48,647 nucleotides of DNA from a virus: positions 1 through 48,647 of IMG/VR virus record IMGVR_UViG_3300002132_000066, one strand, 5' to 3'. Within the stretch, counting starts at the first letter, position 1. Every line of letters starts with the position of its first letter. Both the position numbers and the translations under genes were made by a program. Shown here piece by piece: positions 1-48,647 of this stretch. Below the pieces are notes generated by a model, which was not told the DNA's origin, did not search any database, and worked only from the letters and a program-made list of their open reading frames with translations.

Positions 1-2
1 AA

Positions 3-1427
3 GGCCGTGAGTTTGGGAAAACATATAGTTCTGATCCCAACCAAAAGCCTACACAGGTAGATAAAATAACAGACGTTGCTGGGTATGGGCAGGGGGATGG
101 TAACGACAACGACAACGATCCAGCTCCTGTTTCTTATGGCAATGCAGCGGCGGCAGTTTTAGGCGGCGGCGCTGAAGTTGCGCCAGTTTTAGGTACTCCT
201 GTTGCATCCACTCCTCCTCCTCCTCCTGTTGTTGAAGATCCTCCTCCAGAAGGAGTAAATGACTTGTTCGCTGGTATGCGTCAAAGCAAGCAGTATATTG
301 ACGAGCTGAAAAAAGGGTTCACTGGCGCTGTAACCATAGGGGAGCGCGACGGCCCAAGTTTGGGCGGAGCTCAGTTTACAAATGAGTTTCGGGACTATGC
401 AAAAAGCATGGGTTACGAAATCGAGGCAGGCATGAGCCCAATGGACGGGCCTTCGTTCCTTGTTCGGCCAGAGGGTTGGACACCGGATGCGTTTAACGCG
501 CACATAAAGACTCAAGAAGAAACGGCTGCTACCGCTAAAACTGCAGCCGCACAAGCTGCACAAGACAAGGCTACGGCTGCTGCCGCCGCTGCCGCAGAAG
601 CGACACGTCAGGGCAAGATTAAAGAACTTGAGGATGCACTTTCAGCAAGCAAAGGCCTGTATGGAGAGCTTCAAGACAAGTACGGCCAGACTAAAGAAGA
701 ATACACAGGGCTGAAGAGCAATTTTGAAGAGCTTTTTGGTAATTACGGCACGCTTACTGGGACGTATGACGAGCAGAAGGCTGCTTATGACGATCTATAC
801 GGGCAGTACGATACGCTGGAAAGCCGATTGGGCGACTATAACACGCAGTTGGCGGACCAAAAGACTAACTACGAGTCTCTCATGGGTCAGTACTCTGACC
901 TAACAGGGCAGTATGAGGACACGACAAGCCTGTACGACACGCTTCAAAGCGACTTCTCTGGTTTGCAGGGCACGTTGGCCGAGCAGCAATCTGCATATGA
1001 GGCCCAAAAAGCTGCGGCGGAGAAGAACCGCGTGCTTGGAATTGCTGAAAAGGCTACATCTGGCGCTGCGAGGCCTGATCCACGGTACACGCAGCCCGCT
1101 CAGACTGCAACTCCGGCTTATACTCCAGTTGCGGCGAACCAAGGGGCGCAAAGTCTCACTCCTGGGGCCACTCCTTACGGCATCGCGCCTATTAACTACG
1201 CGGCGAACATGCCTGACTTTATGAATAACCCTGTTAACCTGAATGTTCCGTCCTTTGGAGCCACAGGGCAGAACGCCCCGCCCCCGATTGGCGGTCCAAT
1301 GCAGCAGCTTACACCTATGATGGACTATTCGGCACCATTCCAGCCATATTTGCAGTCGATTAACCAGCAATATGGTGTTAATATTCCGTCAGCATATACT
1401 GGCATTATGGCCGGTGGGAGACAATAG
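3..1427 (+). CDS. Virion-associated coiled-coil protein (5' end cut by window)
   Basis: The frame is open from the first bases of the window (first full codon at 3), so the N-terminus is missing; an internal Met lies at 264. The visible 474 residues fall into an acidic/Gly/Pro-rich linker with a poly-proline run near residue 60-75, a globular piece around residues 80-165, an Ala-rich helix, then a long regular coiled coil (about residues 210-345) rich in Tyr, Gln, Leu and Gly, and a Pro/Ala/Gln-rich tail. No enzyme motif is seen. It abuts the next gene without a gap (TAG then ATG) and lies just upstream of terminase, in the same orientation as all structural genes. I infer an internal or tail-associated virion protein; a terminase small subunit is not excluded but size and composition argue against it. 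Family not recognised. Confidence 0.7.
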   Translation, partial: GREFGKTYSSDPNQKPTQVDKITDVAGYGQGDGNDNDNDPAPVSYGNAAAAVLGGGAEVAPVLGTPVASTPPPPPVVEDPPPEGVNDLFAGMRQSKQYIDELKKGFTGAVTIGERDGPSLGGAQFTNEFRDYAKSMGYEIEAGMSPMDGPSFLVRPEGWTPDAFNAHIKTQEETAATAKTAAAQAAQDKATAAAAAAAEATRQGKIKELEDALSASKGLYGELQDKYGQTKEEYTGLKSNFEELFGNYGTLTGTYDEQKAAYDDLYGQYDTLESRLGDYNTQLADQKTNYESLMGQYSDLTGQYEDTTSLYDTLQSDFSGLQGTLAEQQSAYEAQKAAAEKNRVLGIAEKATSGAARPDPRYTQPAQTATPAYTPVAANQGAQSLTPGATPYGIAPINYAANMPDFMNNPVNLNVPSFGATGQNAPPPIGGPMQQLTPMMDYSAPFQPYLQSINQQYGVNIPSAYTGIMAGGRQ

Positions 1428-2726
1428 ATGCAAAAGTACCAAGGTAACTCTACAAACGCACCTCGTGAGACGTTTATCAACGATCAGCGTCACATGCTTG
1501 CATATATCAATCCTTTTGAAGAGGATCTTCTGCGGAACTATGGCGGCACTGGGCAAAAGGGTCCTGGTGGCGTTCCTGCATTTCTGCCTGCGTCTATTGA
1601 AAGGGCCATGGATAGAAACTACAACTCTAACCAAGCCGCTGGAACACAGAATACAAGCTCGAGGTCTCCAACTGCGAGCTCTACCCCTGCGGAACGGAGA
1701 GCTAGGGTTACCTCTACCGCTCAAACAGAGCGGGACAACGGTGTGAACGATAGAGATAGGGACCCTAATCCAGGGTACTTTGGGGGAAGTGGGCAATCAA
1801 CTTCTTCTGTTAATAGAGACAATGAGGCCAATCGTATTGCCGCGCAGAATGAGGCCGCGAAGCGTGCGATAGTAGAAAATAAAGAGCGTGCAAAAAAAAT
1901 TGCCTTGGGAACTGCCTTAGATATAGAGCGCAAAAAGGCGCTTGATGGCGGTTATAAGTTCTTTAAATCAAGTGATGGAAAGTTCTATACGACGGATCCA
2001 AAGGCTCCACAAACACTTCAAGACGCCTTAGCTCAACGCAGTGTTGCCTATACCCCAGAAGCAAACCCAAAGGCGTTTAATGCAGACGGCACCCCGAGAG
2101 GCGGGATATTTGGTTTTGCAAACATCGCAGACATGTTTGACATGGGCGGACCTCGAGCTTCTGGTAACACATATTCTGGAGGACCACTTGCTGGGTACGG
2201 AAACGCTCTCGGGATGAAACCTCTCGGCATGTCTGACGAGGACTGGGAAAAGACAAAAGCCCAGCAGCAGTTGATGAGAGAGTCTAAGATGGGCGCGTTT
2301 GCGCAGCGCCCAGACTTTTCTAAGTACCCAGAAACTGGTTTCCCTGACCCAGCCCAAAGTACTGACGGCTTTGGCGGGGACTCATATCAGGGTGGCGGAG
2401 ATGGAACAGGCAACAACACTGCCTCGCCCGGAGCACCAGGAACACCAATTGTTGACCCATGCCCAGAAGGTTACGTTTTAAAAGATGGCGCTTGCGTTCT
2501 TGCGGAAACAGATCCTCTTGGTGGATTCCCAAGTCTTACTCCTCCTTTACCACAAGGACCAACTGTAGTAGGCAACCCTGGGTATACTCCAGTAGGTGGC
2601 GGTGTGGCTCCAAGATTAAATCCGTACCCACAGCAAATGCCGATTATGGCTCCACCTCCTGGGTTAGCTGGGGCACGAGTTGGCGAAGCTGGGATTTTAG
2701 ATCTATTGCGGGCCGCTAACCGGTGA
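1428..2726 (+). CDS. Virion-type protein with Pro/Gly-rich C-terminus and CPEGYVLKDGACV motif
   Basis: A 432-residue protein starting at an ATG directly after the upstream stop, with a GGGAG ribosome site. The first half is polar and charged, with a Lys/Ala/Glu helix near residues 125-165. The second half is Gly/Pro/Gln-rich and low complexity. Near residues 343-357 it has the cysteine pair in CPEGYVLKDGACV, a small motif I have seen in other phage virion proteins, where its role is unknown. The stop overlaps the GTG start of terminase (GTGA), indicating translational coupling. Composition resembles the internal virion proteins at 24783-29612, so I infer an internal or ejected protein. No function can be assigned from motifs. 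Confidence 0.75.
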   Translation: MQKYQGNSTNAPRETFINDQRHMLAYINPFEEDLLRNYGGTGQKGPGGVPAFLPASIERAMDRNYNSNQAAGTQNTSSRSPTASSTPAERRARVTSTAQTERDNGVNDRDRDPNPGYFGGSGQSTSSVNRDNEANRIAAQNEAAKRAIVENKERAKKIALGTALDIERKKALDGGYKFFKSSDGKFYTTDPKAPQTLQDALAQRSVAYTPEANPKAFNADGTPRGGIFGFANIADMFDMGGPRASGNTYSGGPLAGYGNALGMKPLGMSDEDWEKTKAQQQLMRESKMGAFAQRPDFSKYPETGFPDPAQSTDGFGGDSYQGGGDGTGNNTASPGAPGTPIVDPCPEGYVLKDGACVLAETDPLGGFPSLTPPLPQGPTVVGNPGYTPVGGGVAPRLNPYPQQMPIMAPPPGLAGARVGEAGILDLLRAANR

Positions 2727-4189
2727 ACTTACAAGCACTACCCGAAGAAGCGCTAAAGGAGATCTTGGCGCTTACCGAGGCTAAGACGAGAATGGACCTG
2801 AGAGATCAGGCCCAGAATCTCTTTATGCCTTTTGCCCACCATGTGTATGATAACTTCATTGAAGGTCGGCACCACCGTATTATCGCGGAAAAGCTGGAGC
2901 AAGTTGCGAGGGGCGAGTTGAAACGTCTTATTATCAACATGCCTCCTCGCCACAGTAAGTCTGAGTTTGCGTCATTCTTGATGCCTGCTTGGTTCTTGGG
3001 CCGTAATCCGAAGTTAAAGATTATTCAGGCTACACACAACACGGAGCTTGCTGTTCGGTTTGGCCGCAAGGTTAGGGATTTAATTGATGACCCCAAGTAT
3101 AAAGAAGTGTTTCCAAAGACTCATCTCAAGGAAGACAACAAGGGGGCTGGGAAATGGGGCACCTCCCTTGGCGGTGAATATTTCGCCGCTGGTGTTGGGG
3201 CTGCTGTTACCGGTCGTGGCGCTGACTTATTTATCATCGATGATCCCCACTCGGAGCAAGACGCGTTAAGCGAGACGGCGTTTGACCACGCTTACGAATG
3301 GTACACTTCTGGTCCTCGTCAGCGTTTGCAGCCTGGTGGCGCTATCATTGTTGTTATGACGCGCTGGGGGAAGAAGGATCTGACGGGCCGTCTATTGGCT
3401 GCGCAAGGTTCGGACATTATGTCGGACAAATGGGACGTTGTTGAGTTCCCTGCAATTATGCCCTCGGGGAATGCGTTGTGGCCAGAGTTCTGGGAAAAGG
3501 ACGCACTGCTTTCGATCAAGGCTTCGCTTCCTGTTGGCAAATGGTCCGCGCAATGGCAGCAACAGCCTACTGCTAGTAACTCTGCTATTATTAGACGGGA
3601 GTGGTGGAAGTCTTGGGAAGAAGAAAAGATCCCTCCTTTGTCGTATATCTTACAAGCTTATGATACAGCATACTCAAAGAAGGAAACAGCCGACTATTCT
3701 GCTATTACTACTTGGGGCGTGTTTAAGCCTTTAGAGGGTGGCCCCGACAATATCATCTTGCTGGATGCGCAGCGAGGCAGGTGGAGTTTTCCAGAATTGA
3801 AGGAGGTTGCCTTTGAGGAACACGAGTATTGGGAGCCGGATATGGTGTTGGTCGAAGCGAAAGCGACAGGGACACCGCTTATTGACGAGTTACGCTTACG
3901 AGGCATACCGGCGTTGGGCTTTTCTCCAGGCAAAGGTCGTGATAAGGTAACCAGAATGCACATGGTAGCGCCGCTATTTGAAGCGGGCGTTGTCTGGGCC
4001 CCAGCGGATAAGAAGTTCTCGGAAGAAGTAATAGAGGAAGTCACATCATTTCCTAATGGCGATCATGATGACTTCTGTGATAGTATGACTTTGGCATTGA
4101 TGCGATTCCGTCAAGGTGGTTTTATATCACTTAACGGGGAAGACGCGGAAGAAACAGAATTTAGACCCCAGAAGCGGGAGTATTACTAA
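2723..4189 (+). CDS. terL: Terminase large subunit (packaging ATPase-nuclease)
   Basis: This motor protein cuts concatemeric DNA and pumps it through the portal into the prohead. The N-terminal ATPase has a deviant Walker A PPRHSKSE (residues 74-81), Walker B LFIIDDPH (169-176) and the coupling motif MTRW (212-215). The C-terminal RNase H-like nuclease shows AYDTA (Asp314), LVEAK (Glu378) and the HDDFCD cluster (Asp449-453). At 488 residues it matches the usual TerL length. The start is GTG, overlapping the upstream TGA as GTGA, with no clear ribosome site, so translation is probably coupled. It is followed by the portal gene with a 1-bp overlap (TAATG). No small terminase subunit is recognisable nearby. 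Confidence 0.95.
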   Translation: MNLQALPEEALKEILALTEAKTRMDLRDQAQNLFMPFAHHVYDNFIEGRHHRIIAEKLEQVARGELKRLIINMPPRHSKSEFASFLMPAWFLGRNPKLKIIQATHNTELAVRFGRKVRDLIDDPKYKEVFPKTHLKEDNKGAGKWGTSLGGEYFAAGVGAAVTGRGADLFIIDDPHSEQDALSETAFDHAYEWYTSGPRQRLQPGGAIIVVMTRWGKKDLTGRLLAAQGSDIMSDKWDVVEFPAIMPSGNALWPEFWEKDALLSIKASLPVGKWSAQWQQQPTASNSAIIRREWWKSWEEEKIPPLSYILQAYDTAYSKKETADYSAITTWGVFKPLEGGPDNIILLDAQRGRWSFPELKEVAFEEHEYWEPDMVLVEAKATGTPLIDELRLRGIPALGFSPGKGRDKVTRMHMVAPLFEAGVVWAPADKKFSEEVIEEVTSFPNGDHDDFCDSMTLALMRFRQGGFISLNGEDAEETEFRPQKREYY

Positions 4190-6720
4190 TGGCACTACCA
4201 CCCAACCCAATGGGTTCACTGATTGACTCAGGTATCATGGCCCCAAATATGGATGCTGCGCAAGTGGACATCCCAGTGGATATGCCACAAGATTTCAGTG
4301 GCGGCGCGGAAGTTATCGACGACGGTTTAGGCGGAGCAACCGTCCAAGCGCTTATGGGCGGTCAAGATATGGATGGCCCTGAAGAGATTATCCCGCATGA
4401 TGCAAACTTATCGGAGTATGTAAGCGATAGCATTCTTCGTGAGCTTTCGTCCGAGATCCGAGATCTTTACGAAGAGGACCTAGATTCGCGGTCCGAGTGG
4501 GAAGAGGCATACGTCAAGGGCCTAGATTTATTGGGTTTAAAAGTGGAAGAGCGGTCTCAGCCTTTTGAGGGTGCGTCGGGCATTACACACCCATTGATCA
4601 GCGAATCGGTAACTCAGTTTCAGGCTCAGGCGTATAAAGAACTATTGCCTTCTGGTGGCCCTGTCCGCACGGCGGTTCTTGGGTTGGTTGATCAGGCTCG
4701 TGATGAGCAGGCCAAGCGCGTTAAAGACTTTATGAACTACCAGATTACGGAAGTCATGGAAGAGTACGATCCAGACATGGATCAGATGCTGTTCTATTTA
4801 CCTTTATCTGGATCCACCTTTAAGAAGGTTTACTTTGATCCAACACGTCAACGTGCGGTGGCGAAGTTTGTTCCAGCGCAGGATTTGGTTGTACCTTATT
4901 CGGCATCGGACTTGGCTACGGCTAACCGTGTGACCCACGTTCTGCGTATGGATGCAAATGACATCCGTAAGATGCAGGTCACGGGTGTTTATCGTGATGT
5001 TGAGATCAACGAGGCTAACGATGAGGAAGAAGATACAGTTCGTCAAAAGGTGAACGAGCTTGAGGGCATTTCCAAAAACTATTCGGACGACGTACACACT
5101 ATCCTTGAGTGCCACATTGATTTGGACCTTGAAGGGTTTGAGGACATGGGTGCGGACGGGGAGCCAACGGGCATTCGTCTTCCATACATTGTAACGCTGG
5201 ATGATTCGTCGGGCGAGATTTTAGCCGTTCGCCGCAACTACGACGAGACAGATCCAACAAGACGCAAGCGCCAATACTTTGTTCACTACAAGTTTATGCC
5301 TGGTCTTGGCTTCTATGGTTTTGGTTTGATCCACATGATTGGTGGATTGGGTCGTGCTGCGACTTCGATCCTTCGTCAGTTGATCGATGCTGGTACACTG
5401 GCCAACTTACCCGCAGGCTTTAAGGCCCGTGGTGTTCGTGTTCGTAATAGCGACGAGCCGCTACAACCTGGAGAATGGCGTGATATTGATGCGCCTGGTG
5501 GCAGCATTCGGGACGCGATTATTCCTCTGCCATACAAAGAGCCTTCAGCTACTTTGGCGCAGCTTTTAGGTGGGATTATCCAAGACGGTCGTCGGTTCAT
5601 TGCTTTAGCTGACCAGCAAGTCAGCGATATGAACGGCGATATGCCAGTTGGCACTACGGTTGCTTTGTTAGAGCGCGGCATGAAAGTCATGTCTGCTATC
5701 CACAAGCGCCTGCACTACGCCCAAAAGACAGAGTTCCGTTTGTTGGCTCGTATCTTTGCGGAGAACTTACCTCCAGAATACCCCTACGCTGTAGCTGGCG
5801 GGCCTCAACAGATTAAAGCGCAGGACTTTGACGCTCGTATTGACGTTCTGCCTGTATCAGATCCAAACATCTTCTCGATGTCGCAACGTGTGACGTTGGC
5901 CCAGACGCAACTGCAACTGGCTCAAGCGGCTCCTCAGATGCACGATCTTCGCGCAGCATATCGTCGGATGTACCAAGCTTTGGAAGTGCAGAATATCGAC
6001 GAGCTTCTACTGCCTGCTCCGCCACCCCCACAGCCGCAAGATCCCGCTGTTGAAAACGGTGCGATTATCAACGGGACAATTCCACAGGCGTTTGCACCGC
6101 AGGATCACGATGCCCACATCCAAGCGCACTTGTCGCTCTTGGAATTGGATATCTTGCAAAATGCCCCCGCTGTTCTGGCCGCTCTGTTCAATCACGTTCT
6201 ACAGCACGTTTCCTTCAAGGCGCGTGAAATGGTGGATCAAGAGTTGGAGCAGATCAAACAGCAGCCACAACAGGAGATGCAGCAATTGCAGCAAGGTGTG
6301 ATGACCGGTCAGATTGATCCGATGATTGCACAGCAACGCATGGCTGAACTTCAACAACAAGGCCCCGCGCAGTTCAACCCAGAGCAGATTGAGGCTCGTG
6401 TTGCGCAAGTTGAAGCTGAGATGATTAAAGAGCTAACGCCTCACTTGGCCTTCAAAGGTTCTGAGGGTTCGGCAAACAAAGAAGATCCTTTGGTTACAAT
6501 CCGTATGCAAGAACTGGCTATTAAACAGATGGAGGCCCAGAACAAAGCATCCTTGGAAGAAGCCAAACTCCAGCTTGAAACCATGAAAGCCAAGCAACGC
6601 GCTGTTACAGACACCGCCCGCTTGGATCTACAGGAACAAGTTGCAGATGACCGCGCTTCGGTTAACCGTGAGAGGATTGATGTTCAACGTCAGAACATGA
6701 TGATGAAAGGACAGCAGTGA
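4189..6720 (+). CDS. Portal protein, P22-like type
   Basis: Forms the dodecameric ring at the head vertex through which DNA enters and leaves. The protein is 843 residues, long as in P22-type portals. A disordered acidic N-terminus (about 1-80) precedes the conserved core, including the EWEEAYVKGLDLLG helix and the SITHPLI-like stretch near residue 125. Residues from about 620 to 843 are very Gln/Glu/Lys-rich and helical, matching the C-terminal barrel of this family. It sits directly after terminase, the usual order. The start overlaps the terminase stop; the stop overlaps the next GTG. Confidence rests on length, position and family-like core sequence. Confidence 0.9.
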   Translation: MALPPNPMGSLIDSGIMAPNMDAAQVDIPVDMPQDFSGGAEVIDDGLGGATVQALMGGQDMDGPEEIIPHDANLSEYVSDSILRELSSEIRDLYEEDLDSRSEWEEAYVKGLDLLGLKVEERSQPFEGASGITHPLISESVTQFQAQAYKELLPSGGPVRTAVLGLVDQARDEQAKRVKDFMNYQITEVMEEYDPDMDQMLFYLPLSGSTFKKVYFDPTRQRAVAKFVPAQDLVVPYSASDLATANRVTHVLRMDANDIRKMQVTGVYRDVEINEANDEEEDTVRQKVNELEGISKNYSDDVHTILECHIDLDLEGFEDMGADGEPTGIRLPYIVTLDDSSGEILAVRRNYDETDPTRRKRQYFVHYKFMPGLGFYGFGLIHMIGGLGRAATSILRQLIDAGTLANLPAGFKARGVRVRNSDEPLQPGEWRDIDAPGGSIRDAIIPLPYKEPSATLAQLLGGIIQDGRRFIALADQQVSDMNGDMPVGTTVALLERGMKVMSAIHKRLHYAQKTEFRLLARIFAENLPPEYPYAVAGGPQQIKAQDFDARIDVLPVSDPNIFSMSQRVTLAQTQLQLAQAAPQMHDLRAAYRRMYQALEVQNIDELLLPAPPPPQPQDPAVENGAIINGTIPQAFAPQDHDAHIQAHLSLLELDILQNAPAVLAALFNHVLQHVSFKAREMVDQELEQIKQQPQQEMQQLQQGVMTGQIDPMIAQQRMAELQQQGPAQFNPEQIEARVAQVEAEMIKELTPHLAFKGSEGSANKEDPLVTIRMQELAIKQMEAQNKASLEEAKLQLETMKAKQRAVTDTARLDLQEQVADDRASVNRERIDVQRQNMMMKGQQ

Positions 6721-6884
6721 TTTGTCTGTTGGCTGGGGTGTTTGCTACAATGCTCTGGCCAGCAAAACTCTACATTGTTTGTCGGTACAAGTGCCCCACC
6801 TTGGATGTGACACTAAAATATGTTAGCTTATATTTACCCGATGGGGCATACTGCCCTCCAAATAAGACCGTAGGGAATAAATAG
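6717..6884 (+). CDS. Small Cys-containing membrane-type protein, 55 residues
   Basis: A short frame starting with GTG inside the portal stop (GTGA, 4-bp overlap), preceded by AAGGA at 5 nt. It ends in TAG one base before the next ATG. The N-terminus (residues 1-20, ICLLAGVFATMLWPAKLYIV) is hydrophobic and could be a signal anchor; the rest has four cysteines in total and no recognisable domain. Being next to the lysis block, it could be a small spanin- or holin-like accessory, but nothing proves this. It fills what would otherwise be a 164-bp gap. Not recognised as a known family. Confidence 0.6.
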   Translation: MICLLAGVFATMLWPAKLYIVCRYKCPTLDVTLKYVSLYLPDGAYCPPNKTVGNK

Positions 6885-7031
6885 ATGAAGTTACGCACTC
6901 CAAAATTGAAGTCGTTATCCTTTAAAGGTTCTCGCCCTAAGAAGATGTCATTTTCAACGCCTAAGATTGGTGGGGGAAAGAGCCGTTTTAGCAGGATAGC
7001 TAAACCAAAGCGCTTCAAGGGAACCTATTAG
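6885..7031 (+). CDS. Very basic small protein, 48 residues
   Basis: ATG directly after the preceding TAG, with TAGGGA upstream at suitable distance. The product is almost entirely Lys, Arg, Ser, Phe, Gly and Pro (for example LRTPKLKSLSFKGSRPKK, then GGGKSRFSRIAKPKRFKGTY), with no acidic residue. Such composition fits a nucleic-acid-binding or virion-internal peptide, but function is unknown. It sits between the portal region and the membrane protein at 7046 in a tightly packed run, which supports it being real. Confidence 0.6.
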   Translation: MKLRTPKLKSLSFKGSRPKKMSFSTPKIGGGKSRFSRIAKPKRFKGTY

Positions 7032-7045
7032 GTTTAGGAGAAGAT

Positions 7046-7534
7046 ATGTTAGATCCAGCCAGCATAGGCATCGCCATCAACGTCTGTTCAACGGCGTTCA
7101 AAGCCATTCAACGTGGTTTTGAAGCGGGCCGTGAGATGGAGGCTATGCATGGAGATTTGCAGCGTTGGCTTGGAAGTTCCGCAGAGATTGCAGCGACCGA
7201 AGAAAATGCTAAGAACGCGGGCGTAATTACGCGCATCTTAAAGGGTGGCAGTAATATTGAGGCTATGGCTCTACAAGCCATGCTTGCCAAAAAACAGATC
7301 GAAGAGCAGCGCTACGATCTAAAAGTATACATATCCATGAAATACGGAATGCCCGCTTGGGAAGAGCTACTTCGAACCGAAGGTCGTCTTCGCAAGATGA
7401 AAGCGGCGCAAATGGAAGAGCAGCAAAAATTTATAGAGCGCCTTGTTTTGATTGTTGTAGTAACTGCAATCGTTGCTTTGGGGGGCGCGGCTTTGTGGTA
7501 TTGGGCTGATTACTTAAAGGATCTTTCAAAATGA
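7046..7534 (+). CDS. C-terminally membrane-anchored protein
   Basis: A 162-residue protein with ribosome site TTAGGAGAAGAT just before ATG. Residues 1-130 are mostly helical, with an Ala/Glu/Lys-rich segment that could form a coiled coil. Residues about 136-158 (LVLIVVVTAIVALGGAALWY) form one strong membrane helix near the C-terminus, giving an N-in or N-out tail-anchored layout. It opens the small-gene block that leads to the holin-like and endolysin genes and overlaps the next gene by ATGA. It may be part of lysis control or of virion DNA entry; neither is shown by sequence. Confidence 0.7.
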   Translation: MLDPASIGIAINVCSTAFKAIQRGFEAGREMEAMHGDLQRWLGSSAEIAATEENAKNAGVITRILKGGSNIEAMALQAMLAKKQIEEQRYDLKVYISMKYGMPAWEELLRTEGRLRKMKAAQMEEQQKFIERLVLIVVVTAIVALGGAALWYWADYLKDLSK

Positions 7535-7836
7535 CTACTCTTAACGATATAATACGAAAGAGAACCGCAAATAAGTACGCTGGTACAAAACTGGGTACGC
7601 AAATTGCCAATGAGTACGAAACGGGTAGCCGCGCGGCTCAGAACCTGAACCCTAAAAACCAGAAAGGCCAAGCGCCAAAAGGCTGGGGTAAAGCTAGGCT
7701 TCCCGGTGCAGCGGCAGCACTTATTGCTGCGGGCGCTCCTACTGAAGTTGCAGATGGCACAATACAACCCGGGGTTATTGAAAAAGCTAAAGAGATGGAC
7801 CGCCTAAAAAAGAAAAGAAGGCCATCAGGAAAATGA
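7531..7836 (+). CDS. Small basic protein of unknown function
   Basis: 101 residues, starting within the preceding stop (ATGA). It is strongly basic at both ends (IIRKRTANKYAG; DRLKKKRRPSGK) with an Ala-rich middle (ARLPGAAAALIAAGAPTE). No membrane segment is convincing and no known motif was found. Coupled by 4-bp overlaps to both neighbours, so it is expressed with the membrane proteins of the lysis block. A head- or DNA-associated role is possible from charge only. Confidence 0.7.
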   Translation: MTTLNDIIRKRTANKYAGTKLGTQIANEYETGSRAAQNLNPKNQKGQAPKGWGKARLPGAAAALIAAGAPTEVADGTIQPGVIEKAKEMDRLKKKRRPSGK

Positions 7837-8162
7837 TTAAAAAACTTCAGGAAGATTCAAAGTTTAATCAGTTCGATACCGATGGTGACGGCGTTGTAAC
7901 CGACGAAGAGCTGTCTCGTTCTGAACGAATGATCCAAATTGAGAATAACGACAAGATGCAGGATCAGCAGCGCCTAATGGCGTGGGTTGCTATGTGGTCT
8001 ACTATTGTCGCGGTCTTCGCGTTACTCTCTCCTTGGATTGCAATAGAGCGGGTTAACACCGCATCTGCGTTTCTAAACACGTTTCTTGTAGCACAGACAG
8101 GAATTGTGGTAGGCTTTATGGGCGCTACGGCTTGGGCTAAACGTCAGGAGAAATCAGAATGA
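7833..8162 (+). CDS. EF-hand membrane protein in lysis block
   Basis: 109 residues. Residues 15-26 (DTDGDGVVTDEE) form a textbook 12-residue EF-hand calcium loop with Asp at 1, 3, 5 and Glu at 12. After a charged linker come two hydrophobic helices (about residues 50-68 and 80-98). The layout, soluble Ca-binding N-terminus plus two membrane helices, suits a calcium-sensing membrane protein. It overlaps both neighbours (ATGA) and directly precedes the holin-like gene, so a role in timing lysis, as holin or antiholin, is a reasonable inference. Only one EF loop is present; paired loops are usual in high-affinity sensors. Confidence 0.75.
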   Translation: MIKKLQEDSKFNQFDTDGDGVVTDEELSRSERMIQIENNDKMQDQQRLMAWVAMWSTIVAVFALLSPWIAIERVNTASAFLNTFLVAQTGIVVGFMGATAWAKRQEKSE

Positions 8163-8611
8163 TTGCGTTATTAGGAAGCCTATTAGGATTTAGCACATCC
8201 TTTTTACCACAAGTCCTTGGTCTGTTTACAGCCAAGCAGGAACATAAGAACAAGATAGAGCTTATGACTCTGCAAGCAAAGATGGCTTCGCAGGGCATTG
8301 ATTTACAGATCAAGGTTTTAGATAAGCAAGCTGAGATCGAAGAAACGAAAGCGATTTATAATTATGCTAACCCTTCTAGCGGATTTTCAGCAGGGCTATC
8401 CGCTTCTGTTCGCCCTGTTATCACCTATATGTTTTTTGCTTTATTCATGGCCACTAAGATCGTAGTCATGCTGAAAGTCTTAGAGCAGGGGGGTAACTGG
8501 CAGGAAGGTGTTACGCTAATGTTCGACCAAGAAACGCAGGGTTTATTTGCTGCCGTGGTGTCCTTTTGGTTTGGCCAGCGCAGCGTATCTAAGTTTATGG
8601 GGAAAAGATGA
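8159..8611 (+). CDS. Holin-like protein (3TM holin type)
   Basis: 150 residues. An N-terminal hydrophobic segment (LLGSLLGFSTSFLPQVLGLF), a long charged helix (about residues 25-65), then two more hydrophobic segments (VITYMFFALFMATKIVVML and GLFAAVVSFWFGQRS) and a basic tail. This matches the pattern of the three-membrane-segment holins first noted with gene-transfer agents. Holins open the inner membrane so that the endolysin reaches the wall. It lies immediately upstream of the endolysin with a 4-bp overlap, the classical holin-lysin order. Family assignment is from topology and context, not from a search. Confidence 0.78.
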   Translation: MIALLGSLLGFSTSFLPQVLGLFTAKQEHKNKIELMTLQAKMASQGIDLQIKVLDKQAEIEETKAIYNYANPSSGFSAGLSASVRPVITYMFFALFMATKIVVMLKVLEQGGNWQEGVTLMFDQETQGLFAAVVSFWFGQRSVSKFMGKR

Positions 8612-9129
8612 AAAAGAACTTTGATCATTGTCTAGACATGCTACTTGAACACGAGGGTGGTTTTGTCAATCATCCAAAAGATCCTGGTGGCATGACCAAT
8701 CTCGGAGTTACTCGGGCAACATATGAGCAGTTCTTAGGTCGCGCCGTTACCGAAGCAGAGATGCGGGCACTGACACCAAAAGATGTAGGCCCTCTATACA
8801 AGACGGAATACTGGGACAAAGCCCGTTGCGATGATCTTCCTTCTGGGTTAGATTGGGCAGTATTCGATTGGGGCGTAAACTCTGGGATGGGTCGCCCTGC
8901 TAAAGCACTTCAAAGGATTGTAGGAGTAAACCCAGATGGCGCTATCGGACCTAAAACAGTTAAGGCAATCTTTGACTTTGACACTAAAGACATGGTTGAA
9001 AAACTGTATGACGCGCGTCAAAGGTTTTATGAGTCGCTTAAAACTTTCGAGACCTTTGGGCGAGGCTGGTCTCGTAGAAATGATGAAACGCTTAAACAAG
9101 CGCAAGAATTAATTGAGAACAGGGGATAA
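8608..9129 (+). CDS. Endolysin, glycoside hydrolase 108 type
   Basis: Muramidase that cleaves the cell-wall glycan at the end of infection. 173 residues, the usual size. Near the N-terminus, LEHEGGFVNHPKDPGGMTNL (residues 13-32) is the GH108 signature, with the catalytic Glu in EGG (Glu16). The C-terminal half has the peptidoglycan-binding pattern seen in this family (VGVNPDGAIGPKTVKAI). No signal peptide or N-terminal membrane anchor is present, so release through a holin is expected. It overlaps the holin-like gene by ATGA. Confidence 0.92.
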   Translation: MKKNFDHCLDMLLEHEGGFVNHPKDPGGMTNLGVTRATYEQFLGRAVTEAEMRALTPKDVGPLYKTEYWDKARCDDLPSGLDWAVFDWGVNSGMGRPAKALQRIVGVNPDGAIGPKTVKAIFDFDTKDMVEKLYDARQRFYESLKTFETFGRGWSRRNDETLKQAQELIENRG

Positions 9130-9134
9130 CTAAT

Positions 9135-9497
9135 ATGCCTACAATAATGATCAGCATTATGCCAGATGGCGGGATTCCAGTCGATAAGATGGAAGAAGAC
9201 GATGAAGGCAACAACTGCCCCCTGCCAACTCAGGATGAAGAGTTAAATGACAAGAACCGCCAAGTCTGCATCGACGACGCTAACTACGGAGAAGGTGACC
9301 CCAAAACCAACTGTGGGAATTGTGGTGCTTATAATCAAACGGACGAAATGATGGACTGCATGGACGATGATTCCGGTGATATTGGGTATTGTCAGAAGTG
9401 GAAATTCATGTGCCAATCAGACAACGTTTGCGATTCATGGGTCAAAGGTGGTCCAATTACATCTGAAAAGCAATCAAACTACAAAGAATACCTGTAA
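9135..9497 (+). CDS. Acidic cysteine-rich protein (possible metal or Fe-S site)
   Basis: 120 residues with nine or so Asp/Glu-rich stretches and eight cysteines. The core is C60xxC63, C75, C86, C93, C99, including CGNCGAY, GYCQKW and VCDSW. Regular CxxC spacing plus aromatic residues next to later cysteines recalls high-potential iron-sulfur proteins or a zinc knuckle. The family is not one I can name, although similar small proteins occur in marine phages. It lies between the endolysin and GroES-like genes; the preceding gap is 5 bp and its stop overlaps the next ATG. Confidence 0.7.
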   Translation: MPTIMISIMPDGGIPVDKMEEDDEGNNCPLPTQDEELNDKNRQVCIDDANYGEGDPKTNCGNCGAYNQTDEMMDCMDDDSGDIGYCQKWKFMCQSDNVCDSWVKGGPITSEKQSNYKEYL

Positions 9498-9709
9498 TGG
9501 ATGTTGTCGACTTTGCAAAACACATGTATAAGTTGTTGCGTGAGCGGGAGAACGATATTGCTTTCGCTCTAGCCAACGATGCTGCCAAAGACTGGGAGCA
9601 TTACAAAATGATGGTGGGTGAGATACGGGGCCTCTCATACGCTAAAGAAGAAATGAAGGCCCTGCTGGAGAACAACGCAGACGATGTCGAAGACCTTATT
9701 TCTTCCTGA
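9497..9709 (+). CDS. Small helical protein of unknown function
   Basis: 70 residues, starting within the preceding TAA (TAATG). The sequence is predicted by eye to be all-helical, charged, with no cysteine and no membrane segment. Its 3' end overlaps the GroES-like gene by 26 bp in another frame. No motif was recognised. The pattern HYKMMVGEIRGLSYAKE near residues 35-51 looks like a conserved core seen in small phage proteins next to head genes, but I cannot attach a function. Confidence 0.68.
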   Translation: MDVVDFAKHMYKLLRERENDIAFALANDAAKDWEHYKMMVGEIRGLSYAKEEMKALLENNADDVEDLISS

Positions 9710-10172
9710 TCATGTCGCGCAAAAAGTAAATAAGCAACGAGCCGCCGCAAAGGGCGAATCGTCTCCTATTGAAAGCGCCTATATTGACGCAACGCAAAGG
9801 GTATTAGACCCTTCCCTTCTAGAAAAAACATTGCTTGAGCGTCTTCCGCAGCCTACGGGCTGGCGGATTTTGGTCATGCCATATCAAGGAAAAGCCCAAA
9901 CCCAAGGTGGCTTGTATATCCCAGACGAGATTCGTGACCGTGAAAAGGTGGCGACGACTGTCTGTTATGTTATGAAACTTGGACCACTAGCTTATGCGGA
10001 TGCGGACAAGTTTGGTCCAAATGCAGAACCGTGGTGCAAGGTAGGACAGTGGGTATGCATAGGCCGTTATTCCGGTTCTAGATTTAAAATTGAAGACGGT
10101 GAAGTTCGCATCATTAATGATGACGAAGTTATCGCAACGATTCTAGATCCAGATGATATCCACCAAGTTTAG
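9684..10172 (+). CDS. GroES-like co-chaperonin
   Basis: Expected to cap host GroEL and help fold the capsid protein, as gp31 does for T4. The cpn10 fold covers about residues 58-160: WRILVMPYQGKAQTQGG at the start, a mobile-loop-like GGLYIPDEIRDRE, then KVGQWVCIGRYSG and a C-terminal DDEVIATI, matching the GroES end ..DILAIV. Unlike bacterial GroES (about 97 residues), it has an N-terminal extension of about 55 residues and a longer loop around FGPNAEPW. It sits just before scaffold and capsid genes, which fits head assembly. The start (ATG at 9684) overlaps the previous gene by 26 bp. Confidence 0.88.
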   Translation: MSKTLFLPDHVAQKVNKQRAAAKGESSPIESAYIDATQRVLDPSLLEKTLLERLPQPTGWRILVMPYQGKAQTQGGLYIPDEIRDREKVATTVCYVMKLGPLAYADADKFGPNAEPWCKVGQWVCIGRYSGSRFKIEDGEVRIINDDEVIATILDPDDIHQV

Positions 10173-10181
10173 GAGATTCCA

Positions 10182-11039
10182 ATGCCAGAAGATATTGAAG
10201 ACGAATCCGTAGTAGTCGAAGTAGAAACTACGGGAGAAGAAGAACAGGATACTCGCGCACAGGTTTCATCAAACGATGATGGTGACGAGCTTGATTCTTA
10301 TAGTAAGAATGTCCAGACCCGCATTAAGAAGCTTACGGAGAAATACCGTAACGAAGAGCGTGTTCGCACAGAAGCCGAGCGCCTTTATCAACAGGTTTTG
10401 GCGGAGAACCAGCAACTAAAAGGCCGCGTTCAGAATTTGGATAAGGGCTACCTCAATGAATTTGGGGGTAGGCTGGAAGGACAGATTGAATCTGCAAAAC
10501 GTTTGTATCGTGAAGCCCACGATTCAGGTGATGTGGATGCAATGTTGGCTGCTCAAGATCAGCTTAACCGCATGGGTATTGAGCAAGAGCGCCTTCGCAT
10601 TGCAAAGCAGCGTGCGGAAGTCCAACAACCAGAGCGTCAACAATATGTGACGCAGCAGCAAACACAACAGGCTGCCCCTCAAGCTAAACCAGACCCGAAA
10701 GCCCAGTCATGGGCTGAAAAGAACGAATGGTTTGGCACTGATGAGGTCATGACCTATGCCGCATTTGGTATTCACCGCAAGTTGGTCGAGGAAGAAGGAT
10801 TTGACCCGCAGAGCGAAGAGTACTATAGTGAGGTTAATCGGCGTATGCGAACGGAGTTTCCGCATCGTTTCGCTGGTAAAAAATCGGGTGGAACGCAGGT
10901 CGCCTCTGCTGTTTCTTCAGCATCCCGCAGCACTGCAAAACAGGGGCGCAGGTCGGTCAAACTTTCGCCGTCTCAAATAGCGATAGCCAAAAGACTTGGT
11001 GTGCCGCTTGAAGAATACGCTAAGTATGTAAAGGATTGA
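10182..11039 (+). CDS. Head scaffolding protein
   Basis: Directs capsid assembly and leaves the prohead before packaging. 285 residues: a very acidic N-terminus (residues 1-40), a long charged coiled coil (about 45-150, rich in Glu/Arg/Gln), a Gln/Ala/Pro linker, and a basic Ser-rich C-terminus ending in a short helix. This acidic N-terminus, coiled-coil middle and basic C-terminus is the usual scaffold architecture, and the gene is two genes before the capsid protein. AGGAG lies 5 nt before the ATG. Confidence 0.85.
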   Translation: MPEDIEDESVVVEVETTGEEEQDTRAQVSSNDDGDELDSYSKNVQTRIKKLTEKYRNEERVRTEAERLYQQVLAENQQLKGRVQNLDKGYLNEFGGRLEGQIESAKRLYREAHDSGDVDAMLAAQDQLNRMGIEQERLRIAKQRAEVQQPERQQYVTQQQTQQAAPQAKPDPKAQSWAEKNEWFGTDEVMTYAAFGIHRKLVEEEGFDPQSEEYYSEVNRRMRTEFPHRFAGKKSGGTQVASAVSSASRSTAKQGRRSVKLSPSQIAIAKRLGVPLEEYAKYVKD

Positions 11040-11043
11040 AACG

Positions 11044-11502
11044 ATGACCGATAGAACAACTCGCGCAAGCGAAACACGCGAAACACAAACGCGCCGTAAA
11101 CCATGGGCACCGCCCAGCCGCCTTGAATCGCCAGAGCCTCCTGTAGGTTTTGTGCACCGTTGGATTCGAATCGCAATGCGTGGCGAGGAGGACAAGATGA
11201 ATGTCCACTCCAAACTTCGTGAAGGATGGGAACCTGTCCGCGCCGATGAATATCCAAAATTCCAAGCGCCAACTATCGACGAAGGTCGTTATGCTGGTAT
11301 TATTGGAAATGGTGGCTTGATGCTGTGTCGAATCCCTGTAGAGACCGCCCACGAAAGAGCCGAGTATTACGGGACCCGCACCCGCGAACAAATGGTTGCA
11401 GTCGATCAGGACTTAATGAAGGATCAACATCCTTCCATGCCGATCTCTAAAAGTCGGCAAAGTCGTGTAACCTTCGGAGGTCGCAGTGGCGGCTCCGAGT
11501 AA
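11044..11502 (+). CDS. Head-region protein of unknown function
   Basis: 152 residues between scaffold and capsid genes. The N-terminus (residues 1-35) is basic and disordered. The rest is mixed, including GFVHRWIRIAMRGEEDKMN, RYAGIIGNGGLMLCRIP and an Arg/Ser-rich C-terminus. No enzyme motif was seen. Proteins of this type appear in the same slot in related marine podoviruses. I infer a capsid-associated protein or head-completion factor. Confidence 0.7.
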   Translation: MTDRTTRASETRETQTRRKPWAPPSRLESPEPPVGFVHRWIRIAMRGEEDKMNVHSKLREGWEPVRADEYPKFQAPTIDEGRYAGIIGNGGLMLCRIPVETAHERAEYYGTRTREQMVAVDQDLMKDQHPSMPISKSRQSRVTFGGRSGGSE

Positions 11503-11518
11503 CCTTTGAGGTGCTATA

Positions 11519-12163
11519 ATGGCAAATACTAATGGTGCATTCGGTTTGCGCCCCATCGGAAAGATGGGCCAATCCGTAAACAGCACCGGTGTAAGCGAAT
11601 ATCGCATTGCTTCCGGTAACACCAACGTGATCTATCAGGGCACTCCTGTTATCCCTCTCGCAGCCGGTGTGGTTGACGTAGTGGGTGCAGCAGCGGGCGG
11701 CACTGTTGGTTTGCTTGGCGTTTTCTGGGGCTGCGAATATGTTTCGTCTGTCACCGGTAAAAAGTCATGGTCAAACTACTGGCCTGGTTCAGGTGCGAAC
11801 TCTAACTTCCCAGTTACAGCATTCGTATACGATGACCCAGCACAGTTGTTTATCATTGCTACGTCGAATCTAAATACTTCTTGGGACACTGAAGCAGAGC
11901 TTCGCGCTGGTACGTTTGCAAACGCAAACTTTGCCACTGCAGCTTCTGGTTCAACAATCTCAGGATTGTCTTCGGCAACGCTTGATGTGCAAACCATCGC
12001 AACTACCGCCGCTTTACAGTTACGCATTATGGGCATCCAAAATGATGTTGATAATTCGGACTTCTCAGTCGCTGGTATCCCTGTAATCGTTCGATTGAAT
12101 AACCACTACAATTCACCTAATGGTGCTATTGTTGCGGGTACTCCGTCGACCACTGGCGTTTAA
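11519..12163 (+). CDS. Head-associated structural protein
   Basis: 214 residues, preceded by GAGGTGC and an ATG. It starts MANTNGAFGLRPIG, a start I associate with structural proteins placed just before the capsid gene in marine phages. The sequence is rich in Ala, Gly, Thr, Asn and Val, with beta-strand-like alternation and no charged coiled coil, consistent with a beta-sandwich decoration or stabilisation protein. No cysteine pairs or catalytic motifs. Thirteen bp separate it from the capsid gene, so equal expression is likely. Confidence 0.72.
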   Translation: MANTNGAFGLRPIGKMGQSVNSTGVSEYRIASGNTNVIYQGTPVIPLAAGVVDVVGAAAGGTVGLLGVFWGCEYVSSVTGKKSWSNYWPGSGANSNFPVTAFVYDDPAQLFIIATSNLNTSWDTEAELRAGTFANANFATAASGSTISGLSSATLDVQTIATTAALQLRIMGIQNDVDNSDFSVAGIPVIVRLNNHYNSPNGAIVAGTPSTTGV

Positions 12164-12175
12164 GGAGGCTGAAAG

Positions 12176-13087
12176 ATGGCTATTTCTCGCGCACAACTAG
12201 CGAAAGAGCTGGAACCAGGCCTTAACGCCCTGTTCGGCATGGAGTACGGTCGCTACGAGAACCAACACTCCGAAATCTTTACTACCGAATCTTCGGATCG
12301 GGCATTTGAGGAGGAAGTTATGCTGTCCGGGTTTGGGGCAGCACCAACTAAATCTGAAGGTTCCGCCATCAATTTTGATGACGCGAACGAAGCCTACACC
12401 GCTCGGTACAACCACGAAACCATCGCGCTTGCTTTCTCGATCACAGAAGAAGCAATCGAGGACAACTTGTACGACCGCCTCGGCAGCCGTTACACACGCG
12501 CCCTTGCCCGCTCGATGGCTCACACCAAGCAGGTTAAAGCTGCTGCCGTTCTGAACAACGGTTTCACTGGCGGCGCTTATGCTGGTGGTGATGGTGTTGC
12601 TCTGCTGTCAGCTTCTCACCCGCTAACAAACGGTGGGACATTCGCCAACACCCCTGCGACTGCTGCTGATTTGAACGAAACTTCTTTGGAAGACGCTCTA
12701 ATCAACATCGCTGGTTTTGTTGACGAGCGTGGTTTGAAGATCGCTCTACGCGGCACGAAGCTAATCATCCCTCGCCAACTGCAATTCGTTGCAGAGCGTC
12801 TGATGGTGTCGAACCTTCGTGTAGGTACTGCTGACAACGACGTCAACGCAATGCGTTCGATGGGTATGTTGCCAGAAGGCTACGCCGTGAACGACTTCTT
12901 GACAGACCCCGATGCGTTCTTCGTATTGACCGATGCCCCTCGTGGTTTCGTTCACTTCGAGCGTTCGGCTCTGTCGACCAACATGGAAGCTGACTTTGAC
13001 ACTGGCAACATGCGCTTCAAAGCTCGTGAGCGCTATTCGTTCGGTTTCAGCGATCCACGCGCAGTATATGCTTCGGCAGGCGCATAA
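12176..13087 (+). CDS. Major capsid protein
   Basis: 303 residues with a strong AAGGAGG ribosome site. Conserved-looking features are the early helix LAKELEPGLNALFGMEYG, the N-arm ending near TTESSDRAFEEEVMLSG, then YNHETIALAFSITEEAIED, which resembles the spine-helix region of HK97-fold capsids, and a C-terminal domain with FVHFERSAL and RERYSFGFSDPRAVY. Length and position after scaffold, and an immediately following strong terminator, all fit the most abundant virion protein. HK97 fold is inferred. Confidence 0.9.
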   Translation: MAISRAQLAKELEPGLNALFGMEYGRYENQHSEIFTTESSDRAFEEEVMLSGFGAAPTKSEGSAINFDDANEAYTARYNHETIALAFSITEEAIEDNLYDRLGSRYTRALARSMAHTKQVKAAAVLNNGFTGGAYAGGDGVALLSASHPLTNGGTFANTPATAADLNETSLEDALINIAGFVDERGLKIALRGTKLIIPRQLQFVAERLMVSNLRVGTADNDVNAMRSMGMLPEGYAVNDFLTDPDAFFVLTDAPRGFVHFERSALSTNMEADFDTGNMRFKARERYSFGFSDPRAVYASAGA

Positions 13088-13111
13088 TTTAGCTGGTTCA
13101 GCTAACTCGGG

Positions 13112-13146
13112 AGGGGCGGGGAAACTCGCCCCTTTCTTTTTATTTA
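13112..13146 (+). terminator. Rho-independent terminator after the capsid gene
   Basis: AGGGGCGGG (13112-13120) pairs with CTCGCCCCT (13125-13133), with one G-T pair, around a GAAA tetraloop. It is followed by TTCTTTTTATTTA. GC-rich stem, stable GNRA loop and T-tract make this the clearest terminator in the window. It lies 24 bp after the capsid stop. Confidence 0.88.
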
Positions 13147-13149
13147 TAG

Positions 13150-13166
13150 GTCGTGTATTGTAAACG
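13150..13166 (+). promoter_or_regulatory. Candidate promoter element after capsid terminator
   Basis: In the 132-bp gap after the capsid gene the sequence GTCGTGTATTGTAAACG follows the terminator and lies about 55 bp before the next gene. TCGTGTAT recurs exactly at 22145, also after a hairpin and before a gene. TATTGT could serve as a -10 box. No good -35 is visible, so a phage-specific or activator-dependent promoter is possible. Weak evidence from two copies. Confidence 0.35.
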
Positions 13167-13219
13167 CATCCCTGACAGCCGCATGGTGTGGCTGACACTT
13201 ACCCCGACAGGAGTCTCTC

Positions 13220-13675
13220 ATGGGTACTACAACTTTTTCTGGTCCATTGAAGGCCGGTACTATTAAAGATACAACAGGCACAACGGTAGGCACTAACGTT
13301 GCAAACGTTGGATACGGTGTTATGGCACAATCCGCAGTTATTGATATTGCAGGTGCATCAGGAACCCCAACAATTGGCTACGTTCCTGCCAATTCTCAAG
13401 TAATATCTGTTGTTTTGTCCGTTACAACTGCAAATGACGATGGCACTGCCTCGACTGTTGCTATTGGTACAGCCGCAGATGTCGATGCTTTCTTAGCTGC
13501 GACCAGCGTTCAATCTACTGGCACAACTTTTAGCGGTGTTATGACTTCCGCATCTGCTGACGTTGGAACTTCAGATGTAGCCATTATTGCTACATTTACA
13601 GCAACTGATGGGGACGGTACGGCGGGTGTTGCTCATGCTACAGTGATGTATGTCCAAAACAACAATCTGTTGTAA
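13220..13675 (+). CDS. Head decoration or minor structural protein
   Basis: 151 residues, GACAGGAG upstream. Composition is dominated by Thr, Ala, Gly, Val, Ser with few charged residues and no Cys or Lys beyond the N-terminus, typical of all-beta phage structural proteins. It includes GYVPANSQVISVVLSVTTAN and a C-terminal ATVMYVQNNN. It is the first gene after the capsid terminator, with a likely own promoter. I infer a decoration protein; no family named. Confidence 0.7.
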   Translation: MGTTTFSGPLKAGTIKDTTGTTVGTNVANVGYGVMAQSAVIDIAGASGTPTIGYVPANSQVISVVLSVTTANDDGTASTVAIGTAADVDAFLAATSVQSTGTTFSGVMTSASADVGTSDVAIIATFTATDGDGTAGVAHATVMYVQNNNLL

Positions 13676-13686
13676 GGAGATAAATC

Positions 13687-13965
13687 ATGGCAGGCCCGAT
13701 AACCGCATATACACTTGCTGTAGCCACTGGCGCATCTGCCATTGGCCCATCACGGGCACGGCTCCGTAGTCTTGGCCTTTATGCAACCACAGCATCTACC
13801 TTTACGATCACAAACGGTAATGGTGGCGCAACCCTTTTAACTGGCGCATTCCCCGCTGGCTACAATGAAGTATATATCCCAGATGACGGCATCATTGCTG
13901 AAAACGGGGTGTATGTTTCTGCCTTTACGGGCACTGGCGGTATCCTTACCATTATGCTCGCATAG
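13687..13965 (+). CDS. Small beta-rich structural protein
   Basis: 92 residues with an AAGGAG site. Gly/Thr/Ala-rich with strands such as RLRSLGLYATTASTFTITNG and NGVYVSAFTGTGGILTIML. Only three or so basic residues. It is 11 bp after the previous decoration-type gene and probably co-expressed; both may decorate the head. No motif allows a finer call. Confidence 0.68.
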   Translation: MAGPITAYTLAVATGASAIGPSRARLRSLGLYATTASTFTITNGNGGATLLTGAFPAGYNEVYIPDDGIIAENGVYVSAFTGTGGILTIMLA

Positions 13966-13973
13966 GGGAAACA

Positions 13974-14219
13974 ATGGCAAAGTCCCCTGCTTGGACGCGG
14001 AAAGAAGGTAAGAACCCTAAAGGCGGATTAAACGCCAAGGGCCGAGCTTCCGCAAAAAAGCAGGGGATGAACTTAAAACCACCACAACCAGAGGGTGGGC
14101 CGCGTAGGGATTCTTTTTGTGCCAGAATGAAGGGCATGAAGAAGAAACTTACAGGGAAGAAAACCGCTAACGATCCGAACAGCCGGATTAATAAAAGCCT
14201 CAAAGCATGGAATTGCTGA
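13974..14219 (+). CDS. Small basic protein, DUF6321-like
   Basis: 81 residues, strongly basic. The sequence has WTRKEGKNPKGGLNAKGR near the N-terminus, LKPPQPEGGPRRDSFCARM in the middle, and NDPNSRINKSLKAWNC at the end. From memory this matches a small domain of unknown function (DUF6321) common in marine phages and cyanophages. Conserved Cys and Trp near the C-terminus are visible. The role is unknown; location among head genes suggests a virion or DNA-binding protein. AGGGG precedes the ATG. Confidence 0.78.
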   Translation: MAKSPAWTRKEGKNPKGGLNAKGRASAKKQGMNLKPPQPEGGPRRDSFCARMKGMKKKLTGKKTANDPNSRINKSLKAWNC

Positions 14220-14220
14220 C

Positions 14221-14475
14221 ATGACAGACAACATGAGAGTTCTTTTGGTTGGAACTGCCCTTACGGTTACTATTGCAGTGTTGGGGTCGTGGGGTGGATG
14301 GGTGACCTCGACTCTTATGGTTGTAGACAAACGGACCGAGGTTATGTCTGGAAAGCTTGACGATACGCACACCATGCTGGCCCTTATTATAGAAAAAATG
14401 ACACCGCAGAAAGCATCCGCGCCATATGTGCAGGAACCTAGGATTCCAGAGATAAGGGCTTCCTTAAATGAATAG
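14221..14475 (+). CDS. Small single-pass membrane protein
   Basis: 84 residues. Residues 7-32 (VLLVGTALTVTIAVLGSWGG and onward) make one N-terminal membrane helix; the rest is polar, with a helix VDKRTEVMSGKLDDTHTMLA. It starts one base after the previous stop. A membrane protein within the head-tail operon is unusual; a holin-like, superinfection or virion membrane-contact role is possible. Its last 8 bp overlap the next small gene. Confidence 0.68.
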   Translation: MTDNMRVLLVGTALTVTIAVLGSWGGWVTSTLMVVDKRTEVMSGKLDDTHTMLALIIEKMTPQKASAPYVQEPRIPEIRASLNE

Positions 14476-14644
14476 ATCGTCTATGTCCAAACAGATCAGC
14501 AATCCTGGCTTGTATGCTAATATCCACGCTAAGAAAAAACGAATTGCCGCAGGGTCTAAAGAGAAGATGCGTAAGCCAGGCACTAAAGGTGCGCCGACAG
14601 CGGCTGCTTTTAGGAAGTCTGCTAAAACAGCAAAGAAGAAATAG
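14468..14644 (+). CDS. Very basic small protein, 58 residues
   Basis: ATG at 14468 overlaps the previous gene by 8 bp (ATGAATAG), with AAGGG about 8 nt upstream. A second in-frame ATG at 14483 lacks a ribosome site. The protein has MSKQISNPGLYANIHAKKKR and ends in repeated Ala/Lys. This type (NPGLYANIHAKRKRI) is familiar from marine and cyanobacterial phages next to connector genes, with unknown function; charge suggests DNA or virion contact. The stop abuts the ATG of the next gene (TAGATG). Confidence 0.78.
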   Translation: MNRSSMSKQISNPGLYANIHAKKKRIAAGSKEKMRKPGTKGAPTAAAFRKSAKTAKKK

Positions 14645-15301
14645 ATGACAACATCTGGAACCAGAGTTTTTAATCTCGACGTTGGCGAGATCATCGAGGA
14701 AGCATACGAGCGCTGTGGGCTAGAAGTCCGCACGGGCTATGATGCTAAGACTGCACGTCGTTCTCTTAACCTCATGTTTGCTGAATGGGCGAACAGGGGC
14801 GTTAACCTATGGACCGTGACGCAAGCAACGCAGACCTTGACCCAAGGCACAGCGCAGTACACTCTGGGCACAGATGTGGTTGACGTGCTTGAAATGGTTC
14901 TACGACGCAGCAATACAGACTACGAGATGGACCGCATTAGTCGCGGCGAGTACGTCACACTTCCAAATAAAACAACGCAGGGCCGCCCAAGCCAGTTTTA
15001 TTTCGACCGTAGCATTGCGCCCGTGATAAACTTGTGGGCTACTCCTGATTCGTCGTCTGATTCCATCATCTATTACTACGTTCGTCGTATTGAGGATGCG
15101 GGTACATTGGTCAATACAACGGATATGCCCTTCCGGTTTTACCCTTGCATGGTTTCGGGCCTAGCGTACTATATGGCCATGAAGCGGGCTCCCGAGAGAT
15201 TGCAGCTTCTAAAGGCTGTTTACGACGAAGAGTTTCAACGTGCGGCGGACGAAGACATCGAACGGGTATCTTTAAAACTGCAACCAGCGCGTAGGTTCTA
15301 G
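14645..15301 (+). CDS. Head-tail connector, P22 gp4-type
   Basis: 218 residues. It has an N-terminal helical bundle (IIEEAYERCGLEV, then TARRSLNLMFAEWANRGVNL), a beta region (TLTQGTAQYTLGTDVVDVLE), the strand INLWATPDSSS and a C-terminal helix ending in Arg. This is the architecture of tail accessory factor gp4/head-completion adaptors, which bind below the portal and close the packaged head. No other proteins in the window fit this slot as well, except the related adaptor at 15605. ATG directly follows the previous TAG. Confidence 0.75.
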   Translation: MTTSGTRVFNLDVGEIIEEAYERCGLEVRTGYDAKTARRSLNLMFAEWANRGVNLWTVTQATQTLTQGTAQYTLGTDVVDVLEMVLRRSNTDYEMDRISRGEYVTLPNKTTQGRPSQFYFDRSIAPVINLWATPDSSSDSIIYYYVRRIEDAGTLVNTTDMPFRFYPCMVSGLAYYMAMKRAPERLQLLKAVYDEEFQRAADEDIERVSLKLQPARRF

Positions 15302-15302
15302 A

Positions 15303-15608
15303 ATGTCACAATATGCTGCGGGAAAAAAGGCTTGGGGTATATCGGACCGCTCTGGGTTCCGATACCGCCTGCAAGACATGCGCAAGGAATGGACGGGGGC
15401 GCTGGTAGGGCCTGACGAATACGAGCCAAAGCACCCGCAACTATACCCTCCGAAAGCTTCTCCTGACCCACAGGCTTTACGCAATCCTCGTCCCGATGAG
15501 GGTGAAGCATTGCAGGTCTATGTTGGAGGACCGACTATCGAGGACTCTAGTCTAATTAACGTGCGTATGATAGGGTACGCGGGACAAGTTACAGTGGTGA
15601 TCACATGA
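15303..15608 (+). CDS. Small tail/connector-region protein
   Basis: 101 residues between two adaptor-type genes. N-terminus MSQYAAGKKAWGISDRSGFR, then YRLQDMRKEWTGALVGPDEY and a Pro-rich centre (KHPQLYPPKASPDP). Similar small proteins with the GISDRSGFRY start occur in marine podoviruses, always with connector genes; function unknown. ATGA overlap with the next gene shows coupling. Confidence 0.72.
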   Translation: MSQYAAGKKAWGISDRSGFRYRLQDMRKEWTGALVGPDEYEPKHPQLYPPKASPDPQALRNPRPDEGEALQVYVGGPTIEDSSLINVRMIGYAGQVTVVIT

Positions 15609-16252
15609 GTTTTACATATGCAGAATTGAAGCAGGCGCTTCAAGACTACACCGAGAACACGGAATCATCTTTCGTGAGCAACCTTCCTTTGTTCATTCGC
15701 CTGTCGGAAGAACGGATCCTGAAGAGTGTTCAGTTGAATCTGTTCCAAAAGAACCAATACGGCACGATGACTAGCGGCAATCAGTATCTGGCTTGCCCTT
15801 CGGACTTCTTGGCCCCGATGTCATTGAGCTATGATGTTGCTGGAGATGCTAACTTCTTACTGTTTAAGGATTTAGACTTTGTTCAAACATACACGCCGGA
15901 CCCCACAACAACAGGGGAGCCTAAGTATTATGCGCAATTCGATGTTGACAACTTTATCTTGGGTCCTACCCCTGATTCGGGCTATACTGTAGACATCCAC
16001 TATTTCTACCGCCCAGCTAGTTTAACTGCAGGCGCTGAAGGTGGGACAACTTGGCTGAGTGAGAATGCTGAGATTGCCCTGCTATACTGCGCACTTGTGG
16101 AATGCTATACTTACATGAAGGGTGATCCGCAACTCATGCAGATGTATATGCAGCGAGCAGGGGAAGCTTTGTCTCGCATGAAGAATTTGGGCGAGGCTCA
16201 AGAGATTAACGACGAATACCGCACAGGCAAGATCCTGCGGCAAAAGACATAA
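15605..16252 (+). CDS. Portal-tail adaptor, SU10-type
   Basis: 215 residues. Starts with a helix carrying YAELKQALQDYTENTE, then LPLFIRLSEERILKSV, a strand block with YLACPSDFLAPMSL, LGPTPDSGYTVDIHYFYRP and a long C-terminal helix with repeated MQ/MY. This is the adaptor family typified by phage SU10, where a ring of adaptors links the portal to the nozzle. With the gp4-type protein two genes earlier there are two adaptor-like proteins in this tail. Confidence 0.8.
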   Translation: MSFTYAELKQALQDYTENTESSFVSNLPLFIRLSEERILKSVQLNLFQKNQYGTMTSGNQYLACPSDFLAPMSLSYDVAGDANFLLFKDLDFVQTYTPDPTTTGEPKYYAQFDVDNFILGPTPDSGYTVDIHYFYRPASLTAGAEGGTTWLSENAEIALLYCALVECYTYMKGDPQLMQMYMQRAGEALSRMKNLGEAQEINDEYRTGKILRQKT

Positions 16253-16264
16253 GGAGACTTTGAT

Positions 16265-16699
16265 ATGGCCTTTACAGGTAACTTCCTCTGCACGTCCTTC
16301 AAGGTGGAACTCCTTGAAAGCGTTCATAACTTCACAACCGGCACTGGCGATACATACAAACTAGCGCTATACGATAACAGCGCTGCGTTTACTGCGGCGA
16401 CTACTGCCTATACCGCGACAAACGAAGTGTCTGGTACGGGCTACAGTGCTGGTGGCGGTACGCTAACGAACGTGACTCCAACATCGAGCGGCACAACTGC
16501 CTTTATTGATTTTGCTGATCTTACGTTTTCAACAGCTACCATTACAGCTTACGGAGCCTTGATTTATAACTCAAGCGCAGCGGGCAACCCTGCCGTTTGT
16601 ATTTTAGACTTTGGCGGCGCTAAGACTTCGACGGCTGGTGACTTTACTATCGTGTTCCCAACAGCGGATGCAAGTAACGCTATCGTCCGGATCGCCTAA
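16265..16699 (+). CDS. Beta-rich tail or head structural protein
   Basis: 144 residues with AAGGAG 8 nt before the ATG. Starts AFTGNFLCTSFKVELLE, then Thr/Ala/Gly/Ser-rich strands with a near-absence of charge, ending in FTIVFPTADASNAIVRIA. This start and composition occur in phage structural proteins of unknown exact position, often next to fibre genes. The stop overlaps the next ATG by one base. Confidence 0.7.
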   Translation: MAFTGNFLCTSFKVELLESVHNFTTGTGDTYKLALYDNSAAFTAATTAYTATNEVSGTGYSAGGGTLTNVTPTSSGTTAFIDFADLTFSTATITAYGALIYNSSAAGNPAVCILDFGGAKTSTAGDFTIVFPTADASNAIVRIA

Positions 16700-17403
16700 T
16701 GTCTGACATCATCGTTCCAATCGGGGGCTTCGGTCGCTTCGGTTGGGGCGAAATGCCTTGGGGCCAGACAGATCTACCAAAAGCCATTACGGCCATCGGC
16801 TCTGTAACCGTAGTTGCAGAGGCTAACGCTCCTGTGACAGGTCTTGAGGCAACAGGGGCCATTGGCACCATTCTTGTTGTGGCAAAAGCCAATGTTTACC
16901 CTAACGGCGTTATTGCAGCGGGTGAAATAGACTCCGTAACCGTAGTTGCTAAAGCGATTGTTGCCCCCACTGGGGTTTCGGCCACTGGTGGAGTTAACGG
17001 TGTCACCGTTGAGGCAGATGCTATTATTGTCATCCCTAGTGGGCTGCAATGCCAAGCTTTTGTATATGGCGGTTATATCCAAGTAAAGGCTGACGCGAAT
17101 GCTCCTGTAGCGGGCCTTGAGGGAACAGGCTTCACAGGATCTGTTTCTATTGAGATCCGCGCTCGTGCGGAAGTAACAGGAGTTTCAGCAACAGGCGGAG
17201 TTGGCGATGTTACCCCTGCTGCTGATGCTAACGTAAGCGTCACAGGGGTTTCGGCCACAGGCGAAATAGGCAAAGTCTTAGTGTGGGGACGTATTGTCCC
17301 AAATCAAAATCCGAGTTATACTCCGGATCAACCAATTCAATCCCCTGGTTGGAATGCGGAAACACCTTCGCAAACTCCAGGATGGACCCGAGCAGCAGCA
17401 TAG
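16699..17403 (+). CDS. Repeat protein with TGVSATG units, tail region
   Basis: 234 residues. After an aromatic/Gly N-terminus (GGFGRFGWGEMPWG) it contains six or so degenerate repeats of about 23-25 residues. Each unit has a turn such as PVTGLEATG, PTGVSATGG or VTGVSATGE followed by two strands ending in V-x-A-x-A. The last 35 residues are Pro/Gln/Trp-rich (NPSYTPDQPIQ; GWNAETPSQTPGW). Regular beta turns imply a beta-solenoid or repeated-sandwich fold. It precedes the fibre gene by 9 bp, so a fibre-attachment or baseplate-like role is likely but not shown. Confidence 0.75.
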   Translation: MSDIIVPIGGFGRFGWGEMPWGQTDLPKAITAIGSVTVVAEANAPVTGLEATGAIGTILVVAKANVYPNGVIAAGEIDSVTVVAKAIVAPTGVSATGGVNGVTVEADAIIVIPSGLQCQAFVYGGYIQVKADANAPVAGLEGTGFTGSVSIEIRARAEVTGVSATGGVGDVTPAADANVSVTGVSATGEIGKVLVWGRIVPNQNPSYTPDQPIQSPGWNAETPSQTPGWTRAAA

Positions 17404-17412
17404 GATTAGAAC

Positions 17413-20400
17413 ATGCCCAGTACTTATACGCTAAACAACGGCATCGAACTCATTGGCACAGGCGAACAGTCAGGCACATGGGGTGATACGACAAACACCA
17501 ATCTAGGCCTTTTGGACGCCGCGCTTGACGGTCAGGTTACGATTACTCTTGGCGCAGCGGGCTCCTCTGGATCTCCTAACGCCCTTCCAATCACAGACGG
17601 TACGGCTTCCAATGGCCGCAATCGCATGGTTGTGTTTGCTGACGGCGCGGACCTAGGTGCAACGGCCTATGTGCAGCTAACACCAAACGACGCTGAGAAG
17701 ATCATTTACATCCGCAACAGCCTTTCCGGTTCGCGGTCCGTGATTCTATTTCAGGGAACATACAACGCGTCTAACGACTACGAAGTTCCTGCGGGCACTA
17801 CTGCGGTTGTTTACTTTGACGGCGCGGGCGCTGGCGCGGTAGCGGCCAACGTGTTTAACAATGCTCACTTTGATGCGATTAACGTAGTTGGTACTGTTAC
17901 GGCGACTACAGTCACCGCGACCACGGTTAATGCGACTACAGTTGACGCGGGGACAGTTGAGTTTGACAATCTTTCCGGCACTGGCGCTGTTTCTGTTACG
18001 AACATTCTCGACGAAGACAACATGGCATCTGATAGCGCCACCGCGCTGGCCACACAACAGTCTATTAAGGCTTATGTTGATGCGCAAGTTGGCACCGTTG
18101 ACACGCTGGCCGAGATTCTAGCTATTGGGAACACGACTGGTGCAACCGACATCGCTGTAGATAGCGCTCAGAAGGTTCAGTTCCGCGATGCCGCTATATA
18201 CATTAACTCCAGCGTAGACGGCCAGCTTGATATTGTTGCAGACACAGAGATACAAATAGCGGCTACTACGGTTGATTTGAACGGCAACCTTGATGTGTCT
18301 GGCACTTTAGGTGTGACAGGTGTTCTAACGGCTACTTCCCTAGACATCTCTGGAGACATAGACGTAGACGGTACTACTAACCTTGATGTCGTGGACATTG
18401 ATGGTGCTGTGGATATGGCGAGTACCTTGCTTGTTACAGGCGTCCTGACCACCACGGCTGCGACTGTCTCAAATGGCGGTGGGCAATTTAACGGCGCAAT
18501 AAACGTAGGCGTTGACGACACTGGCTATGACGTTAAGTTCTTTGGCGCTACAACAGGCAAGTCTTTGCTCTGGGATGAATCTGCTGACAGCTTAACCGTA
18601 GCGGGCAACCTTTCCGTAGACGGCGGCACCATTAAGCTGGACGGGAACTATCCTGTTGGTACAGGCAACGTGGCGCTGGGTAATACTGCGTTGGATAGCA
18701 ATGTGTCTGGTGAGTACAATACTGCGATTGGGGATGTTTCGTTAACGTCTAACACTACAGGTCTTTCCAATGTATCTGTTGGTGCGTTTAGTATGGAAAA
18801 TAATGTTGGCGGTAATTACAACACATCTGTTGGTGTTCTTGGGTTAAGGGCAAACACTTCTGGCGCAAACAATACTGGCTTGGGTTATGCTGCTTTACTA
18901 AACAACACCACGGCAGACAGCAACACAGCGGTGGGTTACGCTGCTTTAAACGCAAACACCACAGGTATAAACAACACTGCCAGTGGCAAGGATTCTTTAA
19001 AAGCTAACACTACAGGCAACTCTAACACTGCTATTGGTATGAACTCGCTAGCTGCGAATACTACGGCTGCTGACAACACAGCTTTAGGTGTAAGCTCATT
19101 GGCTGCAAATACTACAGGAGCTAACAACACAGGCTTGGGAAGAGCAAGTTTATCTACAAACACCACAGGTGATTATAACACAGCAGTCGGTAGAGATGCT
19201 TTATTAGCAAACACCACCGCCTCCAACAACACAGCGGTTGGGTATCAGGCTGGGTATAGTAATACTACTGCCGCAGGAATAACAGCCGTAGGTGTAAACG
19301 CACTAAACGCAAACACTACAGGCACAGAAAATGTTGGTATCGGTGGGTGGGCATTAGCTCTTAACACCACAGGTATTTACAATACTGCTGTAGGTGCTAA
19401 TGCCTTAGACGCTAACACTACCGCAAATAACAACACGGCGGTTGGTTGGTCAGCTTTAACCGCAAACACTACAGGTGAAAATAACGTAGCTCTTGGACGT
19501 TCTGCATTAGCTCTCAACACCACCGCCTCCAACAACACAGCAGTGGGTTATCAGTCGCTTTATGCAAACACCACAGGTGACAGAAACGTAGCTGTAGGTA
19601 CTTTAGCCTTAGATGCAAATACAACTGCCGATGCTAATACCGCAGTTGGTTATGAAGCTTTAACTACTAATACTACAGCCGAAGGTAATACTGCTGTAGG
19701 ATTTGGTACTTTACGTCTCAACACTACAGGTGAAACAAATACAGCAGTGGGTGTAAACGCACTAAACGCAAACACCACAGCGGCAAACAACACAGCAGTG
19801 GGTGGAAGTGCTTTAGTAGCAAACACCACAGGCGACCAGAACACCGCTGTTGGAAAATCTGCGGGTGCGGCAAACACTACAGGTATAAGAAACACGTTTG
19901 TGGGCGCGGCTGCGGCTCCATCAAACACTACAGGAAGTTATAACGTAGGTGTTGGCGGGGCGGGGTCAGACAACTATAACGTGTTAAATGAAAATACTTC
20001 AGGCGCTCAGTTGACGGCTGTTGGGGCGGGGACTTTAGGCAGAAATACAACCGGAACTGATAACACCGCTCTTGGTGCATATGCTTTAAATAAAAACACC
20101 ACAGCATCTGACAACACAGCTGCGGGTGCAGGCGCTTTATATAGCAATACAACGGGAAGCTACAATACTGCTCTCGGTCGATATGCGCTATTGTCCAACA
20201 CCACCGCCTCCAACAACACTGCTGTGGGGTATCAGTCGCTTTATGTTAATACTACAGGCACACTAAATGTAGCAATCGGTACTGGGGCTTTAGACGCTAA
20301 TACCACAGCTAATGCGAATACGGCTATTGGCTATGATGCACTTGGTGCTAATACCACGGGGACTGAAAACACAAGTTTGGGCTACAACTCAGGAGCCGCA

Positions 20401-21573
20401 GTAACCACGGGCAGTCAAAATACGCTTATAGGCAGTCGTGCGGGTAATGCGATTACAACAGCCAGCAACAACACTGCCGTGGGTATGCAAGCATTACTAT
20501 CCAATACCACAGCAGAAAGCAATACAGGTGTAGGTAAAAATGCTTTAGCAACTACCACCACAGGGGCAGAAAATAGTGCATTAGGGCATAACTCGCTACT
20601 TCAGAACACAACAGGTGCTAACAACGTAGCAGTAGGTATGAGCAGCCTAGCTTCAAACACCACCGCATCCCGCAACACCGCTGTTGGTTTTGTTTCTGCC
20701 ACTGCAAACACCACGGGAACAAGAAATACTGCCCTTGGGGCATACTCTTTGTATGTAGCCACAACTGGGGACTACAACACGGCTATTGGGGATGTTGCGC
20801 TTGAGGGATTGACAACAGGTACGCATAACACGGCTATTGGTATTGGGTCTGGTGGAACAATCACCACAGGCTCTAAGAACACCATCCTTGGAGGCTACAA
20901 CGGCAACCAAAGCGGCTTGGACATCCGCACCTCAAGCAACAACATCGTGCTGTCGGATGGGGATGGTACTCCTCGGGGTTATTATAGTCATTCTGGCGGT
21001 GTCTATAGCTTGTGGGTGTTTAAATCGCTTTCAAGCGGCCAAAACGTCATGCAGATTCACAACACTGCAACATCAAACCCCTATGGGCCAGCAATCGCTT
21101 TCACAGCCGCAGCGCCAAATGACACAACATACTACGCCTTAGACTTCGCTGATACATCTACTTTTAGATTTAGGGTTTGGTCTAACGGTAATGTTGTAAA
21201 CACAAACAACAGCTACGGTGCTATCTCTGATGTCAAACTGAAAGAGAACATCGTCGATAGTGGCTCTCAGTGGGACGACGTTAAGGCGTTGAGGGTTCGC
21301 AAATACAGCTTAAAAGCAGACAATCTTGATGCGCCAAATATGCTTGGTGTTATTGCTCAAGAAGTTGAAGCCGCTGGCATGGGTGGTCTTGTATATGAAA
21401 GCCCTGATAGAGATGCGGACAAAAACGATCTTGGCACTGTTACCAAACAGGTCAACTACTCCATCCTCTACATGAAAGCAGTCAAGGCACTGCAAGAAGC
21501 CATGACCCGCATTGAAACATTGGAAGCCCAGAACGCTTCTTTTGAAGCCCGTATCACAGCCCTAGAATCGTAA
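17413..21573 (+). CDS. Tail fibre with 17-residue repeats and S74 chaperone domain
   Basis: Receptor-binding fibre, 1386 residues. Residues 1-150 form the N-terminal virion-attachment domain found in many marine phage fibres (NNGIELIGTGEQSGTWGDTT). Residues about 165-410 are Asp/Thr-rich beta repeats. Residues about 418-1170 hold some 44 tandem 17-residue units of form N-T-A-V-G-x-x-A-L-x-A-N-T-T-G-x-x, likely a trimeric beta-roll. The last 120 residues are a peptidase S74 intramolecular chaperone: ISDVKLKENI with the cleavage Ser at 1272, then NMLGVIAQEVE and a C-terminal coiled coil. The chaperone is expected to trimerise the fibre and cut itself off. Ribosome site AGGATTAG. Confidence 0.92.
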   Translation: MPSTYTLNNGIELIGTGEQSGTWGDTTNTNLGLLDAALDGQVTITLGAAGSSGSPNALPITDGTASNGRNRMVVFADGADLGATAYVQLTPNDAEKIIYIRNSLSGSRSVILFQGTYNASNDYEVPAGTTAVVYFDGAGAGAVAANVFNNAHFDAINVVGTVTATTVTATTVNATTVDAGTVEFDNLSGTGAVSVTNILDEDNMASDSATALATQQSIKAYVDAQVGTVDTLAEILAIGNTTGATDIAVDSAQKVQFRDAAIYINSSVDGQLDIVADTEIQIAATTVDLNGNLDVSGTLGVTGVLTATSLDISGDIDVDGTTNLDVVDIDGAVDMASTLLVTGVLTTTAATVSNGGGQFNGAINVGVDDTGYDVKFFGATTGKSLLWDESADSLTVAGNLSVDGGTIKLDGNYPVGTGNVALGNTALDSNVSGEYNTAIGDVSLTSNTTGLSNVSVGAFSMENNVGGNYNTSVGVLGLRANTSGANNTGLGYAALLNNTTADSNTAVGYAALNANTTGINNTASGKDSLKANTTGNSNTAIGMNSLAANTTAADNTALGVSSLAANTTGANNTGLGRASLSTNTTGDYNTAVGRDALLANTTASNNTAVGYQAGYSNTTAAGITAVGVNALNANTTGTENVGIGGWALALNTTGIYNTAVGANALDANTTANNNTAVGWSALTANTTGENNVALGRSALALNTTASNNTAVGYQSLYANTTGDRNVAVGTLALDANTTADANTAVGYEALTTNTTAEGNTAVGFGTLRLNTTGETNTAVGVNALNANTTAANNTAVGGSALVANTTGDQNTAVGKSAGAANTTGIRNTFVGAAAAPSNTTGSYNVGVGGAGSDNYNVLNENTSGAQLTAVGAGTLGRNTTGTDNTALGAYALNKNTTASDNTAAGAGALYSNTTGSYNTALGRYALLSNTTASNNTAVGYQSLYVNTTGTLNVAIGTGALDANTTANANTAIGYDALGANTTGTENTSLGYNSGAAVTTGSQNTLIGSRAGNAITTASNNTAVGMQALLSNTTAESNTGVGKNALATTTTGAENSALGHNSLLQNTTGANNVAVGMSSLASNTTASRNTAVGFVSATANTTGTRNTALGAYSLYVATTGDYNTAIGDVALEGLTTGTHNTAIGIGSGGTITTGSKNTILGGYNGNQSGLDIRTSSNNIVLSDGDGTPRGYYSHSGGVYSLWVFKSLSSGQNVMQIHNTATSNPYGPAIAFTAAAPNDTTYYALDFADTSTFRFRVWSNGNVVNTNNSYGAISDVKLKENIVDSGSQWDDVKALRVRKYSLKADNLDAPNMLGVIAQEVEAAGMGGLVYESPDRDADKNDLGTVTKQVNYSILYMKAVKALQEAMTRIETLEAQNASFEARITALES
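18666..20928 (+). repeat. Tandem 51-bp (17-residue) repeat array in fibre gene
   Basis: About 44 units in frame. All but one are 17 residues; unit 26 (near 19950) has 23, carrying an insert after GGAGSDNY. Most are diverged at DNA level, but AACACCACCGCCTCCAACAA recurs at about 19209, 19517 and 20198, and GGTGTAAACGCACTAAACGC at about 19292 and 19749. The repetition also creates false open frames on the opposite strand. Confidence 0.9.
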
Positions 21574-21597
21574 TCGTCAACAAAAAGGAGTATGAAA

Positions 21598-21843
21598 ATG
21601 CTTGACGAGATCACCAGTGAGCAAATCGCTCAACACTACACCGCAATGGGTCACTCTGTTGCATTAATAAACGACATTATCGCAGGGGATGCTATGGCTG
21701 ATGACACAGCCGAAGACAAGCAAGACTGCGTTGGTCGTAACGTTGGACACCTTGAGATCATGGTTGCCAAAGACTTCTGGACTGATGAAGATATGACTGC
21801 CGCAAATGCAGCTATCTCTGCTGGCAATGCCTACACTGCTTAA
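21598..21843 (+). CDS. Small acidic protein after the fibre gene
   Basis: 81 residues. The start is chosen at the second ATG (21598): AAGGAG is 7 nt upstream of it but only 1 nt from the ATG at 21592. The protein is acidic and helical, with HYTAMGHSVALINDIIAGD and a C-terminal WTDEDMTAANAAISAG. No motif is recognised. Position after the fibre suggests a tail-fibre assembly chaperone or accessory. Confidence 0.7.
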   Translation: MLDEITSEQIAQHYTAMGHSVALINDIIAGDAMADDTAEDKQDCVGRNVGHLEIMVAKDFWTDEDMTAANAAISAGNAYTA

Positions 21844-21865
21844 CCCTTAGACATAGGAGACTAAC

Positions 21866-22090
21866 ATGGGGAAAAATGACAAAACGCCCATTACAGTCAA
21901 CGATACAGAATACTTCGTTGATGACATGACTGACGCGCAGAAAACGATGCTCAATCATGTAAACGATCTGGAACGGAAACTAGCCAACGCGCGTTTTAAC
22001 CTAGATCAACTGGCCATTGGCCGCGATGCGTTCGTCAATATGCTCGCACAATCGCTGGAAGCACCTGCGGAAGCAGAGGTTTTGCAGTAA
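21866..22090 (+). CDS. Small protein, DUF6447-like
   Basis: 74 residues, AGGAG 6 nt before ATG. It shows ITVNDTEYFVDDMTDAQKTM, a helix LNHVNDLERKLANARFNLDQL and GRDAFVNMLAQSLE. From memory this is the DUF6447 pattern common in marine phages. The central heptads could pair as a short coiled coil. Function unknown; it is the last gene before a hairpin and a likely transcription break. Confidence 0.78.
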   Translation: MGKNDKTPITVNDTEYFVDDMTDAQKTMLNHVNDLERKLANARFNLDQLAIGRDAFVNMLAQSLEAPAEAEVLQ

Positions 22091-22096
22091 AATAAG

Positions 22097-22121
22097 GTGG
22101 GGCCTACGCGGGCCCCACTTT
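22097..22121 (+). terminator. Hairpin, likely terminator before the nozzle gene
   Basis: GTGGGGCC (22097-22104) and GGCCCCAC (22111-22118) form a perfect 8-bp stem around TACGCG, followed by TTTCG. The stem is strong but the T-tract is only three bases, so termination may be partial. It lies 6 bp after the DUF6447-like gene. Confidence 0.6.
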
Positions 22122-22144
22122 CGCCGCTGGATTAAGGGCGCTCT

Positions 22145-22156
22145 TCGTGTATACTC
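22145..22156 (+). promoter_or_regulatory. Candidate promoter element before the nozzle gene
   Basis: TCGTGTATACTC lies about 20-30 bp before the nozzle ATG and after the hairpin at 22097. It shares TCGTGTAT with the element at 13151; TATACT could be a -10 box. A matching -35 is not seen. The two copies occupy the only substantial gaps in the structural arm. Confidence 0.35.
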
Positions 22157-22175
22157 GCGTGGATAGGAGAACCAC

Positions 22176-24266
22176 ATGCCCTTGACCAAATTCCAGTTTC
22201 GTCCCGGTGTAAACCGAGAGACAACCACCTACACAAATGAGGGTGGCTGGTTTGACATTGACAAGGTGCGCTTTCGTTTTGGCTTCCCCGAGAACATCGG
22301 TGGGTGGTTAAAGTCTTCTGCTACTTATTTCCTAGGCACATGCCGCGCTCTACACCCGTGGGTCGCGCTCGACGGTTCGAGCTACTTGGGCGTTGGTACG
22401 CACCTCAAATACTACATCAACGAAGGTGGCGCGTATAATGACATCACGCCAATTCGGTTAACCACAAGCGCGGGCGACGTTACGTTTGATGCAAGTGCCA
22501 ATACACTCTCGGCAGGTATATCCATTATCGAAGATATAATCCCGCTTACAAGTTCCACAGGCTTTCCCGACTCTGGCCGAATTAAAATCGACAGCGAGAT
22601 TATCACCTATGCCAGCGTGTCTGGCAATAATCTAATTGGCTGCTCTCGTGGTCAGAATGGCACGACAGCCGCGACGCATAGTTCGGCGGCGGCGGTTACC
22701 TGTGCAACGCTTCTCGTTACATGCGTGGGCCACGGTGCGTTGGACAACGACTTTGTTACGTTCTCTGGCGCTACAACGCTGGGCGATGCGATTACTGCGG
22801 ATATCCTAAACCAAGAATACCAAGTCACGGCACTTGTATCAACAAGTGTGTTCCAAATAGAAGCCCGCACTGTTTCTACTATTTCCAGCATTACAGGTAC
22901 GGACGGCCTGAATCCAACATACGTCTTTGCTACAACAAGCGATAGCGGAAATGGCGGGGCGAGTGTCATTGGCGTGTTTCAAATCAACACGGGCCTTGAT
23001 ACCACAATCATTGGTACGGGCTGGGGCGCGGGTACATGGGGCCGCGATACGTGGGGCTCGGGCGCTTCTATTACTACGGCGGGTCAGCAGCTTCGCATCT
23101 GGAGCCATGATAACTTTGGCGAGGATCTTTTGTTTAACGTCCGTGACGGCGGTATTTACTACTGGGATAAATCCTCGGGAACCACGGCCCGTGGTGTAGC
23201 CCTTTCAAGTTTGGCTGGCGCGGATACAACTCCGACCGTTGCCAAGCAGGTTCTTGTTTCTGACCGTGATCGCCACATCATAGCCTTTGGTTGCGACTCT
23301 CAGTTTGATCCTGGCATCCAAGATCCTCTTTTGATCCGTTTCTCAACGCAGGAAAGCCTGACAGATTGGGCCGCTACGGCGACTAATACTGCGGGTGATT
23401 TGCGCATTGGCTCTGGGTCAGAGATCATTACGGCTGTTGAAACGCGGCAACAGGTTCTGGTGTTTACGGACAAGTCGCTCTACGCGATGCAGTACTTAGG
23501 CCCCCCATTTACTTTTGGTATTTCAGCTATTTCTGAAAACATCACCATCCAATCCCCCCTTGCCGCTATTGCCGTTGAGGACAACGTATTCTGGATGGGA
23601 CAGAAAGAGTTCTACGTTTATGGCGGCGCGGTGCAGCGGATTCCTTGTACTGTGCGTGACTACGTTTTCTCTGACTTTAACTCGGACCAAGGTGAAAAGG
23701 TTACGGCTGCAACAAACACAGCGTTCTCTGAGGTATGGTGGTTCTATCCCTCTGCCAACAGCGAGGAGAACGACCGTTACGTTGTCTATAACTACCAGCA
23801 ACAGATATGGTATTACGGAACAATGACGCGGACTTGCTGGGTTGACCGTGGGATTAACCAATATCCAATTGCGGCATCCACAGACCACGTCCTCTATCTG
23901 CAAGAGCTTGGGTTTAACGACGGTAGTACTGTGCCGGAAACACCTTTGGTCACGTCTATTACATCCAGCCCAATTGACATCCAAGATGGGGAACAGTTTG
24001 CGTTTATCACACGCCTATTCCCTGACCTGAGACTACGACCTGAGTCTGGTGCAGGGGCGGCGGCGGACTTTACAATCCGTGTGCGCAACAGCACTTCTGA
24101 AGCCTTTGCCAAAGAGGTTATCGTTCCGTACACAGGGGGCGACCAGCAGGTTCAAGTTCGCTTGCGGGGCCGTCAGTTCTCGGTTAAAATTGATTCAAAT
24201 TCTTTGGATACCGCTTGGCGTCTAGGTAGTCCAAGACTTGAAATTCAACCGGATGGGCGCAGATGA
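22176..24266 (+). CDS. Tail nozzle/hub protein (P22 gp10- or T7 gp12-like role)
   Basis: 696 residues. N-terminal FQFRPGVNRETTTYTNEGGW is a common start of podovirus nozzle/stabilisation proteins. An inserted segment at about residues 85-240 contains GRIKIDSEIITYASVSGNNL and GCSRGQNGTTAATHS, a small beta module also found in other phage tail proteins. The rest has propeller-like repeats (GQQLRIWSHDNFGEDLLFNV, then VLVFTDKSLYAMQYLG). Expected to form the tube under the adaptors and plug DNA. It overlaps the next gene by ATGA. AGGAG precedes ATG. Confidence 0.82.
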   Translation: MPLTKFQFRPGVNRETTTYTNEGGWFDIDKVRFRFGFPENIGGWLKSSATYFLGTCRALHPWVALDGSSYLGVGTHLKYYINEGGAYNDITPIRLTTSAGDVTFDASANTLSAGISIIEDIIPLTSSTGFPDSGRIKIDSEIITYASVSGNNLIGCSRGQNGTTAATHSSAAAVTCATLLVTCVGHGALDNDFVTFSGATTLGDAITADILNQEYQVTALVSTSVFQIEARTVSTISSITGTDGLNPTYVFATTSDSGNGGASVIGVFQINTGLDTTIIGTGWGAGTWGRDTWGSGASITTAGQQLRIWSHDNFGEDLLFNVRDGGIYYWDKSSGTTARGVALSSLAGADTTPTVAKQVLVSDRDRHIIAFGCDSQFDPGIQDPLLIRFSTQESLTDWAATATNTAGDLRIGSGSEIITAVETRQQVLVFTDKSLYAMQYLGPPFTFGISAISENITIQSPLAAIAVEDNVFWMGQKEFYVYGGAVQRIPCTVRDYVFSDFNSDQGEKVTAATNTAFSEVWWFYPSANSEENDRYVVYNYQQQIWYYGTMTRTCWVDRGINQYPIAASTDHVLYLQELGFNDGSTVPETPLVTSITSSPIDIQDGEQFAFITRLFPDLRLRPESGAGAAADFTIRVRNSTSEAFAKEVIVPYTGGDQQVQVRLRGRQFSVKIDSNSLDTAWRLGSPRLEIQPDGRR

Positions 24267-24559
24267 GCCGCAATCTTAACCTTCCATACTTCCCGCTCCC
24301 TCCAACGGAGTATGACCCGAGATACTTTGCGGAAATCCTGCGCTCGTTCTCTACATACCTGCAACAAATGCAGAACCCTGGGGAAGGACGTAACACGTTT
24401 TCTGTGTTTACGGCCTTGCAAACAGACGACTATGCCCTTGAACCAGGGGCTATCTTTAACCATGACGGATATGTTAGAGTACCTTTACCGAACGCTCCTT
24501 ATGTTCGCGGATCGAGTGCCACAACTTCCGTCGGAACAATTACGGTGACAACAGCATGA
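24263..24559 (+). CDS. Tail-accessory protein
   Basis: 98 residues, starting in the nozzle stop (ATGA). N-terminal LPYFPLPPTEYDPRYFAEIL and a helix SFSTYLQQMQNPGEGRNTF are followed by a Thr/Ser-rich beta tail. Similar small proteins follow the nozzle gene in related phages. It might be a needle-like or fibre-joining piece, as in the gp26 slot of P22, but the sequence is too short to prove this. Confidence 0.7.
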   Translation: MSRNLNLPYFPLPPTEYDPRYFAEILRSFSTYLQQMQNPGEGRNTFSVFTALQTDDYALEPGAIFNHDGYVRVPLPNAPYVRGSSATTSVGTITVTTA

Positions 24560-24783
24560 CCTCTACAATTATCGTTATGAATAACGGCTCCCACTGGAAA
24601 CCTGCGACAAGTTCTGATAAAGTACATTGTGTTAGCTGTGAGAACATAGTTGACACACCAGAAGAAGTTGCAAGCTACCCTAATGGCACTTGTCCTCAAT
24701 GCGGCAACGCTTGGACAGGTGCAGAGAAACGCAGTACGTCTATCACTGTAACTGCACCAGAAGCGATTGAAGGGTTGTCCTAA
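24556..24783 (+). CDS. Zinc-ribbon-like small protein in tail operon
   Basis: 75 residues, start in ATGA overlap. Two cysteine pairs, CVSC (near residue 25-28) and CPQC (46-49), are separated by 17 residues, the layout of a rubredoxin-like zinc ribbon. A hydrophilic Thr-rich tail follows. It is surprising among tail proteins. It could be a virion assembly factor or an inherited small regulator. Confidence 0.72.
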   Translation: MTSTIIVMNNGSHWKPATSSDKVHCVSCENIVDTPEEVASYPNGTCPQCGNAWTGAEKRSTSITVTAPEAIEGLS

Positions 24784-25655
24784 TGGGTATCGGCTCTATC
24801 CTCGGCGGCATTGCTGGCCTACTTATCCCAGGGGGAGGCGCTATAGCCTCGGCCCTTGGTTCTGGTATCGGCACGTTGCTGGAAGGTGGGAGCGGTAAAG
24901 ACGCTATAAAGAACGCACTTCTTGCAGGGGGAACTTCAGCTATGTTCCCAGGAGTAGCCAGTGCAATTCAACAAAGTGCCATGGGCAAAGCTGCTACTGG
25001 TATGTTTGGCGGGATGGGCATTGGTACACAGGCGGGCTTGACAGCTTTGAAAAGTGGCGCGGCCCCAGCGGCTTTGAACGCTGCGTCTGCTGGTACAGGT
25101 ATATTTGGAAATATGGGGCCCCTGAGTAAAGCATACGCGGGCCTGTCTGTAGCCTCTATGTTTGCCCCAAAAGAAAAGGTCGGCCCTTTAAACAAACCCG
25201 AAGGTTATGGTGGAGTAATAGATTCCAGCAACTTCTTAAAAGGCCTGTACGTCAGTAGATTTACGGGGAAACACTATGATAGCTCGGAGGCTCGAGATCT
25301 TGCCGACCAATATGCGGAGGAAAAAGCAAAGGAAGAGGTTCCTTCTGACTACACGGCTGTAGCCCCTGTTGAATATGGGACAGGCTTCGCCATGGGCGGT
25401 AGAATACAGGGCCCAGGGAGTGGGACAAGCGACTCAATACCTGCTAGAATATACCAAGACGGCAGGCCTGTTAGCGAAGCTCGTTTATCTAACAACGAAG
25501 TTGTGCTATCACATAGGGACTTGGCAGAACTCGATCCTAACGGTGATTCAGACCGTGCTGCGGAAACTCTTGGGCAGGCGTCCAGCGGAGACCGTGGACA
25601 AATGGCGGCAAAGATGTACGCTAACGTAAGAAATTTTAGAGCGGGGACCGCATAA
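24783..25655 (+). CDS. Internal virion (ejection) protein 1
   Basis: 290 residues. The N-terminal half is Gly/Ala-rich with amphipathic and hydrophobic segments (SILGGIAGLLIPGGGAIASA). The C-terminal half has GFAMGGRIQGPGSGTSDSIP and LSNNEVVLSHRDLAELDPNG, a motif that appears in many phage virion proteins of this kind. Membrane-active Gly/Ala segments fit proteins ejected to form a channel through the periplasm. TAATG overlaps both sides. Confidence 0.78.
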   Translation: MGIGSILGGIAGLLIPGGGAIASALGSGIGTLLEGGSGKDAIKNALLAGGTSAMFPGVASAIQQSAMGKAATGMFGGMGIGTQAGLTALKSGAAPAALNAASAGTGIFGNMGPLSKAYAGLSVASMFAPKEKVGPLNKPEGYGGVIDSSNFLKGLYVSRFTGKHYDSSEARDLADQYAEEKAKEEVPSDYTAVAPVEYGTGFAMGGRIQGPGSGTSDSIPARIYQDGRPVSEARLSNNEVVLSHRDLAELDPNGDSDRAAETLGQASSGDRGQMAAKMYANVRNFRAGTA

Positions 25656-27727
25656 TGGTCGAAGAAGTACGGACGATATCCACGACCGAGATTCCTGATT
25701 GGCTTAAAAAGTATCAGGATGAAATCCTCACGCGGGCTCAAGCTCTTGGCAAAGACGAAGGTTTTGTCTTACCGCAATACCAAGTAGCGGGACGAACCCC
25801 CTTACAAGGGCAGGCTTCCCAACTCGCCGCTTCGGGTGTTGGGTCGTACTTCCCCATGCTTCAAGCAGGTGCGGGGACCGTGGGCCAAGGTGTGGGCGGC
25901 TTGCAACAAGCCCAACAGGCAATGATGCAGGGATATGCCCCTCTAGATGCCGCAACCCAAATGACTGGCAATGCTGTTATGGGCGCAGAGCCTTATCGAC
26001 AGGTAGCCTACGACGCGATGGGCCAAGCAATCCCAACAACTATGGCGGCTGCACAAGCGGGCCAAGAAATGGCGGCTCTTGGTCGTCAGGATCTAGGTAC
26101 TGCTGCGGGTCAAGTTCTGGGCGCTGGATCTCGTGGTGAACTAGCCGCCGCCGGTGGCGTTCAAGGTATCTTGGGTGCAGCTATGCAGGGCGATGTTGCC
26201 GCGCAGCAAGCCGCTCAGAATATCCTAGCTCAAACATATCCTGGTCAAGTGTCCTTGGGCCAAGGTGCGATGGACGTGCAGCAAGCTGCACAAACCGGTC
26301 AGGCATACGGTTCGCTTGGAGCTTCTGGGCTCGGGGACCTTGCTTCTCGGTCCGCGCAACTCGGATCTGCGGCTTTGGCTTCGTTGCCTGAATATGGCCA
26401 ACGGATGGAAGCGCAAGGTTTGCAGTCTGCGGCGGACATCCAACGTGCGGCAGGTTCCGGCATTGGATCTACAATGCAGGCTCAAAGGCTATTGTCTGGT
26501 ACAACCGGCCAATACGATCCGTCAAGCACTGCTGCCTTTATGAATCCATACGAAGACTCCGCTGTTCAGCAGGCTCTTCAAGACATCGCCCGTCAAGGGC
26601 AGATTGCACAGCAGGGGGTTGCGGCTCAGGCTGTTGGCTCTGGGGCTTTTGGTGGTTCTCGCCAAGGCGTGGCGCAACAAGAACTTGCCCGCAACGTACT
26701 ACAACAACAAGGGCAGACAGCCGCTCAAATGCGTAACGCTGGATACCAAACTGCTTCGCAAGCCTCTCAGGCTGCGTATGAAGCGTCCATGGGCCGTGGT
26801 CAGAATGCCGCGCAACTCGGTGCTGGAATTGGTCAAGCGCAAGCAGGCCAGTTGATGCAAGGTGCGCAGGCCGCTGGCCAAGCGGCACAGCAAGGCACGC
26901 AAGCAGGGGCCGCAACGGCTCAAGCTGCAACACAAATGGGCTTGGCTGGTTTGGGTCAAGCGGGTCAGCAAGCTGCAACCGCAGCACAAACTGGCTTGGC
27001 TGGTGCAAACGTCGGAATGCAGGGCGCTCAAGCGGCTGGCCAGATGGGGGCGCAAGCTTCTCAAATGGGTGTGCAAGGCGCACAGGCCGCAGGGCAAATG
27101 GGTATGGCTGGATCGCAGCTTGGAATGCAAGGTGCACAATCCGCTGCTCAAACAGGTATGGCTGGCGCAGGACAAGCAGGGGCAGCCGCTCAAACTGCTG
27201 GGGGCTTGGCTGCACAGGGCGCAAACCTTGGAATGCAGGGTACTCAGATGGGTATGGCTGGCGCTCAACAGACCGCGAACATCGGTCAGGGGATCGGGCA
27301 ACTCGGCACTAACTACGGGCAGCTTGGGATTGCAGGCGCGGGGCAACTTGGCGCTATCGCGGGTCAGTACGGCGCACTCGGCCAAGGCATGGGTGCCGTT
27401 GGTCAAGGTCTTGGTTCTCTGGGTATGCAGCAAGCTCAACTGGGCGAAGCGGCACAGGGTCTCAACATGAACGACATCAACATCCTATCCGCGATGGGTG
27501 GACAAGAGCAAGGTCAACAGCAGGCTATCTTGGACGCACAGCGTCAAACACAATACCAGAACGTCATGTCGCCTTATCAGCAGCTTGGCTTCTACTCGGA
27601 TATCTATCAAGGTATGCCAACAGCGCAGTCCACGTTTATGACTCAGCAATCTCCGTCGCCAAGCGTTACATCTCAGCTTGCAGGTTTGGGCATGGGCATG
27701 TATGGTTTAAGCAGAGCGGGGGTGTAA
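25655..27727 (+). CDS. Internal virion protein 2, Ala/Gln/Gly-rich
   Basis: 690 residues. N-terminus IPDWLKKYQDEILTRAQALG is amphipathic. From about residue 60 on it is dominated by Ala, Gln, Gly and Met; residues about 400-560 are near-repeats of GMAGAQAAGQMG and GAQAAGQMG type. Such low-complexity helical proteins lie in the internal-virion slot of podoviruses. The regular composition makes false long frames on the other strand. It is expected to be ejected with DNA. GGGGACC upstream; TAATG start. Confidence 0.78.
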   Translation: MVEEVRTISTTEIPDWLKKYQDEILTRAQALGKDEGFVLPQYQVAGRTPLQGQASQLAASGVGSYFPMLQAGAGTVGQGVGGLQQAQQAMMQGYAPLDAATQMTGNAVMGAEPYRQVAYDAMGQAIPTTMAAAQAGQEMAALGRQDLGTAAGQVLGAGSRGELAAAGGVQGILGAAMQGDVAAQQAAQNILAQTYPGQVSLGQGAMDVQQAAQTGQAYGSLGASGLGDLASRSAQLGSAALASLPEYGQRMEAQGLQSAADIQRAAGSGIGSTMQAQRLLSGTTGQYDPSSTAAFMNPYEDSAVQQALQDIARQGQIAQQGVAAQAVGSGAFGGSRQGVAQQELARNVLQQQGQTAAQMRNAGYQTASQASQAAYEASMGRGQNAAQLGAGIGQAQAGQLMQGAQAAGQAAQQGTQAGAATAQAATQMGLAGLGQAGQQAATAAQTGLAGANVGMQGAQAAGQMGAQASQMGVQGAQAAGQMGMAGSQLGMQGAQSAAQTGMAGAGQAGAAAQTAGGLAAQGANLGMQGTQMGMAGAQQTANIGQGIGQLGTNYGQLGIAGAGQLGAIAGQYGALGQGMGAVGQGLGSLGMQQAQLGEAAQGLNMNDINILSAMGGQEQGQQQAILDAQRQTQYQNVMSPYQQLGFYSDIYQGMPTAQSTFMTQQSPSPSVTSQLAGLGMGMYGLSRAGV

Positions 27728-27728
27728 G

Positions 27729-29612
27729 ATGGACGTTTTAAATCGTAAGCTCTTTGCTAACAAAGAAGCTCGCAACAAGCTTGCGGAGATGGGGGGCATC
27801 ATGGCCTCCTCGGAAGCTTTAATGCGCGAGGCTCAGAACGTCCCAATGTACGCCCCTGGTGGTGTTGTAGACGCCCCGCAGCGTCAGCCGCAGTTTGTTA
27901 TCACCATTCCTGGCTACCGTAATGGGGCCATGCTTCGTATTAATGAGTCTACGCTCATGATGATGAACGACACGATCCCTGACTTGATGTCTCAAGAAGG
28001 AACACAAGTGTTTCCTGTAGAGATGTTTGGCGATAGCGATGCCGCGCTTAAAATTCGTCCAGGGGATGCAATTATTAACGCTGACTTAAACCCTCGGCAA
28101 GAGCAGGAAAACCCCAATCCCAACCTAGTTAATATTTCCGATGTTCCTGGCGATGCGGGCACAATTGCGGGTAGGTACATGGCGGGTATGGACCAACAGA
28201 TGCGTGATTCGTTGTCTCAGTACCCTGTCCCTGCGGTGAACCGTTTTGACATGGAGCTAGGCACGGGATACCAAGGGAACACGCCTGCTCAATTGGCTGC
28301 GCAGCAGGGAGAAGAGTCCCGTCAGCGCGTTGAGGGTTACGACCGTCAGTTTATAAATGACAATGCAAACTTCCCTGCAAGAAATGAACCTGTTGTTTTG
28401 GGTGCGGGAGAGGCAAACGTTCCGTCCATAGACCGTTATGACCCCACTATGGCGGGTCTTGTTTCTGACCTAAGCGGTTCTGGAGATTTCAGAGAGCCCA
28501 GCAGAATGACAGCGATGGAACAGCTGATAGCAGAACAAAGCGCAACACCCATTACGCTTCCTGCACCTGTTGTTTCTTCCGCTCCGGAAAAACTTTTAGT
28601 GCCAAATACCATGCAGGACCCAAGACAAGTTAACCAAGGTACTCCCACTAAGTTTGCTCAAAACATTACGGATTATTTTAGTCAAGAATACAAAAAATCC
28701 AAAGACAGAAATGCGGGTGTTAGTATCGCAGGGTACACGGCTGATGCACCAAAACCTCCTGTTGAGGGTCCACAAGACAGCGGCACTCCACTGTTTGCCC
28801 AAGAAGGGTTTTCGGAGGATAATCTTGTCCCCCCATCAAATACTCGTCCTGGACCATCCACCACCGACAAAGGACTAAGTTTTGGCGCAGACGTTCCTGC
28901 CATGCAAAACCCCGGTGCGTGGGGCGAGGGCATAGCTCTAACCTTTGGTAAGACAGGCAACCCTGGGGACGCCACAGGCGTAGCGCTTTCTGGGCTAGGT
29001 GTTAAGCCTGCGGAAGACCTGAAGTCCCGCAATAAGCAAATGCAAGATCTGTTTAAAGAGATGTTTGGCGATAGCGATGAAGACGTCGCCAAAGAAAAGT
29101 ATCTCAACCTTGCCATGATTGGTTTTGCCATTGCCTCTGGGGCAAGCGGCAACGCCCTCACCAACATCTCTCAAGGGATGATGCAGGGTGTGAGCAAGAT
29201 GCTTGAGGACCAGAAAGATAGAAAAGGCAGAGACGAAAAGCTGAAGTATGCTGCGTTCAACATGGCCTCTGATGCTCAGATCCGTGCGGATGACAGAGCA
29301 ACGGCTCTTATTGACGCTGCGACAACGCGGAAAAATTCGTTTACTGATGCCCTCAACTTATACTCTCTTAAAAAAGATAGAGACGATAAGTCTAAAACTT
29401 TCCTAGACACGGACAAGGGCAAGGGAATGCAAGACCTTTTTGAATCTTTAAACACGGCGTATGGGTCTCCTGCTGCCGCTTTAACACAAATGTCTACCGC
29501 CTATTTACCTGAGGACATAAAAAGATGGCAGTCCGCTTCTGGAATACTAGGAACTCCGGCTGCATTGAGTAAGGAACAAGAAGCTCTGTTTAATAAGTAT
29601 AAAAAGCCATAG
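27729..29612 (+). CDS. Internal virion protein 3
   Basis: 627 residues. N-terminus KLFANKEARNKLAEMGGIMA followed by SSEALMREAQ is a motif I associate with this slot in marine podoviruses. The central part is polar. The C-terminal third (about 430-600) is helical, with IGFAIASGASGNALTNISQG and long Lys/Asp-rich helices, suggesting an extended ejectable structure. EMFGDSD occurs twice, near residues 97 and 452, at the ends of otherwise unrelated segments. No enzyme motif such as lysozyme was found. Confidence 0.75.
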   Translation: MDVLNRKLFANKEARNKLAEMGGIMASSEALMREAQNVPMYAPGGVVDAPQRQPQFVITIPGYRNGAMLRINESTLMMMNDTIPDLMSQEGTQVFPVEMFGDSDAALKIRPGDAIINADLNPRQEQENPNPNLVNISDVPGDAGTIAGRYMAGMDQQMRDSLSQYPVPAVNRFDMELGTGYQGNTPAQLAAQQGEESRQRVEGYDRQFINDNANFPARNEPVVLGAGEANVPSIDRYDPTMAGLVSDLSGSGDFREPSRMTAMEQLIAEQSATPITLPAPVVSSAPEKLLVPNTMQDPRQVNQGTPTKFAQNITDYFSQEYKKSKDRNAGVSIAGYTADAPKPPVEGPQDSGTPLFAQEGFSEDNLVPPSNTRPGPSTTDKGLSFGADVPAMQNPGAWGEGIALTFGKTGNPGDATGVALSGLGVKPAEDLKSRNKQMQDLFKEMFGDSDEDVAKEKYLNLAMIGFAIASGASGNALTNISQGMMQGVSKMLEDQKDRKGRDEKLKYAAFNMASDAQIRADDRATALIDAATTRKNSFTDALNLYSLKKDRDDKSKTFLDTDKGKGMQDLFESLNTAYGSPAAALTQMSTAYLPEDIKRWQSASGILGTPAALSKEQEALFNKYKKP

Positions 29613-29627
29613 AAAGGTAAATAGCCC

Positions 29628-32600
29628 GTGGCCACATTCCAAGAGCTAATGAATGCAGCGCAACAGGCCGACTCGGAAGGGAATGAAGCTGATGCAGCGA
29701 AGCTTGTGCAACTAGCACAACAAGCGCAAGCTTCCGAGGGCTTGGACGAAACCCCAACGGTCACTGAGTCTACGTTCACAGACGTGGGCCGTGGCATTAT
29801 ATCTGCCCCCATTTCTGTTGCTCAAGGGATCTTGGAACTTGGTACTGCCGGAATAGACGCTTCCTTTGATACGGACTACTCTCGCCAAGTTGGCGATGCG
29901 TTCAATCAGTTTAAAGCTGACTACGATCTCGCCCCTCAAAGCTCCGCAGGAAAAATAACCGAGGACGTGATCTCCTTGGGCCTTGGTTTTATCCCAATCG
30001 CTGGTTGGCTGGGTCGCGCTAGTTCCGTGGCCAAATTGGGTAAAGCTGCAAGAGTACCAAAAAGTGGATTCATGCGTTCCGCCGATACCTTTGGTGCGTC
30101 CAATATAGGTAAGACGCTTCTTGATAGCAGGGCTAAACTATATGGGGCCACGGCCCTCGGAACTTTAGGATATGAAACTATCGTCAGCCGCGATGGCCAA
30201 GCTACGCTGTCCGATTCCTTTGATGTCATGCCCGACATGTTCAAAACACAAGCGGACACCGGTCAGACTGGTTCCGCCGAGGGTGTTCGCCGCCTATCAA
30301 ACAAGGCCACTCGTGGCTTAGAGTCGGCTTTTGGCTCTCTGGCCTTTGACATAGGTCTTCCCGCTGTTGGTATGGCCGTTAAGTCCATAGGGTCTTTGCC
30401 TGGTGTAGGGGATGTAGCCTCGGGCATAGCAAAGACGGGTATTAAAACCTTCGAGTTTTTAAACAAAAACTTGGATAAGGTTCCAGGCGTTGTAAAAGCG
30501 AAGGATGGGTGGAACAAGTATTTCACTTATGCGGGCGGCGCTAACGAACTGTTAGGCGAAGAGATTGCGGATACTATGGCGGTGACTGGCACCGCTAAAA
30601 CTAAAGTTCTAAACTATATTAAAGCTTGGGATAGTGAACTAAACAAAGTTATGAAGTTTCAAAAGCTTATTGGCAAAGGCCCTAAGCTTGTGGCCAAGGC
30701 AAACGAGGACCTTAATAAATTCTTTGATGGTCTAGACACAGCCCTTGATAGTTACGCCAATCCAAAGACAGGAATTAACCCTGTTAAAACTGCGGCAGAG
30801 CGTATGAAGACTCTGTCTTTTGAATATCAAGACGACATGCTTAAAGAGCTAGAGGACCAAGCCCTTGGTGCTATTGGCCCTAGAAAACAAAAGCTTGCGG
30901 ACAACATTACTCTTTTAAAACAGCACCAAGACGAGCAGCGCATGTATCTGCGTCGTCGTTTTGAGCGTTACGAAAACCCCGAGACCTGGCTGAAACAATT
31001 TACCCCAGAGTCTAAGGATAGTAGTGCCGCCATTGAAGAGATTAAGAACAATCTTAGATCCATGGGTGTTCCAACTCCTGTGCTTAAAGCAGGGAGGTCA
31101 GAAGAGTGGCTGGACAAAGAAGCCAACAAACAGTTTTACAGCATCCTTGGGTTATCTGTTTCCGAAAATGTTCCGCCTAAACTAGCCGCTGAGAATGCGT
31201 TGAAAGACTTGCAGCTTACGCGCAAAGCAATGTCTATGCCTGGACCAAAGCTGGACATGGCAACGGATATGTTTATTAAACGCGAAGACATGATAAGCCA
31301 GTCTCCAAATCTCCGTAAGCTTATGGGCGAGGTTACAGATCCAAAGGCACGGTTTGCTCAGACAATTGGAGATCAGGCCTCGACCATCGCATCTTTAAAG
31401 TTCTACAGTAACGTGGCCAACAACGACGCACTTACCATGAGCTTTGATGACGGGTTAAAAGCACTAGATAACGGGGGTCGGCCCTCGTTTATCCGCCTGC
31501 CACAAGGGGACGAACTGTTTAAGCAGGGCGCTGAGTTAGGGGAGATTCCAATCTCTGGAGGCACATATGGTATCGGTGGTGCCGATGTTATGATGCGTGA
31601 CACAACGGAGGAAGTGAAACGGTTGATCTCGGCGGGGTATCGCCCTTTGGGCGAGCTAGATAAAAGCTCTATGTTCAAAGGGTCCTATGGGGATCTGTCG
31701 GGTATGTATGTGTCACCAGAGGCAAAAGAGGCCGTGTCTACCGCTGGCCGCCTTGCTCAAAATCCATTTACAGAAGCTGCGGCACTGGCCGTACAGGCAA
31801 AAGGTCTTGCCCAGCGCATGACCATTATTCCTAACCCTCTGTCCCAGATCCGAAACATCTACGGAAACACGCTGATGCTTGCTTCTAATGGGCTGTTAGG
31901 ACGGGATGCTAACTTCTTTGATAGCTTCCGTATGTTTGCGTCCAACGTAAGTAACTTGGATGATGCTGGAACCCAGCGACTCACAAAGATGATGGGAGAA
32001 CTTGGGGTGGTTGAGACCAGTCTTATGGTCAAAGCTATTAAGGACTTTCAAGAGATTGGTAAAGATCTTACCGTGGCAGGCAAAGTGTCTAAGGCTACAG
32101 AGAAAGTGGTGGATGCCATTCCTCTTATGAAAACCTTTGAACGTATGTACTCCGACTCTGACTCGTTCTTTAAAGTTATGTCCGTGCTTGGGGAGAGATC
32201 TCGATTGGCCAATGCCCTGGGAAAAGCAGGCTTTGAAGTTACCGACAGAGGGTTAAAGTCTACCCGAGGGGCGCTTCCTGTTGGGGCTACGCTTGCGGAC
32301 CTGTTTATGGACCAAGGACTTGCTACCCGTGCGGGCAGCAGGGCCTCCGAGGACTTGACTTTCCTTGACGTAATGGCTGGAGATGTAACAAAAGCAACGA
32401 TGCCTATCTACCAGCGTGTTGGTAAAGCCATTAAAGCAATCGACAGGATACCTGTGCTTGGTAGCTTCACATCGTTTGCGTCGGAGAATATTCGTAACTC
32501 TGCCAATATCTTGTCACGCGGCATGAAAGAAATGGCTTTCACAGTGCCCCAGAAGTTTCGTGTGCAGCTAGGGGAAGACGCCGCACGCGCCTTGGAGCGC

Positions 32601-33992
32601 GAGATCCGTGGTATCGGTGCGCAGCGTTTGATGTCGTATACCGCTGTCGCCTATGTCATGCCAGGGGCGGCAACCAAAGCTTCTATGATGGCAACACAGA
32701 CCACCCAAGAGGAATTGGATGCGGCAAAACGATTGACTCCGCCGTACCTTAAAGGTCACGAGCTATCGGTTATTAAGAACGACCACCGTGGCAATATTGA
32801 ACTGGTTGACCAAAGTTACGTCAACCCATACGCCTTTGTTCGTGATCCAGCCATGGCTGCGATACAAACATACAACGAGAAGGGTAAGCTCGATGCCAGC
32901 GAGGTATCCAAACTTTCTTCCGCTGCATGGGCGGGGGTTAAAGCCGTACTGGAGCCATTTGCAGCAGAGTCTCTAGTTTTTGAGCGTGCTCGTGACGTTC
33001 TCCCAGACTCTTGGTTTGGCCGTGGCGGTAAAACGGCCACTGGTTCAGCCATCTATGGGGATTCAGAGGATCTAGGGGACCAGATCGCTAAAGGGTTTAC
33101 TCATATGATGGGCGGGTTTATTCCGGCATACGCCCGTCTTGGTGTTGAAGAGCGCGGCGGTAAGCTTGTGCCAGGTCGTTTGACCCGTGGTGTGCTTGGC
33201 ATTCCAGGAGGCATTGGGCAAGAGTATACTACTGAAGAAGAGGTTGCTCGGGTTGTAAGTGGGTTCACTCCTATTACTATCAATCTACGCAAAGATTTTA
33301 ACTTCCGCGCGAAGGCTTACACTCCTCTGCGTTCTGAGGCCAAAGGCCTAGCGCAGCGCGTGATCAAAGCAAATGACAGCACGCCAGAACAAATGTTTGA
33401 AGCGTGGGACGGCTACCTAGATAGTCTCTACCGTTTGCAAAGTGAACTGTATGCCGATGTCCAAGCTGCTCGCACCTTGGGCCTTAGCGATGCAGAGATT
33501 CGGCAAGAGGTTATCCAAAAGGGCAAAGTTGGTACAACCGAAGCCAACATGATTATGCGCGGGGAGTTTTCTCCTGGTATGACTACGAGCGAGCTTCGCA
33601 AGGAGATCAACCGTGAGATACTGATAGAGAAGCAACCCCGCCTAACAACGGATATCCCGTGGGAGTTCCTCAACCAGATGTCTATCTCCAGACGGGCCAT
33701 GAAACTTGCCCCTGCGGCTGTCGAGCAAAGAGATTTTGAACAAGGCCTTTCTGGAACAGAGCCAGGGCCAAACTTCCAACCGCCTCAAGTAGCGCCGCAA
33801 CCGCAGGTCCAAGCAGCTCCACAAAGCGTACCACAAGCCGCTCCTGAACAATCCGCGCCACAAGCTGCCCCGCAGCCTGCCATACCGACGACACGTCCGG
33901 CTAATGCACCTGTACCTTCGGCGCTAATGGGTGGAAATCCATTTGACCAGCTTCGTAATATGGAAATATTCCAGAGGCGGCAGGGTCAATAG
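29628..33992 (+). CDS. Large internal/ejection protein
   Basis: 1454 residues, the largest protein in the window. Start GTG with AAAGG about 10 nt upstream; the first ATG inside is at residue 8. Residues 1-35 hold an Ala/Gln/Leu helix (DSEGNEADAAKLVQLAQQAQ). Regions near 105-130 and 250-280 are Gly/hydrophobic. Residues 730-960 have a family-like stretch with IIPNPLSQIRNIYGNTLMLA and FERMYSDSDSFFKVMSVLGE, seen in giant podovirus ejection proteins. The C-terminus is Pro/Gln/Ala-rich (APQAAPQPAIPTTRP). It probably forms the trans-envelope channel. No lysozyme or RNA polymerase motif found. Confidence 0.8.
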   Translation: MATFQELMNAAQQADSEGNEADAAKLVQLAQQAQASEGLDETPTVTESTFTDVGRGIISAPISVAQGILELGTAGIDASFDTDYSRQVGDAFNQFKADYDLAPQSSAGKITEDVISLGLGFIPIAGWLGRASSVAKLGKAARVPKSGFMRSADTFGASNIGKTLLDSRAKLYGATALGTLGYETIVSRDGQATLSDSFDVMPDMFKTQADTGQTGSAEGVRRLSNKATRGLESAFGSLAFDIGLPAVGMAVKSIGSLPGVGDVASGIAKTGIKTFEFLNKNLDKVPGVVKAKDGWNKYFTYAGGANELLGEEIADTMAVTGTAKTKVLNYIKAWDSELNKVMKFQKLIGKGPKLVAKANEDLNKFFDGLDTALDSYANPKTGINPVKTAAERMKTLSFEYQDDMLKELEDQALGAIGPRKQKLADNITLLKQHQDEQRMYLRRRFERYENPETWLKQFTPESKDSSAAIEEIKNNLRSMGVPTPVLKAGRSEEWLDKEANKQFYSILGLSVSENVPPKLAAENALKDLQLTRKAMSMPGPKLDMATDMFIKREDMISQSPNLRKLMGEVTDPKARFAQTIGDQASTIASLKFYSNVANNDALTMSFDDGLKALDNGGRPSFIRLPQGDELFKQGAELGEIPISGGTYGIGGADVMMRDTTEEVKRLISAGYRPLGELDKSSMFKGSYGDLSGMYVSPEAKEAVSTAGRLAQNPFTEAAALAVQAKGLAQRMTIIPNPLSQIRNIYGNTLMLASNGLLGRDANFFDSFRMFASNVSNLDDAGTQRLTKMMGELGVVETSLMVKAIKDFQEIGKDLTVAGKVSKATEKVVDAIPLMKTFERMYSDSDSFFKVMSVLGERSRLANALGKAGFEVTDRGLKSTRGALPVGATLADLFMDQGLATRAGSRASEDLTFLDVMAGDVTKATMPIYQRVGKAIKAIDRIPVLGSFTSFASENIRNSANILSRGMKEMAFTVPQKFRVQLGEDAARALEREIRGIGAQRLMSYTAVAYVMPGAATKASMMATQTTQEELDAAKRLTPPYLKGHELSVIKNDHRGNIELVDQSYVNPYAFVRDPAMAAIQTYNEKGKLDASEVSKLSSAAWAGVKAVLEPFAAESLVFERARDVLPDSWFGRGGKTATGSAIYGDSEDLGDQIAKGFTHMMGGFIPAYARLGVEERGGKLVPGRLTRGVLGIPGGIGQEYTTEEEVARVVSGFTPITINLRKDFNFRAKAYTPLRSEAKGLAQRVIKANDSTPEQMFEAWDGYLDSLYRLQSELYADVQAARTLGLSDAEIRQEVIQKGKVGTTEANMIMRGEFSPGMTTSELRKEINREILIEKQPRLTTDIPWEFLNQMSISRRAMKLAPAAVEQRDFEQGLSGTEPGPNFQPPQVAPQPQVQAAPQSVPQAAPEQSAPQAAPQPAIPTTRPANAPVPSALMGGNPFDQLRNMEIFQRRQGQ

Positions 33993-34189
33993 ATACTGAC
34001 GGTAACCCCGTTGCCACCAAAGATGCGGACAAGCTCGTCCGCTTTTTCCTGCATGTCGTTTAGGCACTCGCCGTCGTCCTCAACCTCTGCAGCCGCGTTA
34101 AGCGCTGTAGCAACAAACTCCATGAGAGTGGATATCTGATCTTTATGCATGTCTTTAAGACCAAGACAATCAAACGGTTCTAATTTCAT
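33986..34189 (-). CDS. Small acidic protein downstream of DNA polymerase
   Basis: 67 residues, acidic, helical, ending in a short strand (GGNGVTVSIY). Start overlaps the polymerase stop (4 bp). Its last 7 bp overlap the end of the large ejection gene on the other strand, so this is where the two arms meet. No motif recognised. Last gene of the leftward operon. Confidence 0.7.
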   Translation of the reverse strand: MKLEPFDCLGLKDMHKDQISTLMEFVATALNAAAEVEDDGECLNDMQEKADELVRIFGGNGVTVSIY

Positions 34190-36081
34190 CCAACCTCTCC
34201 CCAGTTATCCCCGAGTTCCATATCAACTTTGCTTGGGACCTTGAGTGGTAGTCCTGTCTCCATGATTTCCTTGATCCGAAGCGCTTGTTCTTGGTCCCGT
34301 ATAGAGAAGCATAACTCATCATGGACGGTTAGCATAGGGACAAATCCCTCGGCATAACAATCTACCATCGCTTTTTTAGTTTGGTCGGCTGCCGAACCTT
34401 GGATCAGTTTGTTCAAAGCTTTGTATGTAAAGGCGCGGCGTAACCTGCCCATCCCACCGTACTCTTTGTTTGCTTCTTCAAAGGGCAGGGGTTTATTGTA
34501 CCCAAAGGTGGATGGTTCCCAAAGATGGAAGCGGCACTTACGCCCTAGGATTGTGCGGATCTGACCGTTGGCCCCGCCGCGCTGGCTTGCTAGTTCCGCC
34601 AACTGTTTAACAAACGGAACCTTCTCACGGTGCGCTTGCATTAGCTCCTTGGCTTCCTCGTTGCTGATGTCTAGCTGAGTGGCAAGCTTGCCTACGCCCA
34701 TGCCGTACATAATGCCGAGGTTCACGGCCTTCGCTTCTTTGCGCTTGATACCAGCCAAGTCGGCCACCATCTGGTGCAGGTCAACGTCCCCTGTGTTGTA
34801 CTCATCCACGATCTTGTCAACGATACTGTCGCGGTGAGGCATGGACGCAGCAAAGTGCACCAATAACCTCGGCTCTTGGCTCGAGTAGTCAAACGACCCC
34901 CACTTCTCGCCCTCCTCTGGCAGGAACAACCCACGGATAAGCTTCTTAATATCTGGATCTCGCGCTGGCATCTGCTGTAGGTTGGGGTTGCTCGACGAGA
35001 AGCGTCCTGTAACAGTGCCCCCGTCGTCTGAGCGTAGCTGGTGGAACTCGCAGTGAATGCGGCCCTTGTGTTGGTGGTTTAGAATAGTATCAATGAAAGT
35101 ACTGTTTGCCTTATCAAACTCACGCAGCTTGACCAGAGACTGACAGGCTTCGTGCGGGTGGGCGTTTAGATACTGCTTGGTAAACGATGGCGCACCAGCC
35201 TCTGTCTTGGGGTACGTTAAGTTTAACGCATCAAACATCTTGGCAACCGAAGCGCTGGCCCACGGATCAACGTCCACACCTGTCGTGCGTTTAAGGTGGG
35301 ACCTAAGCGCTTTTGTCTTCTTGTTAAGCATGATCTTAGCGCGGTCAGCCGCATCGATATCAACACGCACACCTTTAGTACGCATGTCCAGCATCAGAGG
35401 GATAAGAGATGTCTCAAGGTTAAAGATGCTCCAGAGTTCTTCCTTATCGATGTCGATCCTTAGACGCTCCCAAAGCTTGAGAGTCATCACGGCGTCCTGT
35501 TCAGCATACGCGCCCACATACTTAGGCGGCATTTTCCACATGTCTTTCTTTGGATCAAAACCCCACTCGTTGGCCGCAGCCCGCAGTAGCTTCTCGTCCT
35601 TACGCATGTCGATGTAATCACGGCCCAAGTTATTCAGGCTGTAGCTAAAGCGGTTCTCGTTTATTATAGGCGCGGCCACCATCGTATCGATAATTCGACC
35701 TTGGACCTCGACCCCTTCAGCCCGCAGCCAGCCCGCATCGTAGGTGGCGTTGTGCATAATCTTGTCAATGTGGGGCGTAGACATCTGTTTCTTCAGCCAC
35801 TTAAATGTCATCTTAGGATCTAGGTTATGGCCATTCTCGTGGCGGATCGGGAAGTACCCGTAGTAATCCCCCGCCGCTACAGCAATGCCAACAACAAACC
35901 CGTCATTTCTTGCCCAACCTGGGCCCTTGGTCATAAGGTTCGGGTCGCAAGTCTCAAGGTCAATAGCAATCTGTTTGTATCCGGTTAGATCTGGGTACTC
36001 GGATGGGATGTTCCAATCGATTTCCTTGTTGTTCATTTCGGCAGCGATGTACGCATCTTTATCAAACAGTAGTTTTTTCAT
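34186..36081 (-). CDS. polA: Family A DNA polymerase with 3'-5' exonuclease
   Basis: Replicative polymerase, 631 residues, without a 5' nuclease domain. Exonuclease motifs: AIDLETCD (Asp41, Glu43), MHNATYDAGWL (Asp115), YAEQDAV (Asp196), so proofreading looks intact. Polymerase motifs: A SFDYSSQEPR (Asp398), B RKEAKAVNLGIMYG (Lys451) and C TVHDELCF (Asp588, Glu589). The residue corresponding to E. coli Phe762 is Leu455. Phe gives strong dideoxynucleotide exclusion and Tyr speed; Leu is a third class common in marine phage polymerases. Two bp separate it from the upstream gene. Confidence 0.96.
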   Translation of the reverse strand: MKKLLFDKDAYIAAEMNNKEIDWNIPSEYPDLTGYKQIAIDLETCDPNLMTKGPGWARNDGFVVGIAVAAGDYYGYFPIRHENGHNLDPKMTFKWLKKQMSTPHIDKIMHNATYDAGWLRAEGVEVQGRIIDTMVAAPIINENRFSYSLNNLGRDYIDMRKDEKLLRAAANEWGFDPKKDMWKMPPKYVGAYAEQDAVMTLKLWERLRIDIDKEELWSIFNLETSLIPLMLDMRTKGVRVDIDAADRAKIMLNKKTKALRSHLKRTTGVDVDPWASASVAKMFDALNLTYPKTEAGAPSFTKQYLNAHPHEACQSLVKLREFDKANSTFIDTILNHQHKGRIHCEFHQLRSDDGGTVTGRFSSSNPNLQQMPARDPDIKKLIRGLFLPEEGEKWGSFDYSSQEPRLLVHFAASMPHRDSIVDKIVDEYNTGDVDLHQMVADLAGIKRKEAKAVNLGIMYGMGVGKLATQLDISNEEAKELMQAHREKVPFVKQLAELASQRGGANGQIRTILGRKCRFHLWEPSTFGYNKPLPFEEANKEYGGMGRLRRAFTYKALNKLIQGSAADQTKKAMVDCYAEGFVPMLTVHDELCFSIRDQEQALRIKEIMETGLPLKVPSKVDMELGDNWGEVG

Positions 36082-36083
36082 AC

Positions 36084-36365
36084 TTAGCCCTTTTTAAACG
36101 AACCACCAAGTCCCGTGTACCCAGCTTTATCAATCCATGAATCATCGTGGTCTATTGTCTCAAGCAGTCTGGCTGTCTTTAGCCAGTCGAGCATCAAGGC
36201 AACGTGCTTGCGTGTGATATATCCGTGCGTTCTGACAGCGTTTTGCGCAATAATATTCCAACCGTCTGCAATGCGGTCGAAGTTATCGGATGCATCACCG
36301 TAGTCCTTGGCCCTCGGTCCGTTGATCAGTTCTTTAGCTGTGTCGAGGATCTCGTCTCTTGTCAT
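36084..36365 (-). CDS. DUF6378-like small protein
   Basis: 93 residues. AKELINGPRAKDYGDASDNF, then RIADGWNII, and HVALMLDWLKTARLLETIDH with a C-terminal DKAGYTGLGGS. From memory this matches the DUF6378 pattern common in phages, whose helical fold resembles MazG-type nucleotide phosphohydrolases, but no catalytic E-E-D set is clear here. Placed right before the polymerase, so a nucleotide-pool role would make sense; unproven. Confidence 0.78.
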   Translation of the reverse strand: MTRDEILDTAKELINGPRAKDYGDASDNFDRIADGWNIIAQNAVRTHGYITRKHVALMLDWLKTARLLETIDHDDSWIDKAGYTGLGGSFKKG

Positions 36366-36523
36366 TGGGGGCTCTTTTTCTCGTTGGGTTCAACAATCTT
36401 CTCACACTCTACACACATATCCGCCGAAAACTTATTCCAGTATGTGGTCCATTCATATCCACATGTGCAGTTGTAAGTCATAACGTGATACCCCATCGCC
36501 TTTTCCACTTCGTCTTGTTTCAT
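36362..36523 (-). CDS. Zinc-ribbon-like small protein, 53 residues
   Basis: Read on the minus strand from ATG at 36523 to TGA at 36362. Its start overlaps the helicase stop and its stop overlaps the DUF6378-like start, both as ATGA, so it fills the space between two coupled genes. Cysteines sit in NCTCGYEW and MCVECEK, giving two C-x-C or CxxC pairs about 15 apart, like a zinc ribbon. Tyr/Trp-rich around the first pair. Function unknown. Confidence 0.75.
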   Translation of the reverse strand: MKQDEVEKAMGYHVMTYNCTCGYEWTTYWNKFSADMCVECEKIVEPNEKKSPQ

Positions 36524-38043
36524 ACGTCATACCTATATGTTCTGTTGGACTCTATTAAGAACAAGTTCTTTCGGGCTCTGGTAAGGCCTACATAAAAAGC
36601 CCTGTGCAGATCATCTTTGTCCCCATCTATTGAGAAACGTTTGGTCGAGGCAAGGAACACGGCGCAGTTGTCGTCTTCGCCTCCCTTCATCGCATGAAAC
36701 GTAGACACCTTTATCCGAGCGGGTGCAAGGATGTCCTCGCCCCTCGCTTCTAGCATTGCAATATAACGATCCTCTTCTGCACTTAGGTTTAAAGCGCGGG
36801 CAACATCTACTTCAAGGGGGGCTATCAGACCAAACCTCTGCGATAGAGTTTGGTAATCCAAAACATCCTCGGCGCTGACAGCGTCAAGAAGTTTCTTAGC
36901 CCCGTGCTTTACAGATGCCGCAGTGCCGCGCTTAGGCATGACATCGTACATCGCAATGGCATGTTCCTTAGAGATGGATTCCCCTGCTTGAAGCTGCCTC
37001 CAAGAAGAAATGGCACTGGCAGTTGAAGTGCTGACACTCTTTAAGTTCTTTAGATTGCACATGTACCCCATATCCATGATCTGCTTAAAGATTTCTTTGG
37101 CGTAGGAGTTCGTTAATGCCATCACGGTCCACGAACCTCGCTCCAAGGGCAAGGATTGAACGGACATGACCGAGCGGATATTCCCTTGCTGTTCCGTTGG
37201 CTTAAACTCTTTTTGCTGTCGATACGAAATCCTCTTTACAATTTGCTGAGACAACTTGTGGACGGATATTGGCATACGATACGATTGAGTGAGGACACGT
37301 TTGTTTGGCGAGGCGTTTAAGAATAGCTTCAGATCAACGCCCGTCCAACGGTGGACAGCCTGATCGTCGTCGCCCGCGTAGTAAGTAAAGGCAGAGTTAG
37401 CGGCCATCTTTGCAACCATGTCCCACTGCAATGGGGTGAGATCCTGGGCCTCGTCCACAATCAGCAAGTCTAACTCTGGTGTTTCAATCTCTTTCGTATA
37501 CATGTCAATCATGTCCGTGAAATCAACCTTCATCATGCCTTGTTTGTAAGCCCGCAAGTTCTCGTCAATCTTCTCCAGCATAAAGAAATGCAAATTGTAG
37601 TTGTTCGCTTCTTTAAAAGTTCTTCCCAAAGAGCTCTTGCTGTACCGCGCTTTGGTAATGATCTGAACATATAGTGCGCCATCACTGACGGCAGGCGGTA
37701 TCATAACACCGTCTTCTGGGTTGATAGCGGTAACCCCAGAGAAATCCATATTCAACTTATTAGAAAGAAAGTCCCAGTCTGATTTGGCCATAACGTCTTG
37801 CTTCTGCAAGCCCAGCCCTCTGAAAGCAATCGAGTGCAGCGTTCTGAAATAGGGCAGGTCTTTATAGGTCAATCCAAACTGATGACCCGCACGGTTGACA
37901 GCTTCCGCTACAGCCTTCTTTGTAAAGGAAACAAACGCGATTCTCTCAGGGCGGACACCTTTATCCAGCGCGTCCGACACTAATCCAATAAGAGTATATG
38001 TTTTCCCCGTACCAGGCGGGCCAAAGATAAGCTGGCTAGTCAT
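36520..38043 (-). CDS. SF1 helicase, UvrD/Rep-like
   Basis: ATP-dependent 3'-5' DNA helicase candidate, 507 residues. Motif I GPPGTGKT (residues 8-15), Ia FVSFTKKAVAEAV, II VDEAQD (196-201), III GDDDQAV (224-230), IV QSYR (253-256), V STFHAMKGGEDD and VI VGLTRARKNL near the C-terminus. Shorter than cellular UvrD (720), lacking much of the 1B/2B domains. The 8-bp overlap with the AlpA-like gene and the 4-bp overlap with the zinc-ribbon gene indicate strict co-translation. It could be the replicative helicase here. Confidence 0.93.
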   Translation of the reverse strand: MTSQLIFGPPGTGKTYTLIGLVSDALDKGVRPERIAFVSFTKKAVAEAVNRAGHQFGLTYKDLPYFRTLHSIAFRGLGLQKQDVMAKSDWDFLSNKLNMDFSGVTAINPEDGVMIPPAVSDGALYVQIITKARYSKSSLGRTFKEANNYNLHFFMLEKIDENLRAYKQGMMKVDFTDMIDMYTKEIETPELDLLIVDEAQDLTPLQWDMVAKMAANSAFTYYAGDDDQAVHRWTGVDLKLFLNASPNKRVLTQSYRMPISVHKLSQQIVKRISYRQQKEFKPTEQQGNIRSVMSVQSLPLERGSWTVMALTNSYAKEIFKQIMDMGYMCNLKNLKSVSTSTASAISSWRQLQAGESISKEHAIAMYDVMPKRGTAASVKHGAKKLLDAVSAEDVLDYQTLSQRFGLIAPLEVDVARALNLSAEEDRYIAMLEARGEDILAPARIKVSTFHAMKGGEDDNCAVFLASTKRFSIDGDKDDLHRAFYVGLTRARKNLFLIESNRTYRYDV

Positions 38044-38251
38044 TGGTTCTTGGCCGAGACTTCAACCACTCCTCGATGTCTTCCGAATACCACCGAGTGG
38101 CGCTGTTAATACCCGTCTCTTTATCGCCATTCAAAACGATTGGCTTTGGAAACACGCCTTCGTTTACCCACTTGTAGATGGTGGACTTTGCCACACCCAA
38201 GCCGGTGCTAATGTCGCTGATCTTCAGCAACGGTTTAGAAAGGAACGTCAT
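38036..38251 (-). CDS. AlpA/excisionase-like HTH protein
   Basis: 71 residues. LLKISDISTGLGVAKSTIYK, followed by WVNEGVFPKPI and RWYSEDIEEWLKSRP, is the typical MerR-like winged HTH of AlpA and excisionase proteins. It overlaps the primase gene by 17 bp upstream and the helicase by 8 bp downstream. In a phage without a visible integrase it is more likely a transcription regulator or replication-origin binder than an excisionase. Confidence 0.85.
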   Translation of the reverse strand: MTFLSKPLLKISDISTGLGVAKSTIYKWVNEGVFPKPIVLNGDKETGINSATRWYSEDIEEWLKSRPRTND

Positions 38252-39767
38252 AGTTATTCTCCTCTGAGTCTACAAAGACTGCCGTTTCTATAAAGTCTGG
38301 AACCCAAAAAACACGAAGCGTGGTTGGACTCCCGTCTGCCTTCTTAATATTATAGTGGCCTTCACAGGACGCACCATCGTTGAGCGCTTTGATCTGTTGC
38401 TGAACTTGACCTCGGTTATACACCGAGAACCCACGGCTCTTCAGGAAGTCCATAAGACCGCCAATGGTAAAGTTAGTACGCCCGTTGTTAGAGTAAGGCT
38501 TACCCATGGTCATCTCCTCTGGTGCCACAGCCCGCATCCGGCCACTGCAGTACAGTTTAAGAACCTCTTTAAACTGCCCAGCCAAAGTCAATTCTTCTGG
38601 AACGTCTAGCTTTGTAGACTGATCCATCAAACCACCAATCAAAACCTGCCACTTAGCGGGCTTGAGAAGAGGAGGCATCAAATGGATCTGATCCATGCAA
38701 GCGCGTTGGAATAACGATTGGTTCTGCAACTGCTCAGTTGAGAGCTCAATGCGTTTGCCAGCAACGTCCATGAAGTACAGGCGCGGCTCTGACAGCAGGA
38801 TCGTAAGGCCGCTAAGGGGTACGCTGTCAGGCTCTTCAGACCCTACACCGAAGGGTCGGGTCTTACAGATCGTCTTGTCGCAGAAGTCTTTTAGTGGACA
38901 GGTGTTGCAGGTGTAGAAGTATTCCTTCTTCTCCAACGAACCTTGGATCACCATGATCTCCGAGGCCCCAAGCGGCTGGGCACATAAGATACGATTGTAC
39001 TCCTCAAGATGTTTTTTCCAATCGTCTGGCCACTTGAGTTTGCAGTAAACCCCAACAGCAAACATTGTGATGTTCCTGTTCTCGGATATCTTTCCTTGGC
39101 TCGACATAATCTCAAGGCAGTACGGCCCATCGGTAAAGTGCTTGCGCTCTCCGCCGAACTTCAATGCGTTCAAATCGGAGGCAGAAACCCTCATCATATC
39201 TACGGCATCCAAGAACTCTTCCAGTTCCATCGCCTCATGCTTCGCATTAAAGCAATAGCGCACGGTCTCATCCGCGTTGAAGTAAGGCATATTGATAAAG
39301 TTCCCTACATCTCCGCGTTCGGTAAGGATTTTATCCTGCTTCGGAAATATCTCGCAGCCAGAGAACCCCAGTGCAATGGACATCTCTGTTAAATATTCTC
39401 TAATCAGTGCCGCTGGCTCCCACCCTTTAAGGAACAGGAATAGATGTGCGCCTCCCGACTTTGACCGGCAGTGCAGCAATGGCAGTTTCATCTTACGGAT
39501 CTTAGCGCCAAGCGCCTTGTGGTCTAGGTCATAGGTGTCAATATCCAACGCACCAAATTTGCACAGGTTGTCTTGGTTGATAGGGATCGCGCCGACCCCC
39601 TGCTTGCCCTCTATGTGTGCTTGGACCTTCTCTTCTGTAATCTGTTCTCGGACGATGAGGCTCTTCGCATCCACCTTTCCTGTCCGGCCTACTCTGCCGA
39701 CAGTTGTCTTTCCGTGGCCCGCGATTGATCCCTCAAACGCCGCCAATAATCTTTCGGCTAATGACAT
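38235..39767 (-). CDS. Primase of the archaeo-eukaryotic (AEP/TOTE-like) type
   Basis: Synthesises replication primers. 510 residues; AGGAG 6 nt before ATG. The AEP core is in the N-terminal third: metal site ALDIDTYD (Asp75, Asp77), CRSKSGGAHLFLFL (102-114) and EIFPKQDKI followed by GNFINMPYF (139-163). These three motifs are those of TOTE-type AEP primases. Further on is a four-cysteine cluster C287xxC290x5C296x4C301 (CNTCPLKDFC onward), possibly an Fe-S or zinc site, and a C-terminal domain of unknown fold. No DnaG-type TOPRIM or DnaB-type gene is seen. Confidence 0.88.
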   Translation of the reverse strand: MSLAERLLAAFEGSIAGHGKTTVGRVGRTGKVDAKSLIVREQITEEKVQAHIEGKQGVGAIPINQDNLCKFGALDIDTYDLDHKALGAKIRKMKLPLLHCRSKSGGAHLFLFLKGWEPAALIREYLTEMSIALGFSGCEIFPKQDKILTERGDVGNFINMPYFNADETVRYCFNAKHEAMELEEFLDAVDMMRVSASDLNALKFGGERKHFTDGPYCLEIMSSQGKISENRNITMFAVGVYCKLKWPDDWKKHLEEYNRILCAQPLGASEIMVIQGSLEKKEYFYTCNTCPLKDFCDKTICKTRPFGVGSEEPDSVPLSGLTILLSEPRLYFMDVAGKRIELSTEQLQNQSLFQRACMDQIHLMPPLLKPAKWQVLIGGLMDQSTKLDVPEELTLAGQFKEVLKLYCSGRMRAVAPEEMTMGKPYSNNGRTNFTIGGLMDFLKSRGFSVYNRGQVQQQIKALNDGASCEGHYNIKKADGSPTTLRVFWVPDFIETAVFVDSEENNYDVPF

Positions 39768-39787
39768 GGTTTGCTCCTAGTGAAAAC

Positions 39788-39821
39788 GTGGTGTGCTAAA
39801 GCCTGACCTAAAGCACACCAC
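39788..39821 (-). other. Intra-operon hairpin between SSB-like and primase genes
   Basis: GTGGTGTGCT (39788-39797) and AGCACACCAC (39812-39821) form a perfect 10-bp inverted repeat with a 14-base loop. On the minus strand it follows the SSB-like stop by 7 bp and precedes the primase ribosome site by about 10 bp; it is trailed only by GTTTTC. It may be an attenuator, an mRNA-processing site or partial terminator that sets the ratio of SSB to primase. Confidence 0.7.
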
Positions 39822-39828
39822 TAGCTGC

Positions 39829-40626
39829 TTAAAACGGGATGTCATCATCCTGTTGTGAAGACACGGGGGAGCTGTTCCCATGTTCCTCGGCAGCAGCCTT
39901 CACTTCACCCGCCGCGATAGATTTGCGGAAGGCCATGGCCTCTTGGAGCATGTCGCGGTTGTTTACCAGACTGACCTTCTCCACTTGGTAGTTGTTCCAC
40001 GAACCTTGGTCATTGCTTTCCTCGGTGGTGGTCAGCTTCCACATCGTTGCAAAGACAGCGGGTGTCACCATGACATTTGTTGATGGGTGCTTGACTTTCT
40101 GCATAGCGATCTGTGTCTTCCAGCGGCGCGATACTTTCAACTGCGTTGACTTCATGTCAATCACGGCGGGCTGCCAAGATCCATCTGCATCCACGACCAA
40201 ACAGAAATGCTGGTCGGACTTCACAAGTTCGTTACCGTTAGGCAGAACTTCCTTTGAGCCAACGCGCCGTGTCTGTGTCAGGCGTGGATCGTTCGGTGCG
40301 ATCTCACCCTTGAAGCCACCACCCATATCACGCGGCACGAACTCCAGATACTTGGTGGTTTGGAAACAAGGCACGACAGTCACGCCCTCTTCCCCTGCCC
40401 AGTGCTGTCCAGTCACCGTGTTGAACAGGTCACCTTGAGCCGCCCCCTCGATGAACTCAGACTTCTTCTTGTTCAACTGCGGTGACAAAGCTTGCAAGAC
40501 CCGAACAAACGGGATCTGCATCTCACTGCTGTCAAAGGCAGCGCCCTCACCAGCGGTTTCAAAGATATCGTCAAGTACATCTGTGCTTAACTCTGCATTC
40601 TTTTTTGTTGCTACTGCGGTAGTCAT
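39829..40626 (-). CDS. SSB-like protein with DDDIPF C-terminal tip
   Basis: 265 residues. The last residues, QQDDDIPF, equal the acidic, Phe-ended tip of bacterial SSB that recruits replication partners. The body has strands and aromatic residues (GQHWAGEEGVTVVPCFQTTK; MWKLTTTEESNDQGSWNNYQ) but is longer than bacterial SSB (178) and not obviously a single OB domain. It lies between the primase and a coiled-coil gene, so a single-strand-binding replication role is likely. GGAGG precedes ATG; ATG overlaps the previous stop. Confidence 0.8.
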   Translation of the reverse strand: MTTAVATKKNAELSTDVLDDIFETAGEGAAFDSSEMQIPFVRVLQALSPQLNKKKSEFIEGAAQGDLFNTVTGQHWAGEEGVTVVPCFQTTKYLEFVPRDMGGGFKGEIAPNDPRLTQTRRVGSKEVLPNGNELVKSDQHFCLVVDADGSWQPAVIDMKSTQLKVSRRWKTQIAMQKVKHPSTNVMVTPAVFATMWKLTTTEESNDQGSWNNYQVEKVSLVNNRDMLQEAMAFRKSIAAGEVKAAAEEHGNSSPVSSQQDDDIPF

Positions 40627-41186
40627 TATGCTTTCCTCCGGATTTCTGCTGCGTTTGCAATGAATGCTCCAAACATATCAAGGTCGATGGGTTTGCCATC
40701 TGTTACGCGTTCCTTAACGAACGCCTTTAATGTGCTTGGATGGATGTGGGTCTTGGTCGATGGGTGGAATCCTCTGTCTTCCAGCATCCCTACAACGTCG
40801 CCCGCTAGGTTGTCTTCGCCTTTACCAAAAGTCAAAGTCACGTCGTTCTTGATGATGTCATCAAGTCCTTGTGCTCGAAGCCATTGGAAAGCTTCTTCCT
40901 TCCTGTCCAAAGGAATTGAGGCGTGGACCATCATCTTTCTACTGACGGTGATACCGTCAACATCAAGGCGTTCAATGCCCATCTCATCCATCAGTGCAGG
41001 GATATTCTCAACAGAGAGTTTATGCTTCTCAGATTTAAGATGCTTGAGATGCTCTTCTGTAGTTTCAATCTCGCCCTCTACTTTACGCAGCATACGGACC
41101 AGGTCGCTTAGGTTTCGGCTAGTGTTGGTGTCGATGGGGGCGAGAGCTCCCGCCTCATCAAACATGTCTTCAAAGATATCAGTCAT
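40626..41186 (-). CDS. Coiled-coil protein upstream of SSB-like gene
   Basis: 186 residues. The start is placed at 41186 (GAGGA 9 nt upstream) rather than the longer frame to 41306, which would run through the divergent promoter and into the opposite gene. Residues about 25-60 form a coiled coil (VEGEIETTEEHLKHLKSEKH). The rest shows LDVDGITVSRKMMVHASIPL, EEAFQWLRAQGLDDIIKND and HIHPSTLKAFVKERV. I have seen this pattern beside SSB-like genes in marine and gut phages; no function is known to me. Confidence 0.78.
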   Translation of the reverse strand: MTDIFEDMFDEAGALAPIDTNTSRNLSDLVRMLRKVEGEIETTEEHLKHLKSEKHKLSVENIPALMDEMGIERLDVDGITVSRKMMVHASIPLDRKEEAFQWLRAQGLDDIIKNDVTLTFGKGEDNLAGDVVGMLEDRGFHPSTKTHIHPSTLKAFVKERVTDGKPIDLDMFGAFIANAAEIRRKA

Positions 41187-41261
41187 AAGTTTTGTCCTCT
41201 TCAGGGTTGGGGTTGACGAACAACTCGTTTGTCCGTAGGGTGACCTTAATGGAGGATATAG
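41187..41261. promoter_or_regulatory. Divergent control region with inverted repeat
   Basis: 75 bp between the leftward coiled-coil gene and the rightward SNF2-like gene. It has ACGAACAA (41216-41223), CTCG, TTTGTCCGT (41228-41236), an inverted repeat with one mismatch. TTGACG (41213-41218) could be a -35 for the rightward gene, with a poor -10 TAGGGT 17 bp on (41236-41241), so the repeat would sit between them as an operator. Rightward ribosome site GGAGGATATAG. Confidence 0.5.
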
Positions 41262-42731
41262 ATGACTGTCAAGTACAATTTTAAAACTAAACCATATAGC
41301 CATCAACAGATCGCAATGGACCTAGCTGGACAACGGGATGCCTTCGGGTTCTTCATGGAGATGGGAACAGGAAAGTCAAAAGTCCTGATCGACAACATCG
41401 GAACACTACACCAAAGCGGGGAGTTAAACTTCGCCTTGGTCATCGCACCTAAAGGCGTGTATCGTAACTGGGTTGCAAAAGAATTACCAGAGCATATGTC
41501 CGACGAAGTAAACTATCGGGTAATCCGTTGGGTATCAGGGGGCAACAAAAAACAACAAGAAGAAATGCGCTCAGTCCAGGACAAGTTTGATGGGCTAACC
41601 GTGTTCGTCATGAACGTAGAAGCTTTCTCCACACTCAAAGGACAGAAGGCCGGTGAGTGGATGGGCAAGAAGCTCGGCGGCAAAGGCATGATCGCCATTG
41701 ATGAAAGCACCACTATAAAGAATCACTCCGCCAAGAGGACCAAATCTCTCTTGAAGATATCTGTGTTGTTCAAGTTCCGCAGACTTCTGACAGGATCTCC
41801 CGTAACCAAATCACCGCTCGACATCTATGCTCAGGCCGCGTTCCTCGGACCTCGGCTCTTGGGGTTCGATTCGTTCTACGCGTTCCAAGGACGCTATGCC
41901 ATCATCAATAAGATGAGAATGGGGGCCAAGAGTTTTCAACAGGTGGTCGGGTATAGAAATCTTGAAGAGTTAACGTCAAAGATTGAGTCGTTCAGCTATC
42001 GTGTTCTCAAGAAAGATTGCCTGGATCTACCAGAGAAGACATACACCGCACGATACATTATGTTAACAGAGGAACAAGGTAGGTTTTACACGGACATCCA
42101 ACAAGTGGCGATGACAATGTTAAACAGCGGTGATCTTGTTACTGCTCCTGCGGTAATTACTCAGCTGCTGCGTCTCCAACAAGTTCTGTCGGGTCATCTT
42201 AAAACAGACGATGGGGATCTAATCACTTTCCCCACTAGACGTACCGAGGCGGTGGTTGAGATACTTGAGGAACATGAGGGCAAAGCTCTTATTTGGTCCA
42301 GGTTCCGTCACGACATCAAGACAATCACCTCTACGTTAAACAGTAAGTTTGGAGAAGGCTCTGCGGCTGCATACTTTGGTGACACTTCAGACGACGAGCG
42401 CAACAACATCGTTCGTAACTTCCAGAACCCAGACCACCCGCTCAAATATTTTATTGGGAACCCTGCGACTGCGGGGTATGGGTTGACTCTGACCGAGGCC
42501 AACCTCGTGGTATACTATGCCAACGACTTTAACTTGGAAACAAGGATTCAATCTGAAGACCGAGCCCATCGTATTGGGCAGCGCAACCCCGTCACTTACG
42601 TTGATCTAATTACCGAGGGATCTATTGACGAGAAGATCGTTAAGTCCCTTCGCGATAAGATCGACATCGGGGCCAAAGTTCTAGGCGAACAAGCCAGAGA
42701 ATGGCTAACTCTAACCCCCAACAAAGGATAA
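41262..42731 (+). CDS. SNF2-like SF2 helicase/translocase
   Basis: 489 residues; the only large + strand gene in the leftward arm. Q motif KPYSHQQIAM (10-19), motif I EMGTGKSK (33-40), II AIDEST (145-150), III LTGSPVTKSP (176-185), and C-terminal NPATAGYGLTLTEANLVVYY, then EDRAHRIGQRNPVTY, the signature of SNF2/DEAD-like remodellers. It could move along DNA, displace proteins or help origin opening. Divergent from the coiled-coil gene and followed 5 bp later by a small gene, it forms its own transcription unit. Confidence 0.92.
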   Translation: MTVKYNFKTKPYSHQQIAMDLAGQRDAFGFFMEMGTGKSKVLIDNIGTLHQSGELNFALVIAPKGVYRNWVAKELPEHMSDEVNYRVIRWVSGGNKKQQEEMRSVQDKFDGLTVFVMNVEAFSTLKGQKAGEWMGKKLGGKGMIAIDESTTIKNHSAKRTKSLLKISVLFKFRRLLTGSPVTKSPLDIYAQAAFLGPRLLGFDSFYAFQGRYAIINKMRMGAKSFQQVVGYRNLEELTSKIESFSYRVLKKDCLDLPEKTYTARYIMLTEEQGRFYTDIQQVAMTMLNSGDLVTAPAVITQLLRLQQVLSGHLKTDDGDLITFPTRRTEAVVEILEEHEGKALIWSRFRHDIKTITSTLNSKFGEGSAAAYFGDTSDDERNNIVRNFQNPDHPLKYFIGNPATAGYGLTLTEANLVVYYANDFNLETRIQSEDRAHRIGQRNPVTYVDLITEGSIDEKIVKSLRDKIDIGAKVLGEQAREWLTLTPNKG

Positions 42732-42736
42732 AGATT

Positions 42737-43015
42737 ATGACTAAAGAACTACCCCCGGAAATCGATGAGGCCGTAGCCAAAGACGTGACAGAAATCATGG
42801 TGGAGTATCGCCGTGGCATTCAGAACTTGGCGGGGGCCATGCGCAGGATGGCTAAGGTAACAGGATTACCCCCTGAGATCTGTAAAGTTATGCTGTCGGG
42901 CCTAAGCCGAAATAACATTATAGATATCAGAGGGTATAACAAAGTTCCTAAACAGTTTCCAAATTCATCTCAGTATGTACACGGCGAATCATCACCGACA
43001 ACTGACGAGTCATAG
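42737..43015 (+). CDS. Small protein downstream of SNF2-like gene
   Basis: 92 residues. The start is placed at 42737, 9 nt after AAAGGA, not at the upstream in-frame ATG 42701 inside the helicase gene. Helical, with IDEAVAKDVTEIMVEYRRGI and MRRMAKVTGLPPEICKVMLS. Its last 68 bp overlap, on the opposite strand, the ribbon-helix-helix gene. No motif recognised. It is co-transcribed with the SNF2-like gene. Confidence 0.72.
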   Translation: MTKELPPEIDEAVAKDVTEIMVEYRRGIQNLAGAMRRMAKVTGLPPEICKVMLSGLSRNNIIDIRGYNKVPKQFPNSSQYVHGESSPTTDES

Positions 43016-43100
43016 CCCGCTGTTCTTTGTCTGCAATCTGGCGTAACAATTCGTGATCTTCGGGCAGTAGTGCTACGTTCTTGAATCTTGGTTCTTGCAT
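42948..43100 (-). CDS. Ribbon-helix-helix-like small protein, 50 residues
   Basis: Start at ATG 43100 with AAGGAG 10 nt upstream; a longer frame from GTG 43130 would run through the inverted repeat. RFKNVALLPEDHELLRQIAD followed by KEQRAMTRQLSVMIRRVHTE has the strand-helix-helix pattern of Arc/MetJ-type regulators. The 3' end overlaps the convergent + strand gene by 68 bp. Possibly an autoregulated small repressor. Confidence 0.75.
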   Translation of the reverse strand: MQEPRFKNVALLPEDHELLRQIADKEQRAMTRQLSVMIRRVHTEMNLETV

Positions 43101-43132
43101 AGGTGGGAAACTCCTTTTGTTGTTCCCCACCT
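43101..43132 (-). promoter_or_regulatory. Inverted repeat in leader of the ribbon-helix-helix gene
   Basis: AGGTGGG (43101-43107) and CCCACCT (43126-43132) are perfect 7-bp arms 18 bp apart, immediately before the ATG. In the mRNA the AAGGAG ribosome site lies in the loop and the ATG abuts the stem. It could be a DNA operator for the encoded regulator or an RNA hairpin tuning translation. Confidence 0.6.
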
Positions 43133-43141
43133 ATAGCCTAG

Positions 43142-43609
43142 TTACTCTTCGTCGTCAAACCAATCGAAGTTGCTGCAATAATATTCTGTCTGGCCGTCCT
43201 TGCTCACAACGATGGCTGTCTCAGCCTCGCCATGTTCCGTCAAGTTTTTTAACGAGGCCGTAATAATAGCTTCGTTAAACCCTGTCTTGTCCATGATCTT
43301 CTGGACAGTCATAGGGTTGTTATCATCCAATAGATCTTTGATAATCTTGCGCGGGGCCGCAGTGGCAGGCTCGGTGCGAAGTTTGTCTGCGTCACACTCC
43401 ACGCGCATCGCTCTCCACGCAACTTGCTCCTGCTTGTCAGGGTAGTTTGGAATCACAAAGAAGTTTCTTGTGTCCCCGATCTGAAGCCCGACCGCATTTA
43501 CAATACGCGAGTTCACAAAGACCACCTCTCCTGTCGTTACCGATGTTGCAAATGCAGAGTTAGTGTATGTGATCTGGTCTACTACAGCTTCAATTACTTC
43601 CGTCGTCAT
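43142..43609 (-). CDS. Winged-helix regulator candidate
   Basis: 155 residues. The N-terminal half is beta-rich (ITYTNSAFATSVTTGEVVFV; RNFFVIPNYPDKQEQVAWRA) and may be a small barrel. Residues about 87-140 look like a winged helix: KIIKDLLDDNNPMTVQKIMD, then GFNEAIITASLKNLTEHGEA. Acidic C-terminus DWFDDEE. GGAG is 6 nt before ATG. It overlaps the next upstream gene by 20 bp. Likely DNA-binding. Confidence 0.72.
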   Translation of the reverse strand: MTTEVIEAVVDQITYTNSAFATSVTTGEVVFVNSRIVNAVGLQIGDTRNFFVIPNYPDKQEQVAWRAMRVECDADKLRTEPATAAPRKIIKDLLDDNNPMTVQKIMDKTGFNEAIITASLKNLTEHGEAETAIVVSKDGQTEYYCSNFDWFDDEE

Positions 43610-43832
43610 TAGTTTCTCCTTGGTGATTTTGGAGATTTCTCTCCGCTTGTTCTAATTTATGTTGCGCCCCAATAAAGGCAGGGCCTACCGCATTTAAAAA
43701 TTCTATGTAAGCTTGGTCGCGTAGGTGTTGAAGCATAATCAGTTTTGTATCAGGGACTACGGTGATAAATCCGTCGTCCTCAATGTTACGGTCAAGCATT
43801 TTATGAAAGTCAGGTAGTTCCCACTTAGCCAT
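43590..43832 (-). CDS. Small helical protein
   Basis: 80 residues, mixed charge, mainly helical (LIMLQHLRDQAYIEFLNAVG; AQHKLEQAERNLQNHQG). No cysteines, no membrane segment. Overlaps neighbours on both sides by 20 and 8 bp, indicating one translated run. No motif recognised. Confidence 0.68.
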   Translation of the reverse strand: MAKWELPDFHKMLDRNIEDDGFITVVPDTKLIMLQHLRDQAYIEFLNAVGPAFIGAQHKLEQAERNLQNHQGETNDDGSN

Positions 43833-44250
43833 CTATGATTACCTCGCTGTCTGTTTCAGTATGCTCCTCTGCATACGCATCGCTGACAAAAGAAGCTAAG
43901 TAGTGACACATCTGCATATCTTGCGGCAAAGTGGACACTAACCAAAGCGCCTCTTCCTTGGTCAAAGCATCAAAGACCTGCAACATCCGCCCTAGATCTG
44001 CGTACTTACGCCCCAGCTTCTTTAGCAGATGTACCGCTGATCTGGAGGGGGGAGCTTTCTCAGGAGGGGGGAGTAATTTATCTCGTCGAGCCAAGTAAAT
44101 ACCCGTCGATACAATATCAGTTTTAATCCCCATAATTTCCGAAATCTGCTTGTTGTTGTAACCTTCTTTGTGAAGCTCAATTATTTTAAGTCTGCGCTCT
44201 GGCACAGCCCAGACCCTAGCCCTTTTTACTATTGCGTTTTTATAAAGCAT
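43825..44250 (-). CDS. HTH protein
   Basis: 141 residues. Residues about 17-55 (RRLKIIELHKEGYNNKQISE, IMGIKTDIVSTGIYLARRDK) form a clear helix-turn-helix of the Hin/GcrA-like type. The C-terminal part is a helical domain with ALTKEEALWLVSTLPQDMQM. Probably a regulator of early or middle transcription. The start codon overlaps the previous stop. Confidence 0.78.
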   Translation of the reverse strand: MLYKNAIVKRARVWAVPERRLKIIELHKEGYNNKQISEIMGIKTDIVSTGIYLARRDKLLPPPEKAPPSRSAVHLLKKLGRKYADLGRMLQVFDALTKEEALWLVSTLPQDMQMCHYLASFVSDAYAEEHTETDSEVIIDG

Positions 44251-44516
44251 TAATTCATCCTCTGTTTTTTTAATTTATCGTCGAGAAAAAGGTGTGTCTT
44301 AATTAATAGTTTCACAACTTTGGATATCGGTAAACCATTAACCCTTGTAAAGAGAGCCAATGAAGTGGCTAAAAGGTGCGCCATGTCCGCATCGTCTTTG
44401 GCATACGAATCCGCAATCGTTAGTATGGTAGATACAACTTGGCCATCGTTCATAGGTTCTGGCAGATTGGCAATGCACCTAGAGATCAGCACTTGTATTC
44501 TCTCTTCGTCATCCAT
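44250..44516 (-). CDS. Small helical protein
   Basis: 88 residues. The start is placed at 44516, overlapping the methyltransferase-like stop by 8 bp, not at 44597, which lies inside that gene. Helical with GQVVSTILTIADSYAKDDAD and MAHLLATSLALFTRVNGLPI; basic C-terminus. No domain recognised. Confidence 0.7.
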   Translation of the reverse strand: MDDEERIQVLISRCIANLPEPMNDGQVVSTILTIADSYAKDDADMAHLLATSLALFTRVNGLPISKVVKLLIKTHLFLDDKLKKQRMN

Positions 44517-45219
44517 TGTTTGCCTCGTATACTGCGCGAGCAAAGCCGCGTGGGGTTGCTGATCTGATGTCCTTAGTGCGCTGGGACTTTCCCCCAAGCT
44601 TCATCATAGCCTTCGAATAACCGTTCCCGTAGTACGCTTCTGGATCCACGGCCCTCGGCTCTGGCATCTTAAAGCCATTGCCTGTCCACAAACAGGTCGC
44701 CTTCTTGTATGAGTCCTGCGAAGGAATATACTCTGGCCAGCGTGGGTGCTCGGCCTCGGCCTCTGGTATGTAGCCGCCGTATTCGTATGGGTGGAACTTA
44801 TAGTCAGGCTTGCGCCACTTCGTAGCTAAGACCGAAATCGGGTTCTCCACAAAGAAGGGGATATGTAGGCTGTTGAATAGCTTGGCGCACCACATAGCGT
44901 AACTCACAGCCTCATCTTGAAATGATGGGTTGGCCTGACGTTTCTTCTCGAACCACGCAGCGCCCGACACCGCCATGTCAGTGCAGACAGGGAAGGCCAT
45001 GCCGAATGCCACGCCGCCTCTGGATGTCGAGCCGTCTTGGATTGCGTTGAGTGTGTTGTGGTCGTGCAAATCAGCGTAGGCATAGTGTATCGAACCTCGG
45101 CCCACGGCTTCTTTTCGGTAAGTGTGTTGAATATCGTAGCACCAGCATTCATATCCTGCCTCGGCCCATGGCCGTACCGCCTCGCCTGTAAAATCATATA
45201 AGCTAATTACTGTTTTCAT
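44509..45219 (-). CDS. DNA cytosine methyltransferase-like protein
   Basis: 236 residues. SLYDFTGEAVRPWAEAGYEC (6-25) resembles the SAM-binding motif I of C5-methyltransferases, CYDIQH gives the next acidic residue (Asp29), FPVCTDMAVSG (76-86) places a cysteine (Cys79) at the PCQ catalytic position, and FFVENPIS (122-129) corresponds to ENV. It lacks a recognition domain of usual size. It may modify phage DNA against restriction or act on another substrate. AAGGA 8 nt before ATG. Confidence 0.75.
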   Translation of the reverse strand: MKTVISLYDFTGEAVRPWAEAGYECWCYDIQHTYRKEAVGRGSIHYAYADLHDHNTLNAIQDGSTSRGGVAFGMAFPVCTDMAVSGAAWFEKKRQANPSFQDEAVSYAMWCAKLFNSLHIPFFVENPISVLATKWRKPDYKFHPYEYGGYIPEAEAEHPRWPEYIPSQDSYKKATCLWTGNGFKMPEPRAVDPEAYYGNGYSKAMMKLGGKSQRTKDIRSATPRGFARAVYEANNG

Positions 45220-45220
45220 T

Positions 45221-45610
45221 TTATATATCCTTTGCTATTACCCACCCAAGTTCGGGATCCCAATCCCATGCAACGTAGACGGTTCCTTGTGTGTGGTATG
45301 GTTGGTCTTCGTCATGCTTCTTTCTTTCTCGTATCTCTTTGCATCTCTCTTTGTACTTTTCTTGCTTTCGGTGTTTTAATTCTAAGTCCTCGTCTATCTC
45401 AAAGGCAAGAACGCCCACCGTGAAGACCGATGATAGGGTCTCTTGTGCGTGGCTCTTGGCCCATTGCCGTGCGTAGTTCTCGGTTTCTTTTCCCTCGCAC
45501 TCAAGGCACTCCCCACTGCTGTACGCAGCAGGGTTCTCGTAACAGGTATAACAAACACGATCTTCCCTGTCCCAAGATTGGTGCAGTCTTACAGACGCCT
45601 CGGATATCAC
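45221..45610 (-). CDS. Zinc-binding-like protein
   Basis: 129 residues with GTG start (GGAGG upstream), overlapping the next upstream gene as GTGA. VCYTCYENPAAYSSGECLEC gives two CxxC pairs about 14 apart, a zinc ribbon. A charged helix (LELKHRKQEKYKERCKEIRE) follows, and the C-terminus is VYVAWDWDPELGWVIAKD. Function unknown; possibly regulatory. Confidence 0.72.
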   Translation of the reverse strand: MISEASVRLHQSWDREDRVCYTCYENPAAYSSGECLECEGKETENYARQWAKSHAQETLSSVFTVGVLAFEIDEDLELKHRKQEKYKERCKEIRERKKHDEDQPYHTQGTVYVAWDWDPELGWVIAKDI

Positions 45611-45786
45611 TTTGTCCTCCAGTCCCAGTATGCCGCGCCGATAGCAAACACGCCGCTGGCGTAAACCGCATACAGATAATAACCTGTCAGGTTCTGAACG
45701 ATGGACATCAGTCCAAAGATGAAAATGTAGTAGATTAGATACACCGCAATCACGGTGAGAAATTCAACTTGCTGGTCGCGTAACAT
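45607..45786 (-). CDS. Small two-helix membrane protein
   Basis: 59 residues. Start at 45786 (GGAGA 7 nt upstream) instead of the longer frame to 45819. Two membrane helices: FLTVIAVYLIYYIFIFGLMS and a second around YYLYAVYASGVFAIGAAYW. Basic ends. An early-expressed membrane protein may act in superinfection exclusion or membrane remodelling; not shown. Confidence 0.68.
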   Translation of the reverse strand: MLRDQQVEFLTVIAVYLIYYIFIFGLMSIVQNLTGYYLYAVYASGVFAIGAAYWDWRTK

Positions 45787-45919
45787 TTCTATTCTCCATG
45801 TAAGGGTTTGTTTTATCAACGCAGTCCTCGCATTGACCTTCTTCGTTTACGTCTTCATCAAAGACGGCCTTCTCGCAGATCGAGCATAAGCACATTTCTA
45901 ATTTATCGAGCATCGACAT
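45764..45919 (-). CDS. Zinc-ribbon-like small protein, 51 residues
   Basis: Read from ATG at 45919 to TGA at 45764. CSIC and CEDC pairs (residues 12-15 and 30-33) match a zinc ribbon; EEGQCEDCVDKTNPY surrounds the second pair. Overlaps neighbours by 17 and 23 bp. Weak ribosome site GAGAG. Function unknown. Confidence 0.65.
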   Translation of the reverse strand: MSMLDKLEMCLCSICEKAVFDEDVNEEGQCEDCVDKTNPYMENRNVTRPAS

Positions 45920-46064
45920 TTTCACTCTCTATCCCCCTTTGTATAAGTTTCAAAAAGCCCTGTTCAAATATCTTGTGGTAGGTTGCTGGATCCATATCGA
46001 GGGTGATTGTAGCTGACCCATCCTCGTGATCTACTATGTCTGTTACTTTAATAGCGTCATTCAT
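45903..46064 (-). CDS. Small acidic protein, 53 residues
   Basis: Start at the second of two adjacent ATGs (46064), 7 nt after AAGGAG; the first ATG (46067) is only 4 nt away. AIKVTDIVDHEDGSATITLD is a pattern common in small marine phage proteins; the C-terminal helix is FLKLIQRGIESEN. Overlaps both neighbours. Function unknown. Confidence 0.72.
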   Translation of the reverse strand: MNDAIKVTDIVDHEDGSATITLDMDPATYHKIFEQGFLKLIQRGIESENVDAR

Positions 46065-46212
46065 CATTGATCTCCTTTATATGTTTGCGAAACCGTTTGT
46101 TATAAGCGCGTTTGATCTTCTTCAACTGGCCGCTTTTCCACAGCAAAAACTTCCTCGCCTTAGTTAGCCCATCATATTCATCGCCGCCTTTCATTGGTAT
46201 TCGTTTAGTCAT
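46057..46212 (-). CDS. Very basic small protein, 51 residues
   Basis: Read from ATG at 46212 (GGAG 7 nt upstream) to TGA at 46057. Strongly basic, with KARKFLLWKSGQLKKIKRAY then NKRFRKHIKE. May bind nucleic acid. Overlaps neighbours by 8 bp on each side. No family known to me. Confidence 0.68.
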   Translation of the reverse strand: MTKRIPMKGGDEYDGLTKARKFLLWKSGQLKKIKRAYNKRFRKHIKEINDE

Positions 46213-46504
46213 CCTTAATCTCCCAAGCCTTCCAGACAGTTATATTTGTCCCCCACTTACCACGTTTTCGTTCACCACTATCTATCAGGAACCCTTCTTT
46301 TCTAAGTTCACTCAATCTTGGTTTCACAGAAATCTCTGGCTTATTAAGGATTAGACTAACTTCTTCAACTGTCAGGCTTTGGCCTGTGTTAAAAAGTTTG
46401 CGAACCTCTTCTCTGATAGATATTTTACCTTCTACATTAAAATTTGCAGCCTCTTCACTACAAGAGTTTAATTGGTATCCAATATTTTCTTCAGTATATC
46501 CCAT
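46205..46504 (-). CDS. Winged-helix protein
   Basis: 99 residues, AAGGAG 7 nt before ATG. Residues about 30-95: EEVRKLFNTGQSLTVEEVSL, ILNKPEISVKPRLSELRKEG, then FLIDSGERKRGKWG, a winged HTH with basic wing, similar to small regulators in other phages. Its promoter region directly upstream holds a perfect TATAAT in an inverted repeat, consistent with autoregulation. Confidence 0.8.
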   Translation of the reverse strand: MGYTEENIGYQLNSCSEEAANFNVEGKISIREEVRKLFNTGQSLTVEEVSLILNKPEISVKPRLSELRKEGFLIDSGERKRGKWGTNITVWKAWEIKDD

Positions 46505-46559
46505 CCTTATTCTCCTTTTTAAATACTACCATGATATCACTACCGCCCATTTTTGGTTG

Positions 46560-46579
46560 GTTACTAATATTATAGTATC
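46560..46579 (-). promoter_or_regulatory. Candidate promoter/operator of the winged-helix gene
   Basis: On the minus strand a perfect -10 TATAAT (46574-46569) is flanked by inverted arms GATACTA and TAGTAAC (46579-46573 and 46566-46560), matching except one position. About 65 bp precede the ATG. No good -35 is seen. Overlap of arms and -10 suits repression. Confidence 0.55.
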
Positions 46580-46814
46580 ATTTCTCCAGCCATGCTGGCC
46601 GTGGTTTTGGTCTTTGGCTTATGCCAAGACCCTTGCTAGGTATGGCGCTCTTTTCACATTGCGCCATGCTGTTTCTAAAGTACGTCTTAACGTATGTGTG
46701 ATAGATCACCGCAGACGCATCACCGCACGCCTTCATCGAAGGAAACAACAAGCGGCTTTGCATCTGCTGACCATCAACGAATATAGTCAGGACTAAAACT
46801 GTCCAGTAGGTCAT
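46578..46814 (-). CDS. Small protein with N-terminal hydrophobic segment
   Basis: 78 residues. TYWTVLVLTIFVDGQQMQSR starts with a short hydrophobic segment, followed by LLFPSMKACGDASAVIYHTY, a pattern I know from small marine phage proteins. Cysteines at two sites. The C-terminus is basic (SQRPKPRPAWLEK). May be secreted or membrane-linked. ATGA overlap with the next gene upstream. Confidence 0.72.
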   Translation of the reverse strand: MTYWTVLVLTIFVDGQQMQSRLLFPSMKACGDASAVIYHTYVKTYFRNSMAQCEKSAIPSKGLGISQRPKPRPAWLEK

Positions 46815-47002
46815 TCATCCAACCAATCTATTTTATACTCATGGTCTACGGTTAAGCCCATCACAGACATGGTGATCTGTGATCTGCACTCCTCAAACCG
46901 ATCCTCAAGGGACACATTGCTGTCCTCGTTCGCAGCCATTTCTTCCCTACACCATTCCATGATCACTGTGTGGATCTGGTTCATTAGATCATTCTCGGTC
47001 AT
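46811..47002 (-). CDS. Small acidic protein
   Basis: 63 residues, acidic and helical, with MNQIHTVIMEWCREEMAANE and DRFEECRSQITMSVMGLTVD. Two cysteines, no recognised motif. Overlaps both neighbours (4 bp each side). Confidence 0.68.
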   Translation of the reverse strand: MTENDLMNQIHTVIMEWCREEMAANEDSNVSLEDRFEECRSQITMSVMGLTVDHEYKIDWLDE

Positions 47003-47160
47003 TCTTCGTCCTCCTCAATTTCACCTGCGCCACCGCAGTTCTGGCATGATTGCCAATCGCTTTCAAAACCACCCACATCATCTTGAAACGAGCGGTAAGA
47101 CCACTTCTCATATTCCATTTCTCCTACGCCCTCGCATTCTGGGCAGCGTTTCATTCCCAT
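46999..47160 (-). CDS. Stand-alone DnaJ-type CxxCxGxG zinc-finger protein, 53 residues
   Basis: Read from ATG at 47160 (AAAGGA 8 nt upstream) to TGA at 46999. CPECEGVG (residues 6-13) and CQNCGGAG (39-46) are two CxxCxGxG motifs, the DnaJ zinc-finger half-site pair, split by 25 residues of aromatic/acidic sequence. Ends in EIEEDEE. No J domain. Might bind unfolded proteins or DNA partners. Confidence 0.78.
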   Translation of the reverse strand: MGMKRCPECEGVGEMEYEKWSYRSFQDDVGGFESDWQSCQNCGGAGEIEEDEE

Positions 47161-47321
47161 CCTAAACGTCCTTTCGCCTCGTCGAGCACATGACCCAAGC
47201 AGTTCTGATATGCCGCCTTGTAAGCCTTGGTGTAGTTCTCGTCGCTGTCGTCGTCAGCCTCTTCCAGCGCAATCTGGTCGCAGTAGGCATCGATCTGTTC
47301 CATTACCCAATCTATGTTCAT
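47151..47321 (-). CDS. Small acidic protein, 56 residues
   Basis: Read from ATG at 47321 to TGA at 47151, with GGGGGG 7 nt upstream. IDWVMEQIDAYCDQIALEEA, an acidic run DDDSDENY and a helix ending RLGWE. Overlaps the CxxCxGxG gene by 10 bp and the next upstream gene by 1 bp (TAATG). No motif recognised. Confidence 0.7.
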   Translation of the reverse strand: MNIDWVMEQIDAYCDQIALEEADDDSDENYTKAYKAAYQNCLGHVLDEAKGRLGWE

Positions 47322-47560
47322 TACTTGTCCCCCCCTAAGCTAAAGTGTGATGACATATCAAAGTAAGCTTCCTTTAATTTATAGTAGTCGCTCATCCAAA
47401 TGTCGTTAAATTCACCCAGCGAATAAACAGCGCGAGCCATCGTCTCGTGGGCATCCTTCAAAGCCTTCTTCTGATCCTTGGTTAACTTGCGCTCCGCCGC
47501 TTGCTCTGCAGCCAAACGCGCGTTTAACATCTCTGTGTGTGCGTCAATCTTCTTTTTCAT
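47321..47560 (-). CDS. Small helical protein
   Basis: 79 residues. Charged N-terminal helix (KKKIDAHTEMLNARLAAEQA, then KLTKDQKKALKDAHETMARA) and an aromatic C-terminal part (FNDIWMSDYYKLKEAYFDMS). Overlaps by ATGA with the upstream gene. No motif recognised. Confidence 0.7.
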   Translation of the reverse strand: MKKKIDAHTEMLNARLAAEQAAERKLTKDQKKALKDAHETMARAVYSLGEFNDIWMSDYYKLKEAYFDMSSHFSLGGDK

Positions 47561-48033
47561 ACGTTCTCTCCCATATAGATTTCCAAAGCCTCTTCAAAAG
47601 GCAGGTCGTTTAGGATCGTGGCACTCGGCTCTCGCACCTTGATCCTTGCATTGTTCTCAAACCCTGTCGTGTACATGGTCGAGCCGTCTTCCGTGTATAG
47701 GATTTTGGTCTTAAACAAACGATACAAATCCCTCTTGGCCAAGTGCCGATCCAATTGCTTGCCGCACCAAAGTTCTAAAGTTTGCTCCATGCCGTCAGGG
47801 AAATACTCACTGTCAAGCTTAGGTAGTCGAGCAAAGAACGCATCGATCTCCTTGAACTTGGCGTTCCAATCGCCCTTGTAATTTAAATTGCGGTGGTACG
47901 CATCTGGCCCCCCTTGGCCCTCATTGATCGCCGTGGCAAAGAACTTGCCATCGACATAAATCTTACCCTCATAACAGGCCGTCTCTTGGCTCATAAACTT
48001 AGCGTATTTAATTGATTTTAATTCCAGTCTCAT
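47557..48033 (-). CDS. Phage hypothetical protein, IKYAKFMSQET type
   Basis: 158 residues. The start is placed at 48033 with AGGAG 7 nt upstream; the longer frame to 48363 runs through the next gene in a different frame. IKYAKFMSQETACYEGKIYV, then DGKFFATAINEGQGGPDAYH is a pattern found in many phages; C-terminal FEEALEIYMGEN. Role unknown. Confidence 0.78.
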   Translation of the reverse strand: MRLELKSIKYAKFMSQETACYEGKIYVDGKFFATAINEGQGGPDAYHRNLNYKGDWNAKFKEIDAFFARLPKLDSEYFPDGMEQTLELWCGKQLDRHLAKRDLYRLFKTKILYTEDGSTMYTTGFENNARIKVREPSATILNDLPFEEALEIYMGENV

Positions 48034-48043
48034 TGGTTCTCTC

Positions 48044-48457
48044 CTACCATGATGCTTGATAATAAACTGACCGCCATTGCGTGTCAGGTTGCTTGCGCAG
48101 CCACTCGCTGGCTGCAACAAAGGTCGCTGCGTGCTTGGCCTTGTCAGCACGATCCTCGGCCCACATCTCAGGTGATCCAAAAAAGCAACCCGTGCTGTCC
48201 TCGTCCTTGGCAAGCTTCTCAAACATGATCGCCTCGGCAATCGCAACCAAGTCGGCCTCTTCAAGATCAATGCGCTGGCACTCGTCCACGCCACCCGCAA
48301 AGGTGTCCACGATATAAGCATGGAGAGGCCCGAACTTGCGCCAGTAACCCAGTGACACCTCAAGCAGTTGGATTTGGTCGCCGTCTATATCAACAGGACG
48401 CTCCACTTTAAAGTTGGGGAAAAACTTCGACCCCGTTAAATACATATCTAGGCCCAT
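48044..48457 (-). CDS. Phage hypothetical protein, MGLDMYL type
   Basis: 137 residues. MGLDMYLTGSKFF and LGYWRKFGPLHAYIVDTFAG define a frequent phage family, often wrongly labelled phosphoglycerate kinase; no kinase motif is present here. Ends in DTQWRSVYYQASW. The start overlaps the upstream stop by one base (TAATG). Confidence 0.78.
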   Translation of the reverse strand: MGLDMYLTGSKFFPNFKVERPVDIDGDQIQLLEVSLGYWRKFGPLHAYIVDTFAGGVDECQRIDLEEADLVAIAEAIMFEKLAKDEDSTGCFFGSPEMWAEDRADKAKHAATFVAASEWLRKQPDTQWRSVYYQASW

Positions 48458-48645
48458 TAGTTGATCCCCCCTACAATGTTGGCAATGTGAGACAGACCCT
48501 TGGTCATTCCCTCAACGCTGTTGGGGTAATTGGTCTCAATACTCGCGCCACAGCTACCGCTGTCAACCTGCAGGACGCACAAAGCAAATGGATCTTTCTT
48601 CGTGCCCACAAACACCTTCAGCATTGTGTTGAAGTTATCGCCATA
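48457..48645 (-). CDS. Partial gene running off the right end
   Basis: The frame is open from the window end to TAA at 48457-48459 (62 residues seen; N-terminus missing). DNFNTMLKVFVGTKKDPFAL, then LQVDSGSCGASIETNYP, and a helical end. No motif recognised; only the C-terminus is present. Confidence 0.7.
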   Translation of the reverse strand, partial: YGDNFNTMLKVFVGTKKDPFALCVLQVDSGSCGASIETNYPNSVEGMTKGLSHIANIVGGIN

Positions 48646-48647
48646 CA

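Follow-up and report, generated by a model that had tools for sequence, protein, structure and literature searches.

A candidate phage replisome pairing an AEP primase with a UvrD-like helicase, and matching C-terminal tips on the primase and the presumed SSB

The DNA analysed here (hereafter the window) comprises all 48,647 bases of IMG/VR record IMGVR_UViG_3300002132_000066, which is classed as linear, is probably incomplete and derives from a virus of bacteria. An earlier reading of the letters alone (the sequence-only reading) had placed an AEP primase, two non-DnaB ATPases, an SSB-like protein and PolA in a replication operon at 34186–42731. Pfam and phrog profile matches confirmed all five genes at these places; PolA, a UvrD-like helicase, the AEP primase, a Pam3 gp34-like protein and a SNF2-type ATPase form a compact replication set, laid out as follows.

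34186–36081, minus strand: family A DNA polymerase (PolA) with 3′-5′ exonuclease, 631 aa
36084–36365, minus strand: DUF6378 small protein (PF19905, 1.2e-24), between UvrD and PolA
36520–38043, minus strand: UvrD/Rep-like SF1A helicase, 507 aa; best candidate for the fork helicase
38235–39767, minus strand: AEP primase, 510 aa
38238–38252, minus strand: codons of the primase C-terminal tip, YDVPF
39829–40626, minus strand: Pam3 gp34-like protein, presumed SSB, 265 aa
39832–39849, minus strand: codons of the gp34 C-terminal tip, DDDIPF
40626–41186, minus strand: Pam3 gp33-like protein (DUF7307; PF23984, 2.1e-27)
41187–41261, no strand: divergent intergenic region of 75 bases between gp33 (minus) and SNF2 (plus)
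41262–42731, plus strand: SNF2-type SF2 ATPase, 489 aa

The gp33-like gene is a sixth gene beyond the five noted before, lying between gp34 and SNF2. Its start is likelier to be the ATG at 41186 than the TTG at 41306, and its relatives are mostly about 185–195 aa long. The DUF6378 gene was found at 53 of the first 93 loci and in relatives often sits between UvrD and PolA. A promoter scan of 41187–41261 gave no excess over shuffled sequences, and a 14 kb nucleotide query found no match among the phage records.

PolA was matched by DNA_pol_A (PF00476, 3e-59), a 3′-5′ exonuclease profile (PF01612, 2.8e-13) and phrog_17 (6e-121), and its profile annotation contained no 5′ nuclease domain. The translation gave the motif EAKAVNLGIMYG, with Leu at E. 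coli position 762, the stretch around this position in the window being AKAVNLGIMYG; among 51 relatives with a readable PolA motif, 49 carry Leu and 2 carry Phe. The passages of Nasko et al. (2018, PMC6302109) drawn on here describe a Leu762 group II that combines PolA with UvrD-like and SNF2-like genes, the former always accompanied by the latter, and with non-ring helicases. The window shares the Leu762 PolA and has both genes near it, but adds an AEP primase, a gp34-family SSB candidate, a conserved gene order and shared tips, whereas those passages name no AEP primase or SSB for the group. The AEP enzyme would supply the primase of the group II set.

The AEP-TOTE profile PF22548 matched the primase at 7.1e-14 (52.4 bits against a curated cut-off of 27), and phrog_21866 ('primase') matched it at 6.4e-79. 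In the N-terminal Prim-Pol domain, D75xD77 and H108 are invariant and E139 lies in EIFPKQ, and all the AEP motifs (DxD, sxH and the third acidic residue) are present. The AEP fold that the sequence-only reading had presumed for 38235–39767 was borne out by a structural model (pLDDT 85), which Foldseek matched to solved Prim-Pols, namely CAPP (1.6e-10), the cyanophage S-2L PrimPol (6e-4) and RepB′ (2e-3). CAPP, whose members carry out de novo DNA priming (7nqd, 7p9j; PMC8211822), is the closest solved structure by both sequence (profile match to 7nqd, 7e-15) and fold, and the likeness lies in the catalytic domain. The window primase differs in having its own C-terminal region, with a Cys cluster (287–301), a part that is winged-helix-like by weak matches only, a disordered linker (495–507) and the tip YDVPF; no CRISPR genes were found among the scanned window ORFs or the relatives' annotated neighbours. 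As for the suggested link to TOTE conflict systems, the membership of the AEP domain in the PF22548 family stands, but the conflict system does not: the window genes are separate and lie in a phage replication operon, with nothing conflict-like at the locus. The TOTE S1/CSD domain models gave no match to the primase, and an S1CSD match in 43142–43609 was at noise level (0.14). The Nanhaivirus (R5C) primase, used as a query, found only itself.

The gp34-like protein was matched by Pam3_Gp34 (PF23977, 1.3e-63), and its model (pLDDT 85) shows a beta-rich core and a disordered tail that ends in DDDIPF. Comparison with solved structures by profile and by fold gave no match below 1e-3, and an OB fold is therefore not claimed as proven; matches to OB proteins were weak, with E values of 0.06 or worse. 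Of the earlier description as an SSB-like protein with a DDDIPF tip, the tip, the acidic disordered tail and the synteny thus hold, while a confident solved fold match was not obtained, and the protein is presumed to be an SSB on its tail and synteny. The gp34 query found 503 of 50,697 phage records; in ct3Et533 the gene lies at 13704–14597 on the plus strand.

The module is common to hundreds of related phages and is not peculiar to the window genome, occurring in phages of SAR11, Rhodobacterales, cyanobacteria, Acinetobacter and others. Wherever the contig reaches far enough, the primase has as neighbours the UvrD-like gene (66/66, same strand), gp34 (67/67), PolA (31/31) and SNF2 (36/36). 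The sequence-only reading had seen no DnaG or DnaB-type gene in this arm, and no match to DnaB_C or DNAG_N was found in the whole record. Since the record is probably incomplete, the possibility that either gene lies just outside the window was tested on 32 records of relatives. Twelve of these are isolate or deposited phage genomes, 11 being called complete and PSA28 partial. The results showed that none of the 32 carries DnaB and none carries DnaG, in a search that recovers T7 gp4 as a control and that, of the ring-helicase families (DnaB, SF3, RepA, MCM), covers that of DnaB. The same records contain the UvrD-like gene in 32/32, and PolA, SNF2 and gp34 in 31/32 each, the misses all being in truncated contigs.

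The two ATPases differ in their distribution. The UvrD-like protein was matched by UvrD-helicase (PF00580, 6e-25) and phrog_1967 (2.2e-60), has UvrD, PcrA and Rep as its closest solved relatives, which places it in SF1A, and retains intact motor motifs with invariant Walker A, DEAQD-type, GDDDQA and TRA motifs. Used as a query against the 50,697 phage records, it found 39, and the strongest 24 are the same 24 that carry the AEP primase. Among the next-nearest UvrD phages, Meiothermus phage MMP17 also has a Prim-Pol near a UvrD/Rep gene. The 'primase' of Riverbug was rejected as support for this pairing because no AEP domain was found in the protein. The SNF2-type protein also has intact motor motifs (MGTGKS, DEST, QSEDRAHRIGQ) and was matched by SNF2-rel_dom (PF00176, 2.6e-19), PF00271 (1.5e-13) and phrog_62 (1.8e-110); its query, however, found 1,047 of the 50,697 records, and it is a widespread phage gene from a translocase family. 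The UvrD-like ATPase is specific to the AEP phages and the SNF2-type one is not, which makes the former the better candidate for the fork helicase, as a predicted activity. The earlier choice between the two is narrowed accordingly: the UvrD-like protein is the specific partner of the primase, the SNF2-type protein a widespread gene.

A further feature links the primase to gp34. In the window the two proteins end in the same short tip (primase YDVPF, gp34 DDIPF), and that the primase carries the C-terminal tip of gp34 is new here. On the primase the PF end is invariant in 40 aligned relatives; it was found in 79/90 primases and 74/85 gp34 proteins, against 9/2,895 other ORFs; no third tip-bearing family was seen in the loci. 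The tip pairs co-vary between genomes as PF/PF, IV/IV, II/II, PY/PY and SNY/SNY. Across 126 dereplicated genomes, the class of the last residue agrees in 106 (permutation mean 65, maximum 80) and the last two residues in 86 (mean 38.5, maximum 50); the last three are identical in 38 (mean 8.3, maximum 18). A minority of genomes have tips that disagree, for example IL/HF and EA/PF. A tree-based test of correlated evolution gave p = 0.0016 and 1.7e-5, while same-branch switches in both genes numbered 3 against an expected 1.2 (P = 0.11, not significant); independent coordinated switches are thus few, and the co-variation is supported, with caveats in each case, by the agreement and by the tree-likelihood test. 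Gene conversion was rejected as the cause because the tip DNA sequences of one genome are as different from each other (2.0 of 9 bases) as those of different genomes (1.8 of 9); the nine tip bases are identical in just 1 of the 38 genomes whose last three residues are identical.

The tip data, together with the analogy to T7, suggest that the primase and gp34 tips share one docking site. T7 gp2.5 and gp4 end in DEDGDF and SNDTDF, respectively. The tail of gp2.5 is known to compete with DNA, and a comparable docking of both window tips on the DNA-binding surface of gp34 itself, with the gp34 tail as an auto-inhibitory plug whose displacement by the primase tip loads the primase on coated DNA, would explain why the primase tip follows that of gp34; we regard it as unlikely, as the gp34 tail is disordered in the model. 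It is improbable that the primase tip copies the host SSB tip and recruits host SSB-binding proteins: the window tips are similar to the DDDIPF end of bacteria, a binding site for DnaG and other proteins (PMC5872125), but many relatives have IV, II, PY, SNY or SNF in both genes at once, a joint variation not predicted by a conserved host pocket. A shared site for both tips would most likely lie in a pocket on a phage replication protein, and one pocket could thereby hand over between the SSB-coated strand and the primase, as with the gp2.5 and gp4 tails on T7 gp5; the gp4 tails bind gp5 (PMC12593628).

Taken together, we lean towards a self-contained phage replisome without a ring helicase, in which each activity, the helicase polarity and the docking site are predicted from sequences and models. 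The UvrD-like SF1A motor would unwind the fork, moving 3′-5′ along the leading-strand template like its relatives, possibly assisted by strand displacement by PolA. The gp34-like protein would coat single strands, the AEP primase would lay primers on the coated strand for PolA to extend, the tips of primase and gp34 would meet in one pocket, and the SNF2-type ATPase may be an accessory translocase for the clearing or remodelling of proteins or branched DNA. UvrD-family monomers have poor processivity, which counts against such a motor. More tentatively, this may be a widespread type of replisome, in which a 3′-5′ SF1A motor and an AEP primase work with no ring helicase and a lineage-specific, co-evolving tip 'key' (PF, PY, IV, II, SNY) fits one phage-encoded pocket.

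The sequence-only reading had also allowed that the host supplies DnaB, which survives as a rival of low probability: host DnaB would be the fork helicase, and the two phage ATPases would serve only recombination, restart and removal of bound proteins. Bacteria do have DnaB, and UvrD-family proteins act mostly in repair. However, the UvrD-like gene adjoins the AEP primase at every one of the 66 loci and a UvrD/Rep gene lies near the Prim-Pol even in the Meiothermus phage, the scanned window ORFs yielded no loader-like protein, and the normal partner of DnaB is DnaG, not an AEP primase. Still less probable is a fork driven by the SNF2-type ATPase, or one opened solely by the strand displacement of PolA while SNF2 removes proteins, the latter being the scheme that Keown (2022, PMC9069017) put forward for viral PolAs linked to SNF2. 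SNF2 is present in 31 of the 32 records, and some viral PolAs from SNF2 contigs displace strands in vitro, but according to the same source SNF2 proteins are translocases without strand-separating activity. Moreover, the SNF2 gene occurs in more than 1,000 phages, among them members of Pbunavirus that have a PolIII-type polymerase, and at 23/36 loci it lies on the opposite strand, outside the operon.

A tailed phage that encodes a polymerase is expected to encode a ring helicase as well. In the large phage set described here, primase and polymerase are kept while a DnaB-family helicase was not found, and the question of a UvrD-type fork motor therefore becomes testable on purified proteins, five or six in number; the co-varying tips offer a simple genetic handle on the coupling of primase and gp34. 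An AEP primase working with a 3′-5′ motor, as in archaea and eukaryotes, would be a case of convergence. Among Duplodnaviria, the herpesvirus UL5/UL52 pair joins an SF1 helicase to an AEP primase, as at the window locus; UL5, however, is SF1B and was not matched, whereas the window motor is closest to UvrD, PcrA and Rep. The T7 system (gp5, gp4, gp2.5) differs in that its ring helicase and Toprim primase are fused, against a separate SF1 motor and AEP primase in the window; a gp4/DnaB-family ring helicase was found in 0/32 records, T7 itself being recovered. The gp2.5 SSB and the presumed SSB gp34 also belong to different Pfam families. The likeness to T7 lies in the small number of proteins, the family A polymerase and the acidic aromatic tips on both the SSB and the primase protein.

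The 48,647-base IMG/VR record, all of which lies within the window, is classed as linear. Its late operon, which encodes terminase, portal, head and other virion proteins, runs rightward and ends at 33992, beyond which a leftward operon begins, followed by an SNF2-type gene:

Replication operon and SNF2-type gene
34186-36081, leftward operon, PolA
36084-36365, leftward operon, DUF6378 protein
36520-38043, leftward operon, UvrD-like protein
38235-39767, leftward operon, AEP primase
39829-40626, leftward operon, homologue of Pam3 gp34 (presumed SSB)
40626-41186, leftward operon, homologue of Pam3 gp33 (DUF7307)
41262-42731, opposite orientation, SNF2-type gene

The sequence-only reading had described a replication set of AEP primase, UvrD-like, SNF2-like and SSB-like proteins and PolA, lacking DnaB and DnaG. 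All five are encoded within 34186-42731, and the polymerase and motor motifs are unbroken both in the translations as read and in alignments. Where the late (+) and early (-) operons converge, a perfectly paired stem-loop at 34025-34042 has terminator-like tails on both strands and is likely a bidirectional terminator; the count of terminator-like sites in the surrounding region was not above chance. Many relatives, too, have a DUF6378 gene placed between those for UvrD and PolA; the PHROG label 'phosphofructokinase' for the families matching it looks doubtful.

The gene set is neither chance nor a one-off. The same proteins occur in the cultured or deposited phages DSL-LC04, ct3Et533, Pan1, R5C, R26L, HTVC023P, HTVC027P, 023Pt_psg01, PMBT28, PSA28, DMU1 and Kokobel2. 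Family searches of 32 whole records recovered UvrD-like proteins in 32 and SNF2, PolA and gp34 in 31 each, the records missing one gene being contigs that begin inside the primase or end just past UvrD. The claimed lack of DnaB and DnaG held in the same 32 records (0/32 each), with T7 as the positive control for the DnaB search. Among IMG/VR loci of sufficient length, gp34 was present in 67/67, UvrD in 66/66, PolA in 31/31 and SNF2 in 36/36.

The primase is assigned by Pfam to AEP-TOTE, and its AEP fold was borne out: a profile built from seven phage primases matched structures of CRISPR-associated Prim-Pols (CAPPs) at 7e-15, and the AlphaFold2 model (pLDDT 85) matched CAPP at 1.6e-10 (TM-score 0.70 on target); cyanophage S-2L PrimPol, RepB' and weaker AEPs came next. 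The catalytic D75, D77 and H108 are invariant in the alignments. Since CAPPs start their primers with a ribonucleotide (PMC8211822), primer synthesis by the phage primase is a fair prediction.

The reading had left either motor, or DnaB from the host, as the fork helicase. The UvrD-like query matched 39 of 50,697 phage records, the 24 strongest being the same 24 matched with the primase query, whereas the SNF2 and gp34 queries matched 1,047 and 503, among them Pbunavirus phages whose polymerase is of the PolIII type; in Meiothermus phage MMP17, a Prim-Pol lies close to a UvrD/Rep helicase. The UvrD-like motor therefore looks like the primase's partner, which favours it at the fork, and gp33, gp34 and SNF2 look like a more widely shared set, SNF2 probably being an accessory translocase. 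The nearest solved relatives of the UvrD-like protein are UvrD, PcrA and Rep, which move 3'-5'. Residue 762 of PolA is Leu; according to the accessible text of Nasko 2018 (PMC6302109), SNF2-like helicases always accompany UvrD-like ones near Leu762 group II PolAs, and that of Keown 2022 (PMC9069017) suggests possible strand displacement by SNF2-linked PolAs themselves. Neither accessible text names an AEP primase.

The primase (...SEENNYDVPF) and gp34 (...SSQQDDDIPF) share a C-terminal tip. In the first 93 loci, PF ended 79/90 primases and 74/85 gp34 proteins; it ended 9/2,895 other ORFs, and no UvrD, PolA, SNF2 or gp33 protein. In an alignment of 40 primases the two final residues never vary, most of the twenty columns before them are poorly conserved, and the preceding linker is predicted to be disordered. 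Further scans added distant lineages, and dereplication at 80% identity gave 126 genomes, with primase/gp34 pairs PF/PF (64), IV/IV (9), IV/II (5), II/II (4), NY/NY (3), PY/PY (2) and EF/EF (2). Tip class agreed in 106/126 (permutation mean 65, maximum 80). Tree-based tests, which few events can inflate, indicated correlated evolution (p = 0.0016 for an aliphatic end, 1.7e-5 for PF), and a strict same-branch count of switches was not significant (3 vs 1.2 expected, P = 0.11). Bases were identical in just 1/38 identical three-residue tips; the tip DNA is not common to the two genes within a genome.

In the mechanism we propose, gp34 would coat single strands, the UvrD-like motor would open the fork, and the AEP primase would lay primers for extension by PolA, the primase and gp34 tips contesting one pocket. 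T7 gp2.5 and gp4 likewise have acidic aromatic tails in common, and gp4 tails bind T7 gp5 (PMC12593628); by this analogy, our guess places the pocket on PolA, the main alternative being gp34 itself. Annotations exist somewhere for every one of the genes, and PolA, UvrD and SNF2 have already been published as a group. As far as the literature consulted shows, the recognition of the AEP as these phages' primase, set in a conserved neighbourhood, the consistent absence of DnaB and DnaG, the specificity of the UvrD-like helicase to AEP phages and the co-varying tips are new.

Three Nanhaivirus loci (L003, L006, L088) have a tipless primase with gp34 still ending PF, a second UvrD-like gene that lies apart from the primase and matches phrog_1967 more strongly, and genes whose annotation is PolIII beta or gamma/tau subunit. 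Loci L128-L141, on SAR116, Rhodospirillaceae, Acetobacter and Komagataeibacter contigs, encode long proteins (mostly about 720-1,090 aa) whose likeness to the window primase is confined to the AEP part, a different AEP group; some of these proteins terminate in DIPF or DLPF. Elsewhere in the window, a Cpn10 (GroES-like) domain (9684-10172, 9.1e-09) lies amid head genes, and the early arm holds a match to phrog_757 'DNA methyltransferase' (44509-45219, 2.4e-70) and a small protein (43142-43609) that weakly matches an HTH around residues 83-132.
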